Shown piece after piece: positions 1-64,000 of a DNA stretch of 64,000 nucleotides. The notes beneath the pieces were generated by a model. It ran no database searches and was not told the origin of the DNA. It worked only from the letters and a program-made list of their open reading frames with translations. Position numbers and translations under genes: made by a program. This stretch comes from Methanococcoides sp. EBM-47 (GTDB lineage: Archaea > Halobacteriota > Methanosarcinia > Methanosarcinales > Methanosarcinaceae), in contig MPPA01000033.1 in assembly GCA_001896725.1 (NCBI GenBank), positions 124,001 to 188,000 of the forward strand, read 5' to 3'. The number at the start of each line of letters is the position of its first letter. Within the stretch, counting starts at the first letter, position 1.

Positions 1-2112
1 ATTGCCTGGCTGTGGGCACGTACCGTGAAAAGTCCAAACCCTGCCTTTAAACATGTGGATGTACCGTTGGTGTCCACTTTTATGCTTGCTACTAAAGCTG
101 GCAAGGAGGCTTATGTAGAGCCAGTGATAGAAGGTGATAGTTATAGATTCACTGTGAAAGTGGGAAAACCAAAGGATATTGAGGCCGTGAAGAATGGCAC
201 TAAACTCTCACGTGGTGCAAATTTCAAGTGCTTGATGTCAGGAACTCCAATTAAAGGAGATTATATCAAAGCTGAGGGAGTTGCCGACCACATGGGTTCA
301 CGATTGATGGCTATTGTTGCAGAGGGGAAAAAGGGACGCTTCTATCTTACACCAACTTTGGAACACGAGGAAGTTGCACTCCAAGCTAAGCCTGAGTGGA
401 AACCTGAAAACGAACTAATCGGTAAATGTCGTGACCAATTACCACTTTACGGGATTAACACATTTGGTGAAATATTCACCCCCCGCCAGCTCGTGGCACT
501 GACAACGCTTTCCGACTTGGTGATGGAAGCACGTGAGCGGGTAAAAATTGATGCATTGACCACCGGGATGGATGATGGAGAACTCAGTTTGGATGCAGGA
601 GGAAAAGGAGCACAGGCGTATGCGGATGCTGTGGCTGTTTATTTGGCATTTCAAGTTGACCAGCTAAGCAATCATCTCTCCATGAATTGTGCATGGCACG
701 TAAACAATGAGCAACTTAAGAATACATTTGCTAGACAGGCTTTAGCTATGACTTGGGACTATGCTGAAACGAATCCATTCTCAAATTCAACTGGCAGTCT
801 AGGAAATCTACAGGAAAGACAAGTAAAAGGGATTAAGTCACTTGCACCTTATAACTTCGGTTTTGCTACTCAATCTGATGCTTCAATCCAAGAGATAACA
901 GCAAACAAGATTGTTGCCACAGACCCTCCTTATTATGACAACATTGGTTACGCCGATTTATCTGACTTTTTCTACGTGTGGTTGCGCCGCTCTCTAAGAC
1001 TCATCTATCCCAATATCTTCGGAACCCTTGCAGTGCCAAAAGCAGAGGAGTTGGTGGCTACTCCATACAGACATGGTAGTAAGGAAAAGGCTGAGGCATT
1101 TTTCCTAAATGGCATGACTCAAGCAATGCACAGGCTGGCTGAGCAAGCACATCCCGCCTTTCCAGTTACTATCTACTACGCTTTCAAACAGTCAGAAACT
1201 GAGAAAGAAGGCACGGTATCCACGGGCTGGGAAACTTTTCTAGAAGCAGTTATTCATGCAGGTTTTGCGCTCACTGGAACATGGCCAATGCGAACAGAAC
1301 AGACTTCTGCAATGAAGACAGGTACTAACGCCCTTGCATCCAGTACTGTTCTCGTCTGCCGTCCACAAGATGAAGAGGCCTACATTGTCACTCGTCGTGA
1401 GTTTTTAACTACTCTCAAAAACGAGCTCCCAAAAGCCCTCAAACATCTGCAGTATGGTAATATTGCTCCTGTGGACCTCGCACAGGCTGCCATTGGTCCG
1501 GGAATGGCGGTTTACACACGTTATTCTAAGGTACTGGATGCCGAAGGTAAGGCCATGACAGTACGCGAAGCCCTTGCACTCATCAACCAGACCCTGGATG
1601 AGGTACTGACCGAACAGGAAGGGGATTTCGATGCTGACAGCCGCTGGGCCCTTGCATGGTTCGAGCAGTATGGGTTCGATACGGGTGAATATGGTGTTGC
1701 TGAAACACTTTCCAAGGCCAAGAACACCAGTGTTTCAGGAATGGTAGAGGCAGGTATACTGGAATCACGTGGTGGAAAGGTGCGTGTGCTTAGACCCGCT
1801 GAACTGCCTGCAGATTGGGACCCTGCTCAGAACGGACGTCTGACGGTATGGGAAATAGTACACCATCTCATCCGTGTACTGGAATCAGGCGGCGAGACCG
1901 CTGCTGCAGAGCTTGTGGCAAAGCTTGGTAGTAAGGCCGATACTGCCAGAGAACTCGCTTATCGTCTTTATGTGTCCTGTGAGCGCAATAAAAGGTCATC
2001 AGAAGCACTTTCATACAATGCACTGGTACAAAGCTGGCCAGAGATAATGCGACTTGCAAAAGGGGGAATGACCTTGCAAAAGGGACAGATGCACCTAATC
2101 GAGGAGGAATAA
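1..2112 (+). CDS. DUF1156-type DNA methylase (5'-truncated by window edge)
   Basis: The frame is open from base 1 and begins IAWLWARTVKSPNPA, a stretch that lies in the middle of DUF1156/COG1743 predicted adenine-specific DNA methylases, so the N-terminal part with the SAM-binding glycine motif lies outside the window. The catalytic motif IV is visible as DPPYYDNIGYADLSDFFYVW near bases 922-980. The family is predicted to methylate adenine in DNA. It normally travels with a DUF499 ATPase in anti-phage-associated cassettes, and exactly that gene follows after 3 bp, with its ribosome binding site (GAGGAGGA) inside the last codons of this one. The GTG at base 25 is an internal valine and should not be taken as the start. 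The assignment to the family is solid; substrate and modification are inferred. Confidence 0.88.
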   Translation: MAWLWARTVKSPNPAFKHVDVPLVSTFMLATKAGKEAYVEPVIEGDSYRFTVKVGKPKDIEAVKNGTKLSRGANFKCLMSGTPIKGDYIKAEGVADHMGSRLMAIVAEGKKGRFYLTPTLEHEEVALQAKPEWKPENELIGKCRDQLPLYGINTFGEIFTPRQLVALTTLSDLVMEARERVKIDALTTGMDDGELSLDAGGKGAQAYADAVAVYLAFQVDQLSNHLSMNCAWHVNNEQLKNTFARQALAMTWDYAETNPFSNSTGSLGNLQERQVKGIKSLAPYNFGFATQSDASIQEITANKIVATDPPYYDNIGYADLSDFFYVWLRRSLRLIYPNIFGTLAVPKAEELVATPYRHGSKEKAEAFFLNGMTQAMHRLAEQAHPAFPVTIYYAFKQSETEKEGTVSTGWETFLEAVIHAGFALTGTWPMRTEQTSAMKTGTNALASSTVLVCRPQDEEAYIVTRREFLTTLKNELPKALKHLQYGNIAPVDLAQAAIGPGMAVYTRYSKVLDAEGKAMTVREALALINQTLDEVLTEQEGDFDADSRWALAWFEQYGFDTGEYGVAETLSKAKNTSVSGMVEAGILESRGGKVRVLRPAELPADWDPAQNGRLTVWEIVHHLIRVLESGGETAAAELVAKLGSKADTARELAYRLYVSCERNKRSSEALSYNALVQSWPEIMRLAKGGMTLQKGQMHLIEEE

Positions 2113-2115
2113 CCG

Positions 2116-5100
2116 ATGTCAATGACCAACTACGAACGTGTGGGAAGAGCGCTGGAACTGCTTAAGGTCGGCCTCGGACCTTTTGTACAGCGTGAAATGG
2201 AAAATACATATCATGAGCAGGCACACTCAGAAGCTGTACAGGTTCTGGGTGAAGACCTGGTTTCAAACAGACCCATTGCAGAATTGGATGCATCCGCGTT
2301 GCTTAAGATCATGTGGGATAAATGGAACGATGTATTCCGCAATACCCTTGGTTTTACTGAACGCAGCATTGTAAGTGAATTGAGGAACGTACGTAACAAA
2401 TGGGCACATCAGGAAGCCATCTCCAGTGATGATGCTGACCGTGCCCTTGACTCCATAGAAAGGTTATTGACTGCTGTCTCTGCTCCTCAGGCTGAAGAGG
2501 TCCGTAAAAGAAAGATGGAACTACGTCGTATCATTTTCGATGAACAGGTGCGAAATGAACGGCGTAAGACCGCAAATACCATCATTGAAAGTTCCACAGG
2601 CAACCTCAAAGCATGGAGGGATATAGTTGTACCTCACAGAGATGTGGCCAGTGGCCGGTATCAGCAGGCAGAATTTGCAGCTGATCTCTGGCAAGTTCAC
2701 TTGGGAGAAGGGTCCGATGAATACCGTGACCCTGTGGAGTTCTTCCGTAGAACATACCTTACTGAAAGTCTTAAGCTCCTTCTTGTGGGAGCAGTTCAAA
2801 GACTATCAGGTGCAGGCGGAGACCCAGTGGTACAATTGCAGACCAATTTCGGTGGCGGTAAAACACATTCTATGCTGGCGCTCTATCATCTATTCTCAGG
2901 AAATGCTTCACCTGGGGAACTCCTTGGTATCGAAGGCATACTTGCTGATTCAGGAATTCCTACCCTCCCAACTGCCAGACGTGTCGTGCTTGTGGGGAAC
3001 AAGATATCACCCGGTAATCCGACCACAAAAACTGATGGCACTGTAGTAAGTACTCTCTGGGGAGAACTAGCTTGGCAGCTTGGAGGGAAAGCTGCCTATG
3101 AACGTGTGCGTGCTGATGATGAAAAAGCCACAAATCCAGGCGATGTATTGCGGGAATTGTTCAATGAATACGGCCCCTGTCTCATTCTTATTGATGAGTG
3201 GGTGGCGTATGCTCGTCAGTTACACGACCAGAGCGACCTGCCTGCAGGAAGTTTTGAGACACAGTTCTCCTTTGCTCAGGTTCTTACAGAGTCAGCAAAG
3301 CTTGCAAAGGATTGCCTCCTTGTAATAAGTCTTCCAGCCTCAGATACGGCTACCATGCATTCACAGGCAGATGATGTAGAGGTGGGTGGACATCGGGGAC
3401 GTGAAGCACTGGACCGTCTGCGTAATGTGGTAGGCCGTGTAGAGTCCTCCTGGAGACCGGCAAGTGCAGAAGAAGGTTTTGAGATAGTTCGCAGAAGGCT
3501 CTTTGAACCAATGACAGAACCATCTCAGTTCAAGGATCGTGATTTGGTAACAAGCACCTTTGCTAACCTGTATCGCACCCAACATCAGGAGTTTCCGCCT
3601 GAATGCAGGGATGCAGACTATGAAAAACGCCTAAAGGCCGCATACCCCATTCATCCTGAGATCTTTGACAGGCTTTATAACGACTGGTCCACGTTAGTTA
3701 AGTTCCAGCGTACCCGGGGAGTATTGCGTCTAATGGCTGTAGTGATCTATAGCCTCTGGGAAAAAGGTGATAAGAACCCTCTTATCCTCCCAGCGAACAT
3801 TCCCATTGAGGACCAGCGTGTGCAATTTGAACTGACCCGTTATCTCTCTGATAATTGGGTACCTATCATAGAGAAAGATGTAGATGGTCCAAACTCACTC
3901 CCGTTACAGATGGATGCAGATCTACCGAACCTGGGTAAATATTCAGCCTGCAGGCGGGTAGCACGGACTATTTATCTGGGCTCTGCACCCATCAGTGATG
4001 CAGCAAACCGCGGTCTTGAAGACAGACGTGTAAAACTAGGTTGTGTGATACCTGGAGAATCCCCTGCAATATTCGGTGATGCATTGAGAAGACTCGCTGG
4101 AGCGGCTACATATCTGTATCAGGATGGACCACGTTACTGGTACTCTACTCAGCCTACTGTCACAAAGCTTGCCGAAGACCGTGCTGAGCAGCTTAAACGT
4201 GACCCTGATAAGATCATAAGGGAATTGGACAAACGTCTGCGCAATGACCTTCGCAAAATAGGAGAGTTCAAACGCATACACCCCTTACCAACTTCCAGCG
4301 CCGATGTTCCTGATGATTTGGATGCACGGCTGGTTGTGCTGGGCATGGACAATACTTATAGCAAAGAACCTGGTAATGATGCTGAAAAGGCTGCCAGGGT
4401 CATACTGGAAACCCGTGGTAATAGTCCACGTGTCTATCGTAATACCCTTGTTTTTCTTGCCGCAGATAAGACCAGACTGCAGGACCTGGAAGAAGCCATA
4501 CGGAAGTATCTCGCATGGGACTCCGTCCTTGATGAAAAGGAAAAACTGGACCTTTCACCTCATCAGGTAAAGCAAGCCCAGACACAGCTGAAGGGAGCAA
4601 ACGATACGGTGGATGCAAGGATACCTGAAACATATCAGTGGTTACTGGTACCAGTTCAGGCAAGTCCACGATCACAAATGGAGTGGCAGGCTATACGTCT
4701 TTCTGGACAGGATGCTCTTGCAGTAAGAGCCAGCAAGAAGCTGAGAAATGATGAACTGTTAATTGCAGCGATGGCGGGTACACGCCTTCGGATGGAACTC
4801 GATAAGATCCCCTTGTGGCGTGGAGATAATGTATCAATAAAGCAATTGGCAGAAGATTTTGCAAGCTATATCTATTTACCTAGGATTACTGAACCAAGTG
4901 TGCTCATAGGGGCTATAAAGGACGGTCTGAGGCTTCTGACCTGGATGCAGGAATCATTTGCTTATGCTGACAGCTACGATGAGCTTGTAGGACGTTATCG
5001 TGGGTTACGTGGCGGACAAAGTATCTCCATTCAGGAAGGTGATACAGGTCTGCTGGTCAAATCCGATATTGCAGGTATTCAGATAGAAGGTGGCAAACCT

Positions 5101-5613
5101 GCACGGATAGAGATATTTCCAGTTGAAACGAAACTTAATCCCGGAGCTTCATTCTCCTTCATGGTAAAGGCTTGGGATATTAGTGACCAAACTGTGAAAT
5201 TATCTAGAGTTAGCTGGAGTGCACAGGGAGGTACTATCGACAGCCAAGGTGTTTATTGTGCTGGTTCTACAGAAGGCGAGTTCTCCATCTTGGCAGAAGC
5301 AGAGGGTCTGAATGCTCAAGCCACTGTTGTCATAACAAAGGGAAATGTAGAAGACCCAATAGAACCCATTATAACTCAACCTAAGCGGTTCCACGGTAGT
5401 GTAACCCTAAATCCACTAAGGATAAGTTCTGAAGCTGGCCGTATAAGTGAAGAGGTCATAGCACATCTGACAGGTCTCGTTGGATCAAAAGTGACAATAA
5501 CACTTGAGATTGAAGCCGAGGTTCCTTCCGGTGTCCCGGAGAATGTGGTGAGGACTGTCACTGAGAATAGCAGGACATTGAAGTTCGAGAGCCAAGGGTT
5601 CGAGAGGGAGTAA
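2116..5613 (+). CDS. HEPN (Swt1-type)-DUF499 ATPase of a defence cassette
   Basis: A 1165-residue protein. Residues 1-125 form a Swt1-type HEPN domain with the ribonuclease motif RNKWAH (R93, H98; the R-X4-H pattern with a polar residue after R). A P-loop ATPase core follows: Walker A FGGGKTHS (G246-K249-T250) and Walker B LILIDEW (D360-E361), as in DUF499 proteins. Residues about 998-1075 resemble a bacterial Ig-like (BIG2-type) beta domain, followed by a tail of about 90 residues. Translation is probably coupled to the upstream DUF1156 methylase. Family knowledge: DUF499 and DUF1156 proteins co-occur with a DUF3780 protein and HerA-type helicases in anti-phage-associated cassettes; such partners, if present, would be upstream of this window, since metabolic genes start 180 bp downstream. 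RNase activity and anti-phage function are inference. Confidence 0.9.
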   Translation: MSMTNYERVGRALELLKVGLGPFVQREMENTYHEQAHSEAVQVLGEDLVSNRPIAELDASALLKIMWDKWNDVFRNTLGFTERSIVSELRNVRNKWAHQEAISSDDADRALDSIERLLTAVSAPQAEEVRKRKMELRRIIFDEQVRNERRKTANTIIESSTGNLKAWRDIVVPHRDVASGRYQQAEFAADLWQVHLGEGSDEYRDPVEFFRRTYLTESLKLLLVGAVQRLSGAGGDPVVQLQTNFGGGKTHSMLALYHLFSGNASPGELLGIEGILADSGIPTLPTARRVVLVGNKISPGNPTTKTDGTVVSTLWGELAWQLGGKAAYERVRADDEKATNPGDVLRELFNEYGPCLILIDEWVAYARQLHDQSDLPAGSFETQFSFAQVLTESAKLAKDCLLVISLPASDTATMHSQADDVEVGGHRGREALDRLRNVVGRVESSWRPASAEEGFEIVRRRLFEPMTEPSQFKDRDLVTSTFANLYRTQHQEFPPECRDADYEKRLKAAYPIHPEIFDRLYNDWSTLVKFQRTRGVLRLMAVVIYSLWEKGDKNPLILPANIPIEDQRVQFELTRYLSDNWVPIIEKDVDGPNSLPLQMDADLPNLGKYSACRRVARTIYLGSAPISDAANRGLEDRRVKLGCVIPGESPAIFGDALRRLAGAATYLYQDGPRYWYSTQPTVTKLAEDRAEQLKRDPDKIIRELDKRLRNDLRKIGEFKRIHPLPTSSADVPDDLDARLVVLGMDNTYSKEPGNDAEKAARVILETRGNSPRVYRNTLVFLAADKTRLQDLEEAIRKYLAWDSVLDEKEKLDLSPHQVKQAQTQLKGANDTVDARIPETYQWLLVPVQASPRSQMEWQAIRLSGQDALAVRASKKLRNDELLIAAMAGTRLRMELDKIPLWRGDNVSIKQLAEDFASYIYLPRITEPSVLIGAIKDGLRLLTWMQESFAYADSYDELVGRYRGLRGGQSISIQEGDTGLLVKSDIAGIQIEGGKPARIEIFPVETKLNPGASFSFMVKAWDISDQTVKLSRVSWSAQGGTIDSQGVYCAGSTEGEFSILAEAEGLNAQATVVITKGNVEDPIEPIITQPKRFHGSVTLNPLRISSEAGRISEEVIAHLTGLVGSKVTITLEIEAEVPSGVPENVVRTVTENSRTLKFESQGFERE

Positions 5614-5794
5614 ATTGCATAATTGGCCAGAATTCTTTACCATGCAAACTCCATCCCTGCTTGTTGTTGATGAGACTAACTCTAAAATATGCAAGTGCAT
5701 AGTGTGGAAATGGTAATATCTGCGTGCATAACTTATTTCGATCTCTTCTGTTTCATCAGGAGGTGATCTGATTTTTATTATGTCACTTTCGTTT

Positions 5795-7279
5795 TCAGTT
5801 ATGCTCCTTTGGCTGTGTGCATCTGCCCAGCAGTGTACTGAGGCCGTCACTTGATATAATTCCCACTAGCCTCTTTTTATCATCAACTACGGGAAGGGCC
5901 GAAATGGCTTTTTCTTCCATCAGTTTGGCAACCTTAGCGATCGATTCTTCTGGAGTTGTAGTAAATACGTGCCTTGAAATGATCTGATCAAGGTCCTGAT
6001 ATCCGCAGGCAACGGCCTTGGCTATGTCCCAGGAGGTAACAATCCCTGTAAGTTGCCCATCTTCTTCTATGACAGGAAGATGGTTCACTCCATTTTCTAT
6101 CATGATCCTGGCTGCATCGTGCATTGACAACTGTTCATTGACGGTCAGACTGTCCTTCATCACGTCACGGACCAGTAACCTGTCAAGGAACTGGCTTATT
6201 ATATAGTTCAACTGGCCCGATTCTAGTAAAAAGGCATCATGTCCATAACTAGAGCGTATCTCACAGTACTGCACTTCAATATCATTGGCGGTCAGTGCAC
6301 TTACGATCTCTTCAGACTGATATGGCGGATAGAGCCAGTCTGATGTCACCGATATCACCAGAAAGATCGGCCCGGTCTTGGAAAATCCTGCTGTCAGAGA
6401 GCCGTTGACACTAAGGTCAAAGTAATCGATAGCTTTTGTGATATACAAATAGGAATTTGCATCAAAACGCTTGGTGAACGATTCTCCCTGATAGTGCAGA
6501 TAACTTTGGACCTGGAACTCGGTGGAGAAATCATATCCGACAGCTTCTTTATTCTGCAGGTTGCGACCAAATTTGTTGTGCATTGAATCGTCTGAAAGAT
6601 AGGTAATATGCCCAATCATCCGCGCAAGTGCCAGACCGCGTTCCGGGATCGTACCATTGGAGTATTTTCCTTTGTTCCATTTTGGATCAGACATAATGGC
6701 CTGTCTGCCTACTTCATTGAAAGCTATCTGCTGGGGAGTTGATCTGGCCGTTGTCGCTATTGCAACGACCTTGCGTACCATCTCCGGATATGAGACAGAC
6801 CACTGCAGAGCCTGCATCCCACCCATTGATCCACCTATCACGGCTAATAACTGTCGTATACCTAAATGATCGATCAGACGTTTCTGTAGATTGACAATGT
6901 CTCCAATGGTGATAATAGGGAACGAAAGGCCGTATATTTCTCCTGTTTTTGGATCGATGGATGCCGGACCTGTTGTCCCGTTGCAACCTCCAAGGATGTT
7001 GGAACAGATAACAAAATGATCATCCGTATCCAGTGCCTTTCCCGGACCGATGATCGTATCCCACCATCCTGGACGGTCATCTCCTGCATGATAACCTGCA
7101 GCATGAGCATTTCCCGAAAACGCATGGCATACAAGAATTGCATTTGTTTTGTCTCTGTTAAGCCTGCCATAGGTTTCATAGGCTATCGTAACAGGACTGA
7201 GGGATGCACCGCTTTCAAGGACCAATGGCTCATTGAATGTCAGATGTTCTGTTCTTGTTGTACCGACCGATCTGTGCAT
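5795..7279 (-). CDS. metX: Homoserine O-acetyltransferase with C-terminal CBS pair
   Basis: MetX-type alpha/beta hydrolase that acylates homoserine for methionine synthesis. The nucleophile elbow GGSMGG carries the catalytic Ser (about S151); the Asp is in SDWLYPP and the His in SYGHDAF. After the catalytic domain (about 1-365) come two CBS motifs: [13 protein letters not shown] and a second repeat ending [15 protein letters not shown]. Such tails bind adenosyl ligands in other proteins and are known on MetX of methanogens. Start choice: a GTG at 7285 would overlap the metY stop, but it abuts the AGGTG ribosome binding site, which is correctly spaced (5 nt) from the ATG at 7279, so the ATG is preferred. 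It is the second gene of metY-metX. Confidence 0.93.
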
Positions 7280-7281
7280 GC

Positions 7282-8577
7282 TCACACCTTTTCAAGGGCC
7301 TGCTCAAGGTCTGCGATGATATCTTCAATGTCCTCGATACCTATGGAAAGGCGTATATAGTCCGGCGTGACACCTGTCGCTACCTGTTCTTCCGGTGCCA
7401 GTTGCTGGTGAGTGGTAGTAGCCGGATGGATGACAAGGCTCTTGGAATCACCGATGTTAGCAAGATGTGAGAACAACTTAAGCTGGTCTATGAACTTTTT
7501 CCCTGCTTCCTCGTCACCCTTTACACCAAATCCCATTAGTGCACCATAACCTCCTTTGAGATATCTGGAGGCAAGCTCATGGCTAGGATGATCTGGCAGA
7601 CCAGGATAGTTCACCCATGATACCTTGGGGTGGTCAGATAGGTACTTTGCAACCCTATAAGCATTTTCAGAATGCCGCTGTATCCTTAGATGCAATGTTT
7701 CAAGTCCTTGTAATAATAGGAAAGAATTAAATGGAGAGATGGCAGCACCTGTATCTCTGAGCAACTGCAACCTTACTTTGAATATGAACACTACATTGCC
7801 AAGTCCAGGGAAGTTAGAGAAAGTGTCCCAGTATCTAAGACCATGGTAACTGGGGTCAGGTTCTGTTAGTTCTGGGAATTTGCCGTTGTCCCAGGGAAAC
7901 TTACCGGAATCCACTATTGAGCCGCCAATGGAAGTACCGTGTCCTCCTATGAACTTTGTAGCAGAGTGTACAACTATATCAGCTCCGTGCTCAATTGGCT
8001 GCACAAGTCCTACAGCAGTTGTATTATCCACAACAAGTGGTACTCCGGCAGCATGGGCAATATCGGCAATTATCCTAAAATCAGGAATATCCAACTTTGG
8101 ATTACCTACAGATTCAATATAGATAGCTCGTGTTCTTGTGCTTATGGCCTTTCTGAAAGCATCTGGGTCAGAGGAATCCACAAAAACCACTTTCCTACCT
8201 AGCTTGGGGAATGTGTAGTTTAACAGTTCATACGTTCCTCCATAAAGGTTATTACCGGATATTATCTCATCACCGGGCTGTGTGATAGCCAATAGGGCAT
8301 AGGTTATGGCCGCTGAACCGGATGCAACGGCAAGTGCACCTGTACCCCTTTCAATGGCAGCGATACGCCGCTCCAGTACATCCGTTGTCGGGTTCATGAT
8401 CCTAGTATATATGTTTCCAAGTTCCTTGAGGGAAAAGAGATCGGCAGCGTGACCGCTGTCACGGAAAACATAAGATGTGGTCTGATATATAGGCACAGCC
8501 CGAGCTCCAGTTGCCGGATCCGGTTTCTGTCCTGCATGTAGTGCAAGTGTTCCTAATCTGTACTTTTGTTCTGTCAT
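7282..8577 (-). CDS. metY: O-acetylhomoserine aminocarboxypropyltransferase (sulfhydrylase)
   Basis: A PLP enzyme of the Cys/Met metabolism family, 431 residues, full length. The PLP lysine is in the motif [13 protein letters not shown] (about K208). The N-terminal [20 protein letters not shown] and the substrate loop [15 protein letters not shown] are typical of MetY. It makes homocysteine from O-acetylhomoserine and sulfide. It is co-transcribed with metX downstream, which makes its substrate; only 2 bp separate its stop from the metX ATG. A strong ribosome binding site (AAGGGGGTC) lies upstream. The upstream side abuts a decayed transposase, so the promoter may lie in former insertion-sequence DNA. 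Confidence 0.94.
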
Positions 8578-8589
8578 TATATTGACCCC

Positions 8590-9010
8590 CTTTTATCCAA
8601 AGCTCGTATTTATCAGCTATATCCTGAAATGTATCTGTAAGGTAACGAACTTCTTCCCATAAAAGCCCGTTCATGCATCACTTTTATCACATGGAGCCTA
8701 TCAAAAACGATCATAGCTTTTGGGAAATATTCCTCATCTCCACTTTTGAATGACGGATACATGTCCATAGACATGTATATTGGATTTGCTCATGATCTAC
8801 CTTGTCAGTGATCTCTGCTCAGAATTTTTGGAACACATTCTTTGCTTTTCCATTTTCAATCTGCCTGATCCTTGCTTCTTCCATATCACAGAACAAAGTG
8901 ACATGGTTATAGCACTCTTTAATGGCTGTCTCATCCAACCTGACCATTTTACGCTCTGATATATCCCTTTCTTTTGCTTTGCCTACGTAATGACTGAGCA
9001 TCCTCTGACT
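8590..9010 (-). pseudogene. Decayed ISL3-family transposase remnant
   Basis: Reading the minus strand from 9001, VRLDETAIKECYNHVTL matches the first catalytic Asp region of ISL3 transposases and continues to NVFQKF, where a TGA (8819-8821) interrupts it. The same frame resumes as AEITDKVDHEQIQY, then a frameshift near 8775 leads into MSMDMYPSFKSGDEEYFP and IVFDRLHVIKVMHE, the hallmark second-Asp block (DM..Y..G...FP.A.I.FD.FHV.K). A further fragment, VRYLTDTFQDIADKYELW, resembles the downstream FQDIY region, implying an internal deletion. Both ends of the element are missing and no terminal inverted repeats were found. It occupies essentially the whole gap between metY and msrA. Confidence 0.78.
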
Positions 9011-9140
9011 TCCAGAGCAAGTTGAATGAGGTATTTATCTTTCACTAAAAAATGATTTAGATGAAATGACATATTAACTTACCCGTTCAATGTTGTGAAG
9101 GCCCGAAAAACATAAATGATAGAAATGGGAGTGACAAACT

Positions 9141-9611
9141 ATGGAAAAAGCTACCTTTGCAGCAGGTTGTTTTTGGGGAGTAGAAGCTAATTTCAGAAGG
9201 GTTAAAGGAGTAATAGCAACAGCAGTAGGATACACAGGTGGTCATTTTCAGGATCCCACATATAAGGACGTGTGTAGCGGAGGGACCGGACATGCTGAAG
9301 CTGTTGATATCCTCTTCGATCCTTCGATAGTGAGCTATGTGCAATTGCTTGATATATTCTGGAACATTCACGACCCGACCACCCTGAACCGTCAGGGACC
9401 AGACATTGGTACCCAGTACAGGTCGGTTATCTTTTATCACAACAAAGAACAACAAGATGCAGCGATCAAATCAAAGGAAAGAGCACAGAGCTCAGGTAAG
9501 TTCAAAAGACCCATAGTTACTGAGATAGTACCTGCATCAACTTTTTACCGGGCAGAGGAATATCATCAGCAATATTTTGAAAAGGGAGGTATGGGTAGTT
9601 GTAGGATGTAG
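9141..9611 (+). CDS. msrA: Peptide-methionine (S)-S-oxide reductase
   Basis: A 156-residue MsrA with the catalytic GCFWG motif at residues 9-13 (Cys nucleophile), the YTGG loop, and the [11 protein letters not shown] segment; AEEYHQQYF and the C-terminal GMGSCRM (possible resolving Cys) complete the fold. It repairs oxidised methionine in proteins in the cytoplasm. A ribosome binding site GGGAGTGAC precedes the ATG. It is transcribed alone and converges on pyk, with 16 bp between the stops. It lies 1.6 kb from a gene that encodes an exceptionally Met-rich protein tail; any link is speculation. Confidence 0.95.
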
Positions 9612-9627
9612 TAGGATCCTTTCAGCA

Positions 9628-11064
9628 TCATTCCAGCCGGATGAATTTAAGCAGGTTCGTCCCTCCTTTTTTCCCATGACCTGCAGTTTGCCCCTGAGTG
9701 ATTATGACCAGTTCTCCGGGAACATAAATATCATGTTGCCTGAGCTTTTCAAAAGCTGTACGTTCCCAATCAATGACCTTTCCCTCTACCAGCACAGGAT
9801 AAACCCCGTACTGGAAAGCCAGTCTGTTGCACGTATCAGGATACCTGCTAAGACCTATGATCCAGCTGTCTGGTCTGAACCTGGATATGCGCTTGCTGGT
9901 TTCTCCTGATGCAGTAGGAACAAGTACATATTTAATAGGTAACTGCTGTAAAGCCTCGTTTATCTGCAGGGCAATGATATCATCGATCTGAAGATGCATT
10001 TTGCTCATGGCCTTCTTCATCTGGTAGATACCTGTTTTAGATTTACTGCGCCACTTTTCGGTCTGCTTTGCAATCTTTACCATCATTTCTACGGTGTTCA
10101 GCGGATATTTGCCCACAGCCGTTTCAGCTGACAACATCACAGCATCTGTCCCATCTACGATCGCATTGGCCACATCCGTTGCTTCAGCACGTGTAGGTCT
10201 TATGTTAGAGGTCATGGATTCCAGCATCTGTGTAGCAGTTATCACGGGAATGCTGAGAAGGTTCGCCTTATGTATTATCTTTTTCTGGACAATTGGAACA
10301 TCCTCGATAGGGATTTCGACACCAAGGTCACCCCTTGCGATCATTATAGCGTCTGCTTCATTGAGAATGCCATTGATGTTATGGACTGCTTTCTCCCTTT
10401 CTATCTTTGCCACCAGGAAAACCTGTTTGCCTTTTAAGGCAGCATATTCCCTTACCTTTTTTATATCATCTGCTGATTCAATGAAAGATATACTGAAACA
10501 ATCAAGCCCTTCATCCAGAGCGAAATCGATCATCTGTATATCCTTATCTGTTACCGGTTCCAGAAAAACACCAGCACCCGGGAGATTCACACCTTTATGA
10601 GATGTAAGCTCCCCACCAACGATCACTTTGCATTTCACGTTCTTTCCGGACACTTCAAGACATTCAAGCTGCAAAAACCCATCATTGATATAAATAAGAC
10701 TGCCTGGAAAAACACTTTCTGTGAGTTTTGTATAGTCTATCGGTATCAAAGATCCGTCAGTGGGCTCTGTAGATGAAGTGAGCACCACTGTTTCTCCGTG
10801 CTGCAGGATCAATGGCTCTTTAGCAAGTTTGCCAACCCGGATCTTAGGTCCCGGAAGGTCTACAAGAATAGCAACTATCTTTCCCATCTCACTTGCTATT
10901 TTCCGTATCCTGTGGACAATCTCCCTATGATGGCAAAGATCACCATGGGAAAAGTTCAGACGAGCTATGTCCATACCTTTAAGCATCAATCCCCTGAGCA
11001 TTTCTTCAGAGGAGGAGGAGGGACCAATAGTACATACGATCTTAGTTTTATGATCAGATGGCAT
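9628..11064 (-). CDS. pyk: Pyruvate kinase
   Basis: A 478-residue protein that converts phosphoenolpyruvate and ADP to pyruvate and ATP. The N-terminal KIVCTIGPSSSSEEMLRGL and ARLNFSHG are diagnostic; VAKIERE carries the catalytic Lys, MIARGDLGVEIP the metal and phosphate site, and the C-terminal domain follows. The length is normal. The start is the only ATG before a stop and is followed by MPSDHKTKIVCTIG. It is divergent from the large FAD/Fe-S gene, with a 190-bp shared promoter region that contains repeated ATTGGTRCTTA elements. Confidence 0.96.
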   Translation of the reverse strand: MPSDHKTKIVCTIGPSSSSEEMLRGLMLKGMDIARLNFSHGDLCHHREIVHRIRKIASEMGKIVAILVDLPGPKIRVGKLAKEPLILQHGETVVLTSSTEPTDGSLIPIDYTKLTESVFPGSLIYINDGFLQLECLEVSGKNVKCKVIVGGELTSHKGVNLPGAGVFLEPVTDKDIQMIDFALDEGLDCFSISFIESADDIKKVREYAALKGKQVFLVAKIEREKAVHNINGILNEADAIMIARGDLGVEIPIEDVPIVQKKIIHKANLLSIPVITATQMLESMTSNIRPTRAEATDVANAIVDGTDAVMLSAETAVGKYPLNTVEMMVKIAKQTEKWRSKSKTGIYQMKKAMSKMHLQIDDIIALQINEALQQLPIKYVLVPTASGETSKRISRFRPDSWIIGLSRYPDTCNRLAFQYGVYPVLVEGKVIDWERTAFEKLRQHDIYVPGELVIITQGQTAGHGKKGGTNLLKFIRLE

Positions 11065-11077
11065 AATAACACATATT

Positions 11078-11155
11078 GATATTGGTGCTTAGACATTGTC
11101 ATTGGTACTTATTATGGTTTACGTATACGATTTATTACCATACGATCGGTACTTC
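11078..11155. promoter_or_regulatory. Repeated ATTGGTRCTTA elements in divergent promoter
   Basis: ATTGGTGCTTA at 11081 and ATTGGTACTTA at 11101 are spaced exactly 20 bp apart (two helical turns); a weaker copy ATCGGTACTTC starts at 11145. They lie between divergent pyk and the FAD/Fe-S oxidoreductase gene. A TATA-like ATTTAAATATTA for the latter sits at about 11189-11201. They could be regulator binding sites; function is inferred from position and spacing only. Confidence 0.4.
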
Positions 11156-11255
11156 TGTCAATAGCAAGCTTTCAACAGTACTTGCATTCATTTAAATATT
11201 ACTGCTATACAACATCAATACTATAACTGTTCATAAGATCACATGGGGTAAGAAT

Positions 11256-14200
11256 ATGGTAAAAGCAGTGTACGAGCTGAACGAACAACAGAAAGCAGAT
11301 CTTTCTTTGATTTTTGGAGAAGATGTGAACTTCAAAAAAAAGGAAAGGCGTTTTTATACTCATGATGTTGGATCATTGCCGCCCGTTGTAAAGATGTTCC
11401 TGGGAAATACACAGCCAGCAGCCATAGTAAAAATAAGGGATGAGGAACAGATCGTAAAGCTCATGGAATTTGCCCGCAAATACGAAATAGCTGTTGTGCC
11501 CAGGGCAGGTGCATCCTCGGGCTATGGAGGTGTAATACCCACCAAAGGAGGCATCATTGCAGATGTGACCCCTATGCACAAGATCATTAGCATCGACAAA
11601 GAGAACATGAAGGTAACAGTGGGTGCAGGTATCATATGGGAAAGACTGGAATCCAAGCTCAATAAGATAGGGCTTGCAGCACAGGCTGTACCTTCCAGCG
11701 CAATGTCGGCTACTGTAGGTGGATGGCTTGCACAGAACGGCCTGGGATATGGCAGCTATGAGTATGGCTGGTCACAGGATACAATGGAAAGTGCCAGGGT
11801 GGTGCTCCCTAATGGAGAGATAAAGGATTTCAAAGGCGATGAGTTGCAGAAGATCGTAGGTACCATGGGTACTATAGGTATCATCACACAGCTCACTCTA
11901 AAAGTAAGGAAATTAGAGAAGACCGCAGCTATATCTGCAAAGTTCCCAGATGCCACCAGCATGCAGAAAGCTATCACACTTGTAGGAGAGCATAAAGTTC
12001 CTCTGTGGTCGGTATCGTTCATCAATCCCGAATGGGCCCAGATGAAGAACAGGGCACCCCCAAAGACACATTACGGGGAGTCAGTGGAAGAACATAGGCC
12101 AGAGCTTCCAAATGCTTATATCTGTAATTTTGCCTATCCAGGGTCAAGGGACGTTAGTGTTCTCAAAGATATCATCAAAGGGACTGGTGGAGAGATATTA
12201 CCTGATGAGATCGCTGAACATGAAACAGAAGAATGGTTCAGGTCCATGAAGGTCAAAAGACTAGGCCCATCGTTCATTCCGGCAGAGATCATTGTACCTG
12301 TGTCCAGCATTGGAAAGGTTTTTGAAGATATTGATAAAAAGATAGCTCTTACCGTGCTTGTGGAAGGTATGGTTGCAAAGGGGAATGAGGCAGTGCTGTT
12401 GTGCTTCATACCGCACTCAGAACTTTCGTTTAAGTTCAACATGGCATTTCCACTCGCTATCAGTATAGTGAAGATCGCCGAAGAGAATGGAGGACGTATC
12501 TACACATCTGGGTTATACTTTGCAAAAAATATAGACAGGGTTTTTACAGATAAGCTAGCCAAGGTCCAAGAACTTAAAAAACAGGTGGACCCAAAGGATG
12601 TAATGAACCCTGAGACACTAACCGGAAAACCCATGATGAAGGCAGGACTTTCCATGGTAAAGAGCTTTGAGCCCCTTGCACGTTTCGTAGGTAATCGCTC
12701 CGGTGTTGGTGTACATAAGTTCACCGAACAGAAAGGCATACCCGGTGAGATCTTATCTCATGCCTTCACCTGTGCCCAGTGTGGTTATTGTGTGCCCGGA
12801 TGTGACCAGTATTATGGCAGGGGATGGGAATCTCAGTCCCCTCGGGGAAAATGGTTCTTCCTGAAGGAATACATCTCAGGCAGAGTGGAACTGGACCAGG
12901 AACAGGTGGATACCTTCCTTGCCTGTACTACCTGTGAGATGTGTGACCATTACTGCCAACTTGACCTACCTATCGAGCGCTCCTGGATGACACTCAGGGA
13001 AAACTTTGTCCAGAAGAAGAAGATGATGACAATACCACCATTTGAGATCATGGCACAGAGCCTTGAAAAGGAAAGGAACATCTGGGCAAATTACAGGAAG
13101 GACAGGGATGGTTGGCTACCCAACGATATCCGTGCCAAGATAAAGGATAAGGCGGAGATAGCATATTTTGCAGGATGCACTGCTTCTTTTGTGGAAAAGG
13201 ATGTAGCTGTGGGTGCTGTGCGTCTTCTTGACGAAGCAGGTATTGAATTCACATACCTGGGAGACAAGGAAGCATGCTGCGGAATACCTATGCTTGTTGC
13301 AGGTAAATGGAAGGTCTTCGAGAAAATAATGAAGATGAACACTGCAAATATGCAAAAAAGGGGGGTGAAGACGGTTGTTACATCGTGTCCTGCCTGTCTG
13401 CTTATGTGGAGGACCATATATCCTCAGTGGGCCAGAAAACTGGGCATGGAATATCATATCGAAGCCCGGCATTATTCGGAGATGCTGATGGACAAACTGG
13501 ATATTTTGAAGCCTAAGCTTAAGGTCCCGCTGAACAAGGTTGTAGCCTGGCATGATTCATGCCACATTGGCAGGGCTGGCGCAGGTGTGTATGAACCGCC
13601 CCGTGAACTGCTCAAGGCGATACCCGGTGTGCAGTTCAGAGAAATGGAGCATAACAGAGAAAAAGCACTCTGTTGTGGTTCCGTGGTAACGCTTATAGAT
13701 GAACCGAAGGTGGCAGGCAGGATAGGGAACATACGTTTGCAGGAGGCCGTTGACCAGGATGCTGATATAATGGCCGTTCTCTGTCCATGCTGTATGGTGC
13801 AGTTCAGGATAGCTGCAAGGGACAATAATGTGGACCTGAAGATCCAAGACCTCGGTGCACTTGCAGCCCGCAGCCTGGGATATGATATTCCTGATACCAC
13901 GCATGCTGCCCTTACTGCCTGGGCAACATTCGATAGGATGATAGATCTTATGGTGCCTGAGAACATGAACGAGATGATGGTGGAACTGCTGCCTGATATG
14001 ATAGGAGCTATGCCTTCATACATGCAGAAGATGATGAAAGTGGTCAAATATGTACCAGGCATGGATGTTCTTATGAAGCCCATGATGCCAAGGATGATGT
14101 CATTGCTCATGCCATCCCTGATGCCAAAGGTCATGCCAAAGATGCTGAAGGCAGTGGAAAAAAGGGTGCCAATGCCTGATTACATGCTGGAACAGATGCC

Positions 14201-14303
14201 TGATCTCATGCCCGCTGCAATGGAGAACCTGATGCCGAATATGCTTCCGCAGATAGCACCTCTGCTAACACCGAAGATGATAGAGTACATCAAAGCACAT
14301 TGA
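11256..14303 (+). CDS. Fused FAD-binding / Fe-S / CCG-domain oxidoreductase with Met-rich tail
   Basis: A 1015-residue fusion related to D-lactate/glycolate dehydrogenases joined to a GlpC/HdrD-like half. Residues about 45-230 are the FAD_binding_4 (PCMH) domain (PRAGASSGYGGVIPTKGG); 230-460 are the FAD-linked oxidase C-terminal domain ending PKDVMNPETL. Two 4Fe-4S motifs follow, CAQCGYCVPGC and CTTCEMCDHYC, then two cysteine-rich CCG domains (CCGIPM and CCGSVV). From about residue 895 the protein ends in a tail of about 120 residues with 28 Met in an MP-x2-M pattern. It likely oxidises a 2-hydroxy acid and passes electrons to an unknown acceptor; substrate unknown. There is no signal peptide or obvious membrane helix. 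It is a single-gene unit with a GGGGTAAG ribosome site before the ATG. Confidence 0.85.
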   Translation: MVKAVYELNEQQKADLSLIFGEDVNFKKKERRFYTHDVGSLPPVVKMFLGNTQPAAIVKIRDEEQIVKLMEFARKYEIAVVPRAGASSGYGGVIPTKGGIIADVTPMHKIISIDKENMKVTVGAGIIWERLESKLNKIGLAAQAVPSSAMSATVGGWLAQNGLGYGSYEYGWSQDTMESARVVLPNGEIKDFKGDELQKIVGTMGTIGIITQLTLKVRKLEKTAAISAKFPDATSMQKAITLVGEHKVPLWSVSFINPEWAQMKNRAPPKTHYGESVEEHRPELPNAYICNFAYPGSRDVSVLKDIIKGTGGEILPDEIAEHETEEWFRSMKVKRLGPSFIPAEIIVPVSSIGKVFEDIDKKIALTVLVEGMVAKGNEAVLLCFIPHSELSFKFNMAFPLAISIVKIAEENGGRIYTSGLYFAKNIDRVFTDKLAKVQELKKQVDPKDVMNPETLTGKPMMKAGLSMVKSFEPLARFVGNRSGVGVHKFTEQKGIPGEILSHAFTCAQCGYCVPGCDQYYGRGWESQSPRGKWFFLKEYISGRVELDQEQVDTFLACTTCEMCDHYCQLDLPIERSWMTLRENFVQKKKMMTIPPFEIMAQSLEKERNIWANYRKDRDGWLPNDIRAKIKDKAEIAYFAGCTASFVEKDVAVGAVRLLDEAGIEFTYLGDKEACCGIPMLVAGKWKVFEKIMKMNTANMQKRGVKTVVTSCPACLLMWRTIYPQWARKLGMEYHIEARHYSEMLMDKLDILKPKLKVPLNKVVAWHDSCHIGRAGAGVYEPPRELLKAIPGVQFREMEHNREKALCCGSVVTLIDEPKVAGRIGNIRLQEAVDQDADIMAVLCPCCMVQFRIAARDNNVDLKIQDLGALAARSLGYDIPDTTHAALTAWATFDRMIDLMVPENMNEMMVELLPDMIGAMPSYMQKMMKVVKYVPGMDVLMKPMMPRMMSLLMPSLMPKVMPKMLKAVEKRVPMPDYMLEQMPDLMPAAMENLMPNMLPQIAPLLTPKMIEYIKAH

Positions 14304-14426
14304 AAGGTTCACTGACACGAATCATATTCGGGAGCATGGGGGATAGTGACTACTAATAGGCTTAATTTGAAATTCTAGATACGGTCTAAGGTAAACGTTC
14401 ATTGGAGAATATCGGGATAAGACTTG

Positions 14427-14456
14427 AGATAATTATCTTTATTTTATTTCATTTTA
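14427..14456 (+). terminator. Candidate T-rich terminator after the FAD/Fe-S gene
   Basis: The palindrome AGATAATTATCT (14427-14438) is followed by a T-rich run to 14456, about 125 bp past the stop codon. Archaeal termination commonly uses such T-tracts. The rest of the 298-bp gap to uvrA holds only a TATA-like element (TTATTTAAATATAATAG, about 14490-14506), the probable uvrA promoter. Confidence 0.4.
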
Positions 14457-14601
14457 GAAGGCAGTTCGTTCTTATACTAAATTGCCGAATTATTTAAATA
14501 TAATAGAGGGTGATGATATACAAATATTGGGCATGCTGGAAAATGCATTGTCCCTGATGGCTTTTTTACGCTGAACTAATTATAAAGAGACGTATCAGAC
14601 C

Positions 14602-17457
14602 ATGTCTTTGAACAATATTATACTCAGAGGAGCTAAGGAGCATAACCTGAAGAACATAGACCTGACACTGCCCAGGGATAAGCTCATTGTTATTACAGGG
14701 CTCAGTGGTTCCGGTAAATCATCCCTTGCTTTTGACACCATCTATGCAGAGGGGCAGCGCAGGTATGTGGAATCGCTTTCTGCCTACGCACGGCAGTTCC
14801 TTGGGCTTATGGAAAAACCCGATGTTGAATATATAGAGGGGTTATCTCCGGCCATCTCTATAGAACAGAAGACCACAAGCAAGAATCCCAGGTCCACAGT
14901 GGGTACTGCTACCGAGATCTATGATTATCTGAGGCTTTTGTATGCTCGGATAGGCATTCGCCATTGTCCTGATTGTGGAAGGATCATTGAGCCCCAGAGC
15001 GTGGACCAGATCGTAGACAGTATAATGAACATCAAAGAAGGCTCAAAGATCCATATTCTGGCTCCTCTGGTAAGAGGAAGAAAAGGAGAATACAAGAAAC
15101 TGCTGGCTGACCTGCTGGCAGATGGTTTTTCAAGGGTCCGTATTGATGGAGAGATCTACTCACTTGAAGAAGCAAATGAAATCGAGCTTGGCAGATATAA
15201 CAAACATAACATCGATATCGTTGTTGACAGGCTTGTTGTAAAAGAAGGCATCCAGGAAAGACTTGCTGAGGATGTGGAAACCTCTCTTGCAAAGAGCGGA
15301 GGTACCATGACAATACAAATATTAGATGGTGAAGAACTGACCTTCAGTGAGAAAATGTCGTGCCCTGAATGTGGAACGGGTTTTGAGGACCTGGAACCTC
15401 CTGCTTTCTCATTCAACAGTCCTCAGGGAGCTTGCCCGGAATGCCATGGGCTGGGCACTTCCATGGAGTTCGACCCGGACCTTATTGTACCGGACAAGTC
15501 CCTGAGCCTGCGTGAAGGTGCGGTGGAACCTTGGAGGGTTGCTGATGGCTATTATATGCAGTCATTGGAATCCTTGGCAAAGCATATGGGATTCTCCATG
15601 GATACGCCATATGAGCAATTATCAGAAGAGGTAAAATATACGATAATGTATGGCACACACGAGCCTATACCCTACATACATGTGGGCCGCACCGGCGGTA
15701 TATGGAAGCACACAGGCAGGTTCAAAGGAGTTATTGCCAATGTTTCCAGAACATATGAGAACACAGGATCAGAGAACACAAAGGATAAGATGGCGCGGTA
15801 CATCAGCACCAAGCCATGCCTTGTATGCAATGGAAAAAGACTGAAGCCTGCAAGCCTTACAGTCACTGTTGATGGTAAGAACATAATGGACATCACAGAT
15901 ATGTCCGTAGAGGATACGCTTTACTTCTTCCAGAACATTGAGACAAAGCTCAATGACAAGGAATATGCCATTGCCCGCCTGATACTCAAGGAGATTAAAT
16001 CAAGATTGGGGTTCCTTATGGACGTGGGTCTTGACTATCTCACACTGAGCAGGCCTGCAGCCACACTATCTGGAGGAGAAGCCCAGAGGATCAGATTGGC
16101 CACACAGATAGGCTCCAGCCTCATGGGAGTGCTCTACATTCTGGACGAACCCAGTATAGGGCTGCATCAGAGGGACAACCTGAGGCTTATCAATACGCTG
16201 AAACACCTGCGTGACATAGGTAATACTGTCCTTGTAGTGGAGCATGACGAGGAAACTATAGAAAGTGCTGACCATGTTGTGGACATGGGACCCGGAGCTG
16301 GTATCCACGGAGGTGAAGTAGTTGCTGAAGGTACCCCGCAACAGATCATGGAGGACAAGGACTCTCTCACTGGTAAATACATGAGCGGAGAACTTAGTAT
16401 TGAAGTTCCTGAAAAGCGCCGAAGACCCACCGGCAAGCTCGTTCTCTACGGTGCCGGTGAGAACAACCTCAAGGACCTTGACGTGGAATTCCCTCTTGGG
16501 ATAATGGTGTGCGTCACTGGTGTATCTGGTTCCGGAAAAAGTACGCTCATAAATGAAACTCTTAACAAGGCATTGGCAAAGGAACTCAACAAGGCCAGGG
16601 AAAGGCCAGGGAAATATAGGTCAATCAGCGGAATGGAACAGGTGGACAAGGTGATCACCATCGATCAGTCCCCTATTGGCAGAACCCCGCGGTCCAATCC
16701 TGCTACTTATACAAACCTGTTCACGCCTATCAGAGAACTATTCGCACAGACGAAACTTGCAAAAGCAAGGGGATATAAGGCCGGCAGGTTCAGTTTCAAT
16801 ATACGTGGGGGCAGATGTGAAGCGTGTTCAGGGGATGGCACTATCACCATAGAGATGAATTTCCTCCCGGACGTGTATGTACCCTGTGAAGTATGCCATG
16901 GCAAGCGTTACAACCGTGAGACCCTGGAAATAACTTATAAGGACCGCAATATAGCGGATGTGCTGAATATGACGGTAGAGGAGGCATTGGATTTTTTCAA
17001 GAACGTCCCTGTCATCCAACGCAAGCTTCAGACCTTGTATGACGTGGGCCTGGGTTATATAAAAGTTGGTCAGTCCTCCACAACATTATCCGGTGGTGAA
17101 GCGCAGCGTGTTAAGCTTGCAACGGAACTTAGCAAACGTTCCACTGGCAAAACAGTATATATTCTGGACGAACCCACAACAGGCCTTCATTTCCATGATG
17201 TTAAGAAGCTACTGGAAGTGTTGCAGCAACTGGTGGACAGTGGGAACACCGTCATAATCATCGAACATAATCTGGATGTCATTAAGACCGCTGACTGGAT
17301 CATCGATCTTGGACCCGAAGGTGGGGAAAAAGGTGGACAAGTCATAGCCCAAGGAACACCCGAGGACGTCTCACAGAATGAAATATCCTATACAGCTGAA
17401 TTTCTCAGACGAAGTATGAATAAAAAGAAACCATTCAAAGGTTCAGACGATCATTAA
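14602..17457 (+). CDS. uvrA: Excinuclease ABC subunit A
   Basis: A 951-residue UvrA, the damage-recognition ATPase of nucleotide excision repair. It shows both ABC modules: Walker [13 protein letters not shown] (residues about 33-44) and [15 protein letters not shown]; signatures [14 protein letters not shown] and [14 protein letters not shown]; Walker [16 protein letters not shown] and [13 protein letters not shown]. The zinc modules [16 protein letters not shown] and [18 protein letters not shown] are present. Length and start ([20 protein letters not shown]) are standard. The gene stands alone; uvrB and uvrC are not in this window. It converges on purB. Confidence 0.97.
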
Positions 17458-17478
17458 GCCAGGTTCGAAGAGAAGAGA

Positions 17479-18816
17479 TCATCTTCCCTTCAATTTCTCA
17501 ATAACCGCTTCAACCTGTTCAACTGCTGTTCCTATATATCTATCCGGATCAACAAGGTTGTTAATATCCTCTTCTGTGAGGTAATTCGCAACATCAGGTT
17601 TTGACAGCAAGACCTCCTTGAAATGCTTTCCTGTATCGTGAGCTTCCATGGCACTGGAACGTACGATTTCATGTGCTTCCTGACGGCCAACACCACGTTT
17701 TGCAAGCTCTATCATAACAGCTTCTCCCATGTTCAGTCCTCTTAGCAGGTTGAGGTTACGGCGGATGTTCTCCGGATAGAACCTTAGATCTTCTATAACG
17801 CCTATACCCAGTTTGATAATGTGATCTGTGAGCACACATGCTTCAGGGAACACGATCCTTTCGCATGAGGAGTTGGTGAGGTCGCGTTCATCCCACAGGG
17901 TGTTGTTCAAAAGTTCGGGTTCCACCATTGCACGCACGATCCTTGCAAGACCACATATCTGCTCTGACTTGATAGGATTGCGTTTGTGAGGCATGGTAGA
18001 TGAACCTACTTGCTTTTTCTTGAAGCTTTCTTCTATTTCAGCTATCTCCGTTCTTTGAAGAGAACGTATTTCTACGCCTATTTTATCAAGGGTCGTTACA
18101 GTGTTGGCCATCCACATGACGAACTCAGCATGCCTGTCACGCTGTATGATCTGATTTGAAACATCCACAGGACCGATCTCAAGATATTGCATTACAAGTT
18201 TCTGTATCTCTATTCCATCCTTGCCAAAAGCTGCCTGCGTACCCACAGCACCTGTCATCTGTCCTACTAACAGGCGGGGTTTGAGCTGTTCCAGACGTTC
18301 GATATGACGTGCAACCTCAGAAGCCCAGATAGCAAATCTCAGGCCATATGTTGTAGGCACACCTATCTGTCCGTGTGTCCTTGCAGCACATACAGTATGC
18401 TTATGGGCCTCGGCCTGCATGAGCAACACGTCCAACAGCATGTGCATCTTGTCTTCTAGGATCTGTACTGCTTCCTTAAGCTGAAGACCAGTGGCAGTAT
18501 CAAGAATATCATTGGAAGTGGCACCAAAATGTACCCATTTACCCGCATCTTCCGGACATTTTTCTGAGATCCCTATCACCACGGCCATCATGTCATGGTG
18601 TATCTCATCCTCTATCTCCTTCACACGTTCCAGTTCTACGAGTCCTATGCTGTCTGATATGATATCGGCAGCTTTCTTAGGGATCAGACCTATATCGGCT
18701 TCAGCTTTAGCAAGTGCAGCTTCTACGATCATCAGTTTTTTAAGGCGATTGGATTCGCTCCAGACAAATTTCATTTCTTCTGTACCATAACGATATTCAA
18801 TTGGATGAATGGACAT
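17479..18816 (-). CDS. purB: Adenylosuccinate lyase
   Basis: A fumarase/aspartase superfamily enzyme, 445 residues, acting twice in purine synthesis (SAICAR to AICAR, adenylosuccinate to AMP). The signature loop GSSTMPHKRNP is at residues about 272-282, with the conserved HFGATSNDILDTATGLQL and AARTHGQIGVPTTYG segments. On the minus strand a promoter-like GCTATAAAAAC lies about 30 bp before the start, with GGAG as ribosome site. It stands alone between uvrA (convergent) and the TPR gene. Confidence 0.96.
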   Translation of the reverse strand: MSIHPIEYRYGTEEMKFVWSESNRLKKLMIVEAALAKAEADIGLIPKKAADIISDSIGLVELERVKEIEDEIHHDMMAVVIGISEKCPEDAGKWVHFGATSNDILDTATGLQLKEAVQILEDKMHMLLDVLLMQAEAHKHTVCAARTHGQIGVPTTYGLRFAIWASEVARHIERLEQLKPRLLVGQMTGAVGTQAAFGKDGIEIQKLVMQYLEIGPVDVSNQIIQRDRHAEFVMWMANTVTTLDKIGVEIRSLQRTEIAEIEESFKKKQVGSSTMPHKRNPIKSEQICGLARIVRAMVEPELLNNTLWDERDLTNSSCERIVFPEACVLTDHIIKLGIGVIEDLRFYPENIRRNLNLLRGLNMGEAVMIELAKRGVGRQEAHEIVRSSAMEAHDTGKHFKEVLLSKPDVANYLTEEDINNLVDPDRYIGTAVEQVEAVIEKLKGR

Positions 18817-18906
18817 GTATATATCTCCTGAAATTGTTTTTATAGCCTCTCTGACGTATAGTAAGTCTGAACCAATAAATATGCTTTGAATGACAATCTC
18901 TTTGTA

Positions 18907-18927
18907 ATAAATAGAAAAATAAAAAAG
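18907..18927 (-). terminator. T-tract terminator of the TPR gene
   Basis: Read on the minus strand, about 30 bp after the TPR stop, the sequence is CCTTTTTTATTTTTC, a typical archaeal T-rich termination signal, before the purB promoter region. Confidence 0.5.
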
Positions 18928-18957
18928 GACAATGGCAGATCAATAGGTCTTTTGCCA

Positions 18958-21900
18958 TCAGTTTCCCGGACTGAAGGAAGGACGAGTGGGTTGAAGCTCA
19001 TATCCAATGCTTCCGTTCTGTTGTTGGGAAGTGGTATCATCTTCCGGATACCATCTTGCAGGAAGTTGATAGTCCAACGATTCACTGTATGTTGTAGGAA
19101 GGAAGAACTGTGTTCCGCGGTCCTTTAACGATGCTTCGAAACCGGGATCGATGGATTCCAATGTCTGCTTACATATTTCTGCCTCCTCAGCTTTACCTAT
19201 CCTATACAGAGCGAATCGCTTGTTGTAAAGGGCTGATGTACAGGCAGGGTCAATGGCAAGAGCGCTATCATAACAGGATACAGCAGTTTCGACCTGGCCC
19301 ATTATATTGAATATGAAACCCATGTTGTACCAGGCAGGGATACACATGGGATCCATTTCAAGGGTTTTGTTATAATAGAAAATTGAACCCTTATAGCTGC
19401 TAACAAGGTACGAAATAGTACCTTTATGGTACATTGCAGATACAGATGTGGGATCAATTGCCAGCACCTTATCATATTCTGCCAGAGCTTGCTGATAGTC
19501 TCCTTTAAGGTAGAAGGAGAAGGCTTTTGTTCCCATTAACAGGGTGTCCGACGGCTCCAACTGGAGCAACTGGTCATAGCAAGCGATGGCATCATCGTGT
19601 CTACCCATCCTGTCAAGTGCCAAGCCTTTCTGATAGATGACATCCGTGTTCTGAGGTTGCATTGCAATGATCTGGTCATAACTACCTATGGCCATGTCAA
19701 ATTGTCCAAGCTTCTCGTACGCTGTGCTCTGCTTATAAAGGATACTGATATTATCAGGTTCGATCTCAAGTGCCTTATTATAAGAAGATGCTGCATCCAG
19801 ATATTTCTCAAGTGCATAGTAGGCATCACCACGGTCACATAGGGCCTGAGAGTTCTTTGGATCTATGGATAGAACGGTGTTTGCATATTGAAGAGCTTGT
19901 TCATAGGAACCTGTACTGTAAAATACACGCCCTTTCTGCAGCATGGCAGGACTGTTCTGAGGCTCAAGAGCAAGTACATTATCAAAACATATCAATGCTC
20001 TGTCCATATCACCAGTGCTGAAAGAAACAACTCCTAAAGAATACCATGCAGGAGAATAGGATGGGTCAATGGTCACAGCATTCTCATAGTGTTCAATGGC
20101 CCACAGATCCATCCCAGCTTCCATTAGGACCGAGCCTTTATCACATAAAACCTTAACAGACATCGGATCAAGCATAAGGGCTTTGTCAAAGCAGGCGATA
20201 GCATCATCGTAACTACCAGTGTTCTGGTAAGAAATACCCTTAGCATCCCATACATCAATAGCGTTCACGGTAAAATATTTTGCATGAGGTTCTTTTTCAT
20301 TGTTAACGGACCTTACCACAATGCTGGATGCTTCATTATTGCCTATGGGAGAGAGGGCCAAGCCCTTGAAGATCTGGAACATCGTAGCTTTATCATTTCT
20401 CTTTCTGTTCATATTTTCAATTGCATTGTCTGCTTTTATAAGATTATTATCTATATTTATACGGAAATTAGCTTCCTTATATCCCGGACTTAATACAAGT
20501 GTCTGCTCATACGCAGAAATGGCTTCTTCATATTTTCCAAGCTTGTCGAGAACTGTACCCTTGAGATACCATATATCAGCAGATTCCGGATGTAGCTCCA
20601 GCAATTTATTATAAGTGTTGAGCGACTCTGTGTATCTTCCCATGGTTTCAAGGTTAGAGGCCTTTGCATATAGAGCAGCTGAAAATCCTGGATTTTCTTT
20701 AATGGCTTTATCATAACTTTTTATGGCATCTACTGGCCGACCGAGCTTGTCAAGGGCCATACCTCTCTCAAACCATACTTTTGCACAAGACTCTTCATTG
20801 AGGGCTTTACTATAACTAGCAACAGCTTCTTCGTACTTTTGGACCATGTCAAAAGCTTTTGCACGATCGTACCAGACTATAGCAAAGTTGGGTTCGAGCT
20901 TCGTTACCTTGTCATAGGATGATATTGCATCCTCATAATTACCAAGCTTATAATATGCCGTACCTTTATTGTACCATATATGCGCTGAGTCGGTTTTGAA
21001 TTGAGGGGATTCGGTATAACATTCCATTGAATTGACCTCATCTATAAAAAGGTAAGAAGATATGTCTGCCACATACAAACCGCTCAGACCATCGGGATTT
21101 AACTGTAGCGCACGGTCATAACATTCTATTGCTTCAGAATATCTCCCCAGAGAATCCAGATTTCTACCTTTCTTGTTCCATGCAGTCGCATTTTTCGGGT
21201 CGAGCGTAAGCATTTGATCATAACAGTTAATAGCATCAGTATATTGTCCCAGACTATCATAGCTCAGTGCCTGCAGATACCAAGCCTCTATATTGTAAGG
21301 GTCATGGGTAAGAAGGATATTATATGCCTCTATAGCTGATGTGTGATCTCCAAGGGCAACTGCTGATCTTGCTTTCCCAGACAATGCTTCAGTATTGAGA
21401 GGCTCAAGCTTCAGAACATTGTCATAATCTGCAATGGCCTTTTCGAGTTCACCGATGGTTTCATAAGCATTTGCCCTTGCAAACCAGATGTCAGGTTCAT
21501 CTGGGACTATTGCCAGGGCTGTATTGAAAGAGGCAATGGAGTCATTGTATCTTCCTACATGTAAATAGGAATAACCCGTATCATATATGGAATTCGCATA
21601 TTTTGAGAAAATGTTCAGTATCTCATCATAACAGGCCATTGCCTCATCATTCCTTCCAAGACCATCAAGGGATTTGCCTTTATGATATACCAGTTTAATA
21701 TACTCAATATCAAAAGTTGTAATGTTGTTATCATTTAAAACATATCCATTTGAAGAAGAAGAAGAAGAAGAAGAAGCCGATGACTGACCTGAAGATTGAG
21801 TTGGATATTGCACACCGAATTTTTCAAGAGAGGTCTCATAGATGTTAAGAGATTCGTTATATCTGCCTAAAGCTTCCAGCATGATGCCTTTTTTGTAAAG

Positions 21901-22203
21901 GATATCACTGGAATTAGATTTCATGCCCAGGATGATCTCATAGGACTCTAGGGCAGATTTGGGGTTTCCCATAAGGTATTGTGCTTCAGCCTTATTCTCA
22001 AGGATTTCAGTTGATAGGGGATCGAGCTCCAGTGCCTGATCAAAGAAGTTCAGGGCTTCTGTATACGAACCGTTGCGACTCATTTCAAGACCTTGTTCAT
22101 TGAAGGACCTTGCCTCATAACTCATACCATTAGCACACGGAACAAAAAGTAAAACCAATATCAATATTGTGCAAACTGAAAGGAATAATTTATTTAATGC
22201 CAT
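18958..22203 (-). CDS. Exported protein with about 24 TPR repeats
   Basis: 1081 residues. The N-terminal MALNKLFLSVCTILILVLLF with PCANG following is a signal peptide, or an uncleaved anchor. About 24 tetratricopeptide repeats follow with the 34-residue pattern W/LY.KG..L..LG.Y.EAI..YD.AL.LDP. The array is broken by a Ser-rich linker at about residue 145 and by two non-TPR inserts (about 400-430 and 575-640). The C-terminal 60 residues are not TPR and are rich in Ser, Pro and Gln. Large TPR proteins of this type are common in Methanosarcinaceae and presumably scaffold surface complexes; the binding partner is unknown. It stands alone, with a candidate operator about 63 bp upstream that is shared with hsp20. 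Confidence 0.9.
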   Translation of the reverse strand: MALNKLFLSVCTILILVLLFVPCANGMSYEARSFNEQGLEMSRNGSYTEALNFFDQALELDPLSTEILENKAEAQYLMGNPKSALESYEIILGMKSNSSDILYKKGIMLEALGRYNESLNIYETSLEKFGVQYPTQSSGQSSASSSSSSSSNGYVLNDNNITTFDIEYIKLVYHKGKSLDGLGRNDEAMACYDEILNIFSKYANSIYDTGYSYLHVGRYNDSIASFNTALAIVPDEPDIWFARANAYETIGELEKAIADYDNVLKLEPLNTEALSGKARSAVALGDHTSAIEAYNILLTHDPYNIEAWYLQALSYDSLGQYTDAINCYDQMLTLDPKNATAWNKKGRNLDSLGRYSEAIECYDRALQLNPDGLSGLYVADISSYLFIDEVNSMECYTESPQFKTDSAHIWYNKGTAYYKLGNYEDAISSYDKVTKLEPNFAIVWYDRAKAFDMVQKYEEAVASYSKALNEESCAKVWFERGMALDKLGRPVDAIKSYDKAIKENPGFSAALYAKASNLETMGRYTESLNTYNKLLELHPESADIWYLKGTVLDKLGKYEEAISAYEQTLVLSPGYKEANFRINIDNNLIKADNAIENMNRKRNDKATMFQIFKGLALSPIGNNEASSIVVRSVNNEKEPHAKYFTVNAIDVWDAKGISYQNTGSYDDAIACFDKALMLDPMSVKVLCDKGSVLMEAGMDLWAIEHYENAVTIDPSYSPAWYSLGVVSFSTGDMDRALICFDNVLALEPQNSPAMLQKGRVFYSTGSYEQALQYANTVLSIDPKNSQALCDRGDAYYALEKYLDAASSYNKALEIEPDNISILYKQSTAYEKLGQFDMAIGSYDQIIAMQPQNTDVIYQKGLALDRMGRHDDAIACYDQLLQLEPSDTLLMGTKAFSFYLKGDYQQALAEYDKVLAIDPTSVSAMYHKGTISYLVSSYKGSIFYYNKTLEMDPMCIPAWYNMGFIFNIMGQVETAVSCYDSALAIDPACTSALYNKRFALYRIGKAEEAEICKQTLESIDPGFEASLKDRGTQFFLPTTYSESLDYQLPARWYPEDDTTSQQQNGSIGYELQPTRPSFSPGN
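21752..21776 (-). repeat. (TTC)8 microsatellite encoding a poly-Ser linker
   Basis: A perfect GAA tandem repeat on the plus strand (25 nt) reads as consecutive TCT Ser codons in the TPR gene. Because the unit is three bases, slippage would lengthen or shorten the linker without shifting the frame. Confidence 0.85.
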
Positions 22204-22264
22204 CTGAATACCTGTCAGGAAATTCTAGTGATTATGACCTTATTGTGTTATATTAGATAAGATT

Positions 22265-22288
22265 TTTGTTCTTCTTTTAACGAACAAA
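22265..22288 (-). promoter_or_regulatory. Inverted repeat TTGTTC-N10-GAACAA upstream of the TPR gene
   Basis: Half-sites TTTGTTC (22265-22271) and GAACAAA (22282-22288) are perfect inverted copies. The core is an A/T-rich 10-mer that reads GTTAAAAGAA on the coding strand and could itself act as a TATA box. It lies 63 bp before the start codon. The core 22 bp match the hsp20 element at 39181-39202 in 18 positions, including the core T and AC flanks. A second TATA-like GTATAATTTG lies just upstream. Confidence 0.6.
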
Positions 22289-22399
22289 TTATACATTGTT
22301 ATATAGCCAAATTTAAGCTCCATACTAGAAAAGACATGCGTGATATAAATATTTTATTCAATTAAAATAATAAAATCAATTTAAATAGATACACCCTTC

Positions 22400-22413
22400 A
22401 AAAAAGTGAAAAT
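22400..22413 (-). terminator. T-rich terminator after argG
   Basis: On the minus strand ATTTTCACTTTTTTG follows the argG stop by about 30 bp, an archaeal-type termination signal ending the presumed carA-carB-argG unit. Confidence 0.45.
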
Positions 22414-22439
22414 ATGTGTATGCCTTTCCGGTATACGAT

Positions 22440-23621
22440 CTACTTCTCAACGAACTTTTTGTACAACCGTGCCTGGAAACCATGGTACTTGGCAAATCCC
22501 TCGGCATCCTTCTGGTCAATGGAAGATGTGTCGAAGGACACAAGATCCTCGGAATACAGTGCGTATGGTGATGAGCGGGCCAGCAGTGTAACACTACCCT
22601 TGTAAAGCTTCACGGTAACAGTACCGGTGACACGTTCCTGGGTCTTGTCAATGAAAGCGTTCAGGTCGTGGTACAGAGGCTCGTCCACAAGACCGGAATA
22701 TGCAAGCTCAGACCATTGCTCATCCACTATCTTCTTGAACCTTAGCTCAGGTCTGGTAAGCACCAGCTTCTCCAAATCCCTGTGAGCTGCAAGTAATACA
22801 GTAGCTGCGGGGTGCTCATAGTTCTCCCTGGCCTTGAGGCCCAGTACACGATCCTCGATCATGTCGGTACGTCCCACACCATGTGAGCCTGCTATCTTAT
22901 TAAGCTGCTCGATAAGCTCCACACCATCAAGCTTCCTGCCGTCAAGGGATACCGGCACACCCTTTTCGAAACCGATCACAATGATCTGCGCCTCAGGTGC
23001 TCTTTCTGGAGATACTGTCCATTGATATATCTCCTCAGGAGGGATGAAGCTGGGATCTTCCAGTTTGCCACCCTCGATACTGCGGCTCCAGATGTTCTCA
23101 TCCACGCTCCATGGCCTGGCGCTGGTAGCCGCCACCGGGATGCCGTGCTTTTTTGCATAATCGATCTCCCATTCACGGGTGAGGTTCATATCTCTCATAG
23201 GTGCCACAACGTCCAGGTCAGTGAGCCTGAAAACAGCCTCGAACCTCAGCTGATCGTTACCCTTACCGGTACAACCATGAGCAAGTGCCACCGCATTCTC
23301 TTTCTCTGCAACCTCCACGACCTTGCGTGCGATGAGCGGACGAGCCACGGCAGTGCCCATAACATAACCTTCATAGTCGCCATTGGCTTTGATCAGGGGG
23401 AAGATATAATCCTTCACGAACTCAGCCTTTGCATCAATGGTATAATGTCCGTCACTTATCTTTTTTGCTTTTTGTTCAGCCTCCAGTACTTCCTGCCTGG
23501 GCTGTCCCACATCCACTGACACTGTGATGACCTTATCGTAACCGTATTCTTCCTTGAGTATGGGGATACATATGGAAGTGTCCAGTCCCCCTGAATAAGC
23601 GAGCACTACTTTCTTTGACAT
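22440..23621 (-). CDS. argG: Argininosuccinate synthase
   Basis: A 393-residue protein that joins citrulline and aspartate in arginine synthesis. The N-terminal PP-loop AYSGGLDTS and the segments [13 protein letters not shown] and [15 protein letters not shown] are diagnostic. The ribosome site GAGGAAGGAAA precedes the ATG. It lies 58 bp after carB on the same strand; carbamoyl phosphate made by CarAB feeds citrulline and pyrimidines, so joint expression makes sense, although the gap could also hold its own weak promoter (TTATAGTTCGAG). It is full length with no anomalies. Confidence 0.97.
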
Positions 23622-23679
23622 GATTTCCTTCCTCAGAATATACTCGAACTATAACAAGAAAAGTAAATAAAAGCTATCC

Positions 23680-26600
23680 TTAATTGAGAACCTTCCTATG
23701 ATATTCATTGATGGACTTAGTGACGATCTCACCGGCCTTCATGGCCTCAATGGCCCTGGCTGCAGCTATCGCAGCCTGGATGGTAGTGATGTACGGTATC
23801 TTGAAGTCCACAGCAGCCCTGCGTATCATGTAACCATCCTTGCGGGATTGCTTGGTGATAGGTGTGTTGATGACCAGGGATACCTCGTTCCTGCGCATCA
23901 TGTCAATGACATTAGGACTTCCCTCGCGTACTTTTTTTATAATGTCCATCATGATCCCATGTTCTGCAAGATATTCTGCAGTGCCTTTAGTGCCTATAAG
24001 CTCTATACCAGCATTCTTCAATATGCGGGCAACTTCCACAAGCTGGACCCTGTCACTCCCTCGAATGGACATGAATACCTTTCCGGTAAGCGGTAATAGA
24101 TTATCTGCACTGAGCTGCGCCTTAAAGAAAGCACGGCCATAATCATAGTCTATGCCCATTACTTCACCCGTGCTCTTCATCTCAGGTCCCAACACCGGAT
24201 CAGCACCCGGCAGTTTATCAAAGGGCAACAATACTTCCTTTACAGATACGTGGTTCATTTTAGGTTCTTTCTCAAGAGAATAACCCATATCTTTCAAGGA
24301 ATGGCCTATAATGACCTTTGCAGCGATCTTGGCAAGTGGGATCCCCACTGCCTTGGAAACGAAGGGTACTGTTCTGCTTGAACGCGGATTTGCTTCAAGT
24401 ACATATATGATATCGTTCTGCTTTGCCATCTGGATGTTCAGCAATCCCTTCACGTTCAGTGCCAGGGCGATCTTACGTGTGTAGTCCCTGACCGTTTCCA
24501 GGGTCTCCTCATCAAATGACTGAGGCGGTATCACGCAGGCAGAATCACCGGAATGCACACCTGCCTCCTCTATATGTTCCATGATAGCCCCGATAAGCAC
24601 GTCCTTGCCGTCACATACTGCATCCACATCGATTTCCACAGCACTCTCCAGGAAATCATCAATGAGTATAGGATGCTCTGGTGACACCCTTACAGCCTCA
24701 CGCATGTACTTTTCCAGATCGTTCTGGTCGTACACGATCTCCATGGCCCTGCCGCCAAGTACATATGATGGTCTCACGAGCACAGGATACCCTATGCGTG
24801 CAGCCACCTCAAAAGCGTCTTTCTGGGATATGGCATAACCTGCTTCAGGCTGGTTGATGCCCAGCTGCTTCATCATAATGTTGAATTTTTCCCTGTTCTC
24901 TGCAATATCCATGTCCACCGGAGAAGTGCCCATGATAACGGTAGGGATATCAGCCCGCCTCTTTAGTTCCTTTTCCAGAGGTATTGACAGGTTCACAGAT
25001 GTCTGGCCACCGAACTGCACCAGCACCCCATCCGGCTTTTCCTTTTCGATGACATTCATGACATCCTCAAGGGTAAGAGGCTCAAAGAAGAGCTTATCAG
25101 AAGTGTCATAGTCAGTAGATACGGTTTCAGGGTTGTTGTTGATGATATGGGCTTCTATACCCTCCTCCCTGATAGCTGTTACAGCATGTACTGTACAATA
25201 GTCGAATTCAATACCCTGGCCGATCCTGATAGGGCCTGCGCCCAGGATGAGGACCTTCTTATTGTCAGAGGGTTTAGTCTCACACATCTGCTCGTAGCAT
25301 GAATAGTAATAAGGAGTAGCAGCCGCGAACTCTGCAGCACATGTATCCACCATTTTGTAAGTGGTGATAATACCTGCGCTGCGCCTCATGTCATTGATCT
25401 CTGCACGGGTCCTGCCAGTAAGCTCACCAATGCGCTCATCGGTGAAACCCATACGCTTGCTTTTCCTGAGCAGATCTGCTGACAGGTCATTCTTGTGACC
25501 TGCTTCCTTAAGCTCGTTTTCCATATCGATGATATGCTTTATCTTATTAAGGAAGAAAGGATCGATAGATGTGAGCTCTCTGATCTCTTCTATTGAGAAG
25601 CCTGTTGTTAGGGCTTTATAGATAACGAACAGCCTCTCGCTCGTAGGGGTCTTCAGAAGTGTCGTGATCTCATTATTGCTCCATTCCCCTTCCCCAAAGT
25701 ACGCATCAATGTCCAGGGACCTTATGGCCTTGAGCAATGATTCCTCAAAGGTCCTGCCGATAGCCATTACTTCTCCTGTGCTCTTCATGGCAGTGGTCAA
25801 GGTCTTATCTGCTGTCACGAACTTGTCGAATGGCCAGCGCGGGATCTTTGTAACAATATAGTCAATGGTAGGTTCAAAGGATGCGGGGGTCTTCTTAGTA
25901 ACATCGTTGAGGATCTCATCCAAGGCCATGCCTATTGCTATCTTTGCAGTGACCCTTGCTATTGGATAACCCGTGGCCTTTGATGCCAGGGCCGATGAGC
26001 GGGATACACGTGGATTAACTTCCACGATCCTGTACTCTCCATCCTTCACAGCAAATTGGATATTACAACCACCTTCGATTCCTAATGCCCGGATGATCTT
26101 AATGGCTGCTGTCCTCAGCATCCGGTTATCTTCATCATTGAGTGTCTGGGAAGGTGTCACCACGATGGAGTCGCCGGTGTGGATACCCATGGGATCTATG
26201 TTCTCCATGTTACATATCACTATACATGTATCGTTGGCATCTCTCATTACCTCGTACTCGAACTCCTTCCACCCCAGCACACTTTCTTCTATAAGCACTT
26301 GATTGATACGGCTTCGGCGAAGTCCCCGCTCTGTTATTTCCAGTAGCTCCTCTCGGGAATGAGCGATACCTCCACCTGCGCCTCCTAAGGTATAGGCTGG
26401 CCTTATGATAAGAGGTAAACCCAGCTCATCAATGAGCCCTTCTGCTTCTGTCAGTGTGGACACTGCCTTACTGCGTGGCACCTTCTCACCGATGCCCTCC
26501 ATGGCTTCCTTGAAGAGCTCACGGTCCTCAGTGTTCTTGATAGCCTGAAGCGGCGTGCCTAGCAGCTTTACGCCGAACTTCTCGAAGATGCCCATTTCAG

Positions 26601-26907
26601 CAAGCTCACTGGTGATGTTAAGGCCGGTCTGACCACCTATGCCTGCAATGATACCGTCAGGTCTTTCTTTCTCAATGATCATTGCCACAGTTCTGGGGTC
26701 AAGCGGCTCTATATAGACAGCATCTGCCATTTCAGGATCTGTCATAATGGTGGCAGGGTTGGAGTTCACTAGCACTACCTGTAATCCCTCTTCCTTAAGG
26801 GAACGGCATGCTTGGCTGCCTGAAAAGTCGAACTCTGCTGCCTGACCAATAGTGATGGGACCTGAGCCTATAAGCAGTACTTTTTTAATATCTGTCCTCT
26901 TGGGCAT
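23680..26907 (-). CDS. carB: Carbamoyl-phosphate synthase large subunit
   Basis: 1075 residues, full length, with the two duplicated ATP-grasp halves: KKVLLIGSGPITIGQAAEFD at the N-terminus and KVLILGAGPIRIGQGIEFDY at about residue 555. Metal-binding EVNPRVSRSSALASKATG and EANPRSSRTVPFVSKAVG follow. The C-terminal MGS-like allosteric domain contains GTKGTAEYLAEHGI. It makes carbamoyl phosphate from bicarbonate, ATP and the ammonia supplied by CarA. Its ATG overlaps the carA stop as TAATG, so translation is coupled. Confidence 0.97.
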   Translation of the reverse strand: MPKRTDIKKVLLIGSGPITIGQAAEFDFSGSQACRSLKEEGLQVVLVNSNPATIMTDPEMADAVYIEPLDPRTVAMIIEKERPDGIIAGIGGQTGLNITSELAEMGIFEKFGVKLLGTPLQAIKNTEDRELFKEAMEGIGEKVPRSKAVSTLTEAEGLIDELGLPLIIRPAYTLGGAGGGIAHSREELLEITERGLRRSRINQVLIEESVLGWKEFEYEVMRDANDTCIVICNMENIDPMGIHTGDSIVVTPSQTLNDEDNRMLRTAAIKIIRALGIEGGCNIQFAVKDGEYRIVEVNPRVSRSSALASKATGYPIARVTAKIAIGMALDEILNDVTKKTPASFEPTIDYIVTKIPRWPFDKFVTADKTLTTAMKSTGEVMAIGRTFEESLLKAIRSLDIDAYFGEGEWSNNEITTLLKTPTSERLFVIYKALTTGFSIEEIRELTSIDPFFLNKIKHIIDMENELKEAGHKNDLSADLLRKSKRMGFTDERIGELTGRTRAEINDMRRSAGIITTYKMVDTCAAEFAAATPYYYSCYEQMCETKPSDNKKVLILGAGPIRIGQGIEFDYCTVHAVTAIREEGIEAHIINNNPETVSTDYDTSDKLFFEPLTLEDVMNVIEKEKPDGVLVQFGGQTSVNLSIPLEKELKRRADIPTVIMGTSPVDMDIAENREKFNIMMKQLGINQPEAGYAISQKDAFEVAARIGYPVLVRPSYVLGGRAMEIVYDQNDLEKYMREAVRVSPEHPILIDDFLESAVEIDVDAVCDGKDVLIGAIMEHIEEAGVHSGDSACVIPPQSFDEETLETVRDYTRKIALALNVKGLLNIQMAKQNDIIYVLEANPRSSRTVPFVSKAVGIPLAKIAAKVIIGHSLKDMGYSLEKEPKMNHVSVKEVLLPFDKLPGADPVLGPEMKSTGEVMGIDYDYGRAFFKAQLSADNLLPLTGKVFMSIRGSDRVQLVEVARILKNAGIELIGTKGTAEYLAEHGIMMDIIKKVREGSPNVIDMMRRNEVSLVINTPITKQSRKDGYMIRRAAVDFKIPYITTIQAAIAAARAIEAMKAGEIVTKSINEYHRKVLN

Positions 26908-28004
26908 TATTGCTCACCCTCCAGGAGCTTAAGCACCTTACTGAAGAATACGTTCTCCATGTCCATGGGACCCGAGTGTGCATCGGGATGATACTGCACG
27001 CTGAACATATCAAGATATTTATGACCTATACCTTCAACTGTCTTATCATTTGCATTGATCTGGGTTACGATCACATCTTCGGATCCGAATGTATCTCCAT
27101 CCACAACAAAACCATGGTTCTGAGAAGTCGTGTGTACTATACCTGTTTCAAGGTCCTTGACTGGCTGATTAGCTCCCCTGTGTCCGAACTTTAGTTTGTA
27201 GGTCTCCGCGCCCAGCGCCAGGGACAATATCTGATGTCCCAGACATATGCCTACAATAGGCATCGTCCCTGCAAGTTCCTTTACGACCGCTATAGCGTTT
27301 CTTGCCTGTTGTGGGTCCCCCGGACCATTTGAAAGGAAAAGCATATCAGGCTCGTATGATCCTATCAGCGAGGTGCTGGCATTTGCAGGCACTACCGTGA
27401 TGTCGATCCCTCTATTGAGCAGACTGGTGCTGATGCTACGCTTCATGCCCATGTCCAAGAGTACAACATGCTTTGGATCGTAAGGGTCCCTTAAGGGACT
27501 TTCCAGCCTGTAAGGTGCCGGGCATGTAACCATTGAAATATAATCCAATTCTGATATGTGCGGCTGTTTTCTGGCAAGCTTTACAGCTTCTTCCCCATCG
27601 TCACTTCCGTTAATGAGAGCAGCACGCAGTATACCATGTTCACGCGTCTTTATGGTCAGCATACGCGTGTCAACCCCGGATATGCCGGGCTTTCCTTCGT
27701 CCTCCATAAGCTGGAAGATAGTACGTTTTGATCTATAATGGGAAGGTTCCCGACAAGCTTCCCTGACCACAAGGCCTTCTGCCTTGATCCCGTCAGATTC
27801 GAAACTATTGTTGCTAACACCATAATTACCGATAAGCGGATAAGTGAACATCAGGATCTGCCCTTTATATGAAGGGTCAGAAATTGCCTCCTCATAGCCT
27901 GTATATTGAGTAGTAAAAACCAGTTCTCCAGAAACTATGCCTTCAGCACCGAACCCGGTGCCTTGAATAATCGTCCCATCTTCTAATCCTAGTACTGCAT
28001 TCAT
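26907..28004 (-). CDS. carA: Carbamoyl-phosphate synthase small (glutaminase) subunit
   Basis: About 365 residues. The N-terminal CPSase_sm_chain domain starts MNAVLGLEDGTIIQGTGFGA; the C-terminal class I glutaminase has the nucleophile motif GICLGHQIL and the HGANQPV and SQNHGF segments, with the catalytic His/Glu in VQYHPDAHSGP. It supplies ammonia to CarB. Start choice: an upstream ATG at 28025 would add MYTQVLT but has no ribosome site; AGGT lies 7 nt before the ATG at 28004, where the family normally begins. It is the first gene of carA-carB(-argG). Confidence 0.95.
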   Translation of the reverse strand: MNAVLGLEDGTIIQGTGFGAEGIVSGELVFTTQYTGYEEAISDPSYKGQILMFTYPLIGNYGVSNNSFESDGIKAEGLVVREACREPSHYRSKRTIFQLMEDEGKPGISGVDTRMLTIKTREHGILRAALINGSDDGEEAVKLARKQPHISELDYISMVTCPAPYRLESPLRDPYDPKHVVLLDMGMKRSISTSLLNRGIDITVVPANASTSLIGSYEPDMLFLSNGPGDPQQARNAIAVVKELAGTMPIVGICLGHQILSLALGAETYKLKFGHRGANQPVKDLETGIVHTTSQNHGFVVDGDTFGSEDVIVTQINANDKTVEGIGHKYLDMFSVQYHPDAHSGPMDMENVFFSKVLKLLEGEQ

Positions 28005-28076
28005 TGTAAGAACCTGGGTATACATGAAATGAATAGGCTATAAGTATTGCGATGATAACGTGAACTTCGGTAGATA

Positions 28077-28109
28077 TCAGTATATATATTCTTTTAGATC
28101 TGCAGATCT
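28077..28109 (-). promoter_or_regulatory. carA promoter with adjoining 14-bp palindrome
   Basis: On the minus strand a TATA-like GAATATATATACTG (about 28077-28090) lies roughly 80 bp before the carA start. The perfect palindrome AGATCTGCAGATCT (28096-28109) sits immediately upstream of it, in the position expected for an operator or activator site. A nearer TATA-like sequence (ACTTATAGCC, about 28034-28043) would give an almost leaderless transcript. Confidence 0.4.
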
Positions 28110-28148
28110 TACCCCTTCAGGCAAATTAACAGTTAATTTTATATATTG

Positions 28149-28164
28149 ATTTTAAATTTAAAAT
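28149..28164. repeat. 16-bp A/T palindrome after gatE
   Basis: ATTTTAAATTTAAAAT is self-complementary and lies in the 168-bp gap between gatE and carA, about 10 bp past the gatE stop. It may aid termination of gatE; it has no G or C, so any hairpin would be weak. Confidence 0.35.
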
Positions 28165-28172
28165 TAATTTTA

Positions 28173-30074
28173 TCATATATTTAAAAATTTATTGATCTCT
28201 TGTTTGAGCAGTTCACTCAATATCTTTCCATCGACCTTGCCCCTGAACTCAGCCATCACTACCCCCATAAGCGGGCCTACGGCAGCAGGACCTTTTTGTT
28301 TCACAAAATCCTGCCTTTCGTGGATCATGGACTCAATGAACTTTTCGATCATGTCAGTATCACTATTTGAAAGACCAGCTTCTGCAGCAGCCTTCTCTGC
28401 TGACAGTTCCGGATTTTGTGCAAGCACTCTAAGCACGGGATCGATACCTTCCCTGGAAAATATACGTTGTTCTACAAGAGAGAACACCTGCTTAAAATGT
28501 TCATCACAGAGCCTGTCAATGTCCACTCCATCACGTTTCAGCTCAGGCAGCATACCTGTAAGGGTACGGGATATAAGGGTGGGTGTCACACTTTTCCCAT
28601 CCTGGAAATACAAGACCAGTTCCTCGAATAAGGGAAGATGCGGTGAATACGCGATCATATCTGCAAGTTCACCACTTAGGCCCAGCTCAGCAGTGAACCT
28701 TTTTGATTTTTCAGTAAGTAGCTCAGGCATCTGAATGCTCTCGAATTGTTCCATTGAAATATCCATCTTGGGCACATCGGTCTCGGGATACATCCTTGCA
28801 GCTCCCGGCAGTGGCCGCAGGTAGGAACTATTGCCATCAGGAAGTGCCTTACGTGTTTCTTCCGGCACACCCATGAGAGTTTCCTTTACTCTTTTTATGA
28901 CATTTTCCATAGCTCCTCTGGCACGTTTCTCAACATCGGCCACCATTATGACCGCATCGTCTTCCCTTGCACCCACTGTCTGGCGCAGTGCAAGCACTTC
29001 TGCTTCAGTGATACCATAATTCGGAAGTTCATCAGTATGGAATATTCCACCTACTCCCGCTGGTTTGGCACGGTCTGAAAACTCCGTACCAAGCCGTCTG
29101 CCAGGCTGAACTTCCCTGCCCACGGATCCCGCAAATCCTGGAAGTAGTATGGCAAGCACCTTGCCTTTCTTCAGGGACCTTTGTATGACCTTGGATGTGG
29201 TCTGCTCAAAGATGTCAGTCACATCGAAGATCTTATCGCATACAGAAGCACCTTTTGCCAGTAATGCATCCCTTATCTCAAGCAGGTTCACTTGGCGCTC
29301 CACTTCCCTTTCCACAAGCATTTCCAGAATATCCAGAGCCTGCACTCCCTTAAGCTCCACCCTGGCACCTTTTTCTATAGAGATGTTCACATCCTGCCGG
29401 ATAGTACCAAGACCGCGTTTCACCTTGCCTGTGGAACGCAGCAACATACCTATCTGTTGTGCTGTTTCTTTTGCATGTGCAGGTGATATGATGTCCGGTG
29501 CAGTGCCTATCTCTACAAGAGGTATGCCCAGTCTGTCCAAGGAATATATCACCACATCGCCCTGATCCTCTATCTTCTGGCACGCTTCTTCCTCGAGGCA
29601 CAATACATCCACACCCACGCGCCCCTGGGAGGTCTCTAGATAACCATCCTTTGCAAGGAAAGCAGTGCGCTGGAAACCGCTGGTGTTGGAACCGTCCACT
29701 ACGATCTTACGCATTATGTGCATTTGGTCCACAGGCTGCATGTGCAACAGTTTTGCGATCACAAGGGCAATGTCCAAAGCTTCCGGATTAACTTCGGTGG
29801 GTGGTTCATCATCATTTTCCACTAGGCAAGTAGAATCATAGGCCTTATAGCAATATTTACGATTGAGCTTGGACTGTTCCAGGGCAGCCCTGTCAGTTTC
29901 CCCCATCTCACTGGCTGTGGGCCGCAGGAACCTGAAGAACTCCGAATCTGATTCCTTAATGTCCCGTATGATCGTGGGGCATCTACAGAAAAGTTTCTGC
30001 TTTGAGTCCAGCTGCTGGTGGATCTCAAGCCCGCATTTCAAACCAAGAGCTCTGTAATCTAATCTATCAGCCAT
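28173..30074 (-). CDS. gatE: Glu-tRNA(Gln) amidotransferase subunit E
   Basis: 633 residues, full length. GatE is the archaeal-specific tRNA-binding and kinase subunit of GatDE, which converts Glu-tRNA(Gln) to Gln-tRNA(Gln). The start [20 protein letters not shown] and the internal [18 protein letters not shown] are characteristic, as is the C-terminal GatB/YqeY-like domain ([21 protein letters not shown]). The AspRS-like insertion domain is contained between about residues 280 and 420. GatD, the glutaminase partner, is not in this window. A TATA-like CTTAATATAAGG lies about 60 bp upstream. Confidence 0.96.
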
Positions 30075-30154
30075 GAGAATCTATCCCCTTCAGGAATGTT
30101 ATCTTGTCTACAACTCGCTGACCTTATATTAAGGCAAGTATTAATGATTGTTCC

Positions 30155-31471
30155 CTATTGTTCTTTCTCAAGCATTTGTTCCCTTATGCGAGCCCTGAGA
30201 AGTTCAACATCATCAGATCTTTCCAGCATCCTGCGGATAGAAGTGTTGCTGAATACCGGCGTGACCTTTTCAAGATTCTCTCTTGCAAGTGCCAGAAGAT
30301 CACTGTTTATTCTGGGCGGCTCAACTTCCACATGTTCTCTAGGCGGTTCCGGCTCCACTTCTAGGGTACGGGATACATCCGGAAGATGGCGTTTTCCAGT
30401 TACCATGGAATCAAGGGCATCTCTCCACTGGTTGGCCCAAGGACTGTCAGGTATCTCTGTATGGTGCACTAGGTGTCGTTCCACATGCATCACATCCTTA
30501 GGACAGGCATTAACGCATGCACCACAATAGGTACACATATCCTCTTGCATGGCTATCTTACCGTCTTTGGATACATACCACAGATGTGAAGGACAGACAT
30601 TGAAGCACCCATGGCAGCCCAGAGGATCGCATTTGCTCACGTTGGGAGCTATGAGCGTGATCTTGCCTTCAATAGGTTTTTTGATGTCCATTGCATCATA
30701 AGGACATACTACCTGGCACCAAGTACAACGAGTGCATTTCATATCATCTATCAGCACTCTGCCTGCCACGGGTGGGGCTTCCCCTCTTTTCTCGCCGACC
30801 ACGCGAATGGCCTCCTCAGGGCACAGGTCCTGGCACAAGGTGCAGTAGTCACATTTATCTTCATCCACCAGCAGCTGCTCGAAAGGTCTGACGTCCGTAG
30901 GCGTTTTTTCCTTTTCGATCAAAAGGAAAGCATCGCAGAACCGTGCACACAGGCCACATAGGTTGCATTTTTCTGTGTCTATTTCGATCAGACCTTCCAT
31001 ACCTTCCTTAAAAGGTGAAACTTCAGCTTTGATCGGCATGTCCAGCTCAAGCACAATGGCATCTTCCGGACATGCTGCCTCGCACAGGGCACATGGGAGA
31101 CATTTGTCATTGGTCCGTACAAAGTCATCGTACCTGGGGAACTTATCATGTGAAGGGAAATCTCCTTCCTCTGTCATAGAATAAGCATGCATAGGGCAGA
31201 ACTGTACACACATGGAACAGAAAGTGCACTTATCCAGGTCCATGGTTACCGGAGGAGCATCCAATCCCATAGAGATCTCCTTCATAGGGCCAAGTTCCAG
31301 GGCCTTCGTGGGACACAGACCCACGCATATGCCACAGCCTATGCACCGTTTATAGTCATAGTCCAGTACTTTCCTGGACCTGTTGCTGATCTGTCTATAG
31401 ATGAAGTGTGTGCCATCCACATCCATTTCCTTCTCCAGGGACATGGATGCTTCATCCCGGTCATCCGTCAT
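30155..31471 (-). CDS. Polyferredoxin with eight 4Fe-4S motifs
   Basis: 438 residues with eight cysteine clusters in order: CIGCGICVGLCP, CTFCSMCVQFCP, CLPCALCEAACP, CNLCGLCARFCD, CDYCTLCQDLCP, CTRCTWCQVVCP, CDPLGCHGCFNVCP (altered spacing) and CTYCGACVNACP. The last 100 residues have no cysteines and look charged and helical. The start overlaps the end of the upstream hdrA by 11 bp, so the two are translationally coupled. A polyferredoxin next to hdrA2 is a known arrangement in Methanosarcina; it probably carries electrons to or from the HdrA flavin. No HdrB or HdrC follows. Confidence 0.92.
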   Translation of the reverse strand: MTDDRDEASMSLEKEMDVDGTHFIYRQISNRSRKVLDYDYKRCIGCGICVGLCPTKALELGPMKEISMGLDAPPVTMDLDKCTFCSMCVQFCPMHAYSMTEEGDFPSHDKFPRYDDFVRTNDKCLPCALCEAACPEDAIVLELDMPIKAEVSPFKEGMEGLIEIDTEKCNLCGLCARFCDAFLLIEKEKTPTDVRPFEQLLVDEDKCDYCTLCQDLCPEEAIRVVGEKRGEAPPVAGRVLIDDMKCTRCTWCQVVCPYDAMDIKKPIEGKITLIAPNVSKCDPLGCHGCFNVCPSHLWYVSKDGKIAMQEDMCTYCGACVNACPKDVMHVERHLVHHTEIPDSPWANQWRDALDSMVTGKRHLPDVSRTLEVEPEPPREHVEVEPPRINSDLLALARENLEKVTPVFSNTSIRRMLERSDDVELLRARIREQMLEKEQ

Positions 31472-33821
31472 TGTGTCCCTCCAGCAGCTCAGACCCTATG
31501 GGCCCTATCTCCCTGAGCTCGTCCACAAAACTTTCAATGGACCTGGCAAATCTTTCGCCCTCGGCTGCTGATATCCATTCCATCTTCAGGCGATGAGGAT
31601 CGATGCCTATGTCCTCGAGCACTCCCTGCAGTATTTCCATCCTCTTTTTGGCATTGTAATTGGCAAAGATATAATGGCATTCACCGAGCCGGCATCCTGC
31701 AATCAGCACACCGTCCGCCCCACCTTTAAAAGCTTCCAACACGAACCCCGGGTCCACACGACCTGCGCACATGACCCTGATAACTCTGATGTTTGTAGGG
31801 TACTGGATCCTGGAAACGCCAGCAAGGTCAGCGCAGGTGTAACTGCACCAGTTACAGAGAAATGCTACAATTAGGGGAAACTCAGATTTCACCTCGGTGG
31901 CTGCCCTCACCTGAGCGAGGATTTGCTCATCGGTACTATTATACATCAATATGGCATCAGTAGGACATGATGCACTGCATGCACCGCATCCATAGCATGA
32001 TATTTCATCCACGATAGCCTTGCCATTGTTGACCTTGATCTTTCCGAACTGACACACATCCTCACATATCTTGCACCCTATACATTTCTCCTCTTCCACA
32101 TGGGCACTTTGGGGATCGGTCTCCAGCTCACCCCGGGAAAGTAATTGCATGGCCTTAGCCGAGGCTGCTATTCCTTGGGCAATAGCTGCCTGTATCTCTT
32201 TTGGACCAGAAGCACAGCCTGCCACATAAATTCCCTTCACATGGGAATCCACGGGTCTCATCTTTGGGTGGGCAGTGGCAAAGAAGCGGTCCGTACGGCG
32301 GGAAAGATTAAGGACCCTTGAGATCTTATCAGCATCATCAGGGGCTTCCATCCCGGTGGAAAGCACCACAAGGTCATAGTTTTCTTCTCTTATCTCGGAA
32401 CTTAAGGTATCCTCGAACCTCAAGAACAACTTACTATTGAGGTCCTGTTGTACCTCTGCCACTTTACCCCGTATGAAGTCAATGCCCATGGACTGGGAAC
32501 GGATGTAATACTCTTCATACATCTCTCCGGCAGCACGTATATCGATATAGTGGATCGTGATCTCAATATCATGATAACGTTCCTTGAGCAGCTGGGCGTT
32601 CTTCATAGCAGACATGCAGCATACACGCGAGCAGTACGGATTGCCTACGGTCTCATCCCTTGAACCCACACACTGGATGAATGCAACTTTTTTTGGTATT
32701 TGCCCGGTAGAGGGCACAAGCACTTTTCCTCTTGTGGGTCCGGAAGCATTGAGCAGGCGTTCCAGCTCCATGTTGGTTATGACATCAGAGTACACACCAT
32801 ATCCATATTCCTCCTTGCGGGCTGCGTCAAACGGCTTGTAGCCACTGGCAAGGACAATAGCACCCACTTTAATAGATATCGTTTCCTCTTTCATGTTGTA
32901 GTCAATGGCATCTGCCGGGCAGGCCTGTAAACACAATCCGCAACCTACACAATAATCGTTATCAATGTACGTCACCTGAGGCACAGCCTGGGGTATGGGC
33001 ATGTTTATCGCTTTTGTCCTGCCCATACCCAGATCAAAACGGTTCGGTATCTCCACAGGGCAGACCCTTGCACATTCATCCACACATCCCTTGCATTTGT
33101 CCTCGATGACATACCTGGGTTTCTTTACAATAGTTACCTGGAAATTACCGGCAAAGCCCCTTACCTCGGAAACCTCGGCCATGGTCAGAAGATCGATGGA
33201 AGGATGTTGCTGTACATCGGTCATCTTAGGTGCAAGCACGCAGATAGAGCAATCGTTCGTTGGGAACACCTCATTGAGCAGTGCCATTTTCCCGCCGATG
33301 GTGGGCTCTTTTTCCACCATGTGCACATGATACCCGCTATCAGCAAGGGTAAGGGCAGCCTCAATGCCAGCAACCCCTCCACCTATGATCAGTACCTCTT
33401 TATTGGCAGAGACTTTTTTTATCTGGAGCGGGTCCAATAATTTAAGACGTGCAAGACCCATACGTATGAGGTCAAAGGCTTTCTGGGTGGCAAGCTGGGG
33501 TTCTTCCATATGCACCCAGGAACATTGCTCCCGGATATTCACCATTTCCAGCATATATTTGTTAAGCCCGGCCTTCTGGAGCACTCTTCTGAAAGTGGGT
33601 TCGTGCAGCTTAGGGGAGCAGGCTGCCACAAGTATGTGATCAAGATCATGTGTTCTTATGTCCTCGGCTATGGAATCCTGGCCGGAGTCCGAGCACATGA
33701 ACTGCAAGTCCTTTACAAGCACCACATCCTTCAGCTTACTTATCTTCTCCAGCAGGCTATGCACATTGATCACATGTGCGATGTTCAGTCCGCAATGACA
33801 AATATAGACCCCTATGCGCAT
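31461..33821 (-). CDS. hdrA2: HdrA2-type subunit with fused MvhD domain
   Basis: About 786 residues. The N-terminal Cys motif CHCGLNIAHVI, the flavin-binding IIGGGVAGIEAALTLADSG with EKEPTIGGKM, and four ferredoxin motifs (CKGCVDECARVCP, CVGCGLCLQACP, CIGCKICEDVC, CYGCGACSASCP) define HdrA, the flavin subunit of soluble heterodisulfide reductase. The last 140 residues (CNWCSYTCADLAG, CAGRVDPGFVLEAF, GCRLGECHY) are an MvhD/FrhD-like 2Fe-2S domain. In Methanosarcina acetivorans the comparable HdrA2B2C2 oxidises F420H2 with ferredoxin and CoM-S-S-CoB. Start: ATG 33821 with GGAG 8 nt upstream is preferred to an ATG at 33887, because MRIGVYICHCG is the family N-terminus. Confidence 0.93.
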   Translation of the reverse strand: MRIGVYICHCGLNIAHVINVHSLLEKISKLKDVVLVKDLQFMCSDSGQDSIAEDIRTHDLDHILVAACSPKLHEPTFRRVLQKAGLNKYMLEMVNIREQCSWVHMEEPQLATQKAFDLIRMGLARLKLLDPLQIKKVSANKEVLIIGGGVAGIEAALTLADSGYHVHMVEKEPTIGGKMALLNEVFPTNDCSICVLAPKMTDVQQHPSIDLLTMAEVSEVRGFAGNFQVTIVKKPRYVIEDKCKGCVDECARVCPVEIPNRFDLGMGRTKAINMPIPQAVPQVTYIDNDYCVGCGLCLQACPADAIDYNMKEETISIKVGAIVLASGYKPFDAARKEEYGYGVYSDVITNMELERLLNASGPTRGKVLVPSTGQIPKKVAFIQCVGSRDETVGNPYCSRVCCMSAMKNAQLLKERYHDIEITIHYIDIRAAGEMYEEYYIRSQSMGIDFIRGKVAEVQQDLNSKLFLRFEDTLSSEIREENYDLVVLSTGMEAPDDADKISRVLNLSRRTDRFFATAHPKMRPVDSHVKGIYVAGCASGPKEIQAAIAQGIAASAKAMQLLSRGELETDPQSAHVEEEKCIGCKICEDVCQFGKIKVNNGKAIVDEISCYGCGACSASCPTDAILMYNSTDEQILAQVRAATEVKSEFPLIVAFLCNWCSYTCADLAGVSRIQYPTNIRVIRVMCAGRVDPGFVLEAFKGGADGVLIAGCRLGECHYIFANYNAKKRMEILQGVLEDIGIDPHRLKMEWISAAEGERFARSIESFVDELREIGPIGSELLEGHNDG

Positions 33822-34140
33822 CTTGACGGCTCCGCTAAGACTTGATGATCTGAGTAAAGATATAGTTTTGGATATTGGTGCTTGCAAAGGAACTGTTTTT
33901 GTACATACTACAGAGTTTGCAGAAAGCTCTCACTACGGACCATGAGCTGTCATGGATACTATTAAGTGTTTTGACAAAAAATAATTGAGTAGTATGTAAA
34001 TCTGCTTTGTAGGATCGATCTGCTTGAGATGGAAATGAACTGGTGAAAAATAAATGTTCAAAAGCCTTTTTAGGCCTTTCGCACATACAGTCCAGTGAAT
34101 AAAAAGCAGCTCGACAAACGATCCGATCTGGAGGAATTCA

Positions 34141-34944
34141 ATGCCTACTATGACTATAGTCTCATGCAAGATCATGCAGGATGAGATCCTGTGGATACTC
34201 GAAAACGACCCTGCGATCAACGAGATCATTATTGTTGACAATGAGAACATAGGAGAGTTTGTGAAAAAGCTCGATAGAACGAACATTATCTACAAAACAC
34301 TTCCACTTAGTAATATTTCCCCTGTCTGTGAAGCAGAAAAAGGGTTCAAATACACTGTCATGATCTATCTTATGGAACTGGGTCTGCACAGGAACCCTAA
34401 AAAGCTGAAAAAGAATGTATATGAAACTGTAGAAACCCTTATTCCTTATTCATCAGGCATCTTACTTTTTTACGGTTTATGCGGCAATGTACTTGGAAAT
34501 GTCGAAAAGGATTTTGCTGCAAGCTCATTATCATGTCCCGTGCATATTCTGAAAGATAATAAGGACAGGATAGTAGATGACTGTATAGGAGCTACTGTAG
34601 GTGGAGTGGATAACTACCTGAAAATACTTAAAAAAGTGAGTGATGCAGGGACATATCTCTTTACACCCATGTATAGCAAAGGCTGGAAGGAACTGCTTGA
34701 TATAAACGGCAGATTGCACGGCGATCCGGACCAGGCATTACAAATGATGAAAAAGACCCATGAGATGATCGGATACAAAAGGGTAGCAAAGATCGATACG
34801 GGCCTTGCTTATACTGAGAACTTTGATGACGCAATAAAGGAATTCGCAGAAATATTCGATTTTGAGATACTGGAATTGAATGGCGGTGATCAGAAGATCT
34901 TTGAAGACTGTTACCAGCAATTAAAAGCAAAGATCAAGGCATGA
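34141..34944 (+). CDS. DUF1638 family protein
   Basis: 267 residues without membrane segments. The pattern (SCKIMQDE near the start, LLFYGLCGN, DDCIGATVGG, FTPMYSKGWKE, and the final GLAYTENFDDAI) fits DUF1638, a family common in methanogens and often found near corrinoid methyltransferase genes; its biochemical role is not established. An excellent ribosome site (GGAGGAATTC) precedes the ATG. It stands alone, divergent from hdrA2 across 319 bp that contains only promoter-like A/T-rich DNA. The cysteines and conserved acidic residues could bind metal, but this is a guess. Confidence 0.75.
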   Translation: MPTMTIVSCKIMQDEILWILENDPAINEIIIVDNENIGEFVKKLDRTNIIYKTLPLSNISPVCEAEKGFKYTVMIYLMELGLHRNPKKLKKNVYETVETLIPYSSGILLFYGLCGNVLGNVEKDFAASSLSCPVHILKDNKDRIVDDCIGATVGGVDNYLKILKKVSDAGTYLFTPMYSKGWKELLDINGRLHGDPDQALQMMKKTHEMIGYKRVAKIDTGLAYTENFDDAIKEFAEIFDFEILELNGGDQKIFEDCYQQLKAKIKA

Positions 34945-34982
34945 TATTTATCGGAACTGCAAAAGTCATATCATATTGATAT

Positions 34983-35250
34983 TCACTCTATTACCACAGG
35001 CTCCTCAAGAGATCTTTCATAGTGATCTGCTGCGGAGAATTGCTAAAGTTCCTTTTCATTGAATTCAATAAATGATTGAGGCGGTATGAACATGTGCAGT
35101 TTACCGTCCATCGGACCAAAAAAGATCACCTCATCCAGGGCAACTCACTATAGAACATAATAGCCACGTTGTTCTGTTACGCGGCACCGCTGATCCCAGC
35201 ACCAGTGAATATCTTCAACAGCCACAAAATGTAACAGACCCTACATCAGC
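34983..35250 (-). pseudogene. Possible decayed gene remnant (weak)
   Basis: The 491-bp gap between the DUF1638 gene and the next gene holds no intact gene. On the minus strand one frame reads VALDEVIFFGPMDGKLHMFI, then PPQSFIEFNEKEL, a TAG, and QFSAADHYERSLEEPVVIE with a stop at 34983; the same frame upstream reads VAVEDIHWCWDQRC, separated by two more stops. The composition looks protein-like, but I do not recognise a family, and chance open stretches of this size are possible. Confidence 0.25.
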
Positions 35251-35317
35251 CATGTGAGCACATAATATCTAATGCCATGGTCGGTCAATACAGCCCATAT
35301 TCATTTATCTCACCGTT

Positions 35318-35374
35318 ATATGTTATCGGTTTTGTGAACCATTCCATTTGATAACATATCAGTTTTTTATATAG
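35318..35374 (+). promoter_or_regulatory. 10-bp inverted repeat upstream of a TATA box
   Basis: ATATGTTATC (35318-35327) and GATAACATAT (35350-35359) are perfect inverted copies with centres 32 bp apart (three helical turns). Immediately after comes TTTTTTATATAG (about 35363-35374), a TATA-like box for the zinc-finger/nuclease-like gene that starts at 35436. The placement suggests a regulator site; no such regulator is identified. Confidence 0.5.
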
Positions 35375-35435
35375 AGTAAAGTTAAAATACTATTAATATA
35401 TTTATACAGCCACCAATTCTTAGAGGTGTTAAAAA

Positions 35436-36101
35436 ATGGATAACTTTTGTTCAGAATGCAATGCCAACATCACTGAAGCAGAATATAATTTTTCTTTACA
35501 TAGATTTGAACGCCCTCTCTGTAGGGAACATCAGAGATCACAGTACAGCCTAGATAATGAAATCATAAACGTTCAAGAGTGCACTGGTCCTGAAAAAAGT
35601 ATTACAAATAGTATTTCAGAAAAAGACAGTCTCTTTATAGAGAACGTTATCAAGGGCAGGATAGCTGAAACCCTTGTAAGGGAGTTGTTCACATATCTGG
35701 GATATAATGTGTTCAGGTACAATATGGCAAACAGTTTTCCTGGAGTGATGCAGCTTCTAAGAGGTGTCCGTACTGATGCTGCAATAAACATCAAAAGAAT
35801 GCCCGATCTCTTGATACAGCATCCGACCAGTGGCGAAGTATATTTCACTGATGTCAAGTTCAGGAAGAATGAAACATTCACGTTCAATGACATAGGGCCA
35901 GATTACCCTTATGAGAACTGCTACTTTATCATTGTGTCAAAGAAGCACATAAAATGTATCACGTATGATGAACTGAAAGCAGGCAAGGAGATAACTCCCT
36001 CGTCGCGTAACTATCTTGGTAACAGGAAGGAATTCGAACTAGACAAAGATGTGATCATCAGGTTCTGCGACTTTGCGGTCAAGTTCTTTGATGCGGTATG
36101 A
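35436..36101 (+). CDS. Unrecognised zinc-finger protein with PD-(D/E)XK nuclease-like core
   Basis: 221 residues; I do not recognise a named family. The N-terminus has a C-X2-C-X20-C-X2-H zinc-binding pattern (C5, C8, C29, H32). From residue 73, GRIAETLVRELFTYLGYNVF resembles the first helix of restriction-endonuclease-like folds (E78), followed by RMPDLLI (D124) and VYFTDVKFRK (D139-V-K141), which together give the E...PD...DXK layout of PD-(D/E)XK nucleases with plausible spacing. The C-terminal third is mixed. A ribosome site GAGGTG lies 7 nt before the ATG. It stands alone, with an inverted repeat at its promoter. It may be a nuclease or a nuclease-fold DNA-binding protein; activity is inference. 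Confidence 0.6.
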   Translation: MDNFCSECNANITEAEYNFSLHRFERPLCREHQRSQYSLDNEIINVQECTGPEKSITNSISEKDSLFIENVIKGRIAETLVRELFTYLGYNVFRYNMANSFPGVMQLLRGVRTDAAINIKRMPDLLIQHPTSGEVYFTDVKFRKNETFTFNDIGPDYPYENCYFIIVSKKHIKCITYDELKAGKEITPSSRNYLGNRKEFELDKDVIIRFCDFAVKFFDAV

Positions 36102-36166
36102 TGATCTTTATATGTCTTATCCATTAAATTAGGCAAGTATGGAATAGGTTGTAATTGCTATTTGAT

Positions 36167-36184
36167 AGAGAACCTTAGTTCTCT
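36167..36184 (+). terminator. Hairpin after the zinc-finger/nuclease-like gene
   Basis: AGAGAAC-CTTA-GTTCTCT is a perfect 7-bp stem with a 4-nt loop followed by TT, 66 bp after the stop codon. It is a candidate terminator or processing hairpin. The rest of the 262-bp gap to hcp holds no gene that I can see. Confidence 0.4.
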
Positions 36185-36364
36185 TTAAGCAATAGAAAAA
36201 CAGGTATTTTCAATGCAGCCTATCCTTCATGCCACTCTCCTGTTCTATCTCATAGATTTTCATAAAAGATTTCAGAGTATCCACAAGGAAACCGCCCCAC
36301 TTATATGATAGTATCTACAATTAAGCCAGTATCAAAAAGATATCAAATTGCATAAGGTGAAAAG

Positions 36365-38050
36365 ATGTTTTGCTACCAATGTGAGGAAACCCTTAATGGA
36401 ACAGGCTGCACAAGGAATGGCGTCTGCGGAAAGAAAGAAGACGTTGCCAACCTGCAGGATGACCTGCTATATGTTCTTAAGAGCATTGCTTTCTACAACT
36501 CAAAGGCAAGGGCTAACAAGCTCAATGAGGCAAAGACCGATGAGTTCATCTTCGACGGACTTTTTGCAACGGTCACAAATACAAATTTCTCTAAAGCAGA
36601 TATCCAGTCCATGATAGATGAAGGCTTTGATATCAAAGATGGGATCAAAAAGAAACTTCTCAATGCAAAGATCATTGATGAGGGATCCAGTTCATCTTTC
36701 CCGAAATGGATAAAAGAAAAGCTATTGGGCACCAGCCCGAAAGCTGGAGAGCCACTACCCCTTGTAGCAAAGGTCACTGCTGAAAGTCTGGCTAACATAA
36801 ACACAGGTATCCTTGCCACAGAGGACGAGGACATACGTTCACTAAGAGAACTGCTGACCTATGGCCTTAAGGGCATGGCAGCATATGCACACCATGCAAG
36901 AGTTCTCGGGTATACAGATGATGCGATCTCTGCTTTCACAGAGAAGGCCCTGCTTGCAACAATGGATGATAACATGGGTGTAGTCGAGCTTATTCCTTTG
37001 GTACTGGAATGCGGCTCTGTGGGTGTGACCACTCTTGCCCTGCTCGATAAAGCAAATACATCTACATATGGTAACCCAGAACCTACAGCTGTGAACATCA
37101 GCGTGCGCAATAATCCAGGAATACTGATCAGCGGTCATGACCTGCGCGACCTGGAGCAATTACTGCAGCAAACCCAGGGAACAGGCGTGGACGTGTACAC
37201 ACATGGTGAGATGCTCCCGGCGAACTCATACCCTGCCTTTAAGAAGTATGACAACTTTGTCGGCAACTACGGAGGTTCCTGGTGGAAGCAGAAAGAAGAG
37301 TTCGAGAAGTTCAATGGTCCTATCCTTATGACCACTAATTGTATCGTACCTCCCAAGGATTCTTACCTTGACCGCATCTACACCACAAGCGTAGTGGGTT
37401 TTGATGGGGTCAAACACATAACTGCAAACAAGGACGGAACAAAGGATTTCTCTACGATCATTGAGCAGGCAAAACAGTGTGGATCACCTGTACAACTTGA
37501 AGAGGGCACTATCATGGGGGGATTTGCACATGTGTCTGCTCTCTCCGTAGCCGATAAGATCATTGCAGCGGTCAAAGACGGACAGATCAAAAAGTTCTTG
37601 GTGATGGCCGGATGTGATGGAAGGAACAAGAACAGGGAGTACTACACACAGTTTGCGCAGGCCCTGCCAAAGGATACTGTGATCCTGACAGCGGGATGTG
37701 CAAAATATCGCTACAATAAGCTGGACCTGGGAGACATAGGCGGTATCCCAAGGGTCATTGATGCAGGACAATGTAATGATAGTTATTCACTGGTCGTCAT
37801 AGCCCAGAAGCTCGCAGAGGCATTCGGGCTGCAGGACATAAATGACCTTCCTGTATCCTATAACATTGCATGGTATGAACAGAAGGCAGTGCTCGTGCTG
37901 CTTGCATTGCTGAGCCTGGGTGTGAAGAACATCATGCTCGGACCAACTTTACCAGCGTTCGTTTCACCTAATGTGCTCAATGTACTGGTGGAAAACTTTA
38001 ACATCAGACCAAACTCAACTGTAGAAGAGGACATGAAGGTCCTCGTCTAA
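36365..38050 (+). CDS. hcp: Hybrid cluster protein (hydroxylamine reductase family)
   Basis: 561 residues, full length. The N-terminal cysteines C3, C6, C15 and C21 ([15 protein letters not shown] and GVCGK) bind the cubane cluster; the hybrid 4Fe-2S-2O cluster ligands are in the C-terminal half ([37 protein letters not shown]). Hcp proteins detoxify nitric oxide or hydroxylamine-type reactive nitrogen species in anaerobes. A ribosome site AAGGTG precedes the ATG. A cupin gene follows after 19 bp and is probably co-transcribed. Confidence 0.96.
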
Positions 38051-38069
38051 ATTTTTTTAGGTGATATGA

Positions 38070-38408
38070 ATGAAGATTATCGATGCAAAAAAAGCCACTA
38101 AACATGAGAACCCTCATGGTGTCTCTGTGAATAAATTGTATGATACAGAACATGCGCAGATCATGCACATGGAACTTAAGCCAGGGGAAGGTCTGAAAAA
38201 GCACTCCACACCTACAGATGTATGTTTTTACATCCTTGAAGGAAAAGGCATTGTGGAGATCGGAGAAGAACAGGAACTGGTTTCAAAGGATATGCTCATA
38301 GAAAGCCCTGCAAAGATACCTCATAGACTTATGAACGAGGGAACCGAGAATTTCCGTTTTCTGGTGATCAAGGCCCCACGGCAGACCGAAGCTACGAAGA
38401 TGATGTAA
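38070..38408 (+). CDS. Small single-domain cupin
   Basis: 112 residues with one cupin barrel: motif 1 approximated by GEGLKKHSTPTDVCFYILEG, and motif 2 by AKIPHRLMNEG, which retains one clear metal-type His. The exact substrate is unknown; such small cupins are often dioxygenases, isomerases or metal-binding sensors. It has its own ribosome site (AGGTGAT) and follows hcp by 19 bp, so a link with the redox or nitrogen stress response is plausible. A long T-rich tract 13 bp after the stop ends the unit. Confidence 0.85.
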   Translation: MKIIDAKKATKHENPHGVSVNKLYDTEHAQIMHMELKPGEGLKKHSTPTDVCFYILEGKGIVEIGEEQELVSKDMLIESPAKIPHRLMNEGTENFRFLVIKAPRQTEATKMM

Positions 38409-38420
38409 CAACCTACACAG

Positions 38421-38445
38421 TTATTTTTATTTTGTTTTCTTTTTT
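38421..38445 (+). terminator. T-rich terminator of hcp-cupin
   Basis: TTATTTTTATTTTGTTTTC and a further TTTTTT begin 13 bp after the cupin stop: a classic archaeal T-tract terminator. The remaining gap to hsp20 shows no gene. Confidence 0.65.
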
Positions 38446-38625
38446 GGACCTTTATAACATTTAGCAGGTAAGCTAGTTACTTTGTTTGACCTCTTTTAAA
38501 GGAATAGAAAGATCTCATTTAGCTTGCTCTGGGAATAACATCTATCTGACTTGTAAAAGAACTAAAAACCGATAAAAGATGAATGAAAAATATAACAACA
38601 AAAGTGCAGATAATGCTCTTTGATC

Positions 38626-39123
38626 TTATTCTGGGCAAGTTCTTTTGAGGGATATCTCAAAAACGCCATTCCTGCAAGTAAATACTGCAGTATCCGGATC
38701 AACCGGTACAGGCAGTTCCAACTTTTTTGAGTATCCAAAACAGGGTGCTATGACCACAAGCTCCACTGAATTTGCAGAAGGAGAGAACTCCACATATTTT
38801 TCATCCACGCCAAGCTCTGCGGTCACATACACTGTGTCTTCGGTTTCAAAGACCTCGACCATTGGCTCAGTATTATTGATATAGATGTCCCCTTCTTCAT
38901 ACTCATCGTCCTCTGAAAAAGAAGAGTGGGCAATTTTGAAACCTTGTATGTCAGGCTTTTCACCGACCTTCTGAAAGACGGTATAGCCATAGATAAAGGA
39001 CTCACCAAGGTCATCAGCATCTCTGGAGAACATGGACAGCAAGTGCTGGATAAGCTGTTCGATGTCTATGATCGGGCTCTTATCAAAATTCTCATCGAAA
39101 GGATGCTTTTTCTTGTCGTCCAT
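38626..39123 (-). CDS. Hsp20/alpha-crystallin-like protein
   Basis: 165 residues. The C-terminal 85 residues form an alpha-crystallin-like beta domain (PMVEVFETEDTVYVTAELGV, then LELPVPVDPDTAVFTCRNGV, and FEISLKR). The N-terminal 75 residues are acidic and variable (IIDIEQLIQHLLSMFSRDA). The terminal I-x-I oligomerisation motif of classical Hsp20 is absent, as in many short archaeal relatives. It is probably a holdase or a related assembly protein in the cytoplasm. A ribosome site GGAG precedes the ATG. Its TATA box lies inside an inverted repeat that is shared with the TPR gene promoter. Confidence 0.8.
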   Translation of the reverse strand: MDDKKKHPFDENFDKSPIIDIEQLIQHLLSMFSRDADDLGESFIYGYTVFQKVGEKPDIQGFKIAHSSFSEDDEYEEGDIYINNTEPMVEVFETEDTVYVTAELGVDEKYVEFSPSANSVELVVIAPCFGYSKKLELPVPVDPDTAVFTCRNGVFEISLKRTCPE

Positions 39124-39180
39124 ATAATAGCTCCTTTGTAGGCTCTTAGCAAATCAAGTTACTGACCTACTTATCCCCAT

Positions 39181-39202
39181 TTGTTCTAATTTATACGAAC
39201 AA
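39181..39202 (-). promoter_or_regulatory. hsp20 promoter inside inverted repeat TTGTTC-N10-GAACAA
   Basis: Half-sites TTGTTC (39181-39186) and GAACAA (39197-39202) flank the coding-strand core GTATAAATTA, a good TATA box, 58 bp before the hsp20 start. A protein bound to the repeat would block TBP, so a repressor site is the simplest reading. The element matches the TPR-gene element (22266-22287) in 18 of 22 positions. On the plus strand a separate TATA-like GTATATAAAGATA follows at about 39206. Confidence 0.6.
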
Positions 39203-39378
39203 GTGGTATATAAAGATATACTTTCAGCACATTCTTACGATAGTAGAGCGCTGTATATCCCTATGTAAATACATACCGCTATACAATAAACATGTTTCGC
39301 CCATGAGATCAAAATTAGTGGTAACATTTCCCATAGACCTATATCAGAGCATGACAAATACTATAGTGGAGTGGTTTT

Positions 39379-39771
39379 ATGAAGATCGATACGAACCTTG
39401 CGGTCGAGCTGATAGACATCACAGACAATGTGATAGAAGAAGTTAACAAAAGTACAATACTTAATGGCATATGTGTTGTAAGTACGCCTCACACAACCAC
39501 TGCCATTATCATTAATGAGAATGAACCAGGATTGCTATCCGATATGTTCGATCTGCTTAACAAGCTGGTACCTCCTGGAGCAGGTTATAAGCACGATCGT
39601 ATAGACAGCAATGCTGATTCTCATCTGCGGGCTATGCTCCTGAGGTCCAGTGAAACGATACCTATCATGGACGGAAAGCTTGCACTTGGCACATGGCAAA
39701 GGATATTCTTTGTGGAACTTGACGGACCTCGCCAGAGAAGGGTAAATATCACACTGATCAGACAAACGTAA
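39379..39771 (+). CDS. YjbQ/UPF0047 family protein
   Basis: 130 residues of the UPF0047 (YjbQ) family, sometimes annotated as secondary thiamine-phosphate synthase. Conserved segments are VVSTPHTTTAIIINENEPGL, with the conserved His, the HDRIDSNADSHLRAMLL block, and the C-terminal LGTWQRIFFVELDGPRQR. The physiological role is unproven. It stands alone; its promoter region is the 255-bp gap shared with divergent hsp20. Confidence 0.92.
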   Translation: MKIDTNLAVELIDITDNVIEEVNKSTILNGICVVSTPHTTTAIIINENEPGLLSDMFDLLNKLVPPGAGYKHDRIDSNADSHLRAMLLRSSETIPIMDGKLALGTWQRIFFVELDGPRQRRVNITLIRQT

Positions 39772-39798
39772 AGTGCACGTGAAAAAGAAGTTAATTGC

Positions 39799-39978
39799 TT
39801 ATTCAGCAGAATAATAGCAACGTTTAGGGGAAATTATCTTGCCTTCCTTTTTAAGGACACTGATGATCTTACTCACTTCCTTGCTGTCGATATCTGTCAT
39901 CTTGGCAATATCTCCCGGCCTTAGTGGCTTTCCAGCGTTCTTCATTGCTTCAAGTACGATCTGTGTATTATCGGTCAT
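39799..39978 (-). CDS. Small winged-helix DNA-binding protein
   Basis: About 59 residues: MTDNTQIVLEAMKNAGKPLR, then PGDIAKMTDIDSKEVSKIIS and VLKKEGKIISPKRCYYS. This is a complete minimal winged helix (three helices and a wing) of the MarR/ArsR-like superfamily, with no sensor domain. It is typical of short methanogen regulators. Start choice: an upstream frame extension to 40047 exists, but a GGAG site lies 7 nt before the ATG at 39978. It converges on yjbQ and is followed upstream by a membrane protein gene. Targets are unknown. Confidence 0.8.
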   Translation of the reverse strand: MTDNTQIVLEAMKNAGKPLRPGDIAKMTDIDSKEVSKIISVLKKEGKIISPKRCYYSAE

Positions 39979-40049
39979 AGAACATCTCCGTGATGTATTA
40001 GGTTGAGCATACATAAAAATATTAGGTCCGGTTTTGGTAAAAGGCAAAT

Positions 40050-40559
40050 TTATCTTCTCATAGCTATATGCATACAGCGCTCCATTTCTTCTGGCTTTTG
40101 TGATCCAATGAGCAGATTTTTTCCATCATTGAACTCCAGTTGCACCCCACGATCCCCACTCACATTGTATGCCCTGCCCTTAGATCCATAACGTATACCC
40201 CATCCTCCGTATTCTTTCAGTGGAGAGTACACCCGTATCTTATAACTGGCTATACTTTCATATGGATAACGTCTATAAGAAAAATGAAAAGGATAGAAGC
40301 ATATATACAGCCCGTCCTGTCGTACTTCAGTTATAAGCTTAAGGGAATACATGAACAGAGGCAATATCACCCCAAAAATAACAAGGAGCAATGACATCTC
40401 AGTATCAGATGCTGGGTTTTCACCGAAGGGTCTGCCAAAGACCAATTGCTGTATGGCACCATACCATATCATAGAGGTGGATATAAAGACCAGTAACCAT
40501 AGCCACCATTGATCGAAACGCTGCACTTCCCTGAAAAGGACGGTATCTTCCGAGCTCAT
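40050..40559 (-). CDS. Two-helix membrane protein with PH-like cytosolic domain
   Basis: 169 residues, no named family recognised with confidence. Two hydrophobic helices (WWLWLLVFISTSMIWYGA and LLLVIFGVILPLFMYSL) are followed by a beta-rich region (GLYICFYPFHFSYRRYPYES to GVQLEFNDGKNLLIGSQKPE), the layout of small bacterial PH-like or DUF6141-type proteins. The start follows ribosome-site-like sequence only weakly. It lies 71 bp upstream of the winged-helix gene on the same strand, possibly as a pair. Confidence 0.6.
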   Translation of the reverse strand: MSSEDTVLFREVQRFDQWWLWLLVFISTSMIWYGAIQQLVFGRPFGENPASDTEMSLLLVIFGVILPLFMYSLKLITEVRQDGLYICFYPFHFSYRRYPYESIASYKIRVYSPLKEYGGWGIRYGSKGRAYNVSGDRGVQLEFNDGKNLLIGSQKPEEMERCMHIAMRR

Positions 40560-40750
40560 AACAATATGAGCAATGGATCTTGAATATGAATTTTGTGGTG
40601 TAACAAGTATTTATAGATAAGTTTTCCAGTTTATCGCTGCCCAGCCCAAGTGCATATAATTCATCTGGAATAAATGCGGATATGATCAGCACGAAATCCA
40701 TGCAAAGTTCAATACCTTCAGCTCTATTATTTGCTTGTTATGATCTCATA

Positions 40751-41689
40751 TCATGGAGCTAACTGTAGCAGGATGATCAATATTGTAAACCTGACAAGCA
40801 CACTAATGCCTACTGATATTCCTACTATCTTTGTACCAACTTTCGCTCCAAACAGCGATACATATCTGGGAAGAAGTGACCTTATACCAAACATTGGTAA
40901 CATGAACATGCTCCCCAGCATAAGTACTATCATTGCCTGCACAGGAGAGATCCCATTGTCGCTCAGCATTGGTCCAAGCAATGAGATCCCCATGATAGGG
41001 CTTGCTATATAGGTCGTGAGAGGAACTATACTTTCAGAAGGGATGTGAAAGATATTTGCAAGTGGCAGAACGCTGAAAACTTCAAAGGCCCCATTTTCCC
41101 TCAAATAGAAAACAATTGTTGTCATAGCCAGATACACTGATGCTATTTTTATGAACAGACGTTTCTCTTTTGCAAATGTTCTCTTTATCGCATCATTAAA
41201 GGAAACTCTTTTCTGGGTTACTGTATCGGTCATCCTGCAGTTGTTTTTCTTAAGTAACAGCTTACTAAGGATGATCACTATTGAGATCTTCACTATTGCT
41301 GTAATTATAAATACGCCTACATAGAAGCCGCCTACAAAGTACCCAAGGGCTGGTAGTACTATTGGTATCTGATATGTAAGTATCTCTCTTATATATGCCG
41401 GAGTGCTGTTAAGCAGGGCGCATAACATTGCCTCTCTATCGTTTATACAGCCGCTGTTGCGGACCTGTACCACCATGCTATTAGCAGCAACTGCTGATCC
41501 CAGAGAGACCACAAATGCTGAAGCACAGCTATCCGGAAGATTGGTATGACGAAAAAGAGGACCAGCCACTATGGATAATCTTTGCATCAGTCCCAGCTCT
41601 ATTAGAAGTCCCGTGCCAAAAAGTCCCAATGCTATTGTTATCAGTATCGGGATAGCAAAATCGAGAACTCTGAGCAGAAGATCGAGCAT
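40751..41689 (-). CDS. Nucleoside-recognition (Gate) domain membrane protein
   Basis: 312 residues with about eight transmembrane helices. The segments SCASAFVVSLGSAVAANSMV and YIASPIMGISLLGPMLSDNG are characteristic of the Gate/nucleoside recognition family (related to SpmA/SpmB and the FeoB Gate). The family probably includes transporters; the substrate is not established. It stands alone, divergent from trm112. Confidence 0.8.
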   Translation of the reverse strand: MLDLLLRVLDFAIPILITIALGLFGTGLLIELGLMQRLSIVAGPLFRHTNLPDSCASAFVVSLGSAVAANSMVVQVRNSGCINDREAMLCALLNSTPAYIREILTYQIPIVLPALGYFVGGFYVGVFIITAIVKISIVIILSKLLLKKNNCRMTDTVTQKRVSFNDAIKRTFAKEKRLFIKIASVYLAMTTIVFYLRENGAFEVFSVLPLANIFHIPSESIVPLTTYIASPIMGISLLGPMLSDNGISPVQAMIVLMLGSMFMLPMFGIRSLLPRYVSLFGAKVGTKIVGISVGISVLVRFTILIILLQLAP

Positions 41690-41792
41690 GCAAATATGTA
41701 ATGGATAGTATCTAGATTAATGTATCTGGTCCTTGATATTTCACCAAAACCTTGATATTTACTGTAATGTATGTTGGTGATGGTGAACAGCT

Positions 41793-41975
41793 GTGAAAGA
41801 GGACCTGATGGAGATTCTTGCATGTCCTTTATGTAAAGGTGACCTTGTTCTGAACGTGCAGAGCAAAGAGGAGGACGAAATTATAACAGGTACATTGTAC
41901 TGTGAAAAATGTAATGAATATTATCCTATAGATGATGGCATACCTAATATGCTACCCCCACAGCTGAGGAAATGA
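41793..41975 (+). CDS. trm112: Trm112-like methyltransferase activator
   Basis: 60 residues with the zinc ribbon CPLC (residues 11-14) and CEKC, and the closing YYPIDDGIPNMLPP that defines Trm112/UPF0434-type proteins. In archaea Trm112 stabilises and activates several tRNA, rRNA and protein methyltransferases. The start is GTG at 41793, with GGTGA 6 nt upstream; this yields MKEDLMEILACP, the normal family N-terminus. An ATG at 41808 would cut into the fold. It begins a probable trm112-membrane protein-pyrG unit. Confidence 0.9.
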   Translation: MKEDLMEILACPLCKGDLVLNVQSKEEDEIITGTLYCEKCNEYYPIDDGIPNMLPPQLRK

Positions 41976-41986
41976 GGTAAGGTAAA

Positions 41987-42655
41987 TTGCAGGTAGTTCA
42001 TATTAACAGACTGGAGCTAAATTCCATTGAATTCGATACGGAATCTATGGAGATACCTCTCTCCCCAGGGGAAGAACAGAGCTTTGAGATAGTGATCATT
42101 AATTACAGTTCACCAACCCATGTACATATTTCTGTAAGTGATACTTTAAAGCATAATGTTGTAATACTTGAGGATAATCCATACGTGACCCATGAAGATT
42201 ATATCCCTGTGGTGGTCAGAATTCCTTTTGACGGCAAAAAGATCTATCAGGGAGATGTGTATGTAACTGTTAGCCACGGTGCAAAGAAAAGTAGTTTCTC
42301 TATGATCCTTGGTCAGCCTCTTGGTAGCAAGGATGCAAATTGTGTCCAGATAGATGATTCCCTCTCAGCACCTAATGAGATCTATGTAAAGAACAAGAGG
42401 TCTACAGGTACCTGGAAAGAGCAGCTTCCAAGTATATCGGCAGGAGTGTTGAAAAACGGTTATGAACATATGGTCTCAAAGGTCACGTTATTTCTTTCAG
42501 GGATCCTGCTGCTCCTTTTATTCATCCTGACCGTCTCAAGCATATTTGCAAATGGGATCAGTCCTGCGCTAGGTTTTTATTTAGCGATTGTCTTATCGAT
42601 ACTTTTCACAGCTTTCTGTGTATATCTCTTACTAAAACTTCCAATATTCAAATGA
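41987..42655 (+). CDS. Membrane-anchored protein with N-terminal beta domain
   Basis: 222 residues. The first 150 residues are beta-rich (LELNSIEFDTESMEIPLSPG, FEIVIINYSSPTHVHISVSD), resembling a CARDB/NEW3-like domain of the DUF7524 type. Two transmembrane helices close the protein (VTLFLSGILLLLLFILTVSS and GFYLAIVLSILFTAFCVYLL). There is no signal peptide, so the beta domain may face either side. The start is TTG at 41987, supported by AGGTAAGG just upstream. Its constant neighbourhood with pyrG is suggestive, but I cannot assign a function. Confidence 0.65.
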   Translation: MQVVHINRLELNSIEFDTESMEIPLSPGEEQSFEIVIINYSSPTHVHISVSDTLKHNVVILEDNPYVTHEDYIPVVVRIPFDGKKIYQGDVYVTVSHGAKKSSFSMILGQPLGSKDANCVQIDDSLSAPNEIYVKNKRSTGTWKEQLPSISAGVLKNGYEHMVSKVTLFLSGILLLLLFILTVSSIFANGISPALGFYLAIVLSILFTAFCVYLLLKLPIFK

Positions 42656-42664
42656 TCTGGATAG

Positions 42665-45585
<2,921 letters not shown>

Positions 45586-45769
45586 GAATGGCACTATTGT
45601 TCTGGGAGTATATCAATGATATCCCTTTCCATAACAGGTCGTTCAATACAGACTATGGACATTTCTCTTAAGATATCTAAAAAGATTAGTTTTTCATTTG
45701 CTTATAACAGACCAAAATGGATAGATATATGATGTTGGATGTTTAAAATGCATATTTCTGTTATACTGA

Positions 45770-46747
45770 TCATTTATTTTGTTCTTTATCAAGTTCCTTT
45801 TTTATTATGTTTTCTTCTTTTTTATACTTCATGAGCATAGAATTGTGAATATTTTCATCGATGATCTTTTCCCTAAGGTCCGAATCAATTGCTGAAAGGA
45901 CTTTTTGTACTGCAGCATACCTGTATCTCAGTTCCTGGACATCTGTCCCTTTATGCATATCTTTTTCCCTTTTATTCAAATAGACAGCACTGCCAAGGGC
46001 TAACAAACCGATGGAGAAGAAAAAAGCAGACAGACGCATGGGACCCTTTGATACCTTTGCATTTACTGTGGACACCGTGATCTTGTCGAAGGATGGATGA
46101 GAGAATAAAAAAGTCGTGATATTACCCTCACGCCTGGAGTTAGAAGATAATGGCATTCCACTCCCGTCAAATAGCACAGGATCAAAACCCTGATCAGTTT
46201 TCACGTTCAGCACAAGGGAGTGGATCAAAGCTGGCTGATATTCTGGTACTGTGAGCATTTTGGTGAACTGCCCACCAGACCTTTGAGGTAAAAGATAGAC
46301 CAGATTATACAACCGTGGCCGCCCTGATGATGCAGAGGTGATATTACTACTAAAAAAGAGAATATTTTCCATCTGGTCGTATTCTATATCCGTTATGGAA
46401 GTGGCATCAGACATATCCTGTTCTTGAAAAAGCATTATCGTAGAATCTGCTGGAACCGAGATACCTATCATATTAATATTTGTAATATTTGAATTACCGG
46501 GCAGAAGGGTCCATGTTTCCTGTACAATTATCCCAGCTGCAGAGCTCATATCAATATCAAGGATATACTGCTGAAAAGAAATATCAGCAGGACCAGTATC
46601 ATTTATGATGGTTGGCATGGTTGTGTTATCTGCTGCACACACATGGGACAATAGTACTAGGCATACGCTAATGAACAGCCATCGTCTAAAGCATACAAAG
46701 ATCCTCTGAGATGCTGTCTCCGGAGAAAGATGAATATTCGTGAGCAT
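45770..46747 (-). CDS. Surface protein with signal peptide and C-terminal membrane anchor
   Basis: 325 residues, family not recognised. A hydrophobic RWLFISVCLVLLSHVCAAD near residues 23-40 is a signal sequence. The ectodomain (about 40-230) is beta-rich, with several N-X-S/T sequons (ADNTT, NITNIN, NITSASS, NITTF). A transmembrane helix (LSAFFFSIGLLALGSAVYL) is followed by a 75-residue charged cytosolic tail (REKDMHKGTDVQELRYRYAA, predicted helical). The gene stands alone and is divergent from ftsZ across 505 bp. The topology suggests a sensor- or adhesion-type membrane protein, but no function can be read. Confidence 0.65.
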   Translation of the reverse strand: MLTNIHLSPETASQRIFVCFRRWLFISVCLVLLSHVCAADNTTMPTIINDTGPADISFQQYILDIDMSSAAGIIVQETWTLLPGNSNITNINMIGISVPADSTIMLFQEQDMSDATSITDIEYDQMENILFFSSNITSASSGRPRLYNLVYLLPQRSGGQFTKMLTVPEYQPALIHSLVLNVKTDQGFDPVLFDGSGMPLSSNSRREGNITTFLFSHPSFDKITVSTVNAKVSKGPMRLSAFFFSIGLLALGSAVYLNKREKDMHKGTDVQELRYRYAAVQKVLSAIDSDLREKIIDENIHNSMLMKYKKEENIIKKELDKEQNK

Positions 46748-46861
46748 GTCTCTTTTAGTGAACTCATATGCGACAATTGTTATATGCTTTTGCTTTTAGT
46801 GCTGTCTGCCTTCATCGACAAACACATATATATAGCAATCTGTAAAATATAGCGCTGGTAA

Positions 46862-47080
46862 AGTTGTGTATGAGGATGATAGATATCGGATGATGGTGTT
46901 ATCCTTATAACCTTTAGTCTGAGATCTGTCTGATATCAGCAGACTCCCGCAAAAACGGAAGAGGACCTCACTTGAACTTCCGTCTGTTGCCCTGTATCAC
47001 GCTTAGCATCATGACGGTATAAAGAGAGATAAGGGAGAGGCAAGCTGCCCTGCATGTAGGTATGTGTGCTTACCTCGAAC
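46862..47080 (+). ncRNA. Candidate structured RNA or long leader upstream of ftsZ
   Basis: The 505-bp gap before ftsZ is too long for a simple promoter and has no open frame of note. A TATA-like CACATATATATAGC lies at about 46823-46836, which would place a start near 46862. Downstream are several short stems: AGTCTG/CAGACT (46916-46921 with 46940-46945, enclosing the palindrome CTGATATCAG), ACGGAAG/CTTCCGT (46955-46961 with 46977-46983), GGCA/TGCC (47039-47049) and AGGTA/TACCT (47058-47075). It matches no RNA family that I know. It may be an independent RNA or part of the ftsZ leader. Confidence 0.3.
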
Positions 47081-47110
47081 TTTAAATATAAATGCGTAAG
47101 TATAAAAACT
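47076..47110 (+). promoter_or_regulatory. Tandem TATA-like boxes before ftsZ
   Basis: CGAACTTTAAATATAAATG (47076-47094) fits a BRE plus TATA box, and GTATAAAAACTAG follows at about 47099-47111. Transcription would begin near 47115-47135, giving a leader of 115-140 nt before ftsZ. Confidence 0.5.
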
Positions 47111-47252
47111 AGTAGAAATATATAGTAGCACTGTAAGAGTAATGATATAATTCCATACAGAAGGAATTCGTGAAAGTCTGCATATTACAGCTATGTGGTC
47201 ATTCACATGTTCATTACACAAGTGTACTCAGTAATCCAACGAGGGGATGAAC

Positions 47253-48413
47253 GTGCAATCCATAGTACAGGAAGCATTAAAACACACAGAAAGGGATAGA
47301 GAGTATCGAAAAACAGTAGCAGTAGATGATCAGCTTGACGGCTTTGGAATGCCGCGTATAACGATCGTAGGCTGTGGTGGTGCAGGAAACAATACCATTA
47401 ACAGACTCTACAATATCGGCATAGAAGGTGCTGATACTATTGCTGTCAATACAGACAAACAGCATCTGGACAATATAAGAGCCGACAAGAAGATCCTAGT
47501 GGGTAAGACACTTACCCGCGGGCTTGGTGCCGGGGGCTATCCTGAAGTAGGCGCAAAGGCAGCAGAACTGGCCCGCGGTACGCTCGAAGACATATTCAAG
47601 GAAACAGACCTTGTGTTCATCACTGCAGGGATGGGTGGAGGAACCGGCACCGGTGTCGCACCTGTTGTAGCAGAGGTCGCAAAGGAACAAGGAGCCATAG
47701 TAGTAGGCATGGTCTCCAGTCCGTTCAGGGTCGAAAGGGCAAGGACCGTCAAGGCAGAAGAAGGGCTCGAGGACCTGCGCAAAGCTGCTGATACTGTAAT
47801 AGTGCTTGACAATAACAGATTGCTGGAATACGTACCAAACCTGCCTATAGAGCAGGCTTTCTCAGTAATGGACCAGCTCATTGCAGAAACAGTAAAAGGC
47901 ATTACCGAGACCATCACACAACCATCTCTCATTAATCTGGACTATGCAGACATAAGAGCGATCATGGGTTGTGGAGGCGTTGCTGTCATGCTCGTGGGAG
48001 AAAGTAAGAATCAGGATAAGAGCAATGATGTAGTACGTACTGCATTGAATCATCCCTTGCTGGATGTAGACTATAGAGGAGCTACAGGTAGCCTTGTACA
48101 TATTACAGGTGGTCCGGACCTCAGTCTAAAAGAAGCAGAAGAGATAGCTTCATCTCTTACATATGAACTTTCACCAAATGCCAATGTCATATGGGGTGCA
48201 AGGATAAGGGAAGACTACGAAGGCAAGGTTCGTGTGATGGCAATCATGACAGGGGTCCAGTCTGCACAGGTGCTTGGCCCTAGGAGTGCAGTAAATCCAA
48301 TGCCACTGACCGCAAGCAATAAACAGTCTGTTTATGGCCGGACACGCCAATCTGTAGTTGAGCCCCTTGGCCAGAGAAAGAATGGCGGGTCGATAATCGA
48401 TATAATAGGTTAA
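47253..48413 (+). CDS. ftsZ: Cell division protein FtsZ
   Basis: About 386 residues. The tubulin-like GTPase has the signature [14 protein letters not shown]; the N-terminal [17 protein letters not shown] binds nucleotide, and [17 protein letters not shown] carries the T7-loop region. It polymerises into the cytokinetic ring. The C-terminus ends GGSIIDIIG, a possible partner-binding peptide. Start choice: the ATG at 47247 is fused to its GAGGGG site with no spacer, whereas the GTG at 47253 is correctly spaced, so the GTG is preferred; the difference is two residues. A hairpin plus T-tract follows the stop. Confidence 0.95.
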
Positions 48414-48424
48414 GAACATAATTT

Positions 48425-48462
48425 CCGGGCCACAATGCTGCGCCTGGGCTTTTACTTTTTTT
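48425..48462 (+). terminator. Hairpin plus T-tract after ftsZ
   Basis: CCGGGC (48425-48430) can pair with GCCTGG (48442-48447) through five Watson-Crick pairs and one G-U pair. This is followed by CTTTTACTTTTTTT, closing the ftsZ transcript before the next gene. Confidence 0.55.
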
Positions 48463-48503
48463 AGAGCAGATATTCTTTTTAACTACCTGTACAATTAGGT
48501 TAC

Positions 48504-49985
48504 ATGGATATCCTGATTGCTACAGCAAAATTTGCAGAAGATACTGTAAAGAAGGCTGTGGGCTCAAAAGCTCATACCATAGTGCTGGATATGGACATCG
48601 CAGCATTTATAACACCAAGAAGGCTTCTTGAAGCTTTGAAAAGCAAACAATTACAGAAGCATTACGATATCATCTTCGTTCCTGGTCTGGTATCTGGGGA
48701 TTTTTCCAGAGTTGCAGAAGAGCTTGGCAGTAAGATATACCTCGGCCCAAAACATGCTTATGACCTGGGATATGTTCTGGATTTTATAGGAGAGGTAGAA
48801 TTTTCCACTAAGGTCCCTGCCTGCGAGCTGCTTGCAGATTTCAGAAAAAAAATAGCTTTAGAGAAAGTGGAACAACTGGAAGCCTCCTGTGATCCTTTAA
48901 TGTGTATAAAGGGCATCAAGCTTGGAGGGGGCAGCCGTATGAAAATACTGGCCGAGATTGTGGATGCTACAGGTATGGAAACTGCTGCACTTGAAAAGAG
49001 AATATTGACTTTTGTGGACCGGGGAGCGGATATGATAGATCTTGGAGCGTCCCTCAATGCCACGCCGGAAGATGTTGAGCGTGCTATCCGCACTGCCAGA
49101 AAAGTAACCGCACTACCCATCAGTATCGATACACTTGACAACGTTCTTCTCACCCGTGCAATAGGAACCGGTGTGGACCTGGTCTTAAGTCTTAATAGCA
49201 GTAATCTTGATGAGATCGGTCCCCTCGCAGCACGTGCAGGGGTCCCTGTTGTGATCATACCTGATAGTTATGGAGGACTGGACAGTCTTGTTGAAAATAT
49301 CAAAAAAGCAAAAGAACTGGGTATCAGAAAGATCATCGCAGACCCTGTGCTCGAACCCATTGGCCATGACATAGCCGGCTCCATTGTGCGTTACCATGAG
49401 TTCCATAAATTGCTCCCCAAGATCCCCGTTTTCTTCGGAGCAGGGAACGTAACTGAACTCCTGGATGCTGATTCCCATGGGGCCAATGCTACCCTTTGTG
49501 GCATAGCAGCAGAAGTGGGTGCTAGTATACTTTTCACTCCTGAATACAGTACCAAGACCCAAGGATCGATAAGAGAATTAAAGGTCGCCTCTCAAATGAT
49601 AATGCTTGCCTTGGAGAGGCAGAGCTCTCCAAAGGACCTGGGCATAGACCTCATAGAGCTTAAAGAAAAAAGGAGACGGACAGATGCAGTTATACCTTCC
49701 GGGTTCAAAGAAGCTAAAGAACACAGGATGTGGAAGATAGATCCTGCCGGAAGTGTGAGGATAGGGATCGTCCCTGATGACAAAATAACGGGAGAAGGCT
49801 TGATACTTGCAGAGCATGAAACATCTGTGATAGTGGGTGCCAATGCAAAAGCTGTATTGGATACTCTTATTGACATGCAGCTCGTATCTACCTTGGAACA
49901 TGCCGGCTATCTCGGAAGAGAGCTTAAAAAAGCTGAGATCGCCTTAAAGTTTAGTAGAAGTTATGCACAGGATGATGAATTTTAG
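48504..49985 (+). CDS. Dihydropteroate synthase-like protein (methanopterin-type)
   Basis: 493 residues. The N-terminal 150 residues are an archaeal-specific domain (MDILIATAKFAEDTVKKAVG). The middle contains a pterin-binding TIM-barrel related to dihydropteroate synthase (DRGADMIDLGASLNATPEDV, LPISIDTLD), and the C-terminal part is again specific to the archaeal family (TIGR00284-like). It is thought to belong to tetrahydromethanopterin biosynthesis; the exact reaction is not settled from sequence. An uncharacterised gene follows after 8 bp and is probably co-expressed. Confidence 0.85.
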   Translation: MDILIATAKFAEDTVKKAVGSKAHTIVLDMDIAAFITPRRLLEALKSKQLQKHYDIIFVPGLVSGDFSRVAEELGSKIYLGPKHAYDLGYVLDFIGEVEFSTKVPACELLADFRKKIALEKVEQLEASCDPLMCIKGIKLGGGSRMKILAEIVDATGMETAALEKRILTFVDRGADMIDLGASLNATPEDVERAIRTARKVTALPISIDTLDNVLLTRAIGTGVDLVLSLNSSNLDEIGPLAARAGVPVVIIPDSYGGLDSLVENIKKAKELGIRKIIADPVLEPIGHDIAGSIVRYHEFHKLLPKIPVFFGAGNVTELLDADSHGANATLCGIAAEVGASILFTPEYSTKTQGSIRELKVASQMIMLALERQSSPKDLGIDLIELKEKRRRTDAVIPSGFKEAKEHRMWKIDPAGSVRIGIVPDDKITGEGLILAEHETSVIVGANAKAVLDTLIDMQLVSTLEHAGYLGRELKKAEIALKFSRSYAQDDEF

Positions 49986-49993
49986 GTGTTACC

Positions 49994-50455
49994 ATGATAC
50001 TTCAACAGGAAGATAAGGATGCCATAGTTGCAATAGTAGCCTCGCGTTATTTTTCCGAGCAGAGATGGAGATGGATCAATCTGAAAAAGGACCTACAAAA
50101 GGTCATGAAGACCTTTGAGGAAATAAAAGAACAATACAACAAGTACCCATACATGAGCAGGGATTGGTATGTAGAGAATTCAGCCACAAAAGGGATACAT
50201 ATGTGTGATACCTGGGAGGAGCTATCGCTTCTTATAGAGTTCCTGAGGGATTATGCACAGTACTTTGATTTTATGGTGAAGTACGAAGGTAGAAGAAAAG
50301 CGTTCTGTATCGCCAGCCATGATGGGAAGCTCACGTATGAACAGGAGAACGCTATTACGGTAGCAAGTAGATTAGGATGCAATGTCATTGTGTTCTCCGT
50401 AGAGGTCCCTAACTCCATTGAGTTCGATATGGTGCAGATGGGGGGAGAAACATAA
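49994..50455 (+). CDS. Conserved-looking unknown protein coupled to the pterin enzyme
   Basis: 153 residues, no family recognised. It is soluble and rich in aromatic residues (RWRWINLKKDLQKVMKTFEE, YPYMSRDWYVENSATKGIHM). The C-terminal third alternates beta and alpha (CIASHDGKLTYEQENAITVA, CNVIVFSVEVPNSIEFD). It starts 8 bp after the dihydropteroate synthase-like gene, so it is probably translated from the same message and could act with it. No catalytic motif is evident. Confidence 0.7.
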   Translation: MILQQEDKDAIVAIVASRYFSEQRWRWINLKKDLQKVMKTFEEIKEQYNKYPYMSRDWYVENSATKGIHMCDTWEELSLLIEFLRDYAQYFDFMVKYEGRRKAFCIASHDGKLTYEQENAITVASRLGCNVIVFSVEVPNSIEFDMVQMGGET

Positions 50456-50555
50456 CTTTACTTTAGTGTACCAAGATACTTTCCGGAGCTTTACGTAACC
50501 AACTTTTTATATAGTATTGGAGATTATTAGCCCCAGCCAGTCTCATTTATACATG

Positions 50556-50603
50556 AGCTGTGAACACAGCTTATCTAATATGATACTTATATATCAAATC
50601 TGA
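50556..50603 (+). promoter_or_regulatory. hppA promoter region with 16-bp palindrome
   Basis: AGCTGTGAACACAGCT (50556-50571; 7-bp arms, AA centre) lies about 20 bp upstream of a TATA-like GATACTTATATATC (about 50582-50595). A second TATA-like CTTTTTATATAG lies further upstream at about 50504-50515. The palindrome is well placed for a regulator controlling the pyrophosphatase. Confidence 0.4.
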
Positions 50604-50630
50604 ACCAAAGACAAATTGAGGAGTTATATA

Positions 50631-52652
50631 ATGGATGTTTTATATTACCTGGCACCTCTTGCCGGTCTTGTCAGTCTGATATTTGCTGGCTTCTTTGCAA
50701 GCAGTGTCCTGAAGGAAGGCACCGGAACAAAGGAGATGCAGAAAATATCAGCTGCCATACAGGAAGGTGCAATGGCTTATCTGAACCGTCAGTACAAAAC
50801 AATAGCTATTGTGGCAATAATTCTGGCAGTCTCTATATATGTATTGCTGCCACATGGAGATAAGATCGCCATCGGTTTCTTGGTGGGTGCCATCAGTTCT
50901 GCTATTGCTGGTTATATAGGAATGAACGTATCTGTAAGAGCTAATGTAAGGACAGCACACGCCGCTGCTGATGGTCTGCAAAAGGCAATGCATGTAGCAT
51001 TCCGTGGTGGAGCGGTCACAGGTCTTGCTGTGGTCGGGCTTGCCTTGCTCGGTACCAGCGGGTTCTACATACTTTACGGTGATGTAGACCTTGTAGTAGG
51101 TTTTGGTTTCGGTGCCAGTCTTATCAGCCTTTTCGCCAGGGTTGGCGGTGGAATATTCACTAAGGCTGCGGATGTAGGTGCAGACCTTGTAGGTAAGATC
51201 GAAGCAGGCATACCTGAAGATGACCCGCGTAACGCTGCTGTGATTGCTGACAATGTAGGTGATAATGTAGGTGACTGTGCCGGTATGGGTGCAGATCTTT
51301 TCGAAACGTATGTTGTCACTGTGCTAGCTTCAATGTTGCTTGGCTCACTTGTAATTGATAAATATCCTAATGCTATACTATATCCCCTTATATTGGGTTC
51401 TTCTGCCATTGTCGCTTCTATCATTTCGGTCTTCTTTGTAAAGATAGGAAATGATGGCAAAATAATGAAAGCTTTGTACAAAGGTGTTGCAGGCTCTGCG
51501 ATCATCAGTCTTGTATTCTTCTACATCATCACCAATTCACTGATGGGCGATATGAGGATCTATCTTGCTGCTGTAATAGGTATAGTGATAATGGTCCTTA
51601 TGGTGGTTTTCACCGAGTACTACACTTCCACAAGCTTCCGTCCTGTAAAGACGATAGCAGCTGCATCAGAGACCGGTGCGGGAACTAACGTTATCTCAGG
51701 CCTTGCTATTGGTTTTGAGAGTACTGCCCTACCTGTTCTGGCGATCGTAGCAGGCATTCTTGCTTCATATTATGTCGTAGGTGGTGCTGCTGATCCGGTA
51801 GTAGGTTTATATGGAATAGCTATTGCTGCAGCAGCAATGCTTTCAACAACCGGTATGATAGTCGCGCTCGACTCCTATGGCCCCATCACTGACAACGCAG
51901 GTGGTATCGCTGAAATGTCCGGTATGCCTTCAAGCGTACGTCAGGTAACTGATGCATTGGACGCTGTAGGAAATACCACAAAGGCTGTCACAAAAGGTTA
52001 TGCTATAGGCTCTGCTGCTCTGGGTGCCCTTGCCTTGTTCGCAGACTATAAAATCAAGGTTTCTGTTGCTGGAACCGCCCTCAACCTTAGCCTCGATCAG
52101 CCTGTAGTACTGGTAGGACTTTTGATCGGTGGATTGTTACCATTCCTTTTCACAGCTGTTACCATGCAGGCTGTGGGTAAGGCTGCTGTTAAGATAGTCG
52201 ATGAGGTACGCCGCCAGTTCAGGGAGATACCAGGGATCATGGAAGGTACAGCAAAGCCAGAATATGGTAAATGCGTGGACATCGTTACTGCTGCGGCTAT
52301 TCGCGAAATGGTCATTCCGGGGTTCCTTTCAATAGTAGTTCCGCTTGCAGTGGGCTTACTACTGGGTCCATCTGCCCTTGGTGGACTGCTTATAGGTCTT
52401 ATAGTTGCAGGCTTGCTGCTGGCCCTTACTATGGATAACGGTGGTGGTGCCTGGGACAATGCCAAGAAGCTTATAGAGAACGGAGAATATGGCGGAAAAG
52501 GATCAGATGCACACAAAGCTGCAGTTGTAGGTGACACAGTGGGCGATCCTTTCAAAGATACTTCCGGTCCTGCCCTCAATGCCCTGATCAAGGTGGTCAA
52601 TATGATCGCTATCCTGTTCTCAGCTCTTTTTATTGGCAAAGGACTGCTGTAA
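50631..52652 (+). CDS. hppA: Membrane proton-translocating pyrophosphatase
   Basis: About 673 residues with some 16 membrane helices. It hydrolyses pyrophosphate and pumps cations. The substrate loops [19 protein letters not shown] and [19 protein letters not shown] are intact, as is the C-terminal [12 protein letters not shown] and [17 protein letters not shown]. The residue that separates subfamilies is Lys ([10 protein letters not shown], about K451, with T454), the form seen in K+-independent proton pumps, whereas K+-dependent enzymes have Ala. Start: ATG 50631, with GAGGAG 7 nt upstream; a TTG at 50616 would place the ribosome site inside the gene. Confidence 0.95.
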
Positions 52653-52752
52653 ACGGTGAGAATATATGAGGCCATTGAGCCTCATTCTTTTATTAGGTTT
52701 TTAGGAACATCTTTTATATTAAAATGTATAAGGTAGCTATAGGAGCAGAAGC

Positions 52753-53646
52753 ATGCACGAAGACATGGGCACATTGCTAAACAAGGGTTATGGAACATGG
52801 ACAAGGAACATGGTGATAGCAGTCCCTTTCATTCTTGAACTGATGGCCACGATCATCTTTTCCGTGGTAGCTGTAATAATTTTTTTAATAGCCTTTGTAA
52901 TGCCTGAACTAGCTTCTTCCACCGTTGCCGATAACATACCACCGGAACTATATCTGGAAATATTAGGTTCTCTTTTAAAAGAAAAACTACTGCTTTTCAT
53001 AGCAGGCATTTTATTCCTATTAATACTGTTCTTGCTTATTGGATCATTTTTTGAGGCAGGGGCTATTGGTATGTGCCGCGCTGCACTACTTAGCGGCGAC
53101 ACATCTATAGGTCAAATGTGGACATATGGGCGTCACCATGTCCTGAACCTCCTGCTTGCTAGAACACTCGTTGGCCTTATACTAATGGCCGGAGTGATCT
53201 TTCTCATACCCGGTGTGCTCATTTCCGATAATCCTGAGACATTAGCGACCGACCCAGCCTCCACAGGAAGTATACTGTTGGTACTTGGGGCAATAGCCTG
53301 GTTCCTGTACGCTCTGATCGTCAGCATATTGCTTTTCTTTGTGGAGTATGCCCTGGTTGTGGATGACCTGGACCCCATTTCAGCACTTGAAATGAGTTTT
53401 GTGTTCTTTAGGAAGAACAAGATGGGTGTGATCACCATTATCGGGGTAGTGGTTGCGATCTCCCTGGCACTGGAAATGTTCGGAGGCGCTATTGGTTCAG
53501 TGGAGATGCTTGCAAACGTATGGAGCCTAGTATACCTTTTCATTTCAGTGATTGTGATCAAACCCCTTACAACCGTATGGATCACACGTATGTATATGGA
53601 CCGCACAGGAAAGGACCTTTATTCCTTTGACATGTATGCCTTTTAA
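52753..53646 (+). CDS. Multi-pass membrane protein (DUF7847-like)
   Basis: 297 residues with six predicted transmembrane helices. It begins after a cytosolic GTLLNKGYGTWTRNMVIAVP, a pattern seen in archaeal proteins related to the membrane domain of glycerophosphodiester phosphodiesterases (DUF7847 type). The loop VVDDLDPISALEMSFVFFRK is the most conserved-looking segment of this class. There are no catalytic residues. Function is unknown; a role in envelope homeostasis is only a guess. It stands alone between hppA and a convergent tRNA thiolase gene, which ends 7 bp away. Confidence 0.65.
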   Translation: MHEDMGTLLNKGYGTWTRNMVIAVPFILELMATIIFSVVAVIIFLIAFVMPELASSTVADNIPPELYLEILGSLLKEKLLLFIAGILFLLILFLLIGSFFEAGAIGMCRAALLSGDTSIGQMWTYGRHHVLNLLLARTLVGLILMAGVIFLIPGVLISDNPETLATDPASTGSILLVLGAIAWFLYALIVSILLFFVEYALVVDDLDPISALEMSFVFFRKNKMGVITIIGVVVAISLALEMFGGAIGSVEMLANVWSLVYLFISVIVIKPLTTVWITRMYMDRTGKDLYSFDMYAF

Positions 53647-53653
53647 TAGGGTC

Positions 53654-54562
53654 TCAGGCTTTTCCAAACAACTTGCATGCCTGACATAACCCACCACTGC
53701 ATGCCTGTCCGCAGATGCGACAATACGCAAGCTTTGCAACAGGCATTTCCCTACCCAGAACGTTTACAATCTTGTCAAAACCACTTAAGAGAGCATATTT
53801 TGTTCCTGGATGCTTATCCTCAAAACCATCTAACATTTCCCTCACTTCGCCTCTCATTGCCTCGTGAGCATATGGACAGGCACCAGTGCTAAGCGGCAGA
53901 CCATTGAGGTAGGCATACATTGCAACTTCTTTTTCGGGAATATAGCGCAAAGGTTTCATTCTAAGGACCAGACCTTCCAGTTCACAGGTAGGAACAAGGC
54001 GTACCATACGCGCCACATCTCCCCTGAGATGGTTAAGCATTATCGTTTGAGCCTCATCATCGAGGTTGTGGCCAATTGCAAGTTTAGTGGCACCTAATTC
54101 CAGTGCCTTGCGGTTGAGAATGGATTTTCGCAGGACACCGCAATAACTACAGGTGCCTTTTTCACGGTCACTGGAAGCTATTTCATCCATTGTTCTATCA
54201 TACTCTTCCCTGAAGGAAAGAACAATATGCTCCACACCAAGCCGGCTGATAAGTCCTTTTGCCTGTTCCAGCGTATTGTGTCTGTATCCTGCTATACCTT
54301 CGTCCACTGAAAGAGCAATGAGCCGGATATCCGGGCGCTCTCCAAGTATCTTATGGAGCATATAGAGGAGCACACTGCTATCTTTGCCCCCGCTAACAGC
54401 CACAGCTATGACCTCGTTCCTTTTTACCGGATAATGCTTACGAATGGTGAGCTTTATCTTCCGTTCCACATCTTCCATGAAATGCTTTCTACATAGATGC
54501 ATACCGGAATATCTCTGGTATATAATAGAATCATGTTTACATTTATCACATTTGATACTCAT
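53654..54562 (-). CDS. NcsA/TtuA-like tRNA 2-thiolation enzyme
   Basis: 302 residues of the TtcA/TtuA/Ctu1 group (TIGR00269-like). An N-terminal zinc motif is CDKC...CRKH (residues 5-25). The ATP-pyrophosphatase P-loop is AVSGGKDSS (about 54-62). The three Fe-S-binding or catalytic cysteines are in CSYC (about 138-141) and CPYAHEAMRGE. A C-terminal zinc ribbon CRICGQACSGGLCQACK ends the protein. It thiolates a tRNA uridine (wobble U34 or T54, depending on subgroup) using a sulfur carrier. The subgroup cannot be decided by eye. Confidence 0.88.
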   Translation of the reverse strand: MSIKCDKCKHDSIIYQRYSGMHLCRKHFMEDVERKIKLTIRKHYPVKRNEVIAVAVSGGKDSSVLLYMLHKILGERPDIRLIALSVDEGIAGYRHNTLEQAKGLISRLGVEHIVLSFREEYDRTMDEIASSDREKGTCSYCGVLRKSILNRKALELGATKLAIGHNLDDEAQTIMLNHLRGDVARMVRLVPTCELEGLVLRMKPLRYIPEKEVAMYAYLNGLPLSTGACPYAHEAMRGEVREMLDGFEDKHPGTKYALLSGFDKIVNVLGREMPVAKLAYCRICGQACSGGLCQACKLFGKA

Positions 54563-54735
54563 GGGTTCATTCCTGCATCAAAAAAGACATTTTACTATTT
54601 ATTATTGTGGTGAGAAGATGATCTTGCTGAACACAGCTGCTGCCTGGGATCACAACTAGCTAGATAAACTTATAAAGATAGAATGCCTCTTTAGGGTATA
54701 ATTTCCACTGTTCTAAAAACGAAAAGGATGAAACA

Positions 54736-56082
54736 ATGCCTCTGATCATTGAAAATATATCTGTGCCTCTTTTATTATTGTCCGTGCTTGCAGGATGTCT
54801 GATGGGTATAACATCCGGGCTCATACCCGGTCTGCACAGTAATAACTTTGCTATGCTACTAGTATCGGTATCCCCTTTGCTAATTGGAAAAGGTATACCG
54901 GCCATATATATTATCTTCATGATCCTGGCAAGTTGCATCACTCACACTTTTCATGATATCATACCTGCTATCTATCTAGGAGTGCCTAACTCTGACATGG
55001 CACTGGCAGTACTCCCTGGACATCAGCTATTGCTCGATGGCAGAGGACCCGAGGCTATACGCCTTTCAGCGATGGGAAGTGCAGGTTCTGTCATTGTATC
55101 CATCATCCTGCTCTTGCCTTTTGGGATCCTGCTGTACACAATATATCCATTGATACAGGACCACATTGGCTGGATGCTCCTTTTCATAGCTTTGCTGATG
55201 ATCACTACAGAGAGAGGTGAGTATGTGCCGGGCCAAGGGTCCCTGGCTCGTTACAGGCATATATTGTATGCACTTGTAGTGTTTGTACTGAGTGGACTGC
55301 TGGGTATCTTCGCTTTTGGGAAAGAAAACTTGGCAAACTCATTGTTTGAAACAGATAGTCCATCTATATTGCTTCCTCTGTTAAGTGGTCTGTTTGGGGC
55401 TTCACAGTTAATAGTAAGTCTGACCACAGGTTCAGTAATTCCGCCCCAGCGTACTTCTGTGATCACCCTGTCTGCTAAAAAGACAATAAAAGCAATAGCT
55501 TCTGGAAGTATTGCAGGCTCCTTTGTAGCCTGGCTGCCAGGATTATCATCTTCTGTTGCCACATTGCTGGCAGAACAGGTAAGCAGGATACGCGGCAATC
55601 AAAATCCAGGCAGCAGTGTTGTATCAGAAGACCCACTGGACGAAGCTAGAGAGTTCATAGTTTCAGTGTCAGGTGTTAACACAGCAAATGCCGTTTTTGG
55701 TCTTTTTGTTTTTTTCTTTATTGGCAGGGCCCGCAACGGAGCAATAGTGGCTATGTCATCTTTCCTGGAACCATCAACGATCGATGTACCCATTATCCTT
55801 ATCCTGTTATGTGTGGTGATACTTGCATCCATATTCTCCTACTATTCAACTATCAAGATCGGAAATACGATTCATCTGTTCATGGAGAAAATCGACTACA
55901 GGAAACTTAGTATCGCAGTACTGACAGGTCTTGTACTGATGGTCATCTCCTTCACAGGGATGTTCGGCATCGTAATATTCCTTATGGCTACATCCATAGG
56001 ACTATTGCCCTCTTTCATGAATGTAAGAAAAAGTAATGCTATGGGTGTGATATTATTGCCGGTTCTTCTGTATTTTCTATGA
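54736..56082 (+). CDS. TctA-family permease
   Basis: 448 residues with about 11 membrane helices. The segments GITSGLIPGLHSNNFAML, YLGVPNSDMALAVLPGHQLL and AWLPGLSSSVATLLAEQVSR correspond to the repeated glycine/proline motifs of tripartite tricarboxylate transporter large subunits (TctA, DUF112). No TctB or TctC gene is adjacent, as is usual for archaeal members. The substrate is unknown. It stands alone with a weak A/T-rich promoter. Confidence 0.85.
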   Translation: MPLIIENISVPLLLLSVLAGCLMGITSGLIPGLHSNNFAMLLVSVSPLLIGKGIPAIYIIFMILASCITHTFHDIIPAIYLGVPNSDMALAVLPGHQLLLDGRGPEAIRLSAMGSAGSVIVSIILLLPFGILLYTIYPLIQDHIGWMLLFIALLMITTERGEYVPGQGSLARYRHILYALVVFVLSGLLGIFAFGKENLANSLFETDSPSILLPLLSGLFGASQLIVSLTTGSVIPPQRTSVITLSAKKTIKAIASGSIAGSFVAWLPGLSSSVATLLAEQVSRIRGNQNPGSSVVSEDPLDEAREFIVSVSGVNTANAVFGLFVFFFIGRARNGAIVAMSSFLEPSTIDVPIILILLCVVILASIFSYYSTIKIGNTIHLFMEKIDYRKLSIAVLTGLVLMVISFTGMFGIVIFLMATSIGLLPSFMNVRKSNAMGVILLPVLLYFL

Positions 56083-56211
56083 AATGAAATGCCTGGGATC
56101 AGATATTTTAGACCCTTTTTTGAAAAAAGCAAGAGATTCTGCAGAATCCTATTATCTTAAAGCGTTCATAGGTCACAGAAGCATATAATGACCATAGGTG
56201 GTCGAGAGGGA

Positions 56212-56562
56212 TCAGTGATGTTGGATCAGCGCTATTCTGACCCCATTCGGATCTTCCAGAAAGGCAAGGGTCCCAACTGTTATCGGTATGGGTTCCATGG
56301 TGATTTTGGCACCCTTGGATCTGAGGTCTTTCACTGTGGCGTTCATATCTTCAACATCCATTCCCACCGCAAACAGACCAGTCTTATATTCTGCATTTTC
56401 TATGAGCTCTACCATGGCATCTCCTTCCCCTTTCAATATTGTGATCGTTGCTTTTGGTTGAGGATTATGTTGGCTAGCTATTTCAAATCCCATAACCTCT
56501 GTGTAAAACTTAACTGACTCATCCATATCCTCGACCACGATAGTAGCGTATTTAACTTTCAT
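56212..56562 (-). CDS. VOC (glyoxalase/bleomycin resistance-like) protein
   Basis: 116 residues with two beta-alpha-beta-beta-beta modules: [20 protein letters not shown] and [20 protein letters not shown], ending [18 protein letters not shown]. Potential metal ligands include E51 in MVELIEN and E105-type residues in FLEDPNG. It has the size of lactoylglutathione-lyase-like VOC proteins, but the substrate cannot be inferred. It stands alone. About 180 bp separate it from the next gene on the same strand, with no other feature seen. Confidence 0.88.
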
Positions 56563-56741
56563 ATTATCACCTGAACACTGTATATCATTATTTATTGATA
56601 CTATGCTCCATACTGTTCATTAATATGTTGTTATACTGATGTCCTACTTTGCAATACCATCATTATGGAAAATATAAAGATTTGGTTCACCGGTCAGGGT
56701 ACGATATAAATAGCTTTCGGGTTTAAACTGCAGAGGGATGA

Positions 56742-57521
56742 TTATTTGTCATCTGAAATGTTTTTGAAATTACTGATCATCTGCATCATGTTGTCTTTGA
56801 TCAGTGTAACATCGACTAACCATTTGCCTCCTTTATCGATGGGTGCCATACCTTCGAGATCTGCTAGGACAAGATCTTCATCATAAGGTATTTCTCCAAG
56901 TACAGGTATTCCAAGAGCCTCAAGCTGAGGTTTTAGGCTCACAGCTTTACCTTTGTTGATAACAGCTGCCAGATGTTTAACACCTATGTCCTCGGAAAGG
57001 TGTTTGATCCGTTCAGCGGTCTCCATTGATCTTCTGCCTGGCTCAACGACGATTATCATGAGATCGATGCCCTTCGTGGTGCCTCTGCCCAGATGCTCGA
57101 TCCCGGCTTCCATATCAAGTATCACTGCGCTGGTATCTTTGAGCACCACATGTCTGAGAAAAGCCTTAAGGAAAGAGGATGCAGGACACATACAACCACT
57201 GCCCCCAGTGTCAACGGTGCCCATCACAAGCATCTTTACATTATCAGGACCCACGACACCGAACCTGTCTACTATATCGTCGACCTTTGGATTGAACTTG
57301 AACATACCTCCTTTCTCGCCCGCCCGCTCTTCTATCATGTCCTGATAGTCAGTTAGAGGGTCTGGAGGATCACTTATGCCGATAGACGAAGCTAGGTTCA
57401 TATCTGCATCAGCATCTATGGCTACTACATCAAAGCCATCCCTTGCAAGCATCCTCGCAAGAGTACCCGAAAGTGTGGTCTTACCCACACCGCCTTTACC
57501 TGTGACAGCAATTTTCACCAT
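56742..57521 (-). CDS. CooC-type nickel/CODH maturation ATPase
   Basis: 259 residues of the MinD/ParA-like SIMIBI class. Deviant Walker A is GKGGVGKTTLS (residues 8-18), with DADADMNLASSIG as switch I and ILDMEAGIEHLGRGT as Walker B. The CMC motif (GGSGCMCPASSFLKAFLRHV) is the metal-binding Cys pair that distinguishes CooC, the nickel-insertion ATPase for carbon monoxide dehydrogenase. No cdh genes are adjacent, so the target in this organism is inferred. It stands alone and divergent from the CDF transporter. Confidence 0.88.
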   Translation of the reverse strand: MVKIAVTGKGGVGKTTLSGTLARMLARDGFDVVAIDADADMNLASSIGISDPPDPLTDYQDMIEERAGEKGGMFKFNPKVDDIVDRFGVVGPDNVKMLVMGTVDTGGSGCMCPASSFLKAFLRHVVLKDTSAVILDMEAGIEHLGRGTTKGIDLMIIVVEPGRRSMETAERIKHLSEDIGVKHLAAVINKGKAVSLKPQLEALGIPVLGEIPYDEDLVLADLEGMAPIDKGGKWLVDVTLIKDNMMQMISNFKNISDDK

Positions 57522-57690
57522 GCATTGAACAGGTACATAATATAAATTATATCTTCCGGTATCCTGTTATTATATACGATATAAGTTATATATGATGTAG
57601 CAAATGTAAATGTAATGAACATGGGCTTGACTTTTTCATATATTTGCATCATCATTTATTTATGAATTTGAACAGTTTTTGAGGAAGAGA

Positions 57691-58566
57691 ATGGACGCGC
57701 GATCCCGGAAGATAAAAAATATACTGATCCAGGTCCTGCTCCTGAACCTTGCGGTCTCCTTTGCCAAGATCATCTATGGCATGTTGACCAATACCTTAAG
57801 TATGCAATCTGATGGTTACCATTCTCTGTTCGATGGTGTCTCTAATGTAGTGGGTCTAATAGGTGTACAGATGGCTTCCAAACCTCCGGATACAGAGCAC
57901 CCCTATGGGCATCACAAGTTTGAAACAATGGCATCTGTCTTCATCGCTGTACTGTTGATGTTTGCAGGCTTCAATATAGTGATCTCAGCTTTTCATCGGT
58001 TTGGAAGTGGGACCATACCCGAAGTGACCACATTTAGTTTTCTGGTCATGATCGGTACAATGGCAATCAATTACATGGTAACTATTTATGAACACCATTA
58101 TGGTGTGAAATTACAAAGCGAAGTGTTGATAGCTGATTCCATGCACACCAAAAGTGATATCTATGTATCTCTTTCTGTTATCCTTGGGCTTGTTGCCATA
58201 AAAGCAGGTTTTCCTATCCTTGATCCTCTCATAGCGATAATAATTGCAGGGATCATTGTTTATACAGGTATCAGGATAATCATGGAAAGTTCTTCTGTCC
58301 TGTGTGATGCATCTCAGCTCAAACCAGAGGAAATTTATGATGTGGTATGTTCGGTAGAAGGGGTCATCAGTTGCTATGATATAAGGAGCAGGGGGACAGC
58401 GGGTCACATATACATCGACCTGTGCGTGGAAGTGCATCCCTCGATGTCTACCTTCAGGTCCCATGATATTGCTGAGGCTGTGGAGTATAAGATTAAGCAA
58501 CATTTTGAAGGAGTACAGGATGTGATGATCCACATAGAACCCACTCCACTTGAACCTGCACCATGA
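57691..58566 (+). CDS. Cation diffusion facilitator metal transporter
   Basis: About 291 residues with six membrane helices. Helix 2 contains the metal site SDGYHSLFDG and helix 5 ADSMHTKSDIYVS, the H-X3-D pattern of zinc/iron/manganese CDF exporters. The C-terminal 90 residues are the cytosolic dimerisation domain (GTAGHIYIDLCVEVHPSMST). Start: ATG 57691 with GAGGA 5 nt upstream, preferred to a TTG at 57679. It is probably followed by aroC in the same direction (51-bp gap), though functions are unrelated. Confidence 0.92.
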   Translation: MDARSRKIKNILIQVLLLNLAVSFAKIIYGMLTNTLSMQSDGYHSLFDGVSNVVGLIGVQMASKPPDTEHPYGHHKFETMASVFIAVLLMFAGFNIVISAFHRFGSGTIPEVTTFSFLVMIGTMAINYMVTIYEHHYGVKLQSEVLIADSMHTKSDIYVSLSVILGLVAIKAGFPILDPLIAIIIAGIIVYTGIRIIMESSSVLCDASQLKPEEIYDVVCSVEGVISCYDIRSRGTAGHIYIDLCVEVHPSMSTFRSHDIAEAVEYKIKQHFEGVQDVMIHIEPTPLEPAP

Positions 58567-58617
58567 ACTCAAAAGGACGGGATAAACTATAAGATAAATA
58601 AGGATGATTTACTGACG

Positions 58618-59712
58618 ATGTCTGGGAACACTTTTGGAACTGTTTTTAAAGTTACCACTTGGGGTGAATCACACGGCAATGCCCTAGGAGTGGTTGTGGA
58701 TGGAACCCCTGCAGGTCTACCTCTTCATACTTCTGTTATACAGAAGGAATTGGATAGGCGAAGACCCGGACAAAGCAGTTCTTCTACTTCACGGAATGAA
58801 GCCGATACTGTTGAAATACTGTCAGGCGTGTTCGAGGGAAGAACCACTGGTATGCCAATTTCCATGATGGTTCGTAATAAGGATGCAAACTCAAGTGCTT
58901 ATGAATATCTGAGAGCGGTCCCAAGACCTGGGCACGCCGATCTGTTTTATAGGGAAAGATATGGGGTCCGGGACCACAGAGGTGGGGGGAGATCATCCGG
59001 AAGGGAAAGCCTTGGAAGAGTGGCTGCAGGCGCCATTGCAAAACATTTACTTTCCCTCCACGGCATCACAATCGTTGCACATGTCATCGAATTGGGTGGC
59101 ATTGTAGTAGCTTCTGAAATGTCTTTTACTGAAGTGATGGATAATGTAGAGAAAACACCTGTCCGTTGCGCTGATCTTAAGACAGCTTCAAAGATGATGC
59201 AAGCAATAGAAGACGCACGCAAAGAAGGTGACAGTCTTGGTGGTATAGTGGAGCTCATTGCTACAGGGGTTCCCAGAGGTCTTGGTGAGCCTGTATTTGA
59301 TAAGCTGGACGCTGATATTGCAAAGGCACTGATGAGCATAGGCGCTGTAAAAGGAGTGGAGATAGGTGCAGGTTTTGCAAGTGCACGCATGAAAGGCAGC
59401 CAAATGAACGATCCTTTCATAATAAAGGACGAACAGATCACATGTCCGACCAATAATGCAGGCGGTATTATTGGTGGCATTTCCACGGGTCTGCCCATAA
59501 TCTGTAGGGTTGCGGTCAAACCTACGCCATCCATCTCAAAGAAGCAGAGAACAGTGGATATGGAAAAGGTCCAAGAATGTGAGATAGAGGTCCACGGAAG
59601 GCACGATCCGACCATACCTCCCAGGATTGTACCTGTGACCGAGGCGATGTTTGCGATCGTGCTTGCAGATCATATGCTGCGTAGCGGTTTCATCGGTCCT
59701 GTATATATTTGA
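58618..59712 (+). CDS. aroC: Chorismate synthase
   Basis: 364 residues, full length. It converts EPSP to chorismate with reduced FMN in aromatic amino-acid synthesis. Signatures: [20 protein letters not shown], the [18 protein letters not shown] loop, and the C-terminal [18 protein letters not shown]. The start is ATG with AAGGATGAT as ribosome site. The short T-tract at 59715-59721 may end the transcript. Confidence 0.97.
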
Positions 59713-59714
59713 TA

Positions 59715-59721
59715 TTTTTTT
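59715..59721 (+). terminator. Short T-tract after aroC
   Basis: ATTTTTTTCCC directly follows the aroC stop codon. It is a minimal archaeal termination signal. The rest of the 251-bp gap to the PhoU-type gene is A/T-rich promoter DNA with an inverted repeat near the start codon. Confidence 0.4.
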
Positions 59722-59921
59722 CCCATATGTAATAAAAAAAGGCATTGTATGGTGGTTGTGACCTGTGCCCTTCATCATTAAAAGGTAGAAATGAACATGT
59801 TATTGACTTCGAGGTTTTACATATTTCAAGGATATACATACACATATATATAATTTGTAAATAAACTTTTTTTACTGATATATACTATTATCTCTATTAA
59901 AGCAATGCTAAATTATCATGT

Positions 59922-59950
59922 ATATATAGGAATGCATCATACCTATATAT
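59922..59950 (+). promoter_or_regulatory. 9-bp inverted repeat abutting the PhoU-type gene start
   Basis: ATATATAGG (59922-59930) and CCTATATAT (59942-59950) are perfect inverted copies with an 11-nt spacer, ending 13 bp before the start codon at 59964. Each arm is itself TATA-like, so binding here would interfere with transcription or initiation; autoregulation by the encoded AbrB/PhoU protein is an obvious but untested idea. Confidence 0.5.
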
Positions 59951-59963
59951 CCTAAATGAATAT

Positions 59964-61007
59964 ATGCGAATGTATCGAAATACTGGGTGTGTTGTCATAA
60001 ATTATGAGCAAAGAAAGATTCAGTTGACAGGCGGCTCCACATATATCATCTCTTTACCTATCAAATGGGTACGCGACTGTGATCTTAACCCAGGGGACAC
60101 CTTAATGCTTATTCCACAAAGTGATTGCACTCTTTTGTTATCTGCTGGTTCAAAAATAGATAACAGTAAAGAAGAATCTGTGGTCATGATATCTCAGGAG
60201 GATACGCAAGAAGATAATTTCAGGATACTCGTATCCCATTATCTTGCAGGAAGTGATATTATCCGGCTGGTCTCAAGCAAAGGGTTCCATGCGATGGACC
60301 GCAAGTTCTTCAAGGATGCTACCCGTCAGCGTCTCATTGGTATAGAGGTCATTGAAGAATCTAGAAATGAGATTGTATTGCAAAGTCTTATGAACTATCA
60401 GGAACTGACACTGGACAAAGCTTTGCAGAACATGTCCAGGCTTGTTACTTCAATGCTCGAGGACGTGATGATCGCCCTGAAGGAACATGATCTGGAACTT
60501 GCCCGTGATATAATCAGCAGGGACAATGAAGTGGACAGATTCTACCTTTTGACCGTAAGGCAGTTGAAATCTGCGGTAGAAGACCCAAAACTTGCCAAGA
60601 AAATAGGAATAGAAAGACCTCGACAATGTTTGGGATACAGGCTTGTTACAAAGATCATCGAGCATATAGGTGACCATGTGGAAAGAATAGCACATCAGAT
60701 CATTCTTATGGATAGCCCGGTCCCTGAAAAGGATATTGTCTTTGCCATGGGAAAACTAGCCCAGAAGGTTTTTGCAGATTCCATAAAGGCCATGGAAGAG
60801 AAGGATACCAACTATTCCAATAAAATCATCAATTGTACAAGAAAATTCGAGGAATACACCATTGTGTACAATGAAGAGAAAACATCACGCTGCACATCCG
60901 AACAAATGATATACATCATCGAAAGCCTTAAAAGGATATCTGAGTACAGTGCTGATATAGCTGAAATGTCCATTAATATGAATTCTGAAAGAAACAGAGG
61001 GGAATAG
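59964..61007 (+). CDS. PhoU-domain protein with AbrB/SpoVT-like N-terminus
   Basis: 347 residues. Residues about 12-55 (RKIQLTGGSTYIISLPIKWV, then CDLNPGDTLMLIPQ) match the SpoVT/AbrB-type DNA-binding fold found at the start of archaeal PhoU proteins. Two PhoU-type helical bundles follow (LVTSMLEDVMIALKEHDLEL, with VDRFYLLTVRQLK; IEHIGDHVERIAHQIILM, with SEYSADIAEMSIN), which bind metal clusters in relatives. It probably regulates phosphate or another transporter gene set. No pst genes are nearby. No strong ribosome site is seen at the ATG, and a second ATG lies two codons later. Confidence 0.85.
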   Translation: MRMYRNTGCVVINYEQRKIQLTGGSTYIISLPIKWVRDCDLNPGDTLMLIPQSDCTLLLSAGSKIDNSKEESVVMISQEDTQEDNFRILVSHYLAGSDIIRLVSSKGFHAMDRKFFKDATRQRLIGIEVIEESRNEIVLQSLMNYQELTLDKALQNMSRLVTSMLEDVMIALKEHDLELARDIISRDNEVDRFYLLTVRQLKSAVEDPKLAKKIGIERPRQCLGYRLVTKIIEHIGDHVERIAHQIILMDSPVPEKDIVFAMGKLAQKVFADSIKAMEEKDTNYSNKIINCTRKFEEYTIVYNEEKTSRCTSEQMIYIIESLKRISEYSADIAEMSINMNSERNRGE

Positions 61008-61033
61008 GTTACACCTGTCCCTTCCGATCAATC

Positions 61034-62191
61034 TCATATTCTGAGCTCTTCCATCCTTATAACTGCTTCATTTATCCTTTCCACGGATTGTGTAAGGGCG
61101 AACCTAATATAACCTTCGCCATACGGTCCGAAACCCACTCCTGGGGTAGCCACTATCCCGGCCTTTTCAAGCAAAAGCTGTGAGAAACCCATAGAATCAT
61201 AACCCTTGGGAACTGGAGCCCATATATAGAATGTCGCCTTTGGAGGTTTAACATCAAGGCCTATACCATGCAGACCTTTGAGCAGTGCGTTCCTTCTCTT
61301 TTCATATATCCTGTTCATATCACTTACACACTGCTGAGAACCTGTGAGTGCGGTAATCCCTGCCCTCTGTATAGCATCAAATGCGCCGGAATCAATGTTG
61401 GATTTAACCTTTCCAAATCCTTTGATAAGTTTTTCATTACCTACTGCAAAACCCAGACGCCATCCGGTCATATTATAGGTCTTTGAAAGAGAAAAAAGTT
61501 CGATACCAACGTCCATGGCGCCATCCACGCTCAGGAAACTTGATGACTGATATCCTTCATAGACCATTTGGGAATATGCATTGTCATGGACCACAATGAT
61601 ATTGTTGTTCTTTGAAAATTCCACAACCTCTTCAAAGAATGACCTGTCAGCTGTTGCAGATGTAGGATTGTTCGGATAATTTATGAACATCAGTTTTGCC
61701 CTTGCCAGCATATCCGCTGGTATGGCATCAAGATCTGGCAGGAAATCATTCTCTTCCAGAAGCGGTATTGTAAAAGGTTCCCCACCTGCGAACTGTGCAC
61801 CAATCTTATATACCGGATAAGCTGGATCGGGGCACAACACCACATCACCAGGATTGATGAAAGCCAGAGGAACATGAGCAACACCTTCCTTGGAGCCTAT
61901 AAGTGTGAGCGTCTGACCTTCGGGATCTATATTGATACCCTTTGTTTCATTACACCATCTGGCAGCAGCTTTCCTAAACTCTAACATACCGGTGTATGAT
62001 GGGTATCTATGTGTGGCAGGATCCCTGACCGCCTGACACATGGATTCTACTATATGTGAAGGTGTGGGCTGATCAGGATCACCTATACCCAGGTCTATCA
62101 CATCTATTCCTTTTGCCAACATCTTGGCTTTGGATTCATCGATCGTTGCAAAGAGATAAGGTGGTAGAGCATTGATTCTGTCTGAGTACAT
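61034..62191 (-). CDS. dapL: LL-diaminopimelate aminotransferase
   Basis: 385 residues, class I/II PLP aminotransferase of the DapL type, which converts tetrahydrodipicolinate directly to LL-diaminopimelate in lysine synthesis. The motifs IDLGIGDPDQPTPSHIVE, FINYPNNPTSATADRSFFEE and the PLP lysine in SLSKTYNMTGWRLG (about K237) are present, together with the C-terminal VPKGYDSMGFSQLLLEKAG. The ribosome site AGGTG precedes the ATG. It stands alone, divergent from the histidine kinase. Confidence 0.93.
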   Translation of the reverse strand: MYSDRINALPPYLFATIDESKAKMLAKGIDVIDLGIGDPDQPTPSHIVESMCQAVRDPATHRYPSYTGMLEFRKAAARWCNETKGINIDPEGQTLTLIGSKEGVAHVPLAFINPGDVVLCPDPAYPVYKIGAQFAGGEPFTIPLLEENDFLPDLDAIPADMLARAKLMFINYPNNPTSATADRSFFEEVVEFSKNNNIIVVHDNAYSQMVYEGYQSSSFLSVDGAMDVGIELFSLSKTYNMTGWRLGFAVGNEKLIKGFGKVKSNIDSGAFDAIQRAGITALTGSQQCVSDMNRIYEKRRNALLKGLHGIGLDVKPPKATFYIWAPVPKGYDSMGFSQLLLEKAGIVATPGVGFGPYGEGYIRFALTQSVERINEAVIRMEELRI

Positions 62192-62296
62192 CTTTTCACC
62201 TGTAAAAGGTTTATCTAATGGAGACCTGCATGCTATACTTTACGCATAAATATATGGGTATTGGTTTTGGCATACTGTATATGTCCATAGAAATCT

Positions 62297-62332
62297 TTTT
62301 ATACAAATATTATAATTATATAAATATAATAT
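62297..62332 (+). promoter_or_regulatory. Promoter of histidine kinase (possibly leaderless)
   Basis: TTTTTATACAAATA (about 62297-62310) is centred about 30 bp upstream of the ATG at 62333. There is no ribosome site, so the message could begin at or near the start codon. Confidence 0.4.
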
Positions 62333-64000
62333 ATGGGCTTGATAAACGACACCTGCATATTTGGAGAATGTGCATCGAACATCCAGAAAAACACCACAGA
62401 CAACCCTTTTGCATTACTGAGGATAATAGGCTTACTTAATTCCAGTCTGCCGGTGTGTTCTCTAGTAAGTATGCTTGTAAGGTCCTTATCTGAAGCAATG
62501 CTACCTCTTCAGGTATACGACATCAGTATAAAAATAGATGAAAATATCTACGGATCCCTGGAAAACTACCAGTATCCATCCATATCTGTGGATGTGACTG
62601 TGCATGGAAAGGTCCGCGGCTACATATCAGCATCGTATAATAAAGAGAAGCAGAATTCTGAACAATGGGCACAAGCGCACGAAATTCTAAACATTCTCTC
62701 CAGGTCTCTAAGCAATTTGATCGAAAAGAAAGAGCTTGAAAGAACATTCCTGGAAAGCACTCGCCGCTACAATACACTTTTTTACAACTGCCCAGTGGGA
62801 CTTTTTGTGGATAAGAAAGGTAATATTGTTCATTGCAATCATAAACTTGCACAAATACTAGACATACCTGAAAACAAGATAATAGGGCTCCATGTTACTG
62901 ATCTAATAGATGATGAGAATATTTGGAAGATATTTTGTTCACACAAGCTGTCTTCAGAACCTGTTAAAATCGAATACGATGTAGATCTGAAAAAAAGACC
63001 TATGAAACTTCGTTCCATATACCTTCCGGAACTGACGTCCACAGGTGAATTAAAGGGCGGCCTTGGAATAGTAGAGGATATAACAAAGATAGAGGAAGCA
63101 GAACAAGTACAGCAGCAACAAAAAAATCTTTTGATCAATACTTTTAACGCGATCAATGATCTGATATTGGTCCTGGACAGGAACCTTAGGATCGTGACCA
63201 GTAACTGGAAAGGCCTTGAGAACATATCTGAAGAAGAACGACAAAAAAAACCAAATCGTAATGAGGCACTGACACACAACGCGGGATCATGTGAAAAATC
63301 CCATATACTTGAAGCTTTTGCTACAGGTGTCCCTAAAGAGGCTCTTTGGGAAAATCCTATAGATGGAAGTATCAAAGAGATGAAAGCTTACCCTATCTTT
63401 GATGCGGATGGGAGGGCAATAATGGTAGTTGAGCATCTGAGGGACATAACTGAAATAAAGCGCTCGGAAGACAACCTCATGAAAGCCAATCAAGAGCTGG
63501 CAAATGCATACGAGAGCCTGAAATCGCTGGACAGGCTTAAAAATGAGTTCCTTTCTAATCTTCAGCATGAGATCAATACACCTCTTACGAGTATCAAAGG
63601 TTTCAGTGAACTTGTACATGAAGAAGATCTCGGGCCGCTGAATGCTGAGCAGAAAAAAGCAATGCATAGGGTCGTTGAGAAAACGAAACAACTACAAATG
63701 ATCTTGGATTCCTTGTTGTTCGTCAGCTCTGCAACTCATGGTGCTATCAAATATAATTTTGAACAATTGTCAATAGCCAATCTGCTACATATTTCTTTGA
63801 ATATAGTGAGTGAAAAACTGAGACAAAAAGGTCTTGAACTGGAAGCAAACATACCCTTAGAACTACCTGAGATCATTGGCGATATCGATTATTTGCCCCG
63901 GGTCTTTGTTCATCTTCTAGATAATGCCATCAAATTCACAAATATTGGCGGGAAGATCACCGTATCTGTTACGGAAGAAAAGGGTTTTGTTCATTTGATC
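62333..64000 (+). CDS. PAS-domain sensor histidine kinase (3'-truncated by window edge)
   Basis: An open frame of 556 codons begins MGLINDTCIFGECASNIQKN and runs off the window. Residues 1-125 are an unassigned N-terminal region. Two PAS-like domains follow: one around YNTLFYNCPVGLFVDKKGNI (ending GIVEDITKIEEAEQV), another around TFNAINDLILVLDRNLRIV (ending VVEHLRDITEIKRSEDN). The HisKA dimerisation helix contains FLSNLQHEINTPLTSIKGFS with the phospho-acceptor at about H412. The ATPase N-box LLDNAIKFTN is present; the G-boxes lie beyond the window. There is no membrane helix, so it is a cytosolic sensor. An in-frame stop just upstream fixes the start at or after 62333. Confidence 0.9.
   Translation, partial: MGLINDTCIFGECASNIQKNTTDNPFALLRIIGLLNSSLPVCSLVSMLVRSLSEAMLPLQVYDISIKIDENIYGSLENYQYPSISVDVTVHGKVRGYISASYNKEKQNSEQWAQAHEILNILSRSLSNLIEKKELERTFLESTRRYNTLFYNCPVGLFVDKKGNIVHCNHKLAQILDIPENKIIGLHVTDLIDDENIWKIFCSHKLSSEPVKIEYDVDLKKRPMKLRSIYLPELTSTGELKGGLGIVEDITKIEEAEQVQQQQKNLLINTFNAINDLILVLDRNLRIVTSNWKGLENISEEERQKKPNRNEALTHNAGSCEKSHILEAFATGVPKEALWENPIDGSIKEMKAYPIFDADGRAIMVVEHLRDITEIKRSEDNLMKANQELANAYESLKSLDRLKNEFLSNLQHEINTPLTSIKGFSELVHEEDLGPLNAEQKKAMHRVVEKTKQLQMILDSLLFVSSATHGAIKYNFEQLSIANLLHISLNIVSEKLRQKGLELEANIPLELPEIIGDIDYLPRVFVHLLDNAIKFTNIGGKITVSVTEEKGFVHLI

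Follow-up and report, generated by a model that had tools for sequence, protein, structure and literature searches.

Several described nucleases of the PD-(D/E)XK superfamily come close to the protein considered here. The active residues of Hjc are E9, D33, E46 and K48, as given in the available part of PMC1913061. In the available portions of PMC4103454, standalone VRR-Nuc domains are described as cleaving Holliday junctions, a glutamine ten residues past the catalytic lysine is given as conserved in VRR-NUC, and an extension that separates strands 1 and 2 is given as frequent among junction-resolving enzymes, with RecU as an example. Two superfamily surveys (PMC1189080, PMC1913061) describe other families in their available parts, and the present family was not seen in the portions covered of a paper on 'dark matter islands' (PMC4158269). 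The literature searches brought up no paper recognisable as dealing with the present family, which is not proof of its absence from print. In Methanosarcina acetivorans, further PD-(D/E)XK proteins, YhcG/COG4804 and COG3586, are associated with clusters of type I restriction genes; they are set apart from the present nuclease by their description as other families, the N-terminal domain of YhcG being different. The accessory genes of the rlo/prr type are likewise additional genes within hsd operons; they lie between hsd genes and, in a comparison made by description alone, are taken by us to belong to other protein families.

The window (the whole stretch of 64,000 nucleotides that was analysed) carries at 35436..36101, on the + strand, a gene encoding a zinc-finger PD-(D/E)XK nuclease-like protein of 221 aa (ATG to TGA, stop included). 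The gene was found as a single copy in its genome by homology search. The open reading frame and all motif positions given by the first-pass annotation were recovered in the translation. These are an N-terminal zinc-finger pattern, C5-X2-C8-X20-C29-X2-H32 (35448..35531, + strand); E78, the motif I acid (35667..35669, + strand); P123-D124, motif II (35802..35807, + strand); and D139-V-K141, motif III, of the (D/E)XK type (35850..35858, + strand). Residues 96-122 (35721..35801, + strand) correspond in the AlphaFold model to a helical insertion that separates core strands 1 and 2 and include a conserved PG...LL.G motif.

The AlphaFold model was built on an alignment of 14 rows (pLDDT 74.8, pTM 0.61). 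The modelled order is a first core helix, 62-87, that carries E78; a strand, 91-94; helices 104-110 and 113-120; a strand, 125-128, that comes after P123-D124; a strand, 135-142, that bears D139 and K141; two further strands, 162-167 and 172-176; and a final helix. The nuclease-like fold that had been proposed from the motifs was recovered as a predicted PD-(D/E)XK core with AlphaFold, Foldseek and VIA-align. The best PDB match in VIA-align is Hjc 1gef_B (Z 9.1, rmsd 2.6, 105 residues aligned), followed by I-Ssp6803I (Z 8.8), further Hjc/Hje entries and SPARDA nucleases; these leading rows are tied within 1 Z unit, and values of Z below 8 may reflect a common arrangement. The top rows (Z 8-9) span the core and are consistent with the active-site motif; type II enzymes rank lower (HinP1I, Z 6.8; NhoI, Z 6.4). 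The top Foldseek match is the Holliday-junction resolvase ST1444 (E 6.7e-4). A library of viral structures gave general PD-(D/E)XK matches only. Judged on the model, the protein almost certainly has a PD-(D/E)XK fold; motifs and model together make it very likely that the gene encodes an active DNA nuclease.

Conservation was counted in an alignment of 48 rows that includes close and distant homologues as well as pseudogene fragments, each count being over the rows with any residue at the position. P123, D124 and K141 are unchanged in 45/45 rows each. Position 139 is E in 40 rows and D in 5. E78 is E in 44/45 rows, the lone K being that of a frameshifted fragment (G1422). The acidic and lysine residues on which the first-pass annotation had staked its proposal are thus kept. 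The finger cysteines are conserved as well (C5, 36/36; C8, 35/36; C29, 35/35), and, of 36 rows, 22 have H at position 32, 13 have C and one has Y. In the alignment of 14 rows, 72 positions are invariant, including C5, C8, C29, E78, P123, D124 and K141; D at position 139 is restricted there to Methanomethylovorans copies. The family alignments accordingly display a conserved C2HC/C4 finger, CxxC...Cxx(H/C); the pattern is absent from some DPANN homologues. The finger very likely binds zinc. The window protein is 53-60% identical to its Bacteroidota or DPANN homologues.

Ten pairs from five Methanomethylovorans species give a dN/dS of 0.08-0.14 for the nuclease gene (Nei-Gojobori). Over the same pairs, the mean dN of the linker is 0.362, against 0.094 for the finger and 0.078 for the core. 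Purifying selection acts on the gene. Together with the motif conservation and the existence of homologues, these values argue that the reading frame of the window encodes a real, selected protein and that its motifs are not due to chance.

No named family in the libraries checked accommodates the protein. Single-protein scans at E 10 gave it no Pfam match and no NCBIfam match; it has weak matches only in PHROGs, and nothing above noise in a sequence search of the PDB. The VRR_NUC profile matches 7/14 homologues scanned (best 4.2e-5). Among the members tabled singly, one passes its cut-off, a Methanosarcina protein (L008, genome G158; 24.0 vs 23.8 bits), with a match that spans about 47 of 116 profile positions; the window protein stays outside VRR-NUC (PF08774) by the curated cut-off. 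For Hjc (PF01870), the window protein has no match and the best member, L010, reaches 13.8 vs 21.1 bits. The DpnII, SduA_C and Hjc profile matches among members all lie under the cut-off, and that of REase_II is weak. Superfamily signs combined with family profiles below their cut-offs make the protein a member of the PD-(D/E)XK superfamily that belongs to no named family by profile tests. The suggestion of a 'new nuclease' is therefore right to the extent that the window protein is found by no family model of Pfam or NCBIfam. Hjc (PF01870; PDB 1gef) shares the core fold and the order of motifs (E9-D33-E46-K48 vs E78-D124-D139-K141). Unlike Hjc, the window protein has a zinc finger, a helical insertion formed by about 22 residues more between E78 and D124 than in the Hjc counterpart, a conserved C-terminal region and a patchy distribution. 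VRR-NUC (PF08774; standalone bacterial/phage proteins, FAN1) shares the E-PD-(D/E)XK motifs, but its glutamine, as described in the available part of PMC4103454 and judged by sequence spacing, is absent, the window protein having no Q after Q128. Very probably, this is a known structural superfamily with a family that is unnamed in the libraries checked, and no new kind of system.

In the window, the gene stands alone, as the first-pass annotation had it: its upstream neighbour is a DUF1638 gene, across a gap of 491 nt, and its downstream neighbour a hybrid-cluster (Prismane) gene, across a gap of 263 nt. The gene remnant mentioned there is real. It is a decayed AlkZ-like DNA glycosylase (34986..35270, - strand), detected in pieces by tblastn with the intact congeneric protein (E 4e-10 and 2e-9). 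Two congeners have an intact AlkZ-like glycosylase gene adjoining that of the nuclease (G140, G141; Pfam AlkZ-like on the G140 gene), and the glycosylase gene is decayed in the window and in G143; G142 has no convincing match. A functional pair of glycosylase and nuclease was considered as a general rule and rejected, since three of the five congeners keep the nuclease with the glycosylase either decayed or gone. A dedicated inverted-repeat promoter had also been proposed. A perfect inverted repeat of 10 bp with a 22-nt loop does exist (35318-35327 / 35350-35359), and a repeat of this pattern occurs nowhere else in the window; its reading as a promoter is unsupported because the repeat is absent from the four other Methanomethylovorans species aligned. 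An AT-rich upstream block (35375..35408, + strand), conserved in an alignment of the five Methanomethylovorans species, is the likely core promoter.

The family has a patchy distribution, with horizontal spread among Methanosarcinales, DPANN archaea and Bacteroidota. The nearest named record is L002, from Methanomethylovorans sp. PtaU1.Bin093 (87% identical to the window protein). Homologues are found in 25/185 genomes of the order of the window organism; in 6/395 sampled genomes of Bacteroidota, the phylum of genome G185 (threshold E 1e-3; five matches are strong); in 3/291 genomes within the order of G185; and, with a threshold of E 1e-10, in 12/236 genomes of the phylum to which the Woesearchaeota genome belongs. 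Among 197 genomes of the class that includes the Ignavibacteriaceae genome, the only one with a homologue is that genome itself. In a tree of 37 rows, several forks of which are weak, the archaeal copies of family f5 fall inside a bacterial group, and associations with hsd or HsdR-like genes occur in three separate clades; those of the Methanosarcina type form one clade and probably go back to one event. Broken copies of the gene are found in three genomes (G127, G110, G094). Their occurrence in several genomes fits a dispensable accessory gene. A phage or plasmid origin was rejected: collections of phage, plasmid and viral sequences yielded no homologue at the sensitivities of the searches (the viral contig scans rely on short exact patterns).

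Gene neighbourhoods were surveyed in 48 stretches, as the first-pass annotation had proposed. Neighbour genes are open reading frames from a simple script and not annotated genes. Restriction neighbours occur at some loci: hsd-type matches were obtained in 8/48 stretches, and most loci have no recognised defence neighbour. In three genomes of the Methanosarcina type (G167, G169, G082; genera g13 and g5), the nuclease gene is the third gene of an operon hsdR-hsdM-X-hsdS on one strand, with gaps of 27-28 nt from hsdM and 17-22 nt to hsdS; the genes of the G167 operon were named by Pfam. Genus g13 has 29 HsdM loci in 17/30 genomes, of which two (L119, L120) carry the nuclease gene. The five HsdM loci closest to these two (L121-L125, 76-91% identity) are devoid of it; the frames of hsdM and hsdS overlap by 4 nt in L121-L124, and L125 is arranged differently. 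Related operons without the gene and overlapping frames indicate that the nuclease gene is a clean insertion into a normal operon.

Other restriction contexts vary. An hsdS gene adjoins the nuclease gene in G158 (as a 63-aa remnant) and in G083 (full-length); hsdM and hsdR were not found near the nuclease gene in these two genomes. In G185 (Bacteroidota), the nuclease gene is divergent from hsdMSR and lies beside a PLD-domain gene. G222 has two copies of the nuclease gene, with an HsdR-like helicase 40 bp away. On one contig of this genome, a segment with nuclease, HsdR-like helicase and T5orf172 (GIY-YIG-type) genes occurs twice (L064, L065); the second segment has many broken frames, including that of the HsdR-like helicase. 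McrB and McrC are close to the nuclease gene in G114, and a McrB-like gene follows it in G044. An AAA_15 gene adjoins it in G572; no PDB relative was found for one neighbour protein in this genome. No hsd-type gene is present in the 19 kb examined around the window copy, nor any hsd gene in the stretches examined around the four other Methanomethylovorans copies.

PADLOC (E 1e-10) was applied to 93 neighbour open reading frames at 20 of the 48 surveyed stretches and to 138 control frames in 20 windows of 8 kb from the same genomes, one per locus (19, plus positions 50000-57999 of the window). The neighbour frames matched 284 models, with those of type I methyltransferase (up to 6 frames) and specificity (4 frames) at the head. 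The control frames matched 27, and the best 25 of these 27 include none of type I; tallies are per frame, and the loci are related and are not independent samples. Between the repair factor and the defence effector that had been offered as alternatives, gene context leans towards restriction/defence.

The best explanation, to which we give a probability of about 0.47, is that of a metal-dependent DNase encoded by a mobile accessory gene of the restriction/defence type. The protein would be a small DNase of the PD-(D/E)XK superfamily in which E78, D124 and D139 hold metal and K141 assists catalysis. The short N-terminal zinc finger probably grips DNA or a partner. The nuclease may cut foreign or damaged DNA opened by translocases or replication; the family as a whole would be a horizontally spread accessory gene, kept under selection in Methanomethylovorans as a solitary chromosomal copy. 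DNA cleavage, zinc binding and a role on foreign or damaged DNA are what we infer for it. Against the defence reading, in our judgement, conservation across phyla at 53-60% identity is unusual for an arms-race gene. A more specific proposal, which seems improbable, is a mobile extra nuclease subunit that would dock by its zinc finger or C-terminal region on a co-encoded translocase (HsdR/HsdMS, McrB, UvrD) and so add a second cutting activity to type I/IV restriction; orphan copies would use a host translocase encoded elsewhere.

The main rival to the restriction/defence reading is a repair resolvase. This would be a dimeric, Hjc/VRR-Nuc-like nuclease for branched DNA that resolves intermediates of recombination or of stalled forks, its zinc finger and the helical insertion that separates strands 1 and 2 positioning the junction. 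It is possible, and we consider it rather unlikely. Its closest folds are the resolvases Hjc and RecU, and the modelled insertion is of a kind given as common in junction resolvases in the available part of PMC4103454; likeness of fold, however, does not establish the substrate. The AlkZ-like glycosylase that adjoins the nuclease gene in G140 and G141 would suit a repair function, but the nuclease is retained in the three of five congeners where the glycosylase is lost or decayed. Also favourable is a helicase of the UvrD/Rep type (856 aa) encoded in G137 on the same strand, 88 bp downstream of the nuclease gene (L074:10246-12813). A second Methanolobus genome has a similar gene, recognised by size and position only (L006:6764-9331).

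Adjacency to a replication gene can be read in two ways. In four f5 genomes, the nuclease gene lies 0-34 bp after the gene of the large subunit of PolD (DP2) or after a copy of the DP2 3' end, which speaks for a repair nuclease. In two of these genomes, inserts of about 1 kb (L071:7911-9129) and 4.4 kb (L072:4518-9186) are flanked by duplicates of the DP2 3' end, of 235 nt at 93% and of 190 nt at 95% plus 48 nt at 88%. The adjacency may therefore reflect an integration hot spot, and a reading of the family as replication proteins is weakened. The inserts carry PIN-like genes and sit just before the nuclease gene; the full-length DP2 end is intact, as though elements inserted themselves at this 3' end and rebuilt it. 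The DP2 frame of G044 (L071:3277-8142) is of 1621 aa vs 1140-1146 aa in relatives, and its excess of about 480 aa is possibly an intein.

The distribution also counts against a resolvase function. The family is present in 25/185 genomes of the order, and PF01870 finds Hjc-like matches in 16/185 (E 0.01), all partial; this six-frame profile search may miss diverged Hjc. Patchiness and the small number of Hjc-like matches indicate that the family is not the general resolvase of the order. A general replacement of Hjc was rejected as well, most genomes being without both at these sensitivities. Most PF01870 matches in the order lie in frames of about 450 aa.

A stand-alone endonuclease of the restriction or homing type, specific for a sequence or a modification and mobile as a one-gene element, selfish or defensive, is improbable. 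Solitary copies in many genomes and horizontal spread would suit it, as would the high rank of the homing endonuclease I-Ssp6803I (Z 8.8), the lower matches to HinP1I and NhoI and the weak DpnII and REase_II profile matches; yet the leading structural matches are tied, neither an intron nor an intein was noticed in the gene, no partner methyltransferase was noticed in the solitary loci read, and the length of the protein and its model would leave no space for a large domain that reads modified bases. A non-catalytic nuclease fold, acting for example as a DNA-binding regulator or as an anti-restriction protein of the hsd operon, would agree with the insertion between hsdM and hsdS, where a modulator of HsdM-HsdS could be expected, but is very improbable, every catalytic position being kept under strong selection in archaea and bacteria.

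A gene without a named family thus becomes a testable nuclease family found in an archaeon, in Bacteroidota and in DPANN archaea. For the nuclease gene located within hsdM-hsdS, the natural comparison is with the close operons that lack it. This hsdM-X-hsdS insertion allows the recruitment of an accessory nuclease by type I systems to be tested directly.
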